A DNA stretch of 39,942 nucleotides from NCBI GenBank assembly GCA_017472225.1, contig JAFUQS010000073.1:1-39942 (forward strand), given 5' to 3'. Position 1 is the first letter of the stretch. Every line of letters starts with the position of its first letter. Positions 1 through 39,942 of this stretch are shown in pieces. The notes beneath the pieces are model-generated. The model was given only the letters and a program-made list of their open reading frames with translations, searched no databases and was not told the DNA's origin. The stretch is from Clostridia bacterium. Its GTDB lineage: Bacteria > Bacillota > Clostridia > Oscillospirales > Acutalibacteraceae. The translations under genes and the position numbers were made by a program.

Positions 1-188
1 CAATGTTGATAAAGTTTGCCTTGCATAAGCAGTGTGCTGAAAAGTACCTTTTTATGCTTTTTAAGATAATCCTTATGTAACATACCCCATTTGCCCAACC
101 TGATGTTTACCTCTTCGGGTGGTAAGATAAGGTTAGGTATGTTATAATCTCCAACTTTTCTGTATATAATATTTGTATTGTTTTTCAT
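1..188 (-). CDS. TnpV-like transposon-encoded protein, N-terminal part (cut by window edge)
   Basis: The minus strand reads open from an ATG at 188 to the window edge, giving about 62 residues. The translation carries VGDYNIPNLILPPEE, then LGKWGMLHKDYLKKHK and LLMQGKLYQH. This order matches the start of the TnpV family, small proteins found in Firmicutes transposons and conjugative elements; the match is from memory, not from a search. TnpV has no well-established biochemical role. The ATG follows GAAAGGATG on the minus strand, a usable ribosome site, and the gene lies 8 bases downstream of the DUF6809-like gene, so the two probably share a transcript. The C-terminal half is outside the window. 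It marks the left edge of the window as mobile-element DNA. Confidence 0.7.
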   Translation of the reverse strand, partial: MKNNTNIIYRKVGDYNIPNLILPPEEVNIRLGKWGMLHKDYLKKHKKVLFSTLLMQGKLYQH

Positions 189-196
189 AATAGCAT

Positions 197-490
197 TCAT
201 CCTTTCGTATCCTTAACAAATGTATCGTATACAAATTTTGCACCAAGCCTGAAGCCTGATATAAAGCTGTCAGCATTACTAGTTGTTGAAAATTCGACAT
301 AAGCACTTACATAGTTTTGAAACAGTTCTTTATCTTCACCGGTAAGTCTTGCCGTAAGCTGTTCTTCTTTCTCGGCAAGGTTACTCAGTTTCTTTTTGAG
401 TTTAGATGTTAATTCTGAACTGACTTCCTGTGGCTCAAGGTTGCCATAGTAAAAATCTTCAATGATATTTGACATTATGTATTCCTCCAT
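197..490 (-). CDS. DUF6809-like small hypothetical protein
   Basis: This 97-residue protein has no signal peptide or membrane segment. It begins with a short acidic helix containing FYYGNLEPQE, continues with a predicted coiled-coil region rich in K and E (about residues 28-50), and ends with a segment containing FISGFRLGAKFVYD. The 'YYGN…P' start and 'F..GF.LGA' end resemble the DUF6809 family of small proteins common on Firmicutes mobile elements. No function is known for that family and I assign none. It is followed at 8 bases by a TnpV-like gene on the same strand, which supports a mobile-element origin. The start at 490 follows a GAGGAAT-type sequence only loosely, and a second ATG at residue 6 is an alternative start. 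Confidence 0.7.
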   Translation of the reverse strand: MEEYIMSNIIEDFYYGNLEPQEVSSELTSKLKKKLSNLAEKEEQLTARLTGEDKELFQNYVSAYVEFSTTSNADSFISGFRLGAKFVYDTFVKDTKG

Positions 491-570
491 ATCTGAGGAA
501 ATATATTAGCGTACGAAAGATAGAATATGTATTGCCGGAGAGCAACTTGTGTTATGAACATCCGTACCAT

Positions 571-616
571 ATTGAGTATTCATAAGGCATTTGAACTGTG
601 AATACTCAATTTTTAT
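571..616 (+). terminator. Hairpin followed by T-rich tract
   Basis: ATTGAGTATTCA at 571-582 pairs perfectly with TGAATACTCAAT at 599-610, and TTTTATTTTA follows. It looks like a forward Rho-independent terminator, although no forward gene lies upstream in the window. Confidence 0.5.
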
Positions 617-635
617 TTTACATCGAAGTATACAA

Positions 636-690
636 CCCACTATGACACTTTCAGATCATATCAGCAAAGTGTTATAGTGGGATTTTTTTA
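636..690 (+). terminator. Rho-independent terminator-like hairpin
   Basis: CCCACTATGACACTTT at 636-651 pairs with AAAGTGTTATAGTGGG at 666-681 with a single mismatch, followed by a run of T residues at 683-689. It is the second terminator-like structure in a row with no forward gene before it, so an untranslated RNA upstream is possible but not shown. Confidence 0.6.
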
Positions 691-735
691 TTTTAAGTAT
701 TGAAATATTGCAAACTGTTGTGATATACTAATTAT

Positions 736-901
736 GCCAAACAAACTTAATAAACAGAAACTAAGGGGATACTTTATCTTTTTACGGGGATAATTGTACC
801 TTTGTTTTGCCATAATGATTGTAGAATTTGTTAAAAACGCAAATTTCATTTAATCATTATGGCTTGGATCGTTATCCCCATTCTGTTTAAGTTTGTTTGG
901 C
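736..901. repeat. Nested inverted repeats, MITE-like or structured DNA
   Basis: An outer pair, 15 bases perfect, joins 736-750 (GCCAAACAAACTTAA) to 887-901. Further in, ACAGAA (754-759) pairs with TTCTGT (881-886) and GGGGAT (765-770, again at 786-791) pairs with ATCCCC (874-879). An inner perfect 12-base pair joins 809-820 (GCCATAATGATT) to 852-863. A third 11-base pair, 833-843 with 913-923, overlaps the loop and would compete with the nest. No target-site duplication is evident at the ends. It could be a small non-autonomous element, a folded ssDNA site or a structured RNA; the sequence does not decide. Confidence 0.6.
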
Positions 902-1054
902 GACAATCGGAGTTTGCGTTTTTTGGTGCGTTGACTTTGGTTGGCGCACTTTTTTATTTTGCGGAGAATAAAAGAGTCGTTAAATCGGGAAGGAGTTTAA
1001 ATTTTCCGCTAAATATTATTCTGTCATTAATCGTTAAGGAGGATATTACATATA

Positions 1055-1894
1055 ATGGAAAGAAGTATACATAGTATTAAAATTAAATTTAATAAAATAA
1101 TCAATATATTATGGGGCGTAATAGCAATATCTTTAATAGCTTTGATAATTATTACCGTGACAGACTTTTTAAAATACAAGGAAATTCAAGAGTTTGTCGT
1201 AAATTCAACACTTGCTGTTACAGATGAATTTAACGACGTACAAGAAGACTATGATAAGCTAGTTGAAAAAATGTATGATTATTATAACCTCTCGAAAATT
1301 TCAGGCTATTATGGTGGCTATTATTTAGACAATTCAGATGTAGTAGAAGCAAGGAAAGATGCGGATTGGGCTTTGGGAAATCTTATTGAAAGCAAATTTG
1401 AAATTGATTGTTTTAGAGGTTCTTATTATTTGGCAGACAATAGCTACATTGAATATACTGCGGGATCATATTACCCTCACTTAGGAATTTTGGCAATCAC
1501 ATTTGGAATTTTGCTTATTGCAAGCATGTTATATCTCATCGATAAAAAGAAATCAATAACAGTAACCGAAGAAAAGGTTGTTTGTGAAAATGGTAAAAAG
1601 GTTATTAAAGAGTTTTTTGTCAAAGACATTAAAACTGTTCAGCTAAATAAACTTCGTGGATTGAAAATTCAAGGAAATGGTATCAAATACAATATCAATA
1701 TGATAAAAAATGCTGATGAAATCAGAATGTTTCTTATGGAGTCTATGGAAAAAGAAAACAATTCAACTAAAATTGCACAAAATACTAAGATGAATAACAT
1801 TGAAGAACTCAAACACGTAAAAGAACTTCTTGACATCGGTGCAATCACCCAAGAAGAATTTGACCAAAAGAAAAAACAGTTACTTGGCTTATAA
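1055..1894 (+). CDS. Membrane protein with C-terminal SHOCT domain
   Basis: This 279-residue protein has a membrane segment at about residues 17-38, an extracytoplasmic region with Tyr-rich stretches (about 40-140), a second membrane segment at about 145-163, and a cytoplasmic part. The cytoplasmic part first shows a beta-rich stretch (about 170-230) that resembles bacterial PH-like domains and ends in a SHOCT domain (about 247-279: an EELKHVKELLDIGAITQEEF helix pair). SHOCT is a short oligomerisation helix hairpin common at C-termini of Gram-positive membrane proteins. The start is supported by TAAGGAGG at 1035-1042. No partner gene is adjacent; a terminator follows directly. No function can be assigned. 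Its neighbours are mobile-element fragments, so it may be cargo. Confidence 0.75.
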   Translation: MERSIHSIKIKFNKIINILWGVIAISLIALIIITVTDFLKYKEIQEFVVNSTLAVTDEFNDVQEDYDKLVEKMYDYYNLSKISGYYGGYYLDNSDVVEARKDADWALGNLIESKFEIDCFRGSYYLADNSYIEYTAGSYYPHLGILAITFGILLIASMLYLIDKKKSITVTEEKVVCENGKKVIKEFFVKDIKTVQLNKLRGLKIQGNGIKYNINMIKNADEIRMFLMESMEKENNSTKIAQNTKMNNIEELKHVKELLDIGAITQEEFDQKKKQLLGL

Positions 1895-1900
1895 TACATA

Positions 1901-1924
1901 AAGCGGGAGCAATTCCCGCTTTTG
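1901..1924 (+). terminator. Terminator after the SHOCT protein gene
   Basis: AGCGGGA at 1902-1908 pairs with TCCCGCT at 1914-1920 and is followed by TTTTGTT. It lies directly after the stop codon of the SHOCT gene. Confidence 0.75.
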
Positions 1925-1996
1925 TTATGTGTTCGCAAAACTACACCTTTATATGTTACCAAAAGCAGCTCATGAATTATAACAATAAAAATTTAA

Positions 1997-2022
1997 AGCA
2001 CTTACCGATTTCGATAAGTGCT
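1997..2022 (-). terminator. Terminator of pgsA
   Basis: AGCACTTA at 1997-2004 pairs with TAAGTGCT at 2015-2022. On the minus strand the hairpin is followed by TTTAAATTTTTA, and it lies just after the pgsA stop. T-rich sequence on the other side means it could also stop forward transcription. Confidence 0.7.
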
Positions 2023-2030
2023 CTTTTACT

Positions 2031-2567
2031 TTATTTTGTTCCGTTCATAAGAACTGCTTTGTTTTTAACAATGTAATCTATCATAGATATAATGGTAAGT
2101 GCAAGAGAAATATACATCACTACCCGGGAAAGAATAAGGAGCTGAGGAATGTTCATAAGCATGATGATTATCATTGCCATTTGCGAAATGGTTTTGCTTT
2201 TGCCCCACCATGTTGCCGCAATTGTAACACCATTATCTGCTGCAACAAGTCTGATACCGCTTATTGCGAATTCTCTTCCGATTATTATAATAACAATCCA
2301 TGCGGGAATCTCACCGAGTGAGGTCAGGCAGATGAGCGCTGAGCACACAAGAAGCTTGTCTGCAATCGGGTCCATAAATTTACCGAAGTCTGTTATCATG
2401 TTGTATTTTCTTGCAATTGTACCGTCAAGCTTATCTGTTGCCGTTGCAAGGCAAAAAATTCCGAAGGCAATCCAACGGTTGTAGGGCGTGAAGCTTGTAA
2501 GCATGAAAACAACAAAAAAGGGGACTAATATCACTCTGAAAACAGTGAGCTTATTTGCAATATTCAT
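2031..2567 (-). CDS. pgsA: CDP-diacylglycerol--glycerol-3-phosphate 3-phosphatidyltransferase
   Basis: PgsA transfers the phosphatidyl group from CDP-diacylglycerol to glycerol 3-phosphate, the committed step to phosphatidylglycerol and cardiolipin, in the cytoplasmic membrane. The full CDP-alcohol phosphotransferase signature is present: D45, D48, G49, A52, R53, G62, D66 and D70. Four to five membrane helices follow the usual pattern (about 5-27, 33-50, 72-95, 125-145, 148-168). The length of 178 residues is normal for the family. The start has GAGGT 7 bases upstream. It stands alone on the minus strand between a terminator and the GH31 gene. The signature alone does not fully separate PgsA from other CDP-alcohol phosphotransferases, but size and start sequence fit PgsA best. 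Confidence 0.93.
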   Translation of the reverse strand: MNIANKLTVFRVILVPFFVVFMLTSFTPYNRWIAFGIFCLATATDKLDGTIARKYNMITDFGKFMDPIADKLLVCSALICLTSLGEIPAWIVIIIIGREFAISGIRLVAADNGVTIAATWWGKSKTISQMAMIIIMLMNIPQLLILSRVVMYISLALTIISMIDYIVKNKAVLMNGTK

Positions 2568-2673
2568 TTAATTTACCTCATTATGATTATTTGTGGCTCA
2601 TTATACCATAACTTTAAATCGTTGTCTATCGTTCAGATGAATTTTAACCGATATTTGACAATTTTATAACAAT

Positions 2674-2700
2674 ACCGGACCTTGTTCATCAAGATCCGGT
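2674..2700 (-). terminator. Terminator of the GH31 gene
   Basis: ACCGGACCTTG at 2674-2684 pairs with CAAGATCCGGT at 2690-2700 with one mismatch. It lies 8 bases beyond the GH31 stop codon; the T tract on the minus side is weak. Confidence 0.65.
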
Positions 2701-2708
2701 GATTATAT

Positions 2709-5123
2709 TTAAAGCATTTTTTGTACTTCCTCAATCGGCCCCCTGAGACATTCATCACAAGAAGGAATTTTTCCGTTAATATCTTTAAGGAAGGGAGTGA
2801 ATTTTGCCATTTTATAATGTACTCCGAGCTGGTATTTTGTGATAAGCTCAATAATTTTTTCTTTTTTGTCGCTGTTTTGCCTTGCGGTTATATTATTAAG
2901 CTCAATCTGTACTTTTGATTTCGGTGTAATGCCGTTGACTGTGAAAATTACTTTTCCGTCACACCTCAAAGCTTCAAAGGCTGCTTCTTTTCCGTTTACC
3001 AGAATCGTAGCTTCAGCATCAGTTATATCTTCAAATATAAATGTATATCTTCGTCTTTTTGGCAATGTGCTGCAATTTCCTTCGGCAGGGGAGACAGTGA
3101 AGGTTACATTGTTGTTGCTTTCCGCAATCTCGTAAGTTGTAATTGCACAATTGCCGTCCTTGTAGGCATTGGTTTCACCGTCATCCTCATAAAGGCGGAA
3201 GCTGTTATTACCCCGGAAAATACGGATATTCATTTCCTTCGGATTGGAAGAATCGTTGCTTCTGTCGTTGGCACTCAGGGGTATTATTGCACCTTCCTTT
3301 GCAAGAACGGGAATACTTTCAATTCCTCTGTACATTTTAATTCTTTGGCCGCCATTGTAGATAGCACCGGTGTATATATCTGTCCATCTGCCTTCAGGAA
3401 GCCACACATCAACGCAGGCGAGGTTGGTTTTCTTATTAAGCTGCGTAGTAATGGGAGCAACAATAAGCTCTGAACCGAAGAAAAACTGATTCTTTACTTC
3501 ATATGCATCTTTTTCTTCCGGGTATTCATAGTACATCGGTTCGCACAGTGCAATACCTTCCTTATGTGTGCGATAGTTCATTGAATAAAGATAAGGAATA
3601 TATGTATGTCTCTCTCGAAGGGTCTTCACAGCAAGTGTTTCAGCCGTAAATTCATGTTTCCAGGGCTCTTTTCCCATAAATTCGTTGCTTGTTGAGTGCA
3701 GCCTCATAATCGGACTGTAAAGACCGTACTGTACCCATCTGATATACAGCTCATCATCCTTGGAGCCCATATGGTGTCCGCCTATATCGTGGCTCCACCA
3801 TGTATAACCGATGTTAGCGGCTGTATTAGTGAAGTAGGGCTGGAAATCAAGGCATTCCCAACATATTTTCGTGTCACCCGAAAAGCCGAGCGGATATCTG
3901 TGAGAACCGACTTCAGCATAGCGGGAAAGAATAAGCGGTCTTTTTGCGTTTGTATCAGAATCAACAAGGGTATGATAATGATTAAGTGCCCAAAGGGGAT
4001 CAAGATTTTTAATTTTTGTGTTTTTACCCTGCTGCCAGTCTATCCACCAGAAGTCAACACCGTCTTTTTCATAAGGCTTATGGAGAACGTTAAAGTATGC
4101 ATCAATAAACTGAGGGTCGGTTATATCAAAATTAACACGCTTTTTTGACTCGGGATCAATGCCCATTTTTTCAGCCATTTCTTCATACATATCGTCAAAA
4201 AATCGAACTCCCTGTGCAGGATGCAGATTAAGAGTGATTTTGAAGTTCTTTTCATGCAACCATTTCAAAAAGCCTTTATAGTCAGGAAAAAGCTCTGTGT
4301 TCCAGCTGTAACCGGTCCAACCGTCGCCCTGAAGGATAAAATCTGTTCTGCCGGGAATAACAGAAAGCTTGCTTCCGCTTTTGCCGAAGCGTTTTTTAAC
4401 ATCAACCCAATGCCAATCCATATCGATGGTGGCAACGGTAATGGGAATTTCCTTTTGGAGAAATTTATTCATAAGGTCAATATATTCCTGCTGTGTGTAT
4501 GCCTTATATCTGCTCCACCAATTTCCGAGGCAGAATCTCGGAACAAGGGGTACCTCACCTGTAAGCTTGAAGAAATCCTTAAGACAAGCTCTGTAATCGT
4601 GATTATAGCAGAAATAGTATTCATCCTTTGTTGTTTTGCGTCTTTCTCCAATGGTACCGTCTTCATTAAGAATAAGTGATTTTGTGTCATCGATAACAGC
4701 TACACCTTCAGTTGACATTATGCCGTCGCCGAGAGGAATTTCGCCTGTTGTCATATCAAGTGTGCGATAAGTACCTTTAAGGTTGCCTTTGTTGTATTCA
4801 GTCAGATTTTTACCGCCTTTAAGGGAAATGCCAATCATTTTTTTGTTGACAGTATCATACCTGAATATAGTCTTTGTTGTCATTATGATAACGATTCCGT
4901 TATCCTCAACAACACGAATCTGAGGTGTGCAGAAATTCCGGTTGATAATGCTCTGAGTCGGCTCATCGGTAAAAATACCTTCAGGGTCAACCTCAACCCT
5001 GAGAAGCCTTTCGGTCAGAAGAGATAACCTGACATTATTTCTTATGATTATATATTTGTCGTCAGTTTTACTTTCGGATTTCCAACCAAATGTGTTTACA
5101 AAATATTCTGAAGGTTGTTTCAT
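2709..5123 (-). CDS. Glycoside hydrolase family 31 (alpha-glucosidase/alpha-xylosidase type)
   Basis: GH31 enzymes are retaining exo-acting alpha-glycosidases. The nucleophile motif WWIDWQQG places the catalytic Asp at about residue 362, and FSGDTKICW places the acid/base Asp at about 417. The N-terminal beta-sandwich (1-190), the (beta/alpha)8 barrel (about 195-545) and two C-terminal beta domains are all recognisable. There is no signal peptide, so the enzyme is cytoplasmic and acts on imported oligosaccharides. I chose the second ATG at 5123: it has AAAGGTG 11 bases upstream, while the ATG at 5144 has no ribosome site and lies only about 8 bases from the predicted transcript start. The last 60 residues extend past the usual end and contain a CDEC pair. 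It is divergent from a GPH sugar symporter, which suggests a shared substrate; whether that is an alpha-glucoside or alpha-xyloside cannot be read here. Confidence 0.92.
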   Translation of the reverse strand: MKQPSEYFVNTFGWKSESKTDDKYIIIRNNVRLSLLTERLLRVEVDPEGIFTDEPTQSIINRNFCTPQIRVVEDNGIVIIMTTKTIFRYDTVNKKMIGISLKGGKNLTEYNKGNLKGTYRTLDMTTGEIPLGDGIMSTEGVAVIDDTKSLILNEDGTIGERRKTTKDEYYFCYNHDYRACLKDFFKLTGEVPLVPRFCLGNWWSRYKAYTQQEYIDLMNKFLQKEIPITVATIDMDWHWVDVKKRFGKSGSKLSVIPGRTDFILQGDGWTGYSWNTELFPDYKGFLKWLHEKNFKITLNLHPAQGVRFFDDMYEEMAEKMGIDPESKKRVNFDITDPQFIDAYFNVLHKPYEKDGVDFWWIDWQQGKNTKIKNLDPLWALNHYHTLVDSDTNAKRPLILSRYAEVGSHRYPLGFSGDTKICWECLDFQPYFTNTAANIGYTWWSHDIGGHHMGSKDDELYIRWVQYGLYSPIMRLHSTSNEFMGKEPWKHEFTAETLAVKTLRERHTYIPYLYSMNYRTHKEGIALCEPMYYEYPEEKDAYEVKNQFFFGSELIVAPITTQLNKKTNLACVDVWLPEGRWTDIYTGAIYNGGQRIKMYRGIESIPVLAKEGAIIPLSANDRSNDSSNPKEMNIRIFRGNNSFRLYEDDGETNAYKDGNCAITTYEIAESNNNVTFTVSPAEGNCSTLPKRRRYTFIFEDITDAEATILVNGKEAAFEALRCDGKVIFTVNGITPKSKVQIELNNITARQNSDKKEKIIELITKYQLGVHYKMAKFTPFLKDINGKIPSCDECLRGPIEEVQKML

Positions 5124-5158
5124 TTTAGCTACCGCACCTTTCATATTTATTTATTGCT

Positions 5159-5187
5159 ATGATATATTATTTGTTTTTCAAATGCAA
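5159..5187 (-). promoter_or_regulatory. Sigma-A-type promoter of the GH31 gene
   Basis: On the minus strand TTGCAT (5187-5182) and TATCAT (5164-5159) are separated by 17 bases. Transcription would start near 5152. It is divergent from the GPH promoter, about 95 bases away. Confidence 0.5.
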
Positions 5188-5280
5188 CTTTAAATATAAC
5201 TTTTGGCGAAAAAGCACAAAATGGGTTCTGAATTTTCTACATATAAAAAATCAAATAAAATTAAAATTGATAGAAAAATA

Positions 5281-5309
5281 TTGAAAATTGTGTTAATATA
5301 TACTATACA
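5281..5309 (+). promoter_or_regulatory. Sigma-A-type promoter of the GPH symporter operon
   Basis: TTGAAA at 5281-5286 and TATACA at 5304-5309 are spaced by 17 bases. The ribosome site GCGGAGG at 5323-5329 follows, giving a short untranslated leader. Confidence 0.55.
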
Positions 5310-5335
5310 AATTTTACATAAAGCGGAGGTCCGAA

Positions 5336-6823
5336 ATGGAAGAAAAAAAGTATGTTCCTAAAAAGGAAGTCACATCCTATGCCATCGCTGCATTGGGACA
5401 AGGTCTTGTTTACAGCTGTATGTCCAGCTATGTAACAGACTACTATATGAATGTTCTTACTCTTAATGCAATGTTTGTTATCCTGCTTATGCTGCTTGCA
5501 AGAGTTTGGGACGCAATCAATGACCCTATGATGGGTATGATTATGGACAGACACACAACAAAGAGGGGAAGGATGAAGCCCTATCCTGTGTGGACAGCTA
5601 TTCCCATTGCTGTTCTTACAATCCTTATGTTCGTTAATCCCGGTTTTGACACTGAAAACAAATCAATCTGGCTTTATGTTTTTGTTGCTGTTGTTTATGT
5701 AGCATGGGGTATGACTTATACAGTAAGTGACGTGCCTTTCTGGAGTTTGCCTAATGTTATGACTCCGAATGCAAAGGAAAGAGGTAACATTATTTCCTAT
5801 GGTAAAACCGTCGGCGGCATCGGTTCTGCTGTTACTGTTGCTTTGCCTATCATTGTAGGATTCTTCCTTGCTGACATGGATGTTGAAAAGGCAAACATTC
5901 TGAAATATGCTATCATGGCAATTTCAATGTCGGTAATCGGTATGCCTTTGTTCTGCCTTGCTTCTTTCAAAACAAAGGAAAGAATTCAGCTTCCCAATGC
6001 TGCAAAAAGAGCTCCCGGTGAGCCTTCGGCCCTTAAGAGAATTTTCACCTGCAAGCCGCTTATGCTTGTTGTTCTTTCAGGTATTCTTTCATTTGGTCGT
6101 TATATGCTTCAGGCTGCAGCTCCTCATGTTGCACGTTATTCAGGCTTCTATATCGGCTCCAAGCCCGAAACAGTTGCTGAATATAACTCAAACATTTCAA
6201 CAGTAGCACTTGTTATTCAGGTTTGTGCGGCTGTCGGTATGTTCGGTGCAATGCTTTTCCTTCCTAAGCTTTATAAGAGATTCGAATATAAGCACATTAT
6301 GATTGTTTCATGCATTGGCGGTTTTGTTGCAAGCTGCTTCACACTTCTTATCGGTTGGACAACAAAGAACCTTCTTATCTGTATTCCCTTTATGCTTATT
6401 TCAAGCATTCCTCTCGGCGTTATCAACAATGTATCCTTTGCAATGGTTTGTGATTGCCTTGACTTTATGGAATGGGAAACAGGCTTCAGAAACACAGGTC
6501 TTGGCTCTGCTTGTCAATCATTTGTAAACAAAATCGGTAATGCTTTTGCAACTGTTATGATTATTGTCATGTATATGGTTGTTAACATTGATGTAAGTCA
6601 GCTTAATGTCGGTTCGGGACAGCAGGTTGTTGATGCAATTAACAGTCTTTCATCAACACAGAATTTTGCAATGTTCTCTCTTGTAACTATCGTTCCCGGC
6701 ATCAGCCTTCTTCTTTGCGCAATTCCTCTGTTCTTCTATAATCTCACAGGTAAGAAAAAGCAGCAGGTATTCGATGAGCTCGCAGTTCTCAGAAAAGAAA
6801 GAGGCATTGAAATTGCAGAATAA
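5336..6823 (+). CDS. GPH-family sugar:cation symporter (MelB-like MFS)
   Basis: The glycoside-pentoside-hexuronide (GPH) family imports oligosaccharides or glycosides with Na+ or H+. This 495-residue protein has about twelve membrane helices. The family's first cytoplasmic loop motif is clear (RVWDAINDPMMGMIMD followed by RGRMKPYPVW), as is the helix-4/5 pattern WGMTYTVSDVPFWSLP and the central KERGNIISYGK segment. A start with GCGGAGG 6 bases upstream is good. It is divergently transcribed from a cytoplasmic GH31 glycosidase, so uptake and hydrolysis of the same alpha-linked sugar is the likely job. A 24-base gap separates it from the next gene, so they are probably co-transcribed. A second GPH transporter sits at 16354. 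The exact substrate and coupling ion are unknown. Confidence 0.9.
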   Translation: MEEKKYVPKKEVTSYAIAALGQGLVYSCMSSYVTDYYMNVLTLNAMFVILLMLLARVWDAINDPMMGMIMDRHTTKRGRMKPYPVWTAIPIAVLTILMFVNPGFDTENKSIWLYVFVAVVYVAWGMTYTVSDVPFWSLPNVMTPNAKERGNIISYGKTVGGIGSAVTVALPIIVGFFLADMDVEKANILKYAIMAISMSVIGMPLFCLASFKTKERIQLPNAAKRAPGEPSALKRIFTCKPLMLVVLSGILSFGRYMLQAAAPHVARYSGFYIGSKPETVAEYNSNISTVALVIQVCAAVGMFGAMLFLPKLYKRFEYKHIMIVSCIGGFVASCFTLLIGWTTKNLLICIPFMLISSIPLGVINNVSFAMVCDCLDFMEWETGFRNTGLGSACQSFVNKIGNAFATVMIIVMYMVVNIDVSQLNVGSGQQVVDAINSLSSTQNFAMFSLVTIVPGISLLLCAIPLFFYNLTGKKKQQVFDELAVLRKERGIEIAE

Positions 6824-6847
6824 GTTTTAACTTTGGAGGGGTAAAAA

Positions 6848-7564
6848 ATGACTACATATTTATCAATGATTATCGGCGCATGCTTTCTTGTTGTATTTAT
6901 GATAATGTGTAACAAGAAAAGATGTGTATTGGGCGTTTATATCAAAAATCTTACAAGCATCTTCTTCCTTTTAACCGCAGTTACAGGTGCTTTCAACAAC
7001 ACTGATTGTCCCGATGTGTGGAAGTACGCATTACCTATTGTAATGGGTGGTGTGTTCGGTCTTATGGGAGATATTTATCTTGACCAGAAATGGCTTTATC
7101 CCCAGCACAATGATCAATATCTCAATATGGGATTTATTTCCTTCGGAATCGGCCACTTCTTCTATATGGGAGCCATGTTTGTTCATGCACAGTTCAGCAT
7201 TAAGGATATGCTTGTTCCTGTTATTATCGGTGTGATTGTTACTGCTGTTAATCTTGCTCTTGAAAAACCGACTAAGCAAAAGTACGGCAAGTTCTTTGCA
7301 ATTGTAACTGTTTACTGTCTGATTCTCGGAACAATGCTCGGAACTGCATTCTGGGCATATATCAAAACAAAACAGGTGTCATATCTTGTTTATACGATCG
7401 GTGCAGCATCATTCCTTCTTTCCGATGTTATCCTTTCACCGATGTATTTTGCAATCGATCAGGATAAGAATACACCGCTTAATTTTGTTCTCAATCACGC
7501 CACTTATTATATCGGTCAGTACATGATCGCATTAACACCGTTCCTTCTTGTGGCAAATTCATAA
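6848..7564 (+). CDS. YhhN/lysoplasmalogenase-family membrane protein
   Basis: This 238-residue integral membrane protein has about eight helices. It shows family landmarks of the YhhN/TMEM86 group: a GDIYLD loop after helix 3, FGIGHFFYMGAMF in the next helix, ASFLLSDVIL, and a terminal YYIGQYMIALTPF. Some members of that family hydrolyse the vinyl-ether bond of lysoplasmalogens. Anaerobic clostridia do make plasmalogens, so that role is possible, but catalytic activity has been shown for few bacterial members. A ribosome site (TTGGAGGGG) precedes the ATG. It is the second gene of the GPH operon and is closed by a strong terminator. A link between sugar uptake and lysolipid turnover is not obvious, so the pairing may be only positional. 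Confidence 0.75.
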   Translation: MTTYLSMIIGACFLVVFMIMCNKKRCVLGVYIKNLTSIFFLLTAVTGAFNNTDCPDVWKYALPIVMGGVFGLMGDIYLDQKWLYPQHNDQYLNMGFISFGIGHFFYMGAMFVHAQFSIKDMLVPVIIGVIVTAVNLALEKPTKQKYGKFFAIVTVYCLILGTMLGTAFWAYIKTKQVSYLVYTIGAASFLLSDVILSPMYFAIDQDKNTPLNFVLNHATYYIGQYMIALTPFLLVANS

Positions 7565-7586
7565 GATAAGTTAAACCAAGAGTAAA

Positions 7587-7624
7587 GCGACCTGACAAAC
7601 ATCTGTCAGGTCGCAGCTTTTTTT
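7587..7624 (+). terminator. Strong terminator between convergent genes
   Basis: GCGACCTGACA at 7587-7597 pairs perfectly with TGTCAGGTCGC at 7604-7614, followed by a T tract at 7618-7624. It ends the GPH operon and may also serve the convergent comM gene. Confidence 0.9.
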
Positions 7625-7626
7625 GT

Positions 7627-9165
7627 TCAGTTGTTCGTTCCCCAGAATTTTCTGTCAAGGGATCTGTATTGCACAGCCTCTGTAATATGTTCAAGCTCAA
7701 TGTTTTCGGAGCCCTCAAGATCTGCAATTGTTCTTGCAATGCGGAGAATTTTATCATACGCTCTTGCGGATAAATCCATGGCGGTGAAGCATTTTTCAAG
7801 TGTTGCTTTGCATTTTTCGTCAAGGGCACAGTATTTCCGTGTCATCGACGGGGTCATTTTTGCGTTGCAGGTAACTTCACTGTTTTCAAAACGCTTATTT
7901 TGTATTTTTCTTGCCTTATCAACACGCTTTTTTATATCTGCTGAGCTTTCGCTTCTTTCATTGTCGGCAAGCTTTTGGAAATCAACCTGAGGAACTTCAA
8001 TGTGAATGTCGAGTCTGTCAAGAAGCGGACCGCTGACCTTGGCAAGGTATTTGGCGGGTGCACCTTTAGAACAGGTGCATTTTCTTGTGGGGTGACCATA
8101 ATAGCCGCAAGGACAGGGATTCATGGCACAAACGAGCATTACCTCACAAGGATAGGTAAGCGAACCGGAAACACGGGAAATGGTGATTTTTCCGTCTTCA
8201 ATCGGTTGTCTCATCGCTTCCATTGAAACTCTTGAAAATTCCGGCAGCTCATCAAGAAAAAGCACGCCATGATGCGAAAGGCTTATTTCTCCGGGCCTCG
8301 GTATTTTTCCGCCACCTGAGAGTCCGGCGGTTGAAATTGTGTGGTGAGGTGAGCGAAAAGGTCTGGACTTAATCAGTGAAACATTATCGGGAAGCACACC
8401 CGCAATTGAATACATCTTTGTCACATCAAGGCTTTCTTCAAAGGTCATATCGGGAAGAATGGATGGTAATCTTTTTGCAAGCATACTTTTTCCTGAGCCC
8501 GGAGGACCTATCATCAGAACATTATGTCCGCCTGCTGCTGCAATTTCCAAAGCTCTTTTGACCTGATACTGACCTTTTACATCGGAAAAGTCAGGTGTGA
8601 ATTCCTTCGGCCGTTCATATTCACCATAAAACCTTGAGTTGACCTTGCTGATTTTTGCTTTTCCGCAAAGGTGTGAATGAAGCTGCTTTATATTCTGAAC
8701 AGGGAAAATATCAATACCCTTAACAACACAACACTCGCTCGCATTTTCCAATGGCACATAGATTTCTTTAACACCGAGCTCCTTGGCTTTTATGACCATA
8801 GGAAGGGCACCCTTGACCCGTCTGACCTTTCCGCTGAGAGAAAGCTCACCTATGAATGCTGCATATCTGATGTCACATTCAAGCTGACCTGAGGCTATAA
8901 GAAGTGCAATCATAATGGGAAGGTCATAAACGGGACCTTCTTTTTTTATATCAGCAGGAGTAAGGTTAACGGTAATTCTGCTGGGAGGAAATTTAAAGCC
9001 ACAGTTTTTCATGGCAGAGCGCACTCTGTCACGGGATTCACTTACAGCAGTGTCAGGGAGTCCGACAACATCAAATCTCGGCATACCGTTATCGAGTGAT
9101 GCTTCAACACCTACCCCGAAGCTTGACATACCAAGCATACCGATACTGTTTACTCTTACGAACAT
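7627..9165 (-). CDS. comM: ComM/YifB family Mg-chelatase-like AAA+ ATPase
   Basis: ComM is a hexameric AAA+ DNA helicase; in naturally competent bacteria it promotes branch migration during transformation, and in others its role is unclear. The 512-residue protein has the N-terminal ChlI-like domain (GLPDTAVSESRDRVRSA at about 36-52), Walker A GPPGSGKS (220-227), the LDELPEF Walker B region, a sensor region, and the family's Cys-rich insert CPCGYYGHP…CTC that may bind zinc. The C-terminal SARAYDKILRIARTIADLEG segment is typical. Length is normal. The start follows CGGAGGATGT. Its own promoter lies at 9198-9226, after the spoIID gene. No competence genes are nearby. Confidence 0.93.
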   Translation of the reverse strand: MFVRVNSIGMLGMSSFGVGVEASLDNGMPRFDVVGLPDTAVSESRDRVRSAMKNCGFKFPPSRITVNLTPADIKKEGPVYDLPIMIALLIASGQLECDIRYAAFIGELSLSGKVRRVKGALPMVIKAKELGVKEIYVPLENASECCVVKGIDIFPVQNIKQLHSHLCGKAKISKVNSRFYGEYERPKEFTPDFSDVKGQYQVKRALEIAAAGGHNVLMIGPPGSGKSMLAKRLPSILPDMTFEESLDVTKMYSIAGVLPDNVSLIKSRPFRSPHHTISTAGLSGGGKIPRPGEISLSHHGVLFLDELPEFSRVSMEAMRQPIEDGKITISRVSGSLTYPCEVMLVCAMNPCPCGYYGHPTRKCTCSKGAPAKYLAKVSGPLLDRLDIHIEVPQVDFQKLADNERSESSADIKKRVDKARKIQNKRFENSEVTCNAKMTPSMTRKYCALDEKCKATLEKCFTAMDLSARAYDKILRIARTIADLEGSENIELEHITEAVQYRSLDRKFWGTNN

Positions 9166-9197
9166 TTTAACATCCTCCGTTTTATTGATCTCACAAC

Positions 9198-9226
9198 ATT
9201 ATACTATTATTTTTTTACTTTGTAAA
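9198..9226 (-). promoter_or_regulatory. Sigma-A-type promoter of comM
   Basis: On the minus strand TTTACA (9226-9221) and a perfect TATAAT (9203-9198) are spaced by 17 bases, 33 bases upstream of the comM ATG. Confidence 0.6.
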
Positions 9227-9230
9227 CAAT

Positions 9231-10220
9231 TTATTGTTCTGTTTCAAGATCTGTGTCCGGATAAAAGTGTGAAAGGATCTCTTTATAGTCGCTGCCTTGT
9301 CTTGCCATAAAATCGGCACTGTATTGGCTCATACCAACGCCGTGTCCCTTTCCTTTGACATTGAAAATGTATTTTCCGTTTTCATATTTGACCTCAAAAT
9401 TGGGGCTGCTGAGAGAAAAAAGACTCCGGACTTCTCTTCCCGTAAGTTTGACTTCGCCAATCCTGACTTCGCTCACATACCCGGAATCTGCAATTGTAAT
9501 ATCGGATATCATATTTTCCTTTGTATTGACTGTTACATTTTCGATGCTTTTGGCAATAGTAACAAATTCCTCGGTGCTGAAGGAATTCTGTGAATCAGAA
9601 TCTGCACATAATTTATCACCCGGAGCACTGACCGAAACTAGGTAGGGGAGCTTGTTTCCCCATACATCCTCTGAGCTGTTTGTTACACCCGATGATATAG
9701 CGTGAAAAACGGCAAGAATCGGTTCTCCGTCATATGTAAGATACTGTCCTTTGAGCCCTTCGACGATTGATTTCAGCTTATTATAGTAAATTTCATATTT
9801 TTCGCCCCACTTTATTTTGAGTTCATCAGCGTTGAGATAGCCCTGATGTGTTGTACTGCTATCCGAAATATGGCTGAGCTCAACGGAATTATCAGCGTTT
9901 TTCAAAATCCATTTTGTATATGTATAGCACGCAACAGCCTGTGCTTTAAGTGCTTCTTCATGGAAGGTTGCCGGCATTTCACTTGCAACTGCCCCTATAA
10001 TATATTCTGTCATATCTACGTTTTCAATTTTACCCGACGAAACCCGAAGAACACTTATTTCATCGGCTGTGTCTTGAATTTCTTCTGTTTTACTCACATC
10101 TGAAGCTTCAGTGGTATCATTGACGCTTTGCACAGTGCCTGATTCACTCATTAAAGAGATAAAAGGGAAAAATAAAAGTATAAGAAATATAATTAAAGAC
10201 AAAACAGCATAAATTTTCAT
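9231..10220 (-). CDS. spoIID: SpoIID/LytB-domain protein, stage II sporulation protein D
   Basis: SpoIID is a membrane-anchored lytic transglycosylase that works with SpoIIP and SpoIIM to thin septal peptidoglycan during engulfment of the forespore. The protein has an N-terminal membrane anchor (about residues 4-24), a Ser/Asp/Glu-rich linker, and the SpoIID domain with GAVASEMPATFHEEALKAQ, where the Glu of ASEMP corresponds to the catalytic residue in Bacillus subtilis. The C-terminus has GKGHGVGMSQYSADFMA, a typical ending. I place the start at 10220, since AGGATGG lies 8 bases upstream; the ATG at 10232 overlaps that site. It is good evidence that the host forms spores. Neighbours are not sporulation genes. 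Confidence 0.9.
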   Translation of the reverse strand: MKIYAVLSLIIFLILLFFPFISLMSESGTVQSVNDTTEASDVSKTEEIQDTADEISVLRVSSGKIENVDMTEYIIGAVASEMPATFHEEALKAQAVACYTYTKWILKNADNSVELSHISDSSTTHQGYLNADELKIKWGEKYEIYYNKLKSIVEGLKGQYLTYDGEPILAVFHAISSGVTNSSEDVWGNKLPYLVSVSAPGDKLCADSDSQNSFSTEEFVTIAKSIENVTVNTKENMISDITIADSGYVSEVRIGEVKLTGREVRSLFSLSSPNFEVKYENGKYIFNVKGKGHGVGMSQYSADFMARQGSDYKEILSHFYPDTDLETEQ

Positions 10221-10274
10221 AAAAAATACCATCCTATTTCATTTTTTGTCATGCATGATTATTCATCATTTATA

Positions 10275-10303
10275 TTGACTTTATAAATTGTATGTTATAA
10301 AAT
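10275..10303 (+). promoter_or_regulatory. Sigma-A-type promoter of the citrate synthase operon
   Basis: TTGACT at 10275-10280 and TAAAAT at 10298-10303 are 17 bases apart. The ribosome site GGGAGG lies at 10350-10355. Confidence 0.5.
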
Positions 10304-10362
10304 AAATAGTAATTACATTTTTATAAGTGTTAATATATCTTTTTTAACGGGAGGTCGCAAAA

Positions 10363-11796
10363 ATGCACGATACCATAAACCCAATTTCTCCTGAGTTACT
10401 CGCCGTTATGAGCGAGAAAATTGAAAAAAAGAGCCGGATTGACCTTGACCAGTTCTGGAAATACGGAGTCAAGAGGGGACTCAGAAATCCTGACGGCACC
10501 GGTGTTATGGCAGGACTGACTAATATCTGCTCGGTTGAGGGCTATTATATTGAAGACGGTGAAAGAGTTCCGAAGCAAGGTGTTCTCAAATACCGTGGTG
10601 TTAACATCAATGATATTGTTGAAGCTTGTGAAAAAGAAAACCGCTTCGGCTATGAAGAGGTTGCATATCTTTTGCTTTTCGGTTCACTCCCCACAAGGGA
10701 ACAGGTTGAGCTTTTCAAGGGCATCCTCGGAACCTGCCGTGTTTTGCCGGATACATACATTGAAGATGTTCTTATGAAAAACGCTTCAATGGACATTATG
10801 AATAAGCTTGCAAGATGCATACTTATTTCCTATTCTTTCGACGAAAATCCTGATGATATTTCGGTGGAAAATGTTCTTCGTCAATCAGTTCAGGTTATTG
10901 CTCAGATGCCTGTTATGATGTGCTATGCCTATCAGGTAAAAAGAATGAAATATTATGGTAAGAGCATGTATTTTCATCCTGAAAAAAAGGAGCTTTCAAC
11001 TGCCGAAACTATTCTTCGTTCAATTCGTTCAGACAGAAAATATACCGATGAAGAGGCAAAGCTTCTTGATATCTGCCTTATTCTTCATGCGGAGCATGGC
11101 GGCGGTAATAACTCAACCTTCACAACAAGAGTTCTCACTTCAAGCGGAACGGATACATATTCAGCTTTTGCGGGCTCAATCGGTTCACTTAAGGGTTCAC
11201 GTCATGGCGGAGCCAATATCAAGGTCAGCCATATGATAAACGATATCAAAGAGCACGTTGAAGATGTAACAGATGAAAAGCAGATTTCTGATTATCTTGA
11301 GAAAATAATCAGAAAAGAAGCGGGGGATCGCAGTGGCCTTGTTTACGGTATGGGTCATGCTGTTTACACTATTTCTGACCCCCGAGCTGTTATTCTTAAG
11401 AAAAAAGCAAGGGAATTTGCATATAAAAACGGCTTTGAAAAGGATTTTGAACTTATAAATTCAATCGAAAAGCTCACTCCCGAGGTATTCAGAAAGGTTA
11501 AAGGCAAAAACAAGATCATGTGCGCCAATGTTGACCTTTATTCAGGCCTTATTTATAAAATGCTCGGTATTCCCGAAGACCTGTATACTCCTATTTTTGC
11601 AACTGCAAGAATTGCGGGCTGGTCAGCTCACAGACTTGAGGAGCTTATCTCGGGCGGTAAGATCATCAGACCTGCATATAAGAATATTGCCGTTCAGAAA
11701 AAATATGTTCCTATTGATGAGAGAATCGAAAATTATAAAAGCCTTGAGCACTATGTGCCTTCCGACCAAAGGGTGTATACGGAGGATGAAATATGA
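10363..11796 (+). CDS. gltA: Citrate synthase
   Basis: Citrate synthase condenses oxaloacetate with acetyl-CoA to citrate. In fermentative clostridia it usually feeds 2-oxoglutarate and glutamate synthesis rather than a full cycle. The catalytic triad of the family is visible: H281 in SRHGGAN, H332 in GMGHAVY, and D391 in ANVDLYSG; LHAEHGGGNNSTF (241-253) is the substrate-binding stretch. The 477-residue length is longer than the classical enzyme of about 430, owing to an N-terminal extension of some 40 residues, as in a group of clostridial homologues. The start has GGGAGGTCGC upstream. Its stop overlaps the next ATG (ATGA), so it is coupled to the unknown membrane protein. A 2-methylcitrate synthase is less likely without prp neighbours. 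Confidence 0.92.
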   Translation: MHDTINPISPELLAVMSEKIEKKSRIDLDQFWKYGVKRGLRNPDGTGVMAGLTNICSVEGYYIEDGERVPKQGVLKYRGVNINDIVEACEKENRFGYEEVAYLLLFGSLPTREQVELFKGILGTCRVLPDTYIEDVLMKNASMDIMNKLARCILISYSFDENPDDISVENVLRQSVQVIAQMPVMMCYAYQVKRMKYYGKSMYFHPEKKELSTAETILRSIRSDRKYTDEEAKLLDICLILHAEHGGGNNSTFTTRVLTSSGTDTYSAFAGSIGSLKGSRHGGANIKVSHMINDIKEHVEDVTDEKQISDYLEKIIRKEAGDRSGLVYGMGHAVYTISDPRAVILKKKAREFAYKNGFEKDFELINSIEKLTPEVFRKVKGKNKIMCANVDLYSGLIYKMLGIPEDLYTPIFATARIAGWSAHRLEELISGGKIIRPAYKNIAVQKKYVPIDERIENYKSLEHYVPSDQRVYTEDEI

Positions 11797-12701
11797 AAAT
11801 CAAGAACAATTCAGAGTTTTCCCTGAAGCCGTTGAAAATAATTTTTTGCTTGTCATTTCTTGCTTCGGTTATTCTCAGATGCCTTCAAATGGCAAAATAT
11901 ATTGACCCGAATACGGGATTTCTTACCGGCGGAGAATTTTTTTACATTTTGATGTGCATAATTATTTTCGGAGCGTGTGCTGCGTTTTCGGTAATGTCAT
12001 TTCTCAGCCGTGACGGTGCAAAAATTGATTTGCAAACAGTTAAAAGCCCTGTTGCCGGGGCTGCTACACTTGTTTTGGCTATTTCCCTTCTTTATGATAG
12101 TCTTGACAGCCTGTTTTCAAGCTTTGTTAATCTTTCCGGTGTATTGAACCTTCGTAATATTAAGGAGCTCATGTCCACGGGCAGCCTGCCGTTGGCAATC
12201 CAAAGCATATTTGCCTTCTTTTCTTGCATTTTCTTTTTTATTATGGCTGCAGATTTCTTCAAGGGCAGAGCAGCCGCATCAAGGTTCAGGATTCTTGCAC
12301 TTGCTCCTGTGGGTTGGACAGCCTTCAGGCTTATTCACAGATTTATAAGACAAATCAGCTTCGTTGAGGTTTCCGATTTGTTTCTTGAGCTTATAATGCT
12401 TGGCTTTATGGTAATATTCTTTCTTGCCTTTGCCCAGGTTAATTCAGGAATATACAGTGAAGGCTTCACATGGCGGATTGCAGGAATCGGCAGTTCTGCT
12501 GCGCTTATTGCTTCAACTCTCAGTGTGTCAAGGTTGATTTTTACCTTTGTTAACAATGGTGTATATATTAACCCTGAGCATCCTTTCTGTTTTGCAGATT
12601 TTGCCTTTTCTATTTTTGCTTTGGTTCTTATTACAGAGCTTATTAAGAATATACCTGATTCAGAAACAATTGAAACAGATACAGAAAATGAGGTAGTATA
12701 A
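11793..12701 (+). CDS. Hypothetical multi-pass membrane protein
   Basis: I do not recognise this 302-residue protein. It has about eight predicted membrane helices (roughly 17-33, 49-70, 88-105, 133-155, 165-180, 195-215, 229-250, 265-285), a conserved-looking YIDPNTGFLTGGEFF segment after the first helix, and an acidic C-terminal tail. There is no transporter motif. It overlaps the citrate synthase stop by four bases, so it is translated with it, and the AEC transporter starts two bases after its stop. That tight packing suggests a shared regulatory unit, perhaps for organic acid transport, but that is inference from position only. Confidence 0.7.
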   Translation: MKIKNNSEFSLKPLKIIFCLSFLASVILRCLQMAKYIDPNTGFLTGGEFFYILMCIIIFGACAAFSVMSFLSRDGAKIDLQTVKSPVAGAATLVLAISLLYDSLDSLFSSFVNLSGVLNLRNIKELMSTGSLPLAIQSIFAFFSCIFFFIMAADFFKGRAAASRFRILALAPVGWTAFRLIHRFIRQISFVEVSDLFLELIMLGFMVIFFLAFAQVNSGIYSEGFTWRIAGIGSSAALIASTLSVSRLIFTFVNNGVYINPEHPFCFADFAFSIFALVLITELIKNIPDSETIETDTENEVV

Positions 12702-12702
12702 C

Positions 12703-13637
12703 TTGCAGTTTTTTGATAATGTGTTATCCGCCGCAACACAGGTCGGTGTACTATATGTTATTGTTGCAATCGGATTTATCTGCGACAAGACCGGTTTTTT
12801 TACCGAGAAAACAGCCAGAGCAACGGTTAATTTGTTGTTATACATTGTCACTCCCTGTACTCTGATCAATTCGTTTATCAAGATTGAAATGAATCAGGAT
12901 ACAGTCAGAAAATTTTTCATTTCCTTTGCAGTTGCAACTGCAACCCATCTTATAGCCATACTAATAAATAAGCCCCTGTTCAGAAATAAAGCTGATGAGG
13001 ATAATGCTGTTTATAAGTTTGCTTCAATTTACGGTAATGTAGGCTTTATGGCGTTGCCGCTTGCTCAGGCAGTTTTAGGGGATGAAGGCGTTTTCTATTG
13101 TGCGAACGGCGTTGTTATCTATAACATAATCTGTTTTACACATGGTGTTGCTCTTATGAATAAGGGCAAGGAAAAATTCAATATTTTAAAGCTGATTTTT
13201 AATCCGGGAGTCATATCGGTCATAATCGGTCTTCCGATTTTTCTTCTTTCAATTGAAGTTCCGAAAGTATTGAGTCAGCCTGTTGAGATGATGGCAAATC
13301 TTAACACTCCGGTTGCTATGCTGATTTTTGGCACCTATCTTGCCAACACGGATTTAAAATCCATGTTCAAGAAAAGAGAATTTATAAAACTGCTTTGATG
13401 AAGCTCATTGTTCTGCCGCTTTTGTGCATCGGCATATACTATCTTTGCGGCATAACCGGTGTGCTTCTCACGGCGAGCATAATCACTGCGAGTGTGCCGT
13501 CGGCCAACAATACCTTCATGTTTGCTACAAAATATGAAAGGAATTCAGCGGTGGCTTCCAAAACGGTTGCTCTTGTCAGCTTTTTATCGGTGCTGACAAT
13601 GCCCATTATGATTGCACTTACACAATTAACCTGGTAA
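12703..13637 (+). pseudogene. AEC-family (auxin efflux carrier) transporter, frameshifted
   Basis: Two consecutive frames together make one AEC-type transporter of about 311 residues, the normal family size. The first (12703-13398, 231 residues, TTG start with GAGG 10 bases upstream) carries the N-terminal helices and the conserved YGNVGFMALPLAQAVLG segment. It stops at TGA 13396-13398. The second (from 13395, -1 frame, 80 residues) continues with LIVLPLLCIGIYYLCG and ends with the family's SVPSANNTFMFATKYE and terminal helix. A one-base deletion around 13393-13396 explains the break. No slippery heptamer is visible, so programmed shifting is unlikely. AEC proteins export or import small organic acids. 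It may be a true pseudogene, a strain-specific mutation or a sequencing error; everything else in the gene is intact. Confidence 0.85.
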
Positions 13638-13662
13638 GATTAAAATAATAAGGAGGAAAATT

Positions 13663-14847
13663 ATGCCGGAATTTGAAACATTGGTCCGTTTCGGCGGAAT
13701 CGCAAAAGAATTTTATGTCACTAATGTTCTTGACCTTGGCTTCACCTCGGTGAGATGGTACGGTGCCATAATTGCATTCGGGTTCACCCTTGCAGTCCTT
13801 TTTGGCGGAAGAAGAGCTTATGTATGGAAGATAAATCTTGACAAAATGATTGATGTTCTTCTTTACGGAACTGTTGCTGCAATCATCGGTGCAAGACTTT
13901 ATTATGTTGCCTTTGAGTGGGATTACTACAAAAACAACCTTTCTGAAATTTTTCAGATTTGGGAAGGCGGACTTGCGATTTACGGCGGCATTATCGGAGG
14001 TCTGATAGCGGCTTTCATTGTCTGCAAGGTTGAAAAACTTAATTTCTATAATCTGCTTGATATGGTAGGAATGAGTCTTCTCATCGGTCAGGGCATCGGA
14101 AGATGGGGTAATTATGCCAATCAGGAGGCATTTGGTGTTCTTACCAATAATCCCAAGTGGGGTATGATGAGTGATGTTATTGCGGAAAAAATTGCTGAAA
14201 ATCCGTCAGTTTACGGTCTTGAAGGTATAGATAATATACCTGAGTATATTGCGCAAAATGATTTGTATGTTCATCCGACCTTCTTTTATGAATCGGTATG
14301 GTGCATCCTTGGCTTCTTTGTGCTGTATATCATTCTTAAAAAGTACCGTAAATTCAGCGGTCAGCTTTTTCTTACATACGGTGTCTGGTACGGGCTTGAA
14401 AGAATGATTGTTGAAGGCATGAGAACCGACAGCCTTTATATCGGCTCCACCACTATCAGGGTTTCACAGCTTCTTTCAATGCTGATTGTTGTGGTTTGCG
14501 GAGCGCTTCTTATTGTGCTTCTTGCAAAATATAAGAAAAACCCGAAGCCTATTGAGGGTGTAGACTATTTCCCGCCCAAAACAGAAAAAGAAATTGCTGC
14601 TGAAAAGAAAAAAGCTGAAAAGAAGGCTTTAAAGGCACAGAAAAAGCAGTATAAAATTGTTGACGGTAAGCCTGTTTTAAAATCAAAAGAAGATAAAAAA
14701 TCAATTGAACCTTCTTTTGATGAAAATGAATCTTCAGAAAGCAACGATGAAGCCGATGAGGAAGAAACAGACCGTGAAACAATATTGGATGACGAAAATG
14801 ATGAAAGATATTTTCGTGAAAGAAAAACTGCCGATAAAGAGGTTTGA
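13663..14847 (+). CDS. lgt: Prolipoprotein diacylglyceryl transferase with charged C-terminal tail
   Basis: Lgt transfers a diacylglyceryl group from phosphatidylglycerol to the lipobox Cys of prolipoproteins in the cytoplasmic membrane. The signature GRWGNYANQEAFG (about 145-157) and the WEGGLAIYGGIIGG segment (about 101-114) are present, together with about seven membrane helices up to residue 286. The remaining 105 residues form a cytoplasmic tail rich in Lys in its first half and Glu/Asp in its second. Most Lgt proteins end near residue 280, so this is a lineage-type extension of unknown role. The start has AAGGAGG 7 bases upstream. folD follows after three bases, implying one transcript. 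Confidence 0.93.
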   Translation: MPEFETLVRFGGIAKEFYVTNVLDLGFTSVRWYGAIIAFGFTLAVLFGGRRAYVWKINLDKMIDVLLYGTVAAIIGARLYYVAFEWDYYKNNLSEIFQIWEGGLAIYGGIIGGLIAAFIVCKVEKLNFYNLLDMVGMSLLIGQGIGRWGNYANQEAFGVLTNNPKWGMMSDVIAEKIAENPSVYGLEGIDNIPEYIAQNDLYVHPTFFYESVWCILGFFVLYIILKKYRKFSGQLFLTYGVWYGLERMIVEGMRTDSLYIGSTTIRVSQLLSMLIVVVCGALLIVLLAKYKKNPKPIEGVDYFPPKTEKEIAAEKKKAEKKALKAQKKQYKIVDGKPVLKSKEDKKSIEPSFDENESSESNDEADEEETDRETILDDENDERYFRERKTADKEV

Positions 14848-14850
14848 ACT

Positions 14851-15702
14851 ATGTATAAGCGTATAGACGGAAAAGAAGTTTCATCATACATTAAAAATCA
14901 AGTAAAAATTGAAGTTGAAAAGCTTGCCGAGCAAGGTGTTGAAGTCTCTCTCGCAGTGATTATCGTCGGTAACAACCCGGCATCAAGAGTTTATGTTAAC
15001 AACAAGAAAAAGGCTTGTGAAGCAACCGGAATTATTTCACATGAATATGCATTGAGCGAAGAAACAAGTGAAGCGGAGCTTCTGAATCTTATCAACAAGC
15101 TTAATTCTGACGAAAAAATCAACGGTATTCTCTGTCAGCTTCCTTTGCCTGAGCATATTGACGAAAAAAAGGTCATTGAAGCTATTTCGCCGATGAAAGA
15201 TGTTGATTGCTTTCATGCTGTCAATGTGGGTAAGCTCTGGCTCGGGGAATATGAATTTGCCGCATGTACACCTATGGGTGTTATGCTGCTTCTTGATTAC
15301 TACGGTATTGATGTTGAAGGTAAAAACTGTGTGATTATCGGCAGAAGCAACATTGTCGGAAAGCCTATGGCGTCACTTCTTCTTGAAAAAAGTGCAACTG
15401 TTACAGTGTGTCACTCCAGAACACAGAATCTCTCCTTTTTCACAAAAAATGCAGATATAGTAATCGCCGCCGTCGGAAAAGCTAAATTTGTAACGGCAGA
15501 TATGATAAAGGAAGGTGCTGTTGTCATTGATGTCGGCATCAACAGAGATGAAAACGGTAAGCTTTGCGGCGATGTGGATTTTGAGAATGTAAAAGAGAAA
15601 GCATCATATATAACGCCTGTTCCGGGCGGGTGCGGTCCCATGACAATTGCTGTTCTCATGAAAAATACTCTTGCAGCAGCGAAAAATCAGAATAATATAT
15701 AA
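14851..15702 (+). CDS. folD: Bifunctional methylenetetrahydrofolate dehydrogenase/cyclohydrolase
   Basis: FolD interconverts 5,10-methylene-THF, methenyl-THF and 10-formyl-THF, supplying one-carbon units. The family's YVNNKKKACEATGI segment with the catalytic Lys, GILCQLPLPEHID, GRSNIVGKPMASLLL (NADP-binding loop) and the C-terminal PVPGGCGPMT are all seen. The last usually reads PVPGGVGPMT; the Cys for Val is a mild change outside the catalytic set. 283 residues is the normal length. It starts three bases after lgt and ends four bases before the Sfp-type gene, so it is in the same operon. Confidence 0.96.
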   Translation: MYKRIDGKEVSSYIKNQVKIEVEKLAEQGVEVSLAVIIVGNNPASRVYVNNKKKACEATGIISHEYALSEETSEAELLNLINKLNSDEKINGILCQLPLPEHIDEKKVIEAISPMKDVDCFHAVNVGKLWLGEYEFAACTPMGVMLLLDYYGIDVEGKNCVIIGRSNIVGKPMASLLLEKSATVTVCHSRTQNLSFFTKNADIVIAAVGKAKFVTADMIKEGAVVIDVGINRDENGKLCGDVDFENVKEKASYITPVPGGCGPMTIAVLMKNTLAAAKNQNNI

Positions 15703-15705
15703 GCT

Positions 15706-16335
15706 ATGTTGTATCTTGCGTTAGTTGATATATCTGATGTTACGGAAGAAAGCTGCAGCTTTCTTCGTGAAGAGCTTGTAGTTCATTTTACTGAAAAAGC
15801 AAGTCTTAAAAGGAAGGATTCTATCTGTGCAAAGGCTTTACTTTGTAATATTCTTGAAGAAAAATTCAATCTTGACGGATATTTGATTGATTGTGATGAA
15901 AATGAAAAGCCTTATCTTTGCAACAGTAACTTGCATTTCAATTTAAGTCACAGCGGCAATTTTGTTTTATGTGTCTGCGGTGAAGAAAAGGTCGGCTGTG
16001 ACATTCAATTGCTGAAAGAATGTAATGAAAAAATAGCAAAAAGGTTTTTCTCGAATTCCGAATTTCAGCTTTTGAGTAAAAGCGAAAACAAGGATTCCGA
16101 TTTCACAAGAATATGGACTTTGAAGGAAAGTATTCTGAAATATTACGGAGTCGGAATTTCCGGCGGACTGGACAGCTATGATTTTTCCGGATACATTAAA
16201 GAAAATCATTTTGTGGCATATGGTTTGAATTTCACGGTTCGGCAGACAGATGAATATGTTGTTTCGGTCTGTTCTGAAACCGATGAAATTGAACTTTATT
16301 CAATAAATGAGGAAATAATTAAAAAAAGGAATTAA
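15706..16335 (+). CDS. 4'-phosphopantetheinyl transferase, Sfp superfamily
   Basis: Sfp-type enzymes move the phosphopantetheine arm from CoA to a Ser on acyl or peptidyl carrier proteins. The Mg2+ and CoA binding motifs are visible: VGCDIQ (about 96-101) and WTLKESILKYYG (about 142-153), with FNLSHSGNFVLC before them. The length of 209 residues fits the Sfp/Gsp group rather than the 120-residue AcpS type. No NRPS, PKS or fatty acid genes are in the window, so the carrier protein target is unknown. It follows folD by four bases and probably shares the lgt-folD transcript. Confidence 0.88.
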   Translation: MLYLALVDISDVTEESCSFLREELVVHFTEKASLKRKDSICAKALLCNILEEKFNLDGYLIDCDENEKPYLCNSNLHFNLSHSGNFVLCVCGEEKVGCDIQLLKECNEKIAKRFFSNSEFQLLSKSENKDSDFTRIWTLKESILKYYGVGISGGLDSYDFSGYIKENHFVAYGLNFTVRQTDEYVVSVCSETDEIELYSINEEIIKKRN

Positions 16336-16353
16336 AACCGAAAGGAGAATATT

Positions 16354-17763
16354 ATGAACTCATTCAAGTACATTAAAAGTAAATTAGGCTACGGAGTAGG
16401 TGCCATCGGTCTGGATTTGAGCTATGGTATGTTCTATTCTTTTCTTGCCAAGTATCTCACTGATGTTTTAGGTCTCGGAGCAGGCTTCCTGCTTGTGCTG
16501 ACTCCTATCGCAAGAATCTGGGATGGCATCAACGACCCGATGATGGGTACAATTGTTGATAACACCCACACAAAAATGGGTAAGTACAGACCTTGGATTC
16601 TCAGAGGTACAATGCTCAATGCAGTTGTTCTTGTGCTTCTTTTCACAAACCCCTTCAAGCTTACAGGCGTTGCCCTTTGTGCTTATGTGGCTGTTATGTA
16701 TGTTGCATGGGGTATGTCAAACACTCTTGCAGACATTCCTTATTGGTCAATGGTGCCTTCTTTCACAAGTGACCCCAAGGAAAGAAATCTTATTTCAACA
16801 GTAGCAAGAGCTTTTTCAGGTATCGGTCAGGGTATGGTTTCAATTCTCGCTCCTGTTATCATGACTGCAGTAAGTGTTACAACAGCAGTTGGTGAAAACG
16901 GTGAAACGGTAAAGGTTCACGATGCACGAAGCTATTTTATCTGTGCACTTGTATGTGCGATTATGCTTGTAATTTTCGCCGGTACTTCTGTTGCAACAAC
17001 CAAAGAAACAATAACAACTCAGGCAACAGAAAAATTCTCATTCAAAAGAGCACTTGAAATCATCAAATCAAACGATCAGCTTCTTGTGTTTATGCTCTTT
17101 GCAATGATTTCAAATGCAGGCTGGTATCTCACTTCGGGTGTAGCTACATATTACTTTGATGTTGTTGTCGGAGACGCAAGTAAACAGTCAATGTTCTCCA
17201 CCTTCCAGGCTGTTGGCTCTGTGGTTGGTCTTTTGCTTCTTCCCGTTCTCACAAAATATATGTCTAAACGTAAAGCATATCAGGCATCACTGATTATTGC
17301 TGCAGTCGGATATTCAGGCATGACAGTCGGTGCTGTAACAGGTGTGCTTATGATTATGAATGTTTCATATTGCATCTGCGCTATCGGTATGGCTTCAATG
17401 TTTATTGCACAGACCATTTTCCTTGCCGATGTTGTTGACTATGGCGAAGTTAAAATGGGCTTCAGAGCTGAATCAATTACCTTCTCAATGAAAGGCTTCC
17501 TTCAGAAAATGGCTTATACGCTGCAGACAATAATTCTGTTTGTAAGCCTCGGCGTTTCAAAATATGACGGTACACTTCACAATCAGAATCCTCAGAGTGC
17601 AAAGGTTGCCATAACCCTTATGCTTTGTGTCATTCCCATTGCCTTATTTATTATTTCACTTATTGTATTTACAAAGAAATTCAAGCTTCACGGAGCTTAT
17701 ATGGACGAGGTTACAGCAATTGTTACCGAAAACAGAAAGAAAAGAGAAGCAGCAAACGGCTGA
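16354..17763 (+). CDS. GPH-family sugar:cation symporter (second copy)
   Basis: This 469-residue, twelve-helix transporter is a divergent paralogue of the one at 5336. It repeats the GPH marks: RIWDGINDPMMGTIVD with KMGKYRPWIL, then WGMSNTLADIPYWSMVP and DPKERNLISTVAR. A loop at about residues 178-193 between helices 5 and 6 is longer and more polar than in the first copy. Such transporters take up oligosaccharides, glycosides or uronides with a cation. The start has GAAAGGAG upstream. It lies 18 bases after the Sfp-type gene and is closed by a strong terminator, so it may be the last gene of that operon, without any glycosidase next to it. Substrate unknown. Confidence 0.88.
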   Translation: MNSFKYIKSKLGYGVGAIGLDLSYGMFYSFLAKYLTDVLGLGAGFLLVLTPIARIWDGINDPMMGTIVDNTHTKMGKYRPWILRGTMLNAVVLVLLFTNPFKLTGVALCAYVAVMYVAWGMSNTLADIPYWSMVPSFTSDPKERNLISTVARAFSGIGQGMVSILAPVIMTAVSVTTAVGENGETVKVHDARSYFICALVCAIMLVIFAGTSVATTKETITTQATEKFSFKRALEIIKSNDQLLVFMLFAMISNAGWYLTSGVATYYFDVVVGDASKQSMFSTFQAVGSVVGLLLLPVLTKYMSKRKAYQASLIIAAVGYSGMTVGAVTGVLMIMNVSYCICAIGMASMFIAQTIFLADVVDYGEVKMGFRAESITFSMKGFLQKMAYTLQTIILFVSLGVSKYDGTLHNQNPQSAKVAITLMLCVIPIALFIISLIVFTKKFKLHGAYMDEVTAIVTENRKKREAANG

Positions 17764-17776
17764 TAACATCAAAACA

Positions 17777-17811
17777 AGCCTCCATCGTCTGAATTGCGAT
17801 GGAGGCTTTTA
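17777..17811 (+). terminator. Terminator after the second GPH gene
   Basis: AGCCTCCATCG at 17777-17787 pairs perfectly with CGATGGAGGCT at 17797-17807, then TTTTAT follows. Confidence 0.9.
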
Positions 17812-17859
17812 TATGAGTCCTTTTATTTGTACTGAGTTTAATTAGGATAAATTCTTTTG

Positions 17860-17888
17860 TTTACAAACAAATTTTGTTGTGGTAAAAT
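17860..17888 (+). promoter_or_regulatory. Sigma-A-type promoter of the cwlD-radA operon
   Basis: TTTACA at 17860-17865 and TAAAAT at 17883-17888 have a 17-base spacer. Since an in-frame ATG at 17879 overlaps this site, the downstream start at 17951 is preferred for the first gene. Confidence 0.5.
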
Positions 17889-17950
17889 ATCAGCATCTTG
17901 ATATGTTATATCCCATGAAAAATTTTCATAAAAATCATTGGGTGATGTTT

Positions 17951-18679
17951 ATGAAAAAAGCGTTATATGTTACTTTTAGCTTCAAGGTGTTTTTCACCGC
18001 AGTTACATTGTCATTGTTGTGCATTTCTGCGGGAATACTTTTCGGTATGAGAAATCAGGTTGTTATGTCTTCCTCAGTTGTTACCAAAGCACCGCTTATC
18101 ATTATCGATGCCGGTCATGGCGGTGAGGACGGCGGCACTCAATCTTCAAGCGGAATTATAGAAAAGGATATAAATCTTCAGATTTCAAAAAAGGTTAATG
18201 AGATATTCCGTTCTCTCGGATATGAAACAATAATGACAAGAGAAGAGGACACCTTGATTTATGACTCCGTGTGTAAAACACAGCGTGAAAAGAAGGTTTC
18301 GGATATACATAACCGTATGGAAATCATTGAGAAATATCCGGACAGTATATTTTTGAGTATACATCAGAATCATTATTCTGAAAGCAAGTATAACGGAGCA
18401 CAGGTGTTTTATTCACCGAATAATGAAATCAGCAGACTTATTGCTGAATCAATTCAAAACAACATAATTTCACTTGTGCAAAGCGAAAACACAAGAAAAA
18501 TCAAGGAAAGCGGAACCGAAATATATCTTCTTTATCATGCGGAAAATCCCGCAGTTATGGTTGAGTGCGGCTTTTTATCTAACCCCGGAGAAGCTTTGCT
18601 TTTAAAGGATGACGACTATCAGAAAGAAATTTCTCTTGCAATTGTAGCTGGAGTTACGGAATATTTAAAAGGAGAATGA
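17951..18679 (+). CDS. cwlD: N-acetylmuramoyl-L-alanine amidase, CwlD-like
   Basis: This is an Amidase_3 zinc enzyme that cuts the amide between MurNAc and L-Ala. The 242-residue size, N-terminal anchor (about 5-32) and single catalytic domain fit CwlD, which makes muramic lactam in the spore cortex. Zinc ligands are clear: His in IDAGHGGEDGG, Glu in IIEKDINL, and His in SIHQNHY; the catalytic Glu is in VMVECGFLSN. I chose the ATG at 17951 with GGTGAT 4 bases upstream rather than ATG 17879, which lies in the promoter. It overlaps the RadA region at its stop, so radA is co-transcribed. Assignment to CwlD rather than another amidase is inference from size and from spoIID nearby. Confidence 0.82.
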   Translation: MKKALYVTFSFKVFFTAVTLSLLCISAGILFGMRNQVVMSSSVVTKAPLIIIDAGHGGEDGGTQSSSGIIEKDINLQISKKVNEIFRSLGYETIMTREEDTLIYDSVCKTQREKKVSDIHNRMEIIEKYPDSIFLSIHQNHYSESKYNGAQVFYSPNNEISRLIAESIQNNIISLVQSENTRKIKESGTEIYLLYHAENPAVMVECGFLSNPGEALLLKDDDYQKEISLAIVAGVTEYLKGE

Positions 18680-18681
18680 CT

Positions 18682-20058
18682 ATGGCTCAGAAGTCTAAAA
18701 CAGTATATATCTGCTCAAATTGCGGCTATGAAACACCGAAATGGCTCGGAAAATGTCCGGAATGCGGCGAGTGGGCGACTCTTGAAGAAAGTGTAAAGGA
18801 ATTTTCTGTTCAGAAGGGAAAATCACCTCTTGCCGGAAAAAGCAGAAGCGTTACTTCGTATGCACTCAAGGATATAGCTTTTGATAATGAACTCAGATAT
18901 AAAACGGGTATGAAGGAGCTTGACCGTGTTCTCGGTGGCGGCATTGTCAAAGGGTCGCTTGTTCTTTTAAGCGGTGACCCGGGTATTGGTAAATCCACGA
19001 TTCTGCTTCAGATTTGTCAGTGCCTCGGTAAGAGCCTCAGAATACTGTATGTTTCGGGCGAAGAGTCATATAATCAGATACGCCTTCGTGCAGACAGACT
19101 CAAGGTTAATACCGAAAATCTTTTCATTCTTTGCGAAACTGATGTTCAGGCAATTTGTGAGCATATAAATTCCACCTCACCGGATTTGGTAATTGTTGAC
19201 TCAATTCAGACTATGAATTTTACCGAACTGAATTCTTCACCGGGATGTGTCACACAGGTTCGTGAATCTTCCAATATTCTCATGAGAACTGCCAAAGGTC
19301 TTTCAATACCGATTATCATGGTCGGTCATGTCAACAAAGATGGCAATATTGCAGGACCCAAGGTGCTTGAGCACATTGTTGATGCAGTTTTATATTTTGA
19401 AGGTGAAAGGAATCTTTCCTTCAGAATTCTCAGAGCTGTTAAAAACCGATACGGCTCTACCAATGAGATTGGTGTTTTTGAAATGTTCGACACGGGACTC
19501 CGTGAGGTTGAAAATCCTTCAGAAATGCTGATTTCAGGCAGACCGAAAAATACGCCGGGCAGTTGTGTTGCTTGCGTAATGGAAGGCACACGACCGCTTC
19601 TTGCCGAAATTCAAGGGCTTGTTTGTTCAACCGGCTTCGGCAATCCGAGAAGAATATCCAATGGCTTTGATTTCAACCGTCTTGCAATGCTTATTGCCGT
19701 TCTTGAGAAAAGGGGAGGATACTACTTTTCTAATATGGATGCCTATATCAACATTGTCGGAGGCATGAAGCTTGATGAGCCTGCTTTGGATTTAACCATT
19801 GTTATGGCTTTGGTCTCATCGCTGAAGGATTATGCATTGAGAGATGATGTTTTAGCTTTCGGCGAAATTGGTCTTGCAGGCGAAATAAGAGGTGTTTCTC
19901 ATTGTGAGCAAAGAATCAAGGAGGCATCAAGGCTTGGCTTCAATCGTTGCATTATTCCTAAAAGCAACTATAAAAATATTTCTGCTTCACTGAAAAAGGA
20001 AATTGAAATTATCGGAGTCAAAACAATCAGGGAAGCTTTTGAGGCGATTATCTTATGA
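18682..20058 (+). CDS. radA: DNA repair protein RadA
   Basis: RadA (Sms) is a RecA-like hexameric helicase that promotes branch migration in recombinational repair. It has an N-terminal four-Cys zinc finger (CSNCGYETPKWLGKCPEC), Walker A GDPGIGKST at about residues 99-106, the RadA-specific KNRYG motif (usual KNRFG), and a C-terminal Lon-protease-like domain without catalytic residues. Length is normal at 458 residues. The ATG at 18682 has AAAGGAG seven bases before it; an ATG two codons earlier is possible but sits on the ribosome site. It follows cwlD with a 2-base gap and overlaps the next gene by four bases. Confidence 0.96.
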   Translation: MAQKSKTVYICSNCGYETPKWLGKCPECGEWATLEESVKEFSVQKGKSPLAGKSRSVTSYALKDIAFDNELRYKTGMKELDRVLGGGIVKGSLVLLSGDPGIGKSTILLQICQCLGKSLRILYVSGEESYNQIRLRADRLKVNTENLFILCETDVQAICEHINSTSPDLVIVDSIQTMNFTELNSSPGCVTQVRESSNILMRTAKGLSIPIIMVGHVNKDGNIAGPKVLEHIVDAVLYFEGERNLSFRILRAVKNRYGSTNEIGVFEMFDTGLREVENPSEMLISGRPKNTPGSCVACVMEGTRPLLAEIQGLVCSTGFGNPRRISNGFDFNRLAMLIAVLEKRGGYYFSNMDAYINIVGGMKLDEPALDLTIVMALVSSLKDYALRDDVLAFGEIGLAGEIRGVSHCEQRIKEASRLGFNRCIIPKSNYKNISASLKKEIEIIGVKTIREAFEAIIL

Positions 20059-20810
20059 TCAGCTTTGTCGAAAACACAAATCTGCCTTGCGGCAAAGTAA
20101 AAGCTTTGATTTGCGCAGGCAATGACAATGAAATTCTTGATTTTTTTGAAAGTCACGGAATCGAAGCTTTCAAAGTATCCTCAAATGAAAATATCGACTC
20201 ATCTGTCTCATCTCATGCCGATATGAGTGCTCTGCATTTGGGCAGAGAAAGGATAATCGTAGATAAAATGCAAGTCATTCTTAAGCATAAGCTTGAGGAA
20301 ATTGGAATGACGGTTTTTGAAACAAGTGAGAAGATATCAGGCTGTTACCCTCATGATATTAAGCTCAACTTCACTCTGCTTGGAAGAAGGGCTTTCGGAA
20401 AATTCGGATATGCAGATAAAGTCTTATGTGAATTGCTTTCGGGGAAAGAAATTATATCTGTCAGGCAAGGCTATTGCAAATGCTCCGTTCTTGTTGTAAG
20501 GGAAAATGCTGTTATAACTGACGATGTAGCGATACATCATAAAATGCTTGAAAACGACGTTGACAGCCTTTTGATAAATAAAGGTGACATTTCTTTGCCG
20601 GGACATGAATATGGCTTTATCGGTGGTGCTTCAGGCAAAATTTCGGAGAATGAAGTTGTTTTCTTCGGAAATATCAGAAATCACCGTGACTTTGAAAAAA
20701 TAAATTCTTTTCTTGCAAAGCATGGCTGTGACTTTGTCTGCACAGATGACGGATGCCTTCGTGATATCGGAGGCATAATCCCGATTGTTGAGGAAAAATT
20801 GAGAAATTGA
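20055..20810 (+). CDS. DUF6873-like GME-fold hypothetical protein
   Basis: This 251-residue cytoplasmic protein has no catalytic motif I can name. It shows VSSHADMSALHLG (about 52-64), LLGRRAFGKFGYAD (about 108-121), a QGYCKCSVLVVRENAVITDD stretch (about 139-158) and a terminal CTDDGCLRDIGGIIPI. From memory, this pattern belongs to DUF6873, described as a guanidino-modifying-enzyme (GME) fold family of unknown function. Its ATG overlaps the radA stop (ATGA), so the two are translationally coupled. Such coupling with radA may be conserved in relatives, which would be a clue to its role; that is not shown here. Confidence 0.7.
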   Translation: MISFVENTNLPCGKVKALICAGNDNEILDFFESHGIEAFKVSSNENIDSSVSSHADMSALHLGRERIIVDKMQVILKHKLEEIGMTVFETSEKISGCYPHDIKLNFTLLGRRAFGKFGYADKVLCELLSGKEIISVRQGYCKCSVLVVRENAVITDDVAIHHKMLENDVDSLLINKGDISLPGHEYGFIGGASGKISENEVVFFGNIRNHRDFEKINSFLAKHGCDFVCTDDGCLRDIGGIIPIVEEKLRN

Positions 20811-20820
20811 AATTTTTCTA

Positions 20821-20849
20821 TTGATTTAAAACAATAAACATAGTATAAT
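20821..20849 (+). promoter_or_regulatory. Consensus promoter of the hydrogenase maturation operon
   Basis: TTGATT at 20821-20826 and a perfect TATAAT at 20844-20849 have a 17-base spacer. Transcription would start near 20856, leaving a leader of about 120 bases before the first start codon. Confidence 0.75.
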
Positions 20850-20855
20850 ATATAC

Positions 20856-20975
20856 ACCTGACATGAAGACGGATTTTCCCTCTGAGGATAAGGTGACAGT
20901 TTAATTAAAAATTTTATTCTGTTGCTATGCCTTTTTTGTCGGCTTAGCAGCTTTTTTTATTTTTGGAGGTCGGAT
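20856..20975 (+). promoter_or_regulatory. Structured leader with attenuator-type terminator upstream of hyd genes
   Basis: The leader contains CACCT (20855-20859) pairing with AGGTG (20891-20895), and then an 11-base-pair hairpin with one mismatch and one wobble (20921-20931 with 20941-20951), followed by a seven-T tract at 20952-20958. The ribosome site GGAGGT comes only after it, at 20965-20970. This order (promoter, folded region, terminator, gene) is typical of attenuation or a riboswitch. It matches no riboswitch class I can recall. A 13-codon frame (20863-20904) starts ATGAAGACG but lacks a ribosome site. Confidence 0.6.
20921..20958 (+). terminator. Leader terminator (attenuator candidate)
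   Basis: GTTGCTATGCC pairs with GGCTTAGCAGC and runs into TTTTTTT. It lies between a consensus promoter and the first hyd-operon gene, so it would stop the leader RNA unless prevented. Confidence 0.7.
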
Positions 20976-21233
20976 ATGGAAACCAGGGTTGCTGTTATGA
21001 GTATAATTGTTGAAAACGGTGAAACCGTTGAGAAGTTGAATTCAATTTTGCATGATTACGGAGAGTATATAATCGGCAGAATGGGCATACCTTACAGACA
21101 AAGAAACATTAACATCATAAGCATTGCGATTGATGCTCCTCAGAACACCATTTCAGCTCTTTCGGGCAAAATCGGAAAGCTTGACGGCATCAGTGTCAAA
21201 ACTGCTTTTTCGGGTGTGATAAGTAATGAATAA
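20976..21233 (+). CDS. TM1266-family iron-only hydrogenase system regulator
   Basis: This 85-residue protein matches the TM1266 family, an ACT/NikR-C-like ferredoxin-fold domain regularly encoded with HydE, HydF and HydG. It shows RVAVMSIIVENGETVEKLN, then IGRMGIPYRQRNINIISI and DAPQNTISALSGKIGKLDG. It lacks its own DNA-binding domain, so the 'regulator' name is tentative for the family. The ATG at 20976 has GGAGGT five bases upstream; an earlier in-frame ATG at 20922 lies in the terminator hairpin and is rejected. It overlaps the hydE start by eight bases. Confidence 0.9.
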   Translation: METRVAVMSIIVENGETVEKLNSILHDYGEYIIGRMGIPYRQRNINIISIAIDAPQNTISALSGKIGKLDGISVKTAFSGVISNE

Positions 21234-22275
21234 TGAATTAAGAGTCATTATAAATAAGCTTATAAAAAATCACAGCTTAACGGTTGATGAATACGAAAAA
21301 CTGATTTCTCTTCGCTGTGAAGAAGCTGCGGAAATCCTTAAAGCTGAGGCAGTCAACCTGAGAAAAAAGATATATGGCAATAAGGTTTTCATAAGGGGAC
21401 TTATCGAAGTCGGAAACATTTGTAAAAATGATTGTTACTATTGCGGAATCAGAAAAAGCAACAAAAGCTGTGAGCGTTACAGGTTAACGGGAGATGAAAT
21501 TCTTGCCTGTTGTGAAAATGGCTATCAATTAGGCTTTCGTACCTTCGTTTTGCAGGGTGGAGAGGATGCGTACTTTTCCGATGACTTTCTTTCTGACATA
21601 ATTAAGAGCGTTAAGAAAAGATATCCTGATTGTGCTGTTACTCTTTCCCTGGGTGAAAGAAGCAGAGAATCCTATGAAAGGCTTTTCAATGCGGGTGCAG
21701 ACAGATATCTTCTTCGCCACGAAACAGCAGACGAAGAACATTACAGAAAGCTTCACCCTGAAATTCTTTCTCTGAAAAACAGAATAGCTTGTCTTGAAAA
21801 TCTTAAAGAAATCGGTTATCAGGTCGGCTGTGGCTTTATGGTAGGCTCACCGTGTCAGACTGCGAAAAATATCGCAAAGGATCTGAAATTCATCGAAGAA
21901 TTCAAACCTGATATGTGTGGAATCGGTCCGTTTATTCCTCATAAAGACACTCCATTCAGGGATGAAAAATCAGGAACGGTGGAGCTGACCTGTTATCTTC
22001 TTTCTGTTATAAGAATTATTCACCCGAACATTCTTCTTCCTTCAACTACGGCACTTGGTACGGTTGAAGACGGCGGAAGGGAAAAAGGTATTCTTGCTTC
22101 AGCGAATGTTGTTATGCCTAATCTTTCACCGGTTATGGTGAGAAGCAAGTATCTTCTTTATAATAACAAACTGAATACAGGTGCCGAATCTGCCGAAAAA
22201 CTGCAACAGCTTAAAAAAATTATCTCCGACATCGGTTATGAAGTCGTTTGTGACCGTGGAGATGTAATAAAATAA
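21226..22275 (+). CDS. hydE: [FeFe]-hydrogenase maturation radical SAM protein HydE
   Basis: HydE is a radical S-adenosylmethionine enzyme that acts in building the 2Fe subcluster of the H-cluster. The CxxxCxxC motif for the [4Fe-4S] cluster is at C66, C70 and C73 (CKNDCYYC). The family's LQGGEDAYF and GFMVGSPCQTAKNIA segments follow, and the 349-residue length is typical. It overlaps the TM1266-type gene by eight bases and precedes hydG by 24 bases. The substrate is thought to be a Fe(CN)(CO)2-cysteine complex delivered from HydG (family knowledge). Confidence 0.95.
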   Translation: MNNELRVIINKLIKNHSLTVDEYEKLISLRCEEAAEILKAEAVNLRKKIYGNKVFIRGLIEVGNICKNDCYYCGIRKSNKSCERYRLTGDEILACCENGYQLGFRTFVLQGGEDAYFSDDFLSDIIKSVKKRYPDCAVTLSLGERSRESYERLFNAGADRYLLRHETADEEHYRKLHPEILSLKNRIACLENLKEIGYQVGCGFMVGSPCQTAKNIAKDLKFIEEFKPDMCGIGPFIPHKDTPFRDEKSGTVELTCYLLSVIRIIHPNILLPSTTALGTVEDGGREKGILASANVVMPNLSPVMVRSKYLLYNNKLNTGAESAEKLQQLKKIISDIGYEVVCDRGDVIK

Positions 22276-22299
22276 AAGATTAAGAAAGGATGATATTAA

Positions 22300-23748
22300 A
22301 TGGCAGTATATAACCCAAAATCTTTAAAAGCAGAGGAATTTATCAATGACGAGGAAATCCTCGCTACTCTTGAATATGCTGAAAAGAACAAAAACAATGC
22401 AGAGCTTATTGATGAAATTCTTGAAAAAGCGAGACCCAAAAAGAACGGTAACGGTGTGTCCTGTGCGGGTCTTACACATCGTGAAGCATCAGTTCTGCTT
22501 GCTTGTGAAATTCCTGAAAAAATTCAGAAAATTTACGAAATAGCTGAAGAAATCAAGCTCGCATTTTATGGCAACAGAATTGTTATCTTTGCACCGCTTT
22601 ATCTTTCAAATTACTGTGTAAACGGATGTGTTTATTGTCCGTATCACATGAAAAACAAGCATATTGCAAGAAAAAAGCTCACTCAGGAAGAAGTGAAGGC
22701 TGAGGTAATTGCACTTCAGGATATGGGACATAAGCGTCTTGCTATTGAAGCAGGTGAGGACCCGAAGAACAATCCCATTGAATATATCCTTGAATGTATC
22801 AAAACCATTTACAGTGTTCACCATAAAAACGGTGACATCCGCAGAGTGAATGTAAATATTGCTGCAACAACAGTTGAAAATTACAGAAAGCTCAAGGAAG
22901 CCGGCATCGGCACATATATTCTGTTTCAGGAAACCTATCATAAACAGAGCTATCTTCAGCTTCATCCCACAGGTCCCAAGCATGATTATGACTATCATAC
23001 CGAAGCTATGGACAGAGCAATGGAAGGTGGGATTGATGATGTTGGTCTCGGTGTTCTGTTTGGCCTTGAAATGTATAAATATGAATTCGCCGGGCTCATT
23101 ATGCACGCAGAACACCTTGAAGCCGTTCACGGTGTAGGGCCTCACACAATCAGTGTGCCGAGAGTAAAACGAGCTGATGACATTGACCCGGATGCTTTTG
23201 ATAATTCAATTTCAGATGAAATATTTGAAAAAATCACTGCATGTATCCGTCTTGCTGTTCCTTATACAGGCATGATCATCTCTACAAGAGAAACAGAAGA
23301 AGTGAGAACAAAGCTTCTTCGCCTCGGTGTTTCTCAGGTGAGTGGTGGTTCGAGAACCTCTGTCGGCGGTTACACACAGGAAGAAAGACCTCATGATACA
23401 GAACAGTTTGATGTTTCTGACCAAAGAACACTTGATGAGGTTGTTGCATGGCTTATGGAAAACGGCCATATTCCTTCGTTCTGTACCGCTTGTTACCGTG
23501 AGGGCAGAACAGGTGACAGATTTATGTCGCTTTGTAAAAACGGTCAGATAATCAACTGTTGTCACCCTAATGCGCTCATGACTTTAACGGAATATCTCGT
23601 TGACTATGCAAGTGAAAGAACAAAGGAAATCGGTTTTAGAATGATTGATGATGAAATCGAAAAGGTTACAAAGGATAAGGTAAAGCAGCTTGCAAAGCAG
23701 AATATCGAGGATATTAAAAATTCAAATCGCAGGGACTTCCGTTTCTGA
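22300..23748 (+). CDS. hydG: [FeFe]-hydrogenase maturation radical SAM protein HydG
   Basis: HydG cleaves tyrosine to give the CO and CN- ligands of the H-cluster and p-cresol. The radical SAM cluster motif CVNGCVYC has C106, C110 and C113. The C-terminal auxiliary cluster region is present with CTAC at about 396-399 and a third Cys in IINCCHPNAL at about 423-424, which distinguishes HydG from the related ThiH. The 482-residue length is normal. The ribosome site AAAGGATG precedes the ATG. hydF follows after 15 bases. Confidence 0.96.
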   Translation: MAVYNPKSLKAEEFINDEEILATLEYAEKNKNNAELIDEILEKARPKKNGNGVSCAGLTHREASVLLACEIPEKIQKIYEIAEEIKLAFYGNRIVIFAPLYLSNYCVNGCVYCPYHMKNKHIARKKLTQEEVKAEVIALQDMGHKRLAIEAGEDPKNNPIEYILECIKTIYSVHHKNGDIRRVNVNIAATTVENYRKLKEAGIGTYILFQETYHKQSYLQLHPTGPKHDYDYHTEAMDRAMEGGIDDVGLGVLFGLEMYKYEFAGLIMHAEHLEAVHGVGPHTISVPRVKRADDIDPDAFDNSISDEIFEKITACIRLAVPYTGMIISTRETEEVRTKLLRLGVSQVSGGSRTSVGGYTQEERPHDTEQFDVSDQRTLDEVVAWLMENGHIPSFCTACYREGRTGDRFMSLCKNGQIINCCHPNALMTLTEYLVDYASERTKEIGFRMIDDEIEKVTKDKVKQLAKQNIEDIKNSNRRDFRF

Positions 23749-23763
23749 TGAAAGGAGTGCTTT

Positions 23764-24966
23764 ATGAACCTTAATTCTCTTCCTTCTTCTGAAAGAGTTC
23801 ATATCGGTTTTTTTGGCTTGAGGAATGCAGGCAAATCAAGTCTTGTCAACGCTGTAACCGGTCAGAGCTTATCTGTTGTGTCAGATGTAAAAGGTACAAC
23901 AACTGATCCGGTGAAAAAATCAATGGAGCTTTTACCGATAGGCCCTGTTGTTATCATCGACACTCCGGGTATCGATGATGAAGGCGGTCTTGGTGAGCTT
24001 CGTGTGAAAAAGGCAAAGGAAATGCTTTCAAAAACAGATGTTGCAATACTTGTGACAGATGCTGTGAAGGGACTTCAGAAGGCTGAAAAAGATCTGATTG
24101 CTGTTTTTGAAGATAAAGACATTCCTTATATTGTGGCGTTCAATAAAGCTGATTTAAAAGAAAATACGGATATCGGCTCGAAAAACGAAATTGCTGTCAG
24201 TGCTTTAACGGGAAAGAATATAAATGAACTGAAGGAGCTCATAGGAAGTCTTGTTAAAGCCGGCGGGAAAAGTAAGCCTATTGTCAGAGATCTGATAAAA
24301 TCCGGGGACAGAGTTATACTTGTTATTCCTATTGATAAATCCGCACCGAAGGGCAGATTGATTTTGCCGCAGCAAATGACAATCCGTGAAATTCTCGACT
24401 GTGGCGCCGTTGCAATTACCTGCCGTGACACTGAGCTCAGCGAAACATTGACTTGCTTCAACGGAGCACCAAAGCTCATTATAACTGACTCCCAGGCTTT
24501 TGGAAGGGTTTCACAAATTGTCCCTGACAATATTCCCATGACATCATTTTCAATCCTTTTTGCAAGGTACAAGGGTGAACTTACAGAGCTTGTCAAAGGT
24601 GCTTCGGTTCTTTCGGAGCTTAAGGACGGCGATAAGGTTCTTATCAGTGAGGGCTGTACTCATCACCGACAATGCAATGATATAGGCACGGTGAAAATGC
24701 CGGCATGGATCAAAGCGTTTTCGAATGCAAAACTTAATTTCGATTTCACAAGTGGGGGAGAATTCCCTGAGGATCTTAGCGGATATGCCTTAGTTGTTCA
24801 TTGCGGCGGCTGTATGATAAATGAAAAAGAGATGAAGTCAAGAATTGAAAAATGTGTCAATTCCAAAGTACCGATTGTGAATTACGGTGTTGCGATTGCG
24901 CACATTCACGGAATACTGAAAAGGAGTCTTGAAGTGTTTCCCGGAGTGCTTGAAATTCTCGGATAA
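23764..24966 (+). CDS. hydF: [FeFe]-hydrogenase maturation GTPase HydF
   Basis: HydF is the GTPase scaffold that receives the 2Fe precursor and passes it to apo-hydrogenase. The GTPase domain shows G1 GLRNAGKSS (18-26), the DTPG G3 motif at about 65-68 and NKAD at about 127-130. The C-terminal cluster domain has the ligands EGCTHHRQC and HCGGCM. Length is 400 residues, normal. It ends the operon with a terminator. Together with hydE and hydG the set is complete, so an [FeFe]-hydrogenase must be encoded elsewhere in the genome; none is in the window. Confidence 0.96.
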   Translation: MNLNSLPSSERVHIGFFGLRNAGKSSLVNAVTGQSLSVVSDVKGTTTDPVKKSMELLPIGPVVIIDTPGIDDEGGLGELRVKKAKEMLSKTDVAILVTDAVKGLQKAEKDLIAVFEDKDIPYIVAFNKADLKENTDIGSKNEIAVSALTGKNINELKELIGSLVKAGGKSKPIVRDLIKSGDRVILVIPIDKSAPKGRLILPQQMTIREILDCGAVAITCRDTELSETLTCFNGAPKLIITDSQAFGRVSQIVPDNIPMTSFSILFARYKGELTELVKGASVLSELKDGDKVLISEGCTHHRQCNDIGTVKMPAWIKAFSNAKLNFDFTSGGEFPEDLSGYALVVHCGGCMINEKEMKSRIEKCVNSKVPIVNYGVAIAHIHGILKRSLEVFPGVLEILG

Positions 24967-24970
24967 TTTA

Positions 24971-25010
24971 AAAAGACATTACATCCTTGAAAGGTTGTAA
25001 TGTCTTTTTT
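24971..25010 (+). terminator. Terminator of the hyd operon
   Basis: AGACATTACA at 24974-24983 pairs with TGTAATGTCT at 24995-25004 region, with extra A-T closing pairs, and a run of six T residues follows. The A-rich left arm means it may act both ways, also for the convergent M28 gene. Confidence 0.85.
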
Positions 25011-25021
25011 GACAGATTTAA

Positions 25022-25939
25022 TTATTTTTTTGCGAGAAGCTCTGTAAGCTTAATCGAACCACTACACAAAAACTCGATGTTCTTTTCTTCGTAAACAGTG
25101 TCTTTCTTCGTATGTATCTTGTCCATATAAAGAAGCCCGCCTTTTGTTTTTTTCAGTGCAGCAACACCGACTCCGTACGGAAAGTTCGCCTGATCGGAGG
25201 GGTAAAAAACACCTTTTGTTGCAACTTCAACATTTATGCCGTTATCTGATGAAAATGATGTTTGAAGGTATGAAGCAAAATGCTCTGCACTGTTTTGTGC
25301 CACAATGAGTATGTTGTTGCCGTCTGAAACACAATCAAAATTCACAAGAAGCTTATTTTTCATTACCTTTCTGTGCTTCCTATAGTAAGAATATGAGCCC
25401 AAAAGACCGATTTCTTCAAAGTCAAAAAGTATAAAAGCAACATCATTTCGCAATTCGTCAGGCATTTTTGTCAGGGTGTCCACAACAGTCGTGACCCCCG
25501 ATGTATTGTCGTTGGCAGTGTGCTTGTTCGCCGGACCTGCAACCATCAGAAATAAAAGTACATATAAAGAAACCAAGCCGAAGATTGGTGCAAAATCCGG
25601 AATTAAAAATGACGCTGCGAACGTAACACAAAAGGACAAAAGGAAAATCAGACAAACCAATACGAGCTGATAGAGAAGATAAACCAATATATTTTTCGGC
25701 GTTATAAAATTCGGTATCGGCATCGCAGCACAGGTATCGTAATGAGCTGTGAAGGTTACCTTAGCCTTTTCAGGGTTTCCGATAACAATATTTCTTGAAC
25801 GGAAAAGACCTTTTTCAATTTTAATATCGTATCCTACACTTGTTACATAATTTGTCAGCCAAGCGGTGAATTCTTCTTTCTGTTTTCGTGTTTTTCTGAC
25901 CTGAAAGCGCTCCAGAATAATTTCAGTAGTTTCTGTCAT
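25022..25939 (-). CDS. M28-family zinc aminopeptidase-like protein with membrane hairpin
   Basis: M28 enzymes are two-zinc exopeptidases. Ligands can be placed: H66 in FTAHYDT, D144 in NDNTSG, E175/E176 in FDFEEIGLLGS (one acting as the base), D202 in NFDCV, and a His in DKIHTKKDT near residue 279. Unusually, two membrane segments (about 83-104 and 112-135) are inserted between the first and second ligands, which would anchor the enzyme with the catalytic domain on one side of the membrane. No signal peptide is seen, so a cytoplasmic active site is likely. The start has AGGAG 7 bases upstream, right after the prs terminator. Substrate unknown. Confidence 0.82.
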   Translation of the reverse strand: MTETTEIILERFQVRKTRKQKEEFTAWLTNYVTSVGYDIKIEKGLFRSRNIVIGNPEKAKVTFTAHYDTCAAMPIPNFITPKNILVYLLYQLVLVCLIFLLSFCVTFAASFLIPDFAPIFGLVSLYVLLFLMVAGPANKHTANDNTSGVTTVVDTLTKMPDELRNDVAFILFDFEEIGLLGSYSYYRKHRKVMKNKLLVNFDCVSDGNNILIVAQNSAEHFASYLQTSFSSDNGINVEVATKGVFYPSDQANFPYGVGVAALKKTKGGLLYMDKIHTKKDTVYEEKNIEFLCSGSIKLTELLAKK

Positions 25940-25952
25940 AGTAAAATCTCCT

Positions 25953-25980
25953 AAAAAAACAGAGGGTGAAATGCCCTCTG
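25953..25980 (-). terminator. Terminator of prs
   Basis: On the minus strand CAGAGGG and CCCTCTG (25980-25974 and 25966-25960) form a 7-bp stem followed by seven T residues. It separates prs from the M28 gene, whose ribosome site follows at once. Confidence 0.85.
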
Positions 25981-25990
25981 TTTTTGAATT

Positions 25991-27193
25991 TTATTTAAGT
26001 TTATAAGCCTCGATATAATCGTTGATTTTCTGAATGGGGTTGAGGAAGGGGCTCACTGATCTGTCATGGTTGAGTGTGTCAATGATGAGAGCTACATACT
26101 TTGACATATCAACTGAATAATACCAGGGCTTCTCAAGAAGAGCAGGTGTCTGATAAATAAGATTTGTTGTGAAAATCTTGTCAAAAATGCCTTCTTCAAA
26201 AGCCTTGTCAAAACGTTCGAGACCTGAGGAGAAAAGACCGAAGGAGGAGAAGACAAAGATTCTCTTAGCCTTAAGCTTTTTAAGCTGACGGCATACATCA
26301 AGCATTGAATCGCCGCTTGAAATCATGTCATCAACCACGATAACATCCTTACCTTCAACATTGGTGCCGAGGAATTCATGTGACATAATCGGGTTTCTGC
26401 CATCAACAACCTTTGAATAATCTCTGCGCTTATAGAACATACCAAGCTGAACACCGAGAACCTGTGAATAATAAACACATCTGCCCATGCCGCCTTCGTC
26501 AGGGGAAATCATCATGGTATTTTCGGGAGTAAATTTAATGTCGTTGTTAAGGCTCTTGGCGATAGCCTTGATCATCTGATATGTTGGTGAAACGCTTTCA
26601 AAACCGATTTTGATTGCATTCTGAATTCTCGGGTCATGTGCATCAAAGGTAATGATGTTGCTTACACCCATGTTTTCAAGTTCCTGAAGTGCAAGTGCGC
26701 AGTCGAGTGATTCTCTTGTTGTTCTTCTGTGCTGTCTTCCTTCATAAAGCATAGGCATAATAACAGTAATTCTCTTGGCCTTGCCTGCACAAGCTGAAAT
26801 TACTCTCTTAAGATCAGCGAAATGATCGTCCGGGCTCATAGGAACCTGAAGCGGTTTACCGTCTGCGTCCTTAAGGTCATACATCTTATAAGTAACACTG
26901 TAATTGAAGCAATCTGAAATTATGAACAGATCGTATCCTCTGATTGATTCGTTTATAACACCCTTACCTTCACCTGTTGAAAATCTCGGGAAAGCTGCAT
27001 CGAGAATATATGAATCTCTGTGATATCCCTTAAGGTGAAGATTGCTGTGCTCTTTTTCAAACTTTTCTCTGCATTCAACAATCTGGTCGCTGACTTTTTT
27101 TGCTAATTCTTCACAGCCTCTCATTGCAATGATACCAAGACGACCCTGAGGAATGGTATCAAGATATTCGGTTAATGAAGTTGTTGTTGACAT
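25991..27193 (-). CDS. prs: Ribose-phosphate pyrophosphokinase (long clostridial form)
   Basis: PRPP synthase makes phosphoribosyl pyrophosphate from ribose 5-phosphate and ATP for nucleotide, His and Trp synthesis. The PRPP-binding loop VIVVDDMISSGDS, the flexible ATP loop region RQHRRTTRESLDCALALQEL and the FDAHDPRIQNAI segment are present. At 400 residues it is some 80 longer than the classical enzyme; this longer type with an extended N-terminus is common in Clostridia. The start has GGGGGTAAAA upstream. It is a single-gene unit with its own promoter and terminator. Confidence 0.93.
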   Translation of the reverse strand: MSTTTSLTEYLDTIPQGRLGIIAMRGCEELAKKVSDQIVECREKFEKEHSNLHLKGYHRDSYILDAAFPRFSTGEGKGVINESIRGYDLFIISDCFNYSVTYKMYDLKDADGKPLQVPMSPDDHFADLKRVISACAGKAKRITVIMPMLYEGRQHRRTTRESLDCALALQELENMGVSNIITFDAHDPRIQNAIKIGFESVSPTYQMIKAIAKSLNNDIKFTPENTMMISPDEGGMGRCVYYSQVLGVQLGMFYKRRDYSKVVDGRNPIMSHEFLGTNVEGKDVIVVDDMISSGDSMLDVCRQLKKLKAKRIFVFSSFGLFSSGLERFDKAFEEGIFDKIFTTNLIYQTPALLEKPWYYSVDMSKYVALIIDTLNHDRSVSPFLNPIQKINDYIEAYKLK

Positions 27194-27248
27194 TTTATTT
27201 TACCCCCAATTCTTTCTGATTCTCTGAAATCTAAATGTCCTTACATAT

Positions 27249-27276
27249 ATTTTACTGTTTTCTACAAACTTTTCAA
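27249..27276 (-). promoter_or_regulatory. Possible promoter of prs
   Basis: On the minus strand TTGAAA (27276-27271) and TAAAAT (27254-27249) are spaced by 16 bases, 56 bases upstream of the ATG. Confidence 0.4.
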
Positions 27277-27366
27277 TAGATTTACAGTAATTGACAGATA
27301 GAATTATATCGGATATTTACCCCTATATTTTGTGCATTTTAACAATTTATGTACCATTATATATTA

Positions 27367-27402
27367 AAACAGCCCCTTGCCGATGAAGCGTAGGGGCTGT
27401 TT
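27367..27402 (-). terminator. Terminator of the mscS-type gene
   Basis: ACAGCCCCT (27369-27377) pairs with AGGGGCTGT (27392-27400) with flanking A-T pairs; on the minus strand it is followed by TTTTAATAT. It lies just past the mscS stop. Confidence 0.8.
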
Positions 27403-27409
27403 ATGATAC

Positions 27410-28342
27410 TTATTGATGAATATGTACATCAAGCTGATTGAAGGGTATTGAAATTCCGTTTTCATCGAATGCAAGCTTAACTTTTTCCTGCATCATGAAA
27501 TAAACATCCCAATAATCTGCAACATTGCACCAGATTTTTGCCACAAGGTTGATTGAGCTTGCCTGATGCGAATCAACATATACCTTCGGTTCGGGATCCT
27601 TGAGAATAAGCTCACTGCGTTCTGCCACACCAAGAATAACATTCTTTGCCCTGTGAATATCATCTGAATAGCTGATTGAGTAAATAAGATTTACCAATCT
27701 CTTATCTTCCGCTGAATAGTTGATAATGTGATTTGAAGTGATGTGTGAATTGGGGATAATCACACGCTTATTGTCGGCAGTTATAATAACCGTATCCATA
27801 AAACGGATATCCGCAACACTGCCCGATACACCGTTAACCTCAACAAAGTCACCTGTTTTGAAGGGGCGGTTGAGAAGAATCTGAATACCGCTTGCAAACT
27901 GTGATACACTTGCCTGAAGACCGAGACCGGCAGCGAGACCTGCACCACCAATGGCAGCCACAAATGAGCTCAGGTCAAAGAACATGGAAACTGCTGTCAT
28001 GACAACGAAAATTTTGATGAAAGCCGAAACAATTCTTCTGATAAAATTGTAAACCGTCGGGTCAACATTTTTGGCTTTCATGGCCTTCACAAGAAGATTT
28101 GAAACGAGCTTTGCTGCTAAAAATCCGGCAACGAGAATCACAACAGCAATAACAAGTGTGGGCAGCTTTTCGATAACCTTGTTAACAAGGTCAAGCTTTT
28201 CCCACCATGAAACAACATTGTCAACAGCCTGTGAAGCATCAACAAACTGACCGCTTTCATCAAGAAAAATATTGCTTGTGGTTGTTGCATCGGTCACAGC
28301 TTCTGTTGTATCGGCAGTGAGAAATCTGAAAAAATTTTGCAT
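27410..28342 (-). CDS. mscS: Small-conductance mechanosensitive channel, MscS family
   Basis: MscS channels open under membrane tension to release solutes on osmotic downshock. The protein has an N-terminal stretch, three membrane helices (about 50-75, 92-112, 118-142), and the pore-lining TM3 motif with its Gly/Ala pattern GAGLAAGLGLQASVSQFASG. The beta domain follows with GDFVEVNGVSGSV and the C-terminal ferredoxin-like domain ending FNQLDVHIHQ. I place the start at 28342 because AAGGAGG lies 7 bases upstream; an in-frame ATG 12 codons earlier has no ribosome site. It is a single gene with its own terminator, next to the divergent zinc operon. Confidence 0.93.
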   Translation of the reverse strand: MQNFFRFLTADTTEAVTDATTTSNIFLDESGQFVDASQAVDNVVSWWEKLDLVNKVIEKLPTLVIAVVILVAGFLAAKLVSNLLVKAMKAKNVDPTVYNFIRRIVSAFIKIFVVMTAVSMFFDLSSFVAAIGGAGLAAGLGLQASVSQFASGIQILLNRPFKTGDFVEVNGVSGSVADIRFMDTVIITADNKRVIIPNSHITSNHIINYSAEDKRLVNLIYSISYSDDIHRAKNVILGVAERSELILKDPEPKVYVDSHQASSINLVAKIWCNVADYWDVYFMMQEKVKLAFDENGISIPFNQLDVHIHQ

Positions 28343-28414
28343 ATATTTTTCCTCCTTAATTTTTCTATATTCTAACATATAATCATTTTATTTGCAATTA
28401 AATCTGAAAATATA

Positions 28415-28443
28415 TTGACATTGTTTTTTTTTATCGGTATAAT
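28415..28443 (+). promoter_or_regulatory. Full-consensus sigma-A promoter of the zinc operon
   Basis: A perfect TTGACA at 28415-28420 and a perfect TATAAT at 28438-28443 are separated by 17 bases, followed at once by the operator. Such a strong promoter suits repression as the main control. Confidence 0.85.
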
Positions 28444-28444
28444 T

Positions 28445-28459
28445 TGAAATTGAATTTCA
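28445..28459. promoter_or_regulatory. Fur-family 7-1-7 operator (Zur-box candidate)
   Basis: TGAAATT-G-AATTTCA is a perfect 7-1-7 inverted repeat, the classical geometry of Fur/Zur/PerR boxes. It starts two bases after the -10 hexamer and covers the expected transcript start, so bound repressor would block the polymerase. An outer ATTTGAAA / TTTCAAAT pair (28442-28449, 28461-28468) extends the dyad. Confidence 0.75.
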
Positions 28460-28480
28460 TTTTCAAATCGAGGTGTTTTA

Positions 28481-28885
28481 ATGTCCGGCTCAACATATAA
28501 TACAAAGCAAAAGCAGTTGATAAAGAGTGTTATGACCGACAACAAAGACAAGCAGTTAACCTGTGAGGAAATTGCTGATTTGTTGAAAAACATGGGTACT
28601 CCCGTCGGTAAAACAACAGTTTATCGTTTTCTTGAGAAGCTTACCGAAAACGGTGAAGTGAGAAAATTTATCGGAATAAACGGAAAAAGCACTTCATTTC
28701 AATTGATTGATAAGGAGCTTAAATGTGAGGAGCATCTTCATCTTCGTTGCACCGAGTGCGGAAAGCTTTTTCATTTAGGCTGTGAATTTATGAATGGTGT
28801 CGGTGAGCATATTCAGAAGCATCACCGTTTCCGTATAGATAACTCAAAGACGGTCATTCTGGGCCTTTGCGAAAACTGTCAATAA
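28481..28885 (+). CDS. Fur-family transcriptional regulator, probably Zur
   Basis: Fur proteins are dimeric metal-dependent repressors. The winged-helix domain (about 8-75) includes VGKTTVYRFLEKL, the recognition helix. The structural zinc site is complete: C90 and C93 in LRCTECGK and C130 and C133 in LCENC. Likely sensory ligands are C82, H85, H87 and His residues at 110-115. The 134-residue length fits the short Zur type. A ribosome site (CGAGGTG) precedes the ATG. It is the first gene of an operon with a zinc ABC transporter and has a 7-1-7 operator at its promoter, so it very likely represses its own operon when zinc is replete. Zinc rather than Fe or Mn is inferred from the neighbours. 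Confidence 0.88.
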   Translation: MSGSTYNTKQKQLIKSVMTDNKDKQLTCEEIADLLKNMGTPVGKTTVYRFLEKLTENGEVRKFIGINGKSTSFQLIDKELKCEEHLHLRCTECGKLFHLGCEFMNGVGEHIQKHHRFRIDNSKTVILGLCENCQ

Positions 28886-28901
28886 AATTGAGGTGTTTAA
28901 A

Positions 28902-29609
28902 TTGTCTTTGATAAGCTGCAAAAATGTATATCTCAGCTATGAAAATAACAGCGTTGTTGAAGATTTGAGCTTCGTTGTTAATGAAGGGGATTATCTTTGT
29001 GTTGTCGGTGAAAACGGAAGCGGCAAAAGTACGCTGATAAAAGCAATACTTGGTCTCAAGCAGACTGCCGACGGTCATCTTCATTTCGGTAACGAAATTA
29101 AAAGCGGTGAAATTGGATATTTGCCTCAGCAAAGCTCAGCTCAGAAGGATTTTCCCGCAAGTGTGTTTGAAGTTGTGCTTTCAGGCTGCATCGGTGAAAA
29201 GAAAGGCATATTCTTTTCAAAAAAGAATAAAGAATACGCCTTGGAAAACATGAAAAAGCTTGACATTGAGCATCTGAAGAATAAATGCTACCGTGAGCTT
29301 TCAGGCGGTCAGCAGCAAAGGGTTCTTCTTGCAAGAGCATTATGTGCGGGCAAAAAAATTCTTTTACTTGATGAGCCTGTAACAGGTCTCGATCCTGTTG
29401 TAACGAATGAATTTTATGCTTTGATCAAAAAAATCAACATTGATTTCGGAATAACAATTGTTATGGTATCTCATGATCTTCAGGCGTGTCTTGGCTTTGC
29501 AACACACATTCTTCACTTAAAGAAAACGAACAGCTTTTTCGGAACACGAGATGAATACATGTTGAGTGACGCTTATATGAAATATACGGGAGGAAAAATA
29601 AATGCTTGA
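28902..29609 (+). CDS. znuC: Metal (zinc) ABC transporter ATP-binding protein
   Basis: This is the ATPase of a cluster-9 (Zn/Mn) ABC importer. Walker A GENGSGKST (about 37-45), the Q loop YLPQQSS, signature LSGGQQQR, Walker B ILLLDEP and the H-loop MVSHD are all present. I use the TTG at 28902, which has GAGG eight bases upstream; a GTG three codons earlier is the alternative. It starts 17 bases after the Fur-type gene and overlaps the permease gene by eight bases, so all three are one transcript. Confidence 0.9.
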   Translation: MSLISCKNVYLSYENNSVVEDLSFVVNEGDYLCVVGENGSGKSTLIKAILGLKQTADGHLHFGNEIKSGEIGYLPQQSSAQKDFPASVFEVVLSGCIGEKKGIFFSKKNKEYALENMKKLDIEHLKNKCYRELSGGQQQRVLLARALCAGKKILLLDEPVTGLDPVVTNEFYALIKKINIDFGITIVMVSHDLQACLGFATHILHLKKTNSFFGTRDEYMLSDAYMKYTGGKINA

Positions 29610-31374
29610 TGTTATGAATCTGCTTTTTTCTCAGGAATTTCTTTTTCGGGCATTGATTGTCGGTGTTCTGATTTCGCTTTGCACGGCGCTTCTTGGTGTC
29701 AGCCTTGTTCTCAAGCGTTTTTCAATGATCGGTGACGGTCTTTCTCATGTTGCCTTCGGTGCAATGGCTATCGCAACTGCAGCAAGCATAGCTCCCTTAT
29801 ATTTCGCTCTGCCGATTGTTGTTATTGCCGCTTTTCTGCTTCTCAGAATGAGTGAAAGCGGCAAAATCAAGGGCGATGCGGCAATAGCTTTGATTTCGAC
29901 AGGGGCACTCGCTGTCGGCGTTATGGCAACATCAATGACAACGGGAATGAATGTCGATATCTATAACTATATGTTCGGCAGCATCCTCACTATGAGTGAA
30001 AGTGATGTTGTTATAAGCTCCGTTGTTTCGGTTGTTATAATCGCACTGTTTATACTTTTCTATCATGAAATTTTTGCTGTAACATTTGATGAAAGCTTCG
30101 CAAAAGCAACAGGAACGAAAGTCAGCGTATATAACATGCTTATCGCCGCCTTAACAGCCGTAACAATTGTTATCGGAATGAGAATGATGGGAGCACTGCT
30201 TATTTCTTCTCTGATAATTTTTCCGACGGTAACCTCAATGAGGATTTGCAAAAGCTTCAAAAGAGTTGTCATAAGCTCTGTCATTGTTTCAATTTTTTGT
30301 TTTGTGTCAGGCTTGATTCTTTCAGTCAAGGTTGAAGCCCCGACGGGCGCAAGCGTTGTAATAATGAATATGTTCATGCTGCTTGTTTTCACTCTCATCA
30401 GGGTGATTTTGCAGATACCGGCAAAAAACAAGCTCCATTCCTTCAAAAAACTCCTCATTGCTATTGTTTGTGTTGTATCTGCATCGGTTTATTGTGCAGC
30501 TATGTTCAGTGGCAGCTTTGTTGCATATGAAAAGGAGAAAACCTCCGTGGTGGCAACGACCTTTGCACCGTATGACTTTGCAAGACAGATAACAGGCGAC
30601 TGTGCCGATGTTGAAATGCTTCTTTCACCCGGTGGTGAAAGTCACACATACGAGCCTACACCGGGAGATATAATGAAAATTAAGGAATGTGATGTTTTTG
30701 TTTACGGTGGAGGAGAATCAGAAGCATGGGTTGAAACTATTCTGGATTCAATTGATTCCGAAGTCAGGCTTGTTAAAATGATGGATGTTGTTGAACTGTA
30801 CGAGGAAGAAACAGATGATGAATCCCATAATCACGGTCATGAGCATGAATATGATGAACATGTCTGGACCTCACCTTTGAATGCAATCAGAATAACTGAA
30901 GCTGTTTGTGAAGCTCTTTGCACTGCTGACGGTGAAAATGAAATGGCATATCGTCGAAACACAGCAGAATACATTAACGAGCTGCAGCTTCTTGATGAGT
31001 CGTTCGAAGAGCTTATGACGCTGAGAGAAAGAGACTGTATAATAATCGGTGACAGATTCCCCTTAAGATATTTTACAGAAAGATATTCCTTGGATTATTT
31101 TGCTGCCTTTCCGGGTTGCTCAGCTCAGGTAGAGGCTAATCCTGTTACAATTTCTACTTTATGTGATAAGATTGACAAGGAAGGAATTCCGGTTGTTTTT
31201 AAGGTTGACCTCAGCAAAGGTGAGGTTGCCGAAACAATTTCAGAACAAACGGGGGCAGAGGTCGAAACTCTTTATTCTTGCCATGTAATCACTGCTTCAG
31301 ATTTTGAAAACGGCGAAACATACATAAGTCTTATGAAAAGAAATCTTGAAGCGCTCAGGAAAGCACTGATATAA
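29602..31374 (+). CDS. Fused zinc ABC transporter permease and substrate-binding protein (ZnuB-ZnuA)
   Basis: The 590-residue protein joins two parts normally made separately. Residues 1-272 are a ZnuB-type permease with about seven or eight helices and the conserved GDGLSHVAFGA (44-54). A further membrane helix at about 283-303 leads out to residues 313-590, a cluster-9 binding protein. Candidate metal ligands are H348 in GESHTYEPTPGD and H420 in YDEHVWTSP, with a His-rich loop (409-420) before it. The usual third His is replaced in GDRFPLRYF, where D484 is the likely substitute. The reading frame is continuous with no stop between parts. The result is a permanently tethered receptor. It is the last gene of the operon. 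Confidence 0.9.
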   Translation: MLDVMNLLFSQEFLFRALIVGVLISLCTALLGVSLVLKRFSMIGDGLSHVAFGAMAIATAASIAPLYFALPIVVIAAFLLLRMSESGKIKGDAAIALISTGALAVGVMATSMTTGMNVDIYNYMFGSILTMSESDVVISSVVSVVIIALFILFYHEIFAVTFDESFAKATGTKVSVYNMLIAALTAVTIVIGMRMMGALLISSLIIFPTVTSMRICKSFKRVVISSVIVSIFCFVSGLILSVKVEAPTGASVVIMNMFMLLVFTLIRVILQIPAKNKLHSFKKLLIAIVCVVSASVYCAAMFSGSFVAYEKEKTSVVATTFAPYDFARQITGDCADVEMLLSPGGESHTYEPTPGDIMKIKECDVFVYGGGESEAWVETILDSIDSEVRLVKMMDVVELYEEETDDESHNHGHEHEYDEHVWTSPLNAIRITEAVCEALCTADGENEMAYRRNTAEYINELQLLDESFEELMTLRERDCIIIGDRFPLRYFTERYSLDYFAAFPGCSAQVEANPVTISTLCDKIDKEGIPVVFKVDLSKGEVAETISEQTGAEVETLYSCHVITASDFENGETYISLMKRNLEALRKALI

Positions 31375-31420
31375 AATTGAAGCTGTCTTGGTATCCGTAC
31401 CTGACAGCTTCAATTTATTT
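31374..31420 (+). terminator. Terminator of the zinc operon
   Basis: AAATTGAAGCTGTC at 31374-31387 pairs perfectly with GACAGCTTCAATTT at 31403-31416; ATTT follows. It begins at the stop codon of the fusion gene. Confidence 0.85.
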
Positions 31421-31475
31421 AAAAGTGTGTTAAACTAATTTCAAATAATTACTGTTTTAAATTATGCATAAAATG

Positions 31476-31504
31476 TTGATTTAATTCTTCGGTTGTTGTA
31501 TAAT
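31476..31504 (+). promoter_or_regulatory. Sigma-A promoter of the lon operon
   Basis: TTGATT at 31476-31481 and a perfect TATAAT at 31499-31504 have a 17-base spacer. No CIRCE or CtsR-type direct repeat is evident next to it. Confidence 0.65.
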
Positions 31505-31550
31505 CATATATCGTATTTGTTTTTTTGAAATTGTTAAAGGAATGATATAA

Positions 31551-33971
31551 ATGGCAGTTAATTTAATTCACAAGGCTATGCCTACCGTGGCTCTCAGGGG
31601 AATAGTCATTTTCCCGGGTACCAGATTCCATTTTGATGTGGGAAGAAAGAAATCAGTTTCTGCAATCAAGGCGGCAATGAATGATAATCAGAAGCTTTTC
31701 CTTGTTGCTCAGAAGGATGTTCAGGTTGAAAATCCCGAAAGCTGTGATTTGTTTGACACCGGTGTTATAGCAACAATAAGGCAGGTTATTAAATCACCCG
31801 ATGCCGATTACATGAGAGTGGTTGTTGAAGGTGAATGCAGGGCACAGATAAGTGAAATTCTTCAGGCATCACCGTATTTTATCTGTGATGTCAAGGAAAG
31901 AAAAAGCACAAGCCTTAAAAATACAGACGATGCATATATAAGCGCTCTTTTAAGAAAGGTAAAGGATGCTTTTGATGAGTTCATCCATTTATCAACAGGG
32001 GATTTTGAGGATGCGCTGAAGATTTTTTATTCTGATTCTCCAGATACAGTTGCCGATACGGTCGCTTCAAGCACAATTATAAAATATGAAGACAGGCAGA
32101 TGCTTCTCAAGGAGCTGAATCCTGTTCTCAGACTCGAAAAGCTTTATTCCTTGCTTTTGAAGGAAAATGAAATTCTTCGAATCGAGGGAAATATCGAAAA
32201 TAAGGTAAATGCTCAGATGGAAAAGAACCAAAGAGAGTATTATCTTAAAGAAAAAATCAAGACAATTGCCGATGAACTTGGCGAGGGCGAAGATATACTC
32301 AGCGAGGTTCAGAATTATCGCTTGAAAATCAAAGAGCTTCAATGCAATGAACAGATAAGAAAAAAACTCACTGCCGAGTGCGATAAGCTCTCTAAAATGA
32401 CGGGCAATTCCGCAGATGCAACAATAACAAGGGCTTACCTCGATTCAGCTTTGGCTTTGCCCTTCGGCAAATATACCGTTGACAGATATGATTTGCAGCT
32501 TGCGAGAAAAACTCTTGACAGGGATCATTACGGACTTAAAAAGGTTAAAGAGCGATTCATCGAAATGCTTGCCGTTAAAGAAAGAACGGAAGATGTCAAA
32601 GGCCAGATTATCTGCCTTGTAGGTCCTCCGGGTATCGGTAAAACCTCGATTGTGCGCTCTGTTGCTGAGGCTATGGACAGAAAGTATGTCCGTATGTCAT
32701 TGGGCGGTGTAAGCGATGAAGCTGAAATCAGAGGTCACAGAAAAACCTATGTCGGAGCAATGCCCGGAAGAATTGTGAATGCACTTACTCAGGCGGGCTC
32801 CTTCAATCCCATAATTCTGCTTGACGAAATTGATAAGCTCGGAAAGGATTATAAGGGTGACCCTGCCGCAGCTCTTCTTGAGGTTCTTGACCCTGAGCAG
32901 AATAATACTTTCAGAGATAACTACATTGAATTTCCGATTGATCTCAGCAAGGCTTTGTTCATTACAACAGCCAACGATGCTTCTTCGATTCCGGGGCCGT
33001 TGTATGACCGAATGGAGGTTATAGAGCTTACGAGCTATACCCCTGAAGAAAAGTTTATGATTGCAAAAAATCATCTCACCAAAAAGCAGATAAAAATGCA
33101 TGGTCTCAACGGCAGTCTTCTCCGATTTTCCGATGAAGGTCTCAGATATATAATCGAAAATTATACAAAAGAGGCCGGTGTCAGAAGGCTCGAGCAGACA
33201 ATCGGTGCTGTTTGCCGCAAATGTGTTGTAAAGCTGTCTGATGAAAATGCGAAAAGAATCACAGTTACAAAAGCACTTGTCAGATCGCTTCTCGGACCTG
33301 AAAAATACAGGAATGATTCGATACTCAAGGAAGATCTCGTCGGTGTTGTAAACGGTCTTGCATGGACAAGTGTCGGCGGTGAAATTTTGCAGGTTGAGGC
33401 TGTTACCATGGATGGCGATGGTAAGCTTGAGCTTACAGGCTCGCTCGGTGATGTTATGAAGGAATCGGCAAAGGCCGCCTTGAGCTATATCAGAAGTCTT
33501 AGAGAAAAATATAACATTGATTATGATTTGTTTACCAAAAAGAACATCCATATCCATGTTCCTCAGGGTGCTGTTCCTAAGGACGGACCTTCTGCAGGTG
33601 TAACAATATCAACAGCCCTCCTTTCTGTGCTTACCGGCAGAAAGGTTGACAGAAATCTGGCAATGACCGGTGAAGTAACTTTAACGGGCAGAGTTCTTCC
33701 TATCGGAGGTCTTAAGGAAAAATCCATGGCAGCCTATAAAGCCGGAATCAAAAAGATAATTATTCCTCAGGATAATTACAGCGACTTATGGGAAATTGAC
33801 GATGTTGTTAAGGATAATGTTGAATTTATACCCGTAACAAGCCTTGATGAAGTTTTCAGGGTCGCTTTAAAGGAAAGGGAAGATATGAGCACAATTTCCG
33901 AGTCCTCGGTCAAATTTGAGCCTCATGATATAATAATCAGCAACAGGAGGAAAAAAGATGAGATTCGATAA
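31551..33971 (+). CDS. lon: ATP-dependent protease Lon
   Basis: Lon is a cytoplasmic hexameric AAA+ serine protease that degrades misfolded and regulatory proteins. The N-terminal LON substrate domain (about 10-200), a coiled region, the AAA+ domain with Walker A GPPGIGKT (about 357-364) and Walker B IILLDEIDKLG, and the protease domain are in order. The Ser-Lys dyad is S681 in KDGPSAGVT and a Lys in GGLKEKSMAA near 724. Length of 806 is normal. The start has AAAGGAATG upstream. Its end overlaps engB by 14 bases, an arrangement also common in Bacillus-type genomes (lon-ysxC), so translation is coupled. Confidence 0.97.
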   Translation: MAVNLIHKAMPTVALRGIVIFPGTRFHFDVGRKKSVSAIKAAMNDNQKLFLVAQKDVQVENPESCDLFDTGVIATIRQVIKSPDADYMRVVVEGECRAQISEILQASPYFICDVKERKSTSLKNTDDAYISALLRKVKDAFDEFIHLSTGDFEDALKIFYSDSPDTVADTVASSTIIKYEDRQMLLKELNPVLRLEKLYSLLLKENEILRIEGNIENKVNAQMEKNQREYYLKEKIKTIADELGEGEDILSEVQNYRLKIKELQCNEQIRKKLTAECDKLSKMTGNSADATITRAYLDSALALPFGKYTVDRYDLQLARKTLDRDHYGLKKVKERFIEMLAVKERTEDVKGQIICLVGPPGIGKTSIVRSVAEAMDRKYVRMSLGGVSDEAEIRGHRKTYVGAMPGRIVNALTQAGSFNPIILLDEIDKLGKDYKGDPAAALLEVLDPEQNNTFRDNYIEFPIDLSKALFITTANDASSIPGPLYDRMEVIELTSYTPEEKFMIAKNHLTKKQIKMHGLNGSLLRFSDEGLRYIIENYTKEAGVRRLEQTIGAVCRKCVVKLSDENAKRITVTKALVRSLLGPEKYRNDSILKEDLVGVVNGLAWTSVGGEILQVEAVTMDGDGKLELTGSLGDVMKESAKAALSYIRSLREKYNIDYDLFTKKNIHIHVPQGAVPKDGPSAGVTISTALLSVLTGRKVDRNLAMTGEVTLTGRVLPIGGLKEKSMAAYKAGIKKIIIPQDNYSDLWEIDDVVKDNVEFIPVTSLDEVFRVALKEREDMSTISESSVKFEPHDIIISNRRKKDEIR

Positions 33972-34542
33972 TGCAGTTTTTGAAACCTCTTTCGGCACCT
34001 CCGGGCAGCTTAAAACATCTGATTTGCCTGAGATTGCTTTTTCAGGCAGGTCAAATGTGGGAAAAAGCTCACTTCTTAATCGTCTTCTCGGTAGGAAATC
34101 TCTCGCAAGAGTCAGCTCAATGCCGGGAAAAACGGTTACAATTAACTTTTTTAAGCTTGATTCATGCCGTTTTGTTGACCTGCCCGGTTACGGTTATGCT
34201 AAGGTTTCACATGATGAAAAAATCCGTTGGGCTGACCTTATGGAGGGGTATTTCTCTTCGGGAAGAAATCTTAAGCTTGTAGTTCAGCTTATTGATATGC
34301 GCCATGCCCCTTCGCAGCAGGATATCGATATGATTGAATATATGACAGCTAATGAAATACCCTTCATTGTTGCACTCACCAAGTGTGATAAACTCAATAA
34401 AAGTGAGAGAATGAAGCAGCTTTCTGAAATCTGCGGAATTCTCACAGCATATGGTAGTATCAGTGTTGTACCTTTTTCGGCAACAAAAGGGGAGGGCGTT
34501 GAAGAATTAAGAGGTCTTATTGCCAAAGCTCTTGAAAAATGA
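33958..34542 (+). CDS. engB: Ribosome biogenesis GTP-binding protein EngB/YsxC
   Basis: EngB (YsxC/YihA) is an essential GTPase needed for late assembly of the 50S subunit. G1 GRSNVGKSS (about 30-38), G3 DLPGYG (about 75-80), G4 TKCDK (about 140-144) and the SATKGEGVEEL G5 region are visible in 194 residues, the normal size. The ribosome site AGGAGG at 33948-33953 lies within lon, and the start overlaps the lon stop by 14 bases. Confidence 0.96.
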   Translation: MRFDNAVFETSFGTSGQLKTSDLPEIAFSGRSNVGKSSLLNRLLGRKSLARVSSMPGKTVTINFFKLDSCRFVDLPGYGYAKVSHDEKIRWADLMEGYFSSGRNLKLVVQLIDMRHAPSQQDIDMIEYMTANEIPFIVALTKCDKLNKSERMKQLSEICGILTAYGSISVVPFSATKGEGVEELRGLIAKALEK

Positions 34543-34553
34543 GGTGAGAGAAT

Positions 34554-35126
34554 TTGAAAAAACTATTTTCAGAAAAAATGAAGGCAAACCCGATAATAGC
34601 CGGAGTCAAGGATATCAATAACCTTGAAGATGCTTTGAACTCGGAATGTGAAATCATATTTCTCCTTTGCGGAACAATTTTCAATCTCAAGGAAATTGTA
34701 CAGAAGGCAAAGGATAAAAATAAGATAATTTTCATTCATGTTGATTTGGTTGACGGCTTTTCCAAGGATGCGACCGCCCTGAAATACATCAATGATGAAA
34801 TCAGACCCGACGGAATAATTTCCACAAAAAACAGTCAGCTCAAGGTTGCAAAATCTCTTGGTATGCTGACCGTACAGAGGATTTTCATCATTGATTCACT
34901 TTCAATTGAAACAGCCGTCAAGGCATCTCAGATGATAAATCCCGATGCTATTGAAATAATGCCGGGGATTATGCCGAGAATTACCAAGCAGCTCAGTTCG
35001 AGTCTTGATGTGCCTGTTATTGTGGGCGGACTTATAAGCGAAAAAGAAGAAGTTTTAAACGCAATTGAAAGCGGAGCACTTGGTGTTTCCACATCAGCAA
35101 AAACTATCTGGGAGATGAAATTATGA
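34554..35126 (+). CDS. glpP: Glycerol-3-phosphate-responsive antiterminator GlpP
   Basis: GlpP binds leader mRNA in the presence of glycerol 3-phosphate and prevents termination ahead of glp genes in Bacillus subtilis. This 190-residue protein keeps the family pattern: IIAGVKDINNLEDAL, IIFLLCGTIFNLKEI, IFIHVDLVDGFSKD, IEIMPGIMPRIT and PVIVGGLISEKEEV, a (beta/alpha)-barrel-like fold. The start is TTG at 34554 with GAGGTGAGA upstream. No glp catabolic genes lie in the window, so its targets are elsewhere or it has another role. It follows engB by 11 bases and overlaps the next gene by four. Confidence 0.9.
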   Translation: MKKLFSEKMKANPIIAGVKDINNLEDALNSECEIIFLLCGTIFNLKEIVQKAKDKNKIIFIHVDLVDGFSKDATALKYINDEIRPDGIISTKNSQLKVAKSLGMLTVQRIFIIDSLSIETAVKASQMINPDAIEIMPGIMPRITKQLSSSLDVPVIVGGLISEKEEVLNAIESGALGVSTSAKTIWEMKL

Positions 35127-35680
35127 TAAACATCAGAAAGTATGAACCTAAAGATAAAGAAAATTTAGTTAAAGTTCTTTATGAAACATCATCATTGCCG
35201 ATTGAAACCGAAGCACAAAGAAAGTTTCTTGAGCTTATGTTTAATGATTATTACACAGAAACAGAGCCTGATTGCTGTTTTGTTGCCGCAAATGAAGATG
35301 ATGAGGCTGTGGGCTACATAATTTGTGCAAGGGATTTTGACACATATGCCAAGAATTTCAAGAATTTTTATCTGCCTGAAATTAAAGAACTCGGCTTCGG
35401 CTTTTACACAATGGCATTAGGTGAAATTTTTATTCACAAGCTCATTTCAAAAAAGTATCCCGCACATCTGCATATCGATATTCTTGATGTTTGTCAGGGT
35501 CAGGGTGTCGGAACAAGACTTGTCAGCGCACTTTCGGAATATCTCGGCTCAACGGGAACTCACGGCCTTATGCTTTCCTGTGGAATGAAGAACACAAAAG
35601 CTGTTAAATTTTACAAGAAAAATAACTTTAAAATTATCATGAATTTTATGGGAAACTGTCTCATGGGAAAAGAAGTATAA
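35123..35680 (+). CDS. GNAT-family N-acetyltransferase
   Basis: This 185-residue protein has the GNAT fold: an N-terminal NIRKYEPKDKENLVKVLYE start, a central acidic insertion, and the acetyl-CoA loop VCQGQGVGTRLVSALSEYL (Q/R-x-x-G-x-G/A) at about residues 126-144. The C-terminal segment ends GMKNTKAVKFYKKNNFK, the usual beta-6/7 region. Its ATG overlaps the glpP stop (ATGA). Substrate cannot be read from sequence. It resembles the group acting on small metabolites more than the RimI type, but that is a weak judgement. Confidence 0.85.
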   Translation: MINIRKYEPKDKENLVKVLYETSSLPIETEAQRKFLELMFNDYYTETEPDCCFVAANEDDEAVGYIICARDFDTYAKNFKNFYLPEIKELGFGFYTMALGEIFIHKLISKKYPAHLHIDILDVCQGQGVGTRLVSALSEYLGSTGTHGLMLSCGMKNTKAVKFYKKNNFKIIMNFMGNCLMGKEV

Positions 35681-35738
35681 TATTTTGTATAAAGCGCTTA
35701 ATTCGGTCCATAATATTCACAAAAGGAGTTGACTTAAG

Positions 35739-35954
35739 ATGCTTGATAAAATTGCTTTAATTCTCACTATCATCGGTGGTATCAACTGGGGCCTTATCGG
35801 TATTTTCCAATTTGATCTGGTTGCATGGATTTTCGGTGGACAAAGTGCTATTATCTCGAGAATCATTTACACCCTTGTTGCATTAGGCGCCATTTGGTGC
35901 ATTTCCCTGCTTTTCGGTGAGAGAAAAGTTGTCAATGACGCTGAAAAGGAATAA
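35739..35954 (+). CDS. DUF378-domain small membrane protein
   Basis: This 71-residue protein has two membrane helices (about 5-25 and 40-60) and the family pattern LTIIGGINWGLIGIFQFDLV followed by SRIIYTLVALGAIW. It belongs to DUF378 (YuzA type), whose function is unknown. The ribosome site AAAGGAG precedes the ATG. A terminator follows it, and the mobile-element boundary begins about 190 bases later, so it is the last chromosomal gene on this side. Confidence 0.9.
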   Translation: MLDKIALILTIIGGINWGLIGIFQFDLVAWIFGGQSAIISRIIYTLVALGAIWCISLLFGERKVVNDAEKE

Positions 35955-35981
35955 TAAAACTAAAAAGCGACTTGCTTGATT

Positions 35982-36027
35982 CCTCCTATGATAGATGCTT
36001 AATTCTACCATAGGAGGTTTCTTTTTA
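35982..36027 (+). terminator. Terminator after the DUF378 gene
   Basis: CCTCCTATG at 35982-35990 pairs perfectly with CATAGGAGG at 36009-36017, followed by TTTCTTTTTA. Confidence 0.85.
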
Positions 36028-36103
36028 TAGTATCTGCTTTCTCAACCTGCTGCACACTTCCGAAGCAAGTGCGATGGCAATAGGAACTGCCTCGGGATAA
36101 AAG

Positions 36104-36138
36104 AAAAAACTCCTTGAAGGATAAAACCTTCAAGGAGT
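36104..36138 (-). terminator. Terminator downstream of the tRNA-Ser-like sequence
   Basis: ACTCCTTGAAGG (36109-36120) pairs perfectly with CCTTCAAGGAGT (36127-36138). On the minus strand it is followed by six T residues, so it terminates transcription leaving the tRNA-like sequence. It is the only other thing in the otherwise gene-free stretch 36028-36377 besides the tRNA-like att site and the TGCGAGA repeats. Confidence 0.85.
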
Positions 36139-36141
36139 CCT

Positions 36142-36198
36142 TGGCGGAGACGGCGAGATTCGAACTCGCGGGGGATTGCTCCCTAACTGATTTCGAGC
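36142..36198 (-). other. Candidate att site (left end of integrated element)
   Basis: This is the part matching a tRNA-Ser 3' half, CCA to the anticodon loop. The chromosomal terminator and genes lie to its left, and element-type genes to its right, so it should be one attachment site. The intact tRNA-Ser and the second copy are expected at the other end of the element, outside the window. Confidence 0.55.
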
Positions 36199-36230
36199 AA
36201 AAGGCAGTATCTACCGCACCGCCCCTCTCC
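36142..36230 (-). tRNA. tRNA-Ser(CGA)-like sequence; probable displaced 3' half at an attachment site
   Basis: Reading the minus strand, everything from the anticodon loop onward is canonical: loop CTCGAAA (anticodon CGA), variable arm GGG/CCC, T arm GCGAG-TTCGAAT-CTCGC, acceptor strand CGTCTCC, G and encoded CCA. The 5' half is not: the anticodon stem is TTTTG against TCAGT, position 8 is G, and the acceptor GGAGAGG mismatches once. The total of 89 bases is a normal tRNA-Ser length. The clean break at the anticodon loop is what a tyrosine recombinase leaves when an element integrates into a tRNA gene and displaces its 3' half. A decayed tRNA pseudogene is the alternative. A functional tRNA is unlikely. 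Confidence 0.6.
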
Positions 36231-36263
36231 GTCCCTGAAAACTGCATCTGATACGCCACATTC

Positions 36264-36321
36264 TGCGAGATTTTGCAAAACCCACGAATTTTTGCGAGAA
36301 ATTTGCGAGATAGATGCGAGA
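36264..36321. repeat. Four TGCGAGA direct repeats beside the att site
   Basis: TGCGAGA occurs at 36264-36270, 36293-36299, 36304-36310 and 36315-36321. The last three are spaced by exactly 11 bases, about one helical turn. Such iterated short sites beside an att core are typical arm-type sites for integrase or sites for excisionase. Confidence 0.55.
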
Positions 36322-36377
36322 AAAAAGTAAAAACTCCTTTGGATATTCTCGGGTGAATAAACATAAGGAGAATAAGA

Positions 36378-36635
36378 ATGAACCAAGAAAAACAAAGAGA
36401 AGCATATCAAAAGATGCTCAAAAAATGTCCCGATATCTTAACACCAATGAAAGCGGTTCGCTGGTCGCCCATCGGTAAAAACACCATCTACGCCGCACTC
36501 AAAAATGGTGAGATAGAATCCTATACATACAAAGGTGGTTACATCTTCACGAAGGACGCCTTCATAGATTACCTCGTCAAGACCACCAATGATAAAGGCA
36601 GAGGATATACCATCCGAGGTGATAAGAAATGTTGA
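36378..36635 (+). CDS. Small excisionase-like helix-turn-helix protein
   Basis: This 85-residue basic protein has a winged-helix-type pattern: LTPMKAVRWSPIGKNTIYAA (helix-turn-helix, about 21-40), LKNGEIESYTYKG (wing) and IFTKDAFIDYLVKTT. It resembles MerR-like excisionase/AlpA HTH proteins, which bend att DNA and control direction of recombination. The ribosome site AAGGAG lies seven bases upstream. It sits directly beside the candidate att site and the TGCGAGA repeats, which fits such a role. It overlaps the next gene by seven bases. No integrase gene is in the window. Confidence 0.7.
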   Translation: MNQEKQREAYQKMLKKCPDILTPMKAVRWSPIGKNTIYAALKNGEIESYTYKGGYIFTKDAFIDYLVKTTNDKGRGYTIRGDKKC

Positions 36636-37183
36636 GCAGCTTACCGCAAGTGCTATCAGGTGAACAAGTGCGTTGCGCCCTGCATATCAGCAAACGCAAG
36701 TGCGCCTGGATACTCAACAACGGCTTCATCAAATGCCAGAACACCGGCAAAAGAACAAGAAAATATACCGTGCTGAAGGAAGACCTGCTCACTTACATAG
36801 AGGACTCGACCAAACACCCCGAAAAATATGTCACACCATACGCCGAGTTCTCAACCACAAAGTATGGGAACACACGCAAACCCCGACCACGCAAAACAGG
36901 GTTTCCTTCCTCTCTGCCGTTATCCTTCCGCCCGTGGCTCAAACAGGAATTCGAAACCGTTCCCGATGCACTTACCGTACCGCAGGTCATCGCCACCACA
37001 GGCTACACCGATAACACCGTCAACCGCTGGCTCCGCCAAGGCCACCTAAAGTCCGTCCAAACACAAACTACAAAAATAATCCCAAAGATATGGCTCATCG
37101 ATTTCTACTGCTCCTACGCCTACACCATAACAAATATGTCCGATAAGCACATCAAGCTTATGCAAAAATTCTTTAACAAATAA
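36629..37183 (+). CDS. Protein with two excisionase-like HTH domains
   Basis: This 184-residue protein appears to contain two similar DNA-binding modules. The first (about 9-57) reads VLSGEQVRCALHISKRKCAW, then a wing NGFIKCQNTGKRTRKYTV and EDLLTYIE. The second (about 113-155) reads ALTVPQVIATTGYTDNTVN, then RWLRQGHLKSVQ and a IWLIDFY end. A Pro/Arg/Lys-rich linker joins them. The pattern suggests binding to two half-sites. The base composition is richer in C than in neighbouring genes, a sign of separate origin. It overlaps the small HTH gene by seven bases and is closed by a terminator. Function is inferred only from fold-like pattern and position. Confidence 0.65.
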   Translation: MLSSLPQVLSGEQVRCALHISKRKCAWILNNGFIKCQNTGKRTRKYTVLKEDLLTYIEDSTKHPEKYVTPYAEFSTTKYGNTRKPRPRKTGFPSSLPLSFRPWLKQEFETVPDALTVPQVIATTGYTDNTVNRWLRQGHLKSVQTQTTKIIPKIWLIDFYCSYAYTITNMSDKHIKLMQKFFNK

Positions 37184-37186
37184 CAC

Positions 37187-37240
37187 AAAACCTCGGCTAA
37201 AATGAGTAAATCTCATATTTTAGCCGAGGTTTTATTTTTG
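37187..37240 (+). terminator. Strong terminator after the two HTH genes
   Basis: AAAACCTCGGCTAAAATGAG (37187-37206) pairs with CTCATATTTTAGCCGAGGTTTT (37212-37233) with one bulge, followed by ATTTTTG. It divides the att-proximal module from the cargo. Confidence 0.9.
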
Positions 37241-37309
37241 TGAAACTTGTTTAATTAAGATAAAAAACTGAAATTTAAGAAAAAATGCAGTTAACGCTAT
37301 ATTTATTTG

Positions 37310-37338
37310 TTGCAAAAATTTAAGCATGGTGATATAAT
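37310..37338 (+). promoter_or_regulatory. Sigma-A promoter of the XRE/membrane protein unit
   Basis: TTGCAA at 37310-37315 and perfect TATAAT at 37333-37338 have a 17-base spacer. The ribosome site GAGGTG follows at 37365-37370. Confidence 0.65.
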
Positions 37339-37375
37339 AAATTTGTCGAATTATAATTTTTTATGAGGTGTACTT

Positions 37376-37582
37376 ATGGCTGTTAGTTACAAGAAACTAT
37401 GGAAGCTCTTAATTGACCACGATATGAAGAAAAAAGATCTTGCTAAGGTTGCAGATATCAGTAATTATACTATCACAAAAATGAGCAAAGGTGAAAATGT
37501 TACTGTTGATACCCTTGGCAAAATTTGTGCTGCCTTAAATTGCGGTGTGGATGATATTATGGAATTCATCCCCGAGAAATAA
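37376..37582 (+). CDS. XRE-family (Cro/C1-type) transcriptional regulator
   Basis: This 68-residue protein is a single Cro/C1 helix-turn-helix domain of the short 'YvaO/HTH_26' kind: LWKLLIDHDMKKKDLAKVAD, then ISNYTITKMSKGENVTVDTL and ICAALNCGVDDIMEF. Such small regulators often control restriction-modification, toxin-antitoxin or element genes. It has its own promoter and a GAGGTG ribosome site five bases upstream. The membrane protein gene starts 14 bases after its stop, so it probably regulates that unit. Confidence 0.88.
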   Translation: MAVSYKKLWKLLIDHDMKKKDLAKVADISNYTITKMSKGENVTVDTLGKICAALNCGVDDIMEFIPEK

Positions 37583-37596
37583 AGTGAGGTCCTACC

Positions 37597-38160
37597 ATGC
37601 TTGAAAAAATATTTGATCTTATAAAAAATAACTTTAAGAACCCAAAATTATACGTTTTTCTATTAATTATATTGTTAACGGCCTTAGTACTATTTCCTTA
37701 TATTGACGCCAATTTCTTTTACTATAACCGAGTAAATGACCGTATTGATATTTTAACAAAAGTTTCTGAAATCAATATTGAGCAAATACAAGAAAATGAA
37801 ATATTGCACAAAGAATACAATAGTATTCTCGCCGAAATTGATAAACAATCTACCGGAAGTGTAGGCAGTGTTTTCATAAAAGAATCTAACAATACAGTTA
37901 ATTTGATCAAGTTTATAACTGGTGGCTCGCTTGTATGGATTATAGCATTGCTATGCTTTTTCATTAGGGGGTTTAAAAATTGGGGATATCGTATATTGGG
38001 ATTCGTGTTTTTTGCAGGGCTTGGCTGTGTGTTTGGGCTTGCGGCTAAAGCAATACCTACTATTGCAAACCCTATGGTAAATTATATTGGTTTTCCAGTT
38101 TTACTCATAATTGTAATTGCGTTGCTTGCTACTGTAGGAAAAAATAAGAAAAGTGTTTAG
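37597..38160 (+). CDS. Unknown four-helix membrane protein
   Basis: I do not recognise this 187-residue protein. It has a membrane helix at about 18-38, an extended polar and partly coiled loop (39-100) rich in Glu and Ile, and three more helices (about 104-124, 130-150, 158-180), ending in a Lys-rich tail. The ribosome site GTGAGG lies upstream. It follows an XRE regulator by 14 bases and precedes a small coiled-coil membrane protein by 10, and the three seem to be one transcript. Membrane proteins paired with a small regulator on an element can be toxins, immunity or defence effectors; none of these is shown. Confidence 0.7.
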   Translation: MLEKIFDLIKNNFKNPKLYVFLLIILLTALVLFPYIDANFFYYNRVNDRIDILTKVSEINIEQIQENEILHKEYNSILAEIDKQSTGSVGSVFIKESNNTVNLIKFITGGSLVWIIALLCFFIRGFKNWGYRILGFVFFAGLGCVFGLAAKAIPTIANPMVNYIGFPVLLIIVIALLATVGKNKKSV

Positions 38161-38170
38161 GGGTTAAATA

Positions 38171-38602
38171 ATGATAACAGAGTTTATAATTGAAGTTTTG
38201 TCTTCGCTTATGTCTGGTTTGACGGGTATTAGCGATACTTTTATTGAACTGTTCTTTAGAAAAAAACAGATATTAAAGGAAGACAAAAAGAAACAAGAAA
38301 CATTATCAAAAAAACTCGAAAAACTGACCGAGAATCTTCACGAAACATCTGTGCTAATGGCGGAAATAGAAACGGAATTTCAACAGCAAAAAGAATTAGC
38401 CGAAAAATGGAGCAAAGAGGCTGAAACTTCGCAAATCATAGCATCCATGAGTGAAAAAGAAGTTGAAGCGGTCACTAAGATTTTTGGTGGTATACTTAAA
38501 GAAGATGAAAAGAAATCAAGTAAAAAATCGTGGTGGTGGAATCTTTTCTTTTGCATTCTTGGCATTATTGGTGGTTATTTAGTATCAAAATATCTGCTAT
38601 AG
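38171..38602 (+). CDS. Unknown coiled-coil protein with C-terminal membrane anchor
   Basis: This 143-residue protein is tail-anchored. Residues 1-28 are mildly hydrophobic, 29-85 form a long charged coiled coil (with EKLTENLHETSVLMAEIETE), then a linker ending KSSKKSWWW and a membrane helix at about 121-140. It could bring an oligomeric coiled coil to the membrane next to the four-helix protein encoded upstream. The ribosome site AGGGG lies upstream. No known family was recognised. It is the last gene before a separate promoterless-looking gap and the restriction-like gene. Confidence 0.7.
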   Translation: MITEFIIEVLSSLMSGLTGISDTFIELFFRKKQILKEDKKKQETLSKKLEKLTENLHETSVLMAEIETEFQQQKELAEKWSKEAETSQIIASMSEKEVEAVTKIFGGILKEDEKKSSKKSWWWNLFFCILGIIGGYLVSKYLL

Positions 38603-38655
38603 TCCGTATTATGGGACATCAAATTTGTTAGAATTATTATATCATGGTGAGGATT

Positions 38656-39633
38656 ATGGAAGAAAATCGAATTGATATAAAAGAAAATTTTATATATAAG
38701 CTCGATAATGAACTGCTGGAGATATTATTAAAAGATCGCTCCTCAAAGAAAAACATTATTTGGGCTACAGATAACTATGCACATAAAGGCTTCGGTTATC
38801 AATTTTCAGATGAGATAACTATTATGGCGATTACTGGTCATAAAGGCGGCGTAGTAAAGCCGAGAACCGAGAAATCCAAAAAAGAGCAAGCAGACCGTAT
38901 CCGTGACAAAGCGGAAGTGTTCACCCCTTCTTGGATATGTAATAAACAGAATAATCTCGTTGATAACGCATGGTTTGGAACGGATTTTGTGTTCAACGAA
39001 GAAGTCGATAAGACTTGGACTGCAACCACCGAGCCGATTGTGTTTCCTACCGCAACAGGCAAGACATGGCAAGATTATATTAACGATGTTCGCTTAGAAA
39101 TTACTTGCGGCGAAGCACCATATCTTGTCAGCCGTTATGATACTGTAAGTGGATATATGATAGAACTTTCACAGCGCATCGGATTGCTGGATCGAAAACT
39201 GCGCGTTGTAAGTGAGAACACGCATACAGAGGAAGAATGGTTAAAATGGGCAATCAAATCCTTCCAAAACACCTATGGCTATGATTGGCAAGGCGATAAT
39301 GTTCTTCTGGCAAGAGAGAACCTGCTCTTTACCTTTATCGACTACTACAAAGCAAAGTTTGATAAAGAGCCGACTATTGATATTCTCAGAAAAATTGCCG
39401 ATATACTTTCGTGGAATATATGGCAGATGGATGGCTTGAAATTTGTTATCCCCGAAAGCTGTAAAGAAGTAGAAGAAGGCCAGCTTACGCTATTTGATAT
39501 GAATACCGAAAAGCAGCCATGTCCCGGATGTGCCAAGAACGATCCTTATGCACACACAGGAATTTACTGTATCATTAAGGATTGGAAGGCAAACAAGAAG
39601 GTCACCTTCGTGTCTCTCCTAAAAAAAGATTGA
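38656..39633 (+). CDS. 'Restriction endonuclease subunit M'-like protein
   Basis: This 325-residue protein shows a segment KAEVFTPSWICNKQNN like the FTP region that precedes the SAM-binding domain in N6-adenine methylases, followed by conserved stretches LEITCGEAPYLVSRYD, RIGLLDRKLRVV, YGYDWQGDNVLLARENLL and ILSWNIWQMDGL. From memory these belong to a family annotated as restriction subunit M in gut Firmicutes. No NPPY/DPPY catalytic motif is visible, so methylase activity is doubtful. A CPGCAKND Cys pair lies near the end. I chose the ATG at 38656 with GGTGAGG just upstream rather than 38644. The next gene starts 13 bases later, so the two are paired. A defence role is inference. Confidence 0.65.
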   Translation: MEENRIDIKENFIYKLDNELLEILLKDRSSKKNIIWATDNYAHKGFGYQFSDEITIMAITGHKGGVVKPRTEKSKKEQADRIRDKAEVFTPSWICNKQNNLVDNAWFGTDFVFNEEVDKTWTATTEPIVFPTATGKTWQDYINDVRLEITCGEAPYLVSRYDTVSGYMIELSQRIGLLDRKLRVVSENTHTEEEWLKWAIKSFQNTYGYDWQGDNVLLARENLLFTFIDYYKAKFDKEPTIDILRKIADILSWNIWQMDGLKFVIPESCKEVEEGQLTLFDMNTEKQPCPGCAKNDPYAHTGIYCIIKDWKANKKVTFVSLLKKD

Positions 39634-39646
39634 TTGGAGCATTATA

Positions 39647-39942
39647 ATGAAAGATTTAAGCATACTTGACAGCTTAATAACAGGGCGTGTAGAACCTCAT
39701 ATATATGCTTTTACTACGAATACGATCCCGAACTATCTGAAGGTTGGCGATACCTACCGTCCCGTGTCCAAGCGACTCAGCGAATGGCGAGAGTATTTCC
39801 CAAATCTTGAGCAGAAGTTTGAAGGAAGCGCGAGAATCACAGACGATGTGTATTTCCGTGACTTTGCAGTTAATTACTTCTTAGAATAGGAAAAACACAT
39901 AATCCGTCTTCAAGAAACTGAACTCCCCGAAGTAGTATACAA
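39647..39942 (+). pseudogene. GIY-YIG/T5orf172-like N-terminal domain with in-frame TAG, cut by window edge
   Basis: The frame opens at 39647 (GGAG nine bases upstream) and encodes 80 residues with HIYAFTTNTIPNYLKVGDTY, SKRLSEWREYFPNL and DDVYFRDFAVNYFLE. This matches the start of T5orf172/GIY-YIG domains that in such loci lead into large helicase proteins. A TAG at 39887-39889 stops it. The same frame then continues open for 17 codons to the window edge (EKHIIRLQETELPEVVY), and this still reads like the family. So it may be an amber-mutated gene, a sequencing error, or, less likely, a readthrough case. It follows the subunit-M-like gene by 13 bases. Confidence 0.6.

Follow-up and report, generated by a model that had tools for sequence, protein, structure and literature searches.

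The window analysed here is a 39,942-nt stretch of DNA from a Clostridia bacterium and forms the entire contig C29 of a draft genome of 111 contigs; its right part is supported as belonging to an element that integrated into a tRNA-Ser(CGA) gene at the anticodon loop, and as forming the integrase-distal end of that element. Relatives of this element leave the host tRNA gene split rather than rebuilt and carry a complete tRNA-Ser(CGA) of their own. Taken whole, the account proposed here, in which the window holds the P-arm end of a mobilizable-type element in the tRNA-Ser(CGA) of an earlier element, with tRNA replacement and nesting as in the relatives, is considered very probable.

The junction at the tRNA-Ser(CGA) 3' half

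The junction and the DNA to its left contain the following features:

31551..35954, plus strand: ORFs of the host chromosome, which we take to be lon, engB/ysxC, glpP-like and GNAT genes, and a DUF378 gene (Pfam 2e-27)
36062..36100, plus strand: last 12 codons and stop of an integrase gene (EASAMAIGTASG and stop), a remnant of an earlier element, matching integrase ends in relatives
36105..36142, minus strand: predicted terminator of the earlier element's tRNA-Ser(CGA), 16 pairs and a T run
36142..36197, minus strand: tRNA-Ser(CGA) 3' half, anticodon loop to CCA, with the same text inside a complete tRNA-Ser(CGA) of G107 (contig C32)
36191..36197, minus strand: 7-bp core CTCGAAA, which the element and the split tRNA have in common (crossover site), placed where, in 10 loci, sequence conserved with the element gives way to sequence that varies with the host

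Read on the minus strand from 36197 to 36142, the half runs from CTCGAAA (loop, anticodon CGA) through the variable arm, T arm and acceptor strand to CCA. Chance resemblance is excluded because the identical 3' half is part of complete tRNA-Ser(CGA) genes in two relatives, G107 and G334. The tRNA-Ser 3' half described in the first-pass annotation is real, however it is 56 nt long rather than 57, and 36198 is already element DNA; the terminator placed 3' of it is present as a strong one at 36142-36105, and the 5' side is non-pairing as described, with an anticodon stem of TTTTG against TCAGT forming 3 of 5 pairs. ARAGORN finds no tRNA anywhere in the window, and no window match in Rfam reaches the gathering score. 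In an ungapped comparison of ten loci chosen for having the window's P arm, invariant columns number 40 of 45 on the P side, 7 of 7 in the core and 7 of 45 beyond the core; this near-identical 45-nt arm adjoins seven different tRNA 3' halves in ten genomes.

Because the contig stops at 39942, the integrase end of the window element is unseen, which agrees with the earlier statement that the element continues past the window with its integrase outside. Searches of the window's own assembly (E<=10 and E<=0.01, and a pattern search) return no other place matching the 3' half, and the assembly contains no second half, no tRNA 5' half and no closely related integrase. A downstream intact tRNA-Ser(CGA) with an identical 3' half had been predicted; none is found in the assembly, and relatives do not rebuild the host tRNA. 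Integration by a tyrosine recombinase with the break at the anticodon loop, as first proposed, is borne out by related tyrosine integrases at the far end of the relatives.

Left of the half, ordinary chromosomal genes had been reported, and this holds up to DUF378: of 28 DUF378 loci from the same genus, viewed with about 1.5 kb on either side, 27 have engB, 25 GNAT and 23 glpP, and ARAGORN finds tRNA-Ser in 0 of the 28. Chromosome directly abutting the half is not supported, because 36063-36141 is a remnant of an earlier element; the stretch 36063-36145 is the integrase-side tail of a mostly deleted element of the same family. It aligns at 91.6% over 83 nt with a related element's integrase-side end, its encoded EASAMAIGTASG resembles the integrase C-termini KASAMAIGSALG (G107) and KASALAIGTALG (G139), each followed by a stop, and the same terminator lies 3' of the complete element-borne tRNA in G107 and G334. 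The join between host and remnant, near 36027-36062, is found in the window contig alone.

The visible part of the element

Rightward of the core, the window contains:

36203..36223, minus strand: hairpin followed by TTTT at the element edge, terminator-like, taken earlier as the non-pairing 5' half (shorter internal stems are listed as terminator-like)
36264..36321, plus strand: four TGCGAGA repeats (36264, 36293, 36304, 36315), presumed integrase arm-type sites
36378..36635, plus strand: HTH_17 protein A, excisionase-like, 85 aa (E 2.8e-4, below the Pfam cut-off)
36629..37183, plus strand: HTH_17 protein B, excisionase-like, 184 aa (Pfam HTH_17 1.1e-6; PHROG excisionase 1.5e-4)
37376..37582, plus strand: Cro/C1-type regulator (Pfam HTH_26 8e-21)
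37597..38602, plus strand: ORFs of two proteins, 187 and 143 aa, of no convincing family, with hydrophobic stretches by eye
38644..39633, plus strand: type II DNA methyltransferase, cargo (PADLOC MTase_II 7e-130)
39647..39889, plus strand: type IIG restriction-methylation enzyme, N-terminal part (PADLOC REase_MTase_IIG 2.2e-32, profile 9-85 of 1359; Pfam T5orf172)

The foreign character noted earlier for the right side is upheld by these HTH_17, Cro/C1 and restriction-modification genes, which are accompanied by the two proteins without a convincing family, and by a shift in composition at 36-38 kb. The stem text of the hairpin at 36203..36223 is identical in nine other loci. The spacing of the TGCGAGA repeats (TCTCGCA on the minus strand) is the same in 6 of 7 other P arms tested in the subfamily, and the seventh (L181) has three of the four repeats; two further repeats with 11-bp spacing occur in the P' arms of G329, G334 and G107, and the more distant G139 has no such repeat in its P or P' arm. 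A functional tRNA mimic formed by the P arm and the displaced half was considered and set aside: the acceptor-like text is lost in the distant G139 arm, and the hairpin with TTTT is terminator-like.

HTH_17 protein A is 87-96% identical in ten genome-contig loci and less so elsewhere, and the Cro/C1-type regulator shares 96% identity with that of relative L183. Homologs of HTH_17 protein B occur in 45 of 300 family genomes (own genome counted), with no relative in IMG/VR or plasmids; a tRNA half within 2.5 kb upstream is absent in 10 of 35 relatives' loci. Five unannotated 'Bacteriophage sp.' records also encode homologs of protein B (25-35% identity, 85-98% coverage, E 8e-24 to 5e-10), so some relatives may travel with phages. 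The ORF at 39647..39889 ends at an in-frame stop 53 bases short of the contig end; no phage structural genes are present in the window, where ~3.7 kb of its element is visible.

Split and replaced tRNA genes in related elements

Three relatives (G139, G329, G334) are complete within one contig. The layout among relatives has the 5' half of the host tRNA orphaned at the integrase end and the 3' half at the other end, about 5-25 kb away (in Ruminococcus flavefaciens MA2007, locus L195, some 4.7 kb separate the cores); a complete tRNA-Ser(CGA) lies beside the integrase in G139, G329, G334, G200 and others. The orphan 5' half is usually 168-200 bp (core to core) from this separate, element-borne gene, the stems of which are often unlike those of the split tRNA.

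Stem pairing (G-U allowed) was compared in nine genomes selected for having one orphan and one displaced half; orphan with displaced half gives 12 of 12 pairs, and element tRNA with itself gives 12 of 12, in every one. The two tRNAs differ in seven of the nine (G329, G200, G063, G072, G139, G334, L194), where at least one crossed combination drops to 6-11 of 12; pairing cannot distinguish the two in G107 and L195. G183, which also fits the selection and was added afterwards, gives 11 and 12 of 12, and 10 and 11 when crossed; orphan and displaced halves therefore form 12 of 12 pairs in seven of the eight informative genomes and 11 of 12 in the eighth. When the outer flanks are joined, ARAGORN reports tRNA-Ser(CGA) in 9/9 genomes (the joined flanks of G072, G063 and G107 combine pieces from two contigs); single junctions tested apart in six genomes give a tRNA in 0/12.

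Of 20 complete tRNA-Ser(CGA) genes with a related integrase, 18 have an orphan upstream (0-6 mismatches of 40), which is no population frequency as the loci were partly picked for carrying the element. At complete genes without a related integrase an orphan-like match is present in 2 of 15, with 9 and 10 mismatches, and shuffles never give fewer than 16. The count excludes upstream flanks shorter than 500 bp, as well as any 5' half that differs from three reference halves by more than 10 mismatches, a filter which removed L260 (G329) despite its orphan; the automatic intact/displaced label, wrong at for example L111, L206, L218, L221 and L223, was refined for this count. Further tRNA genes with a short downstream flank have an orphan in 3 of 5 cases. 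At L200, 9.6 kb separate a displaced half from a complete tRNA, and no orphan or integrase occurs within 1.4 kb.

A site resembling the unoccupied state is seen in G242, where the tRNA is intact and 1.4 kb around it contain no related integrase; the flanks of G139, G107 and G334 up to the orphan match this site at 74-81% over 227-233 bp. No single genome shows both flanks of another's unoccupied site, and a search for that of G334 through its left-flank gene returned distant homologs only (<=43% identity, 17 of 398 genomes at E<=1e-60).

These data bear on whether the window element is an ordinary tRNA island, carrying only a 3' half, rebuilding the host gene at its integrase end and leaving one displaced 3' half. 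The window end by itself looks just so, anticodon-loop islands are common in the Islander database according to the part of that source drawn on (PMC4383910), and two relatives (G244, L209), in which a complete tRNA adjoins an integrase, lack a recognisable orphan; however, the end pieces in the informative relatives pair mutually better than with the element tRNA, and the orphan 5' half lies outside the complete gene in the 18 of 20 integrase-linked cases, and an ordinary island is considered unlikely.

Mutation in place of the 5' half of a host tRNA-Ser, with no element involved, would fit the GGAGAGG found at the acceptor-strand position 33 nt before the loop and the GGTAGA inside a D-arm-like hairpin. 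The 5' side is nonetheless near-invariant across ten genomes while the tRNA 3' half varies, and in most loci its distance to the HTH_17 genes hardly changes (about 430 nt to protein B); as it is conserved together with the element, a decayed pseudogene is rejected, its probability being judged close to nil. Fusion of unrelated sequences during assembly or binning, which the 111-contig draft and the missing other end of the element could suggest, is regarded as highly improbable, as the same junction appears in assemblies whose record titles name sheep, goat, water buffalo or roe deer as the sample source, and the host gene order as far as DUF378 agrees with the genus.

Mobility genes and comparison with known systems

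The reading favored over these alternatives, an element that splits and replaces its target tRNA, can be set against known element types through the gene content of the relatives. The tyrosine integrase of G139 is recognized by Pfam at 1.1e-26, and the integrases of relatives are 38-85% identical; a PF03432 relaxase is present in G139 (7e-36) and G329 (1.2e-37), accompanied in both by NikA/MobC and AAA_25, and restriction-modification genes occur in G139, G329 and G334. No conjugation families are found among the subset of G139 and G329 ORFs scanned, and no phage structural families in 15 of 23 G139 element ORFs (the other eight are <=240 aa) or in 10 G329 ORFs; in G334, the right end of which lies outside the scan, no relaxase-like ORF start is seen. 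Relatives resemble integrative and mobilizable elements (IMEs) in having their own tyrosine integrase and, in two cases, a relaxase without a conjugation apparatus, but not in leaving the target intact; they resemble tRNA-dependent integration in the short core, the unrebuilt tRNA and the element tRNA of the same isotype, but not in being temperate phages.

Dependence of lysogeny on a phage tRNA is described for the actinobacteriophages Fionnbharth, LeBron and Gaia (PMC10865867). These phages and the present elements both have a tyrosine integrase, an attB in a host tRNA that is not rebuilt and the same isoacceptor on the mobile DNA, and putative arm sites flank the core in both (8-17 bp in the phages, 7 bp here). 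The phages are temperate, infect Actinobacteria and experimentally require the tRNA, whereas these are Clostridia elements with a relaxase and restriction-modification cargo; they also differ in the use of tRNA-Ser(CGA), the anticodon-loop crossover, the tRNA gene about 180-190 bp away from the crossover, the nesting in element-borne tRNA and another isoacceptor which should read the same codon. IMEs (PMC5704250) likewise have a tyrosine integrase, a MobA/VirD2-type relaxase with a MobC-like partner, restriction-modification cargo and accretion at one site; their integration, according to that review, spares the target because a flanking repeat includes one target end, while here the target is split and replaced. 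The islands in Islander (PMC4383910) share the anticodon-loop crossover, the displaced 3' fragment and arrays, however they restore the target from an attP fragment where these elements carry a whole tRNA gene. In Sinorhizobium meliloti prophages and islands (PMC11476347) a host tRNA gene is similarly reported to be substituted by a foreign one; these are phage-related and from an alphaproteobacterium, and nesting is not described in the part of that text used, unlike in the Clostridia elements. Among the matches listed from open-access literature, no IME or ICE carries a whole replacement tRNA.

Proposed course of events and nested insertions

It is hypothesized that a tyrosine integrase recombined the 7-bp CTCGAAA core with a tRNA-Ser(CGA) gene at its anticodon loop, and that this target was part of an older element from the same family, now reduced to the 3' half, the terminator and 12 integrase codons beside DUF378. 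The split tRNA would stay broken, its 5' half orphaned at the integrase end and its 3' half moved to the excisionase end, while the element would provide a complete tRNA-Ser(CGA), about 180-190 bp inward of its own integrase end, as a substitute. The unseen end of the window element probably follows the same plan, replacement tRNA included, and the element may move by mobilization. The element tRNA may be expressed and needed; no sigma-70-like promoter was found upstream of the one in G107, and the replacement could be non-essential because tRNA-Ser(UGA), which the window's genome has, should read UCG codons too.

A broader proposal, judged slightly more likely than not, is that non-phage mobilizable elements, widespread in gut Clostridia, destroy tRNA-Ser(CGA), replace it and host the next insertion, giving restriction-carrying stacks and leaving many species with a sole tRNA-Ser(CGA) of mobile origin; the cell would be tied to the element because deleting it also removes the replacement tRNA. 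If true, this would carry tRNA replacement beyond actinophages, into relaxase-bearing elements of a different phylum, an occurrence 'outside of the Actinobacteriophages' having been left open in 2024 (PMC10865867), and would account for the stacking of restriction-carrying elements at one tRNA in gut Clostridia; the dependence of a cell on a mobile tRNA is a testable claim. Such loci would mislead island finders that expect a single intact tRNA with a single fragment, since here the intact gene is not the gene from which the fragments come.

In the relatives, later elements land in the element-borne tRNA gene, so that copies come to lie one inside another. Several related elements share one attachment locus in G264, G201 and G031, although the pieces of these stacks do not all match up. 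Three orphans in G031 stand against a single displaced half found, located on another contig; G201 has three orphans and two displaced halves found, the outer displaced half pairing with none of the orphans (8, 9 and 8 of 12). G264 has two orphans and two displaced halves, with the outer orphan pairing at 11 of 12, and the window likewise has the integrase tail of a second element at its attachment locus.

The tRNA half and the element end

The tRNA-Ser(CGA) 3' half that the first-pass annotation had placed near the window end, next to a 5' half that does not pair with it, is confirmed by its sequence; read on the minus strand from 36197 to 36142 (CTCGAAATCAGTTAGGG...CGTCTCCGCCA), it comprises the anticodon loop (CGA), variable arm, T arm, acceptor strand and CCA. 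An ARAGORN scan of the window returned zero tRNAs, and an Rfam scan gave no match at gathering score. To the right of the half, the element genes encode two HTH_17 (excisionase-like) proteins, a Cro/C1 regulator, a type II methyltransferase (PADLOC, 7e-130) and the start of a type IIG restriction enzyme; two further element proteins have no convincing family in domain and profile searches. An in-frame stop follows the 80th codon of the type IIG frame (39647-39942), which is open from there to the contig end, reflecting either a disrupted gene or a sequencing error.

The same annotation took this junction for one end of an integrative element, a reading borne out by comparison of ten loci that contain the window's arm. 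Counted without gaps (the variable arms are of unequal length), the element side has 40 invariant columns of 45 and CTCGAAA is invariant throughout (7 of 7); on the tRNA side, where seven distinct sequences occur, 7 of 45 columns are invariant. The switch between element and target is therefore placed at CTCGAAA, which makes up the whole seven-base anticodon loop. The text past CCA varies among hosts too, with one terminator common to three loci (L174, L181 and L183). Homologs of HTH_17 protein B (184 aa; 36629..37183, plus strand) are found in 45 of 300 genomes sampled from the family and at 37 loci in genome_contigs, the closest of which come from assemblies with the titles Clostridia bacterium or Oscillospiraceae bacterium, several of them of ruminant-gut origin. 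Among the 35 loci where enough sequence is available, 25 have a tRNA-Ser(CGA) 3' half beginning at the anticodon loop at most 2.5 kb upstream of the gene, and 10 have none within that distance.

The window's assembly is a 2.33 Mb draft in 111 contigs, of which the window is the entire contig C29, ending at the window's right edge. This assembly contains no second copy of the 3' half and no tRNA 5' half of this type, the sole match at ≤3 mismatches being the tRNA-Ser(UGA) gene; its only three integrase matches have 25-34% identity to two integrases of the element family. We infer the plan of the window's own integrase end by extension from relatives. Elsewhere in the assembly (G000:C23:117072-118477), a tRNA-Pro(CGG) and a tyrosine integrase match, the latter in a 516-aa frame, lie ~0.8 kb apart and are a candidate for another tRNA island.

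Complete relatives

Three complete relatives, each inside one contig, measure 19.7 kb (G139), 20.0 kb (G329) and 23.5 kb (G334) from core to core. The right end of G139 encodes an AAA_25 ATPase, NikA/MobC, a MobA/VirD2-type relaxase, an HTH_17 protein and a tyrosine integrase, followed by a complete tRNA-Ser(CGA); the ATPase, NikA/MobC and relaxase recur in G329. Past the complete tRNA lies an orphan tRNA 5' half, which ends at CTCGAAA and gives way to unrelated sequence, the cores being 168-200 bp apart in nearly all. The restriction-modification cargo is type I M, S and R in G139, type IIG in G329, type I M and S in G334 and type II in the window. Based on part of the ORFs of the two relatives scanned (G139 and G329), the elements look mobilizable rather than phage, although homologs of HTH_17 protein B are also encoded in five records labelled Bacteriophage sp., which counts against a non-phage reading. 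A very small member is seen in Ruminococcus flavefaciens MA2007 (L195, 9566-14285), with ~4.7 kb between cores and an orphan, displaced half, integrase and complete tRNA. Host names given for relatives come from the titles of their records.

The P arm of the window, beside the displaced half, contains four TCTCGCA repeats on the tRNA-sense strand, three of them spaced 11 bp. The same four are present in 6 of 7 other P arms tested from the window's subfamily and the seventh has three; two more, likewise 11 bp apart, are found in the opposite (P') arm of G329, G334 and G107, and neither arm of the more distant G139 has any. Integrase arm-type sites are known from the lambda model; by this analogy, and because they flank the core on both sides, the repeats are interpreted as putative sites of this kind.

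Which tRNA was split

In G334 the orphan starts GCAGACG and the displaced half ends CGTCTGC, while the element tRNA has GGAGACG/CGTCTCC; in G329 the orphan and displaced halves match as GGAGAGT/ACTCTCC and CAGCA/TGCTG, and the element tRNA as GGAGACG/CGTCTCC and GCTGA/TCAGT. With acceptor positions of the 32-nt type placed by hand and G-U allowed, orphan with displaced half and element with element pair at 12 of 12 positions in each of nine genomes. In the seven of these with two differing tRNAs, at least one crossed combination falls to 6-11 of 12 (12 and 10 in L194); crossed pairing is uninformative for G107 and L195. In a tenth genome, G183, orphan and displaced half pair at 11 of 12, the element tRNA at 12 of 12, and the crossed combinations at 10 and 11. 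Joining the flanks in silico yields an ARAGORN tRNA-Ser(CGA) in 9 of 9 cases; junctions taken singly yield a tRNA in 0 of 12 (six genomes). From the pairing and the joined flanks, it follows that the split gene was the target and the complete gene arrived with the element.

In a sample partly selected for carrying the element, 18 of 20 complete tRNA-Ser(CGA) genes followed by a related integrase have an orphan (0-6 mismatches of 40), and no orphan was found at the other two, L129 (G244) and L209. The core of 17 of the 18 orphans is 168-200 bp from the gene's own; the best match in G031 is the farthest of three orphans. Complete genes without a related integrase within 1.4 kb have an orphan in 2 of 15 at a loose limit (9 and 10 mismatches), and complete genes with a short flank in 3 of 5; five shuffles of each flank never gave fewer than 16 mismatches. 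Among unoccupied sites, G242 has an intact tRNA and lacks a related integrase within 1.4 kb; the sequence leading up to this tRNA matches, at 74-81% over 227-233 bp, that leading up to the orphan of G139, G107 and G334. G151, also free of related integrases within 1.4 kb, gives two matches: to the upstream flank of the occupied site in G309 (71% over 992 bp) and to the flank past the displaced half of Oscillibacter valericigenes (73% over 218 bp). No single genome was found to hold both flanks of another genome's unoccupied site.

Nested insertions and the left flank of the window

G264 has two orphans at one end and two displaced halves, pairing at 11-12 of 12. G031 has three orphans; its one detected displaced half lies on another contig and pairs fully (12 of 12) with two of the three. 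Of the two displaced halves in G201, which has three orphans, the inner pairs at 11-12 and the outer at 8-9 with all three orphans, so the partner of the outer half is missing or lost. A related integrase follows the 3' half in 7 of 46 rows labelled displaced, which is what insertion of a new element into the tRNA carried by an older one would produce.

The window is a junction of the same type in which the older element is eroded. The first-pass annotation had read plain chromosome directly left of the half; 36063-36145 is instead an integrase-side remnant that aligns over 83 nt (91.6%, E 3e-31) with the corresponding end of the G107 element. The match begins within the integrase gene, whose last 12 codons and stop are left (EASAMAIGTASG*), and the terminator that comes next is the one found in G107; the window's tRNA half therefore derives from an earlier element of the family, most of which has been deleted. 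Farther left, DUF378 and the genes which we take to be lon, engB, glpP-like and GNAT from their ORFs are host genes; of 28 DUF378 loci of the same genus, 27 have engB nearby, 25 have GNAT and 23 have glpP, and none has a tRNA-Ser in the stretch covered.

A terminator-like repeat after DUF378 (35979-36027; TTCCTCCTATGATAGATGCTTAATTCTACCATAGGAGG) is also found in several genomes of the genus, frequently close to contig ends, and is perhaps common to rRNA operon ends. Much as in the window, L109 (~10370-10623, G042) has an older integrase-tail remnant and a tRNA 3'-end fragment just outside the displaced half.

Proposed mechanism and known systems

The integrase and excisionase-like proteins would probably recombine CTCGAAA on the circularized element with the tRNA-Ser(CGA) anticodon loop; this would break the target gene, and the element-borne tRNA gene would take over. 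As the anticodon loop is constrained by decoding, the site can hardly escape. A pattern for such 3' halves, in a whole gene or displaced, matches 203 of 300 family genomes, including at least one match (G142) that is not tRNA-like, so hosts are plentiful. The tRNA-Ser(UGA) present in the window's genome should read UCG too, and the element tRNA is therefore not necessarily needed; despite this, complete element tRNA genes with paired stems are retained. A consensus scan in G107 found no promoter for the element tRNA.

The nearest description among the papers listed is tRNA-dependent lysogeny of actinophages, with cores of 8-17 bp, a host tRNA that is not rebuilt and a required phage tRNA (PMC10865867); the working is similar, but the carriers here look mobilizable, not phage. 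An IME review has integration leaving the target undisrupted (PMC5704250), Islander assumes a target restored from the fragment and gives anticodon-loop sites as common (PMC4383910), and a Sinorhizobium paper describes a host tRNA substituted by a foreign one (PMC11476347). No IME or ICE with a replacement tRNA is among the literature matches listed.

Interrupted tRNA-Ser pieces

A tRNA-Ser 5' piece (GGAGACGTATCGAAGTGG), a repeat-rich interruption of ~140 bp, and CATAACGGGGC running into a palindrome occur in order at four loci. In L167, L158 and L262, Rfam gave no match at gathering score.

Positions of the split GGAGACGTATCGAAGTGG/CATAACGGGGC piece
L151 (G107), L149 (G139) and L262 (G334): ~400-265 bp before the anticodon loop of the element tRNA
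L226 (G242): ~225-80 bp before the anticodon loop of its own tRNA

Text similar to the interrupted piece also follows a tRNA-Ser(GCT) in L076.
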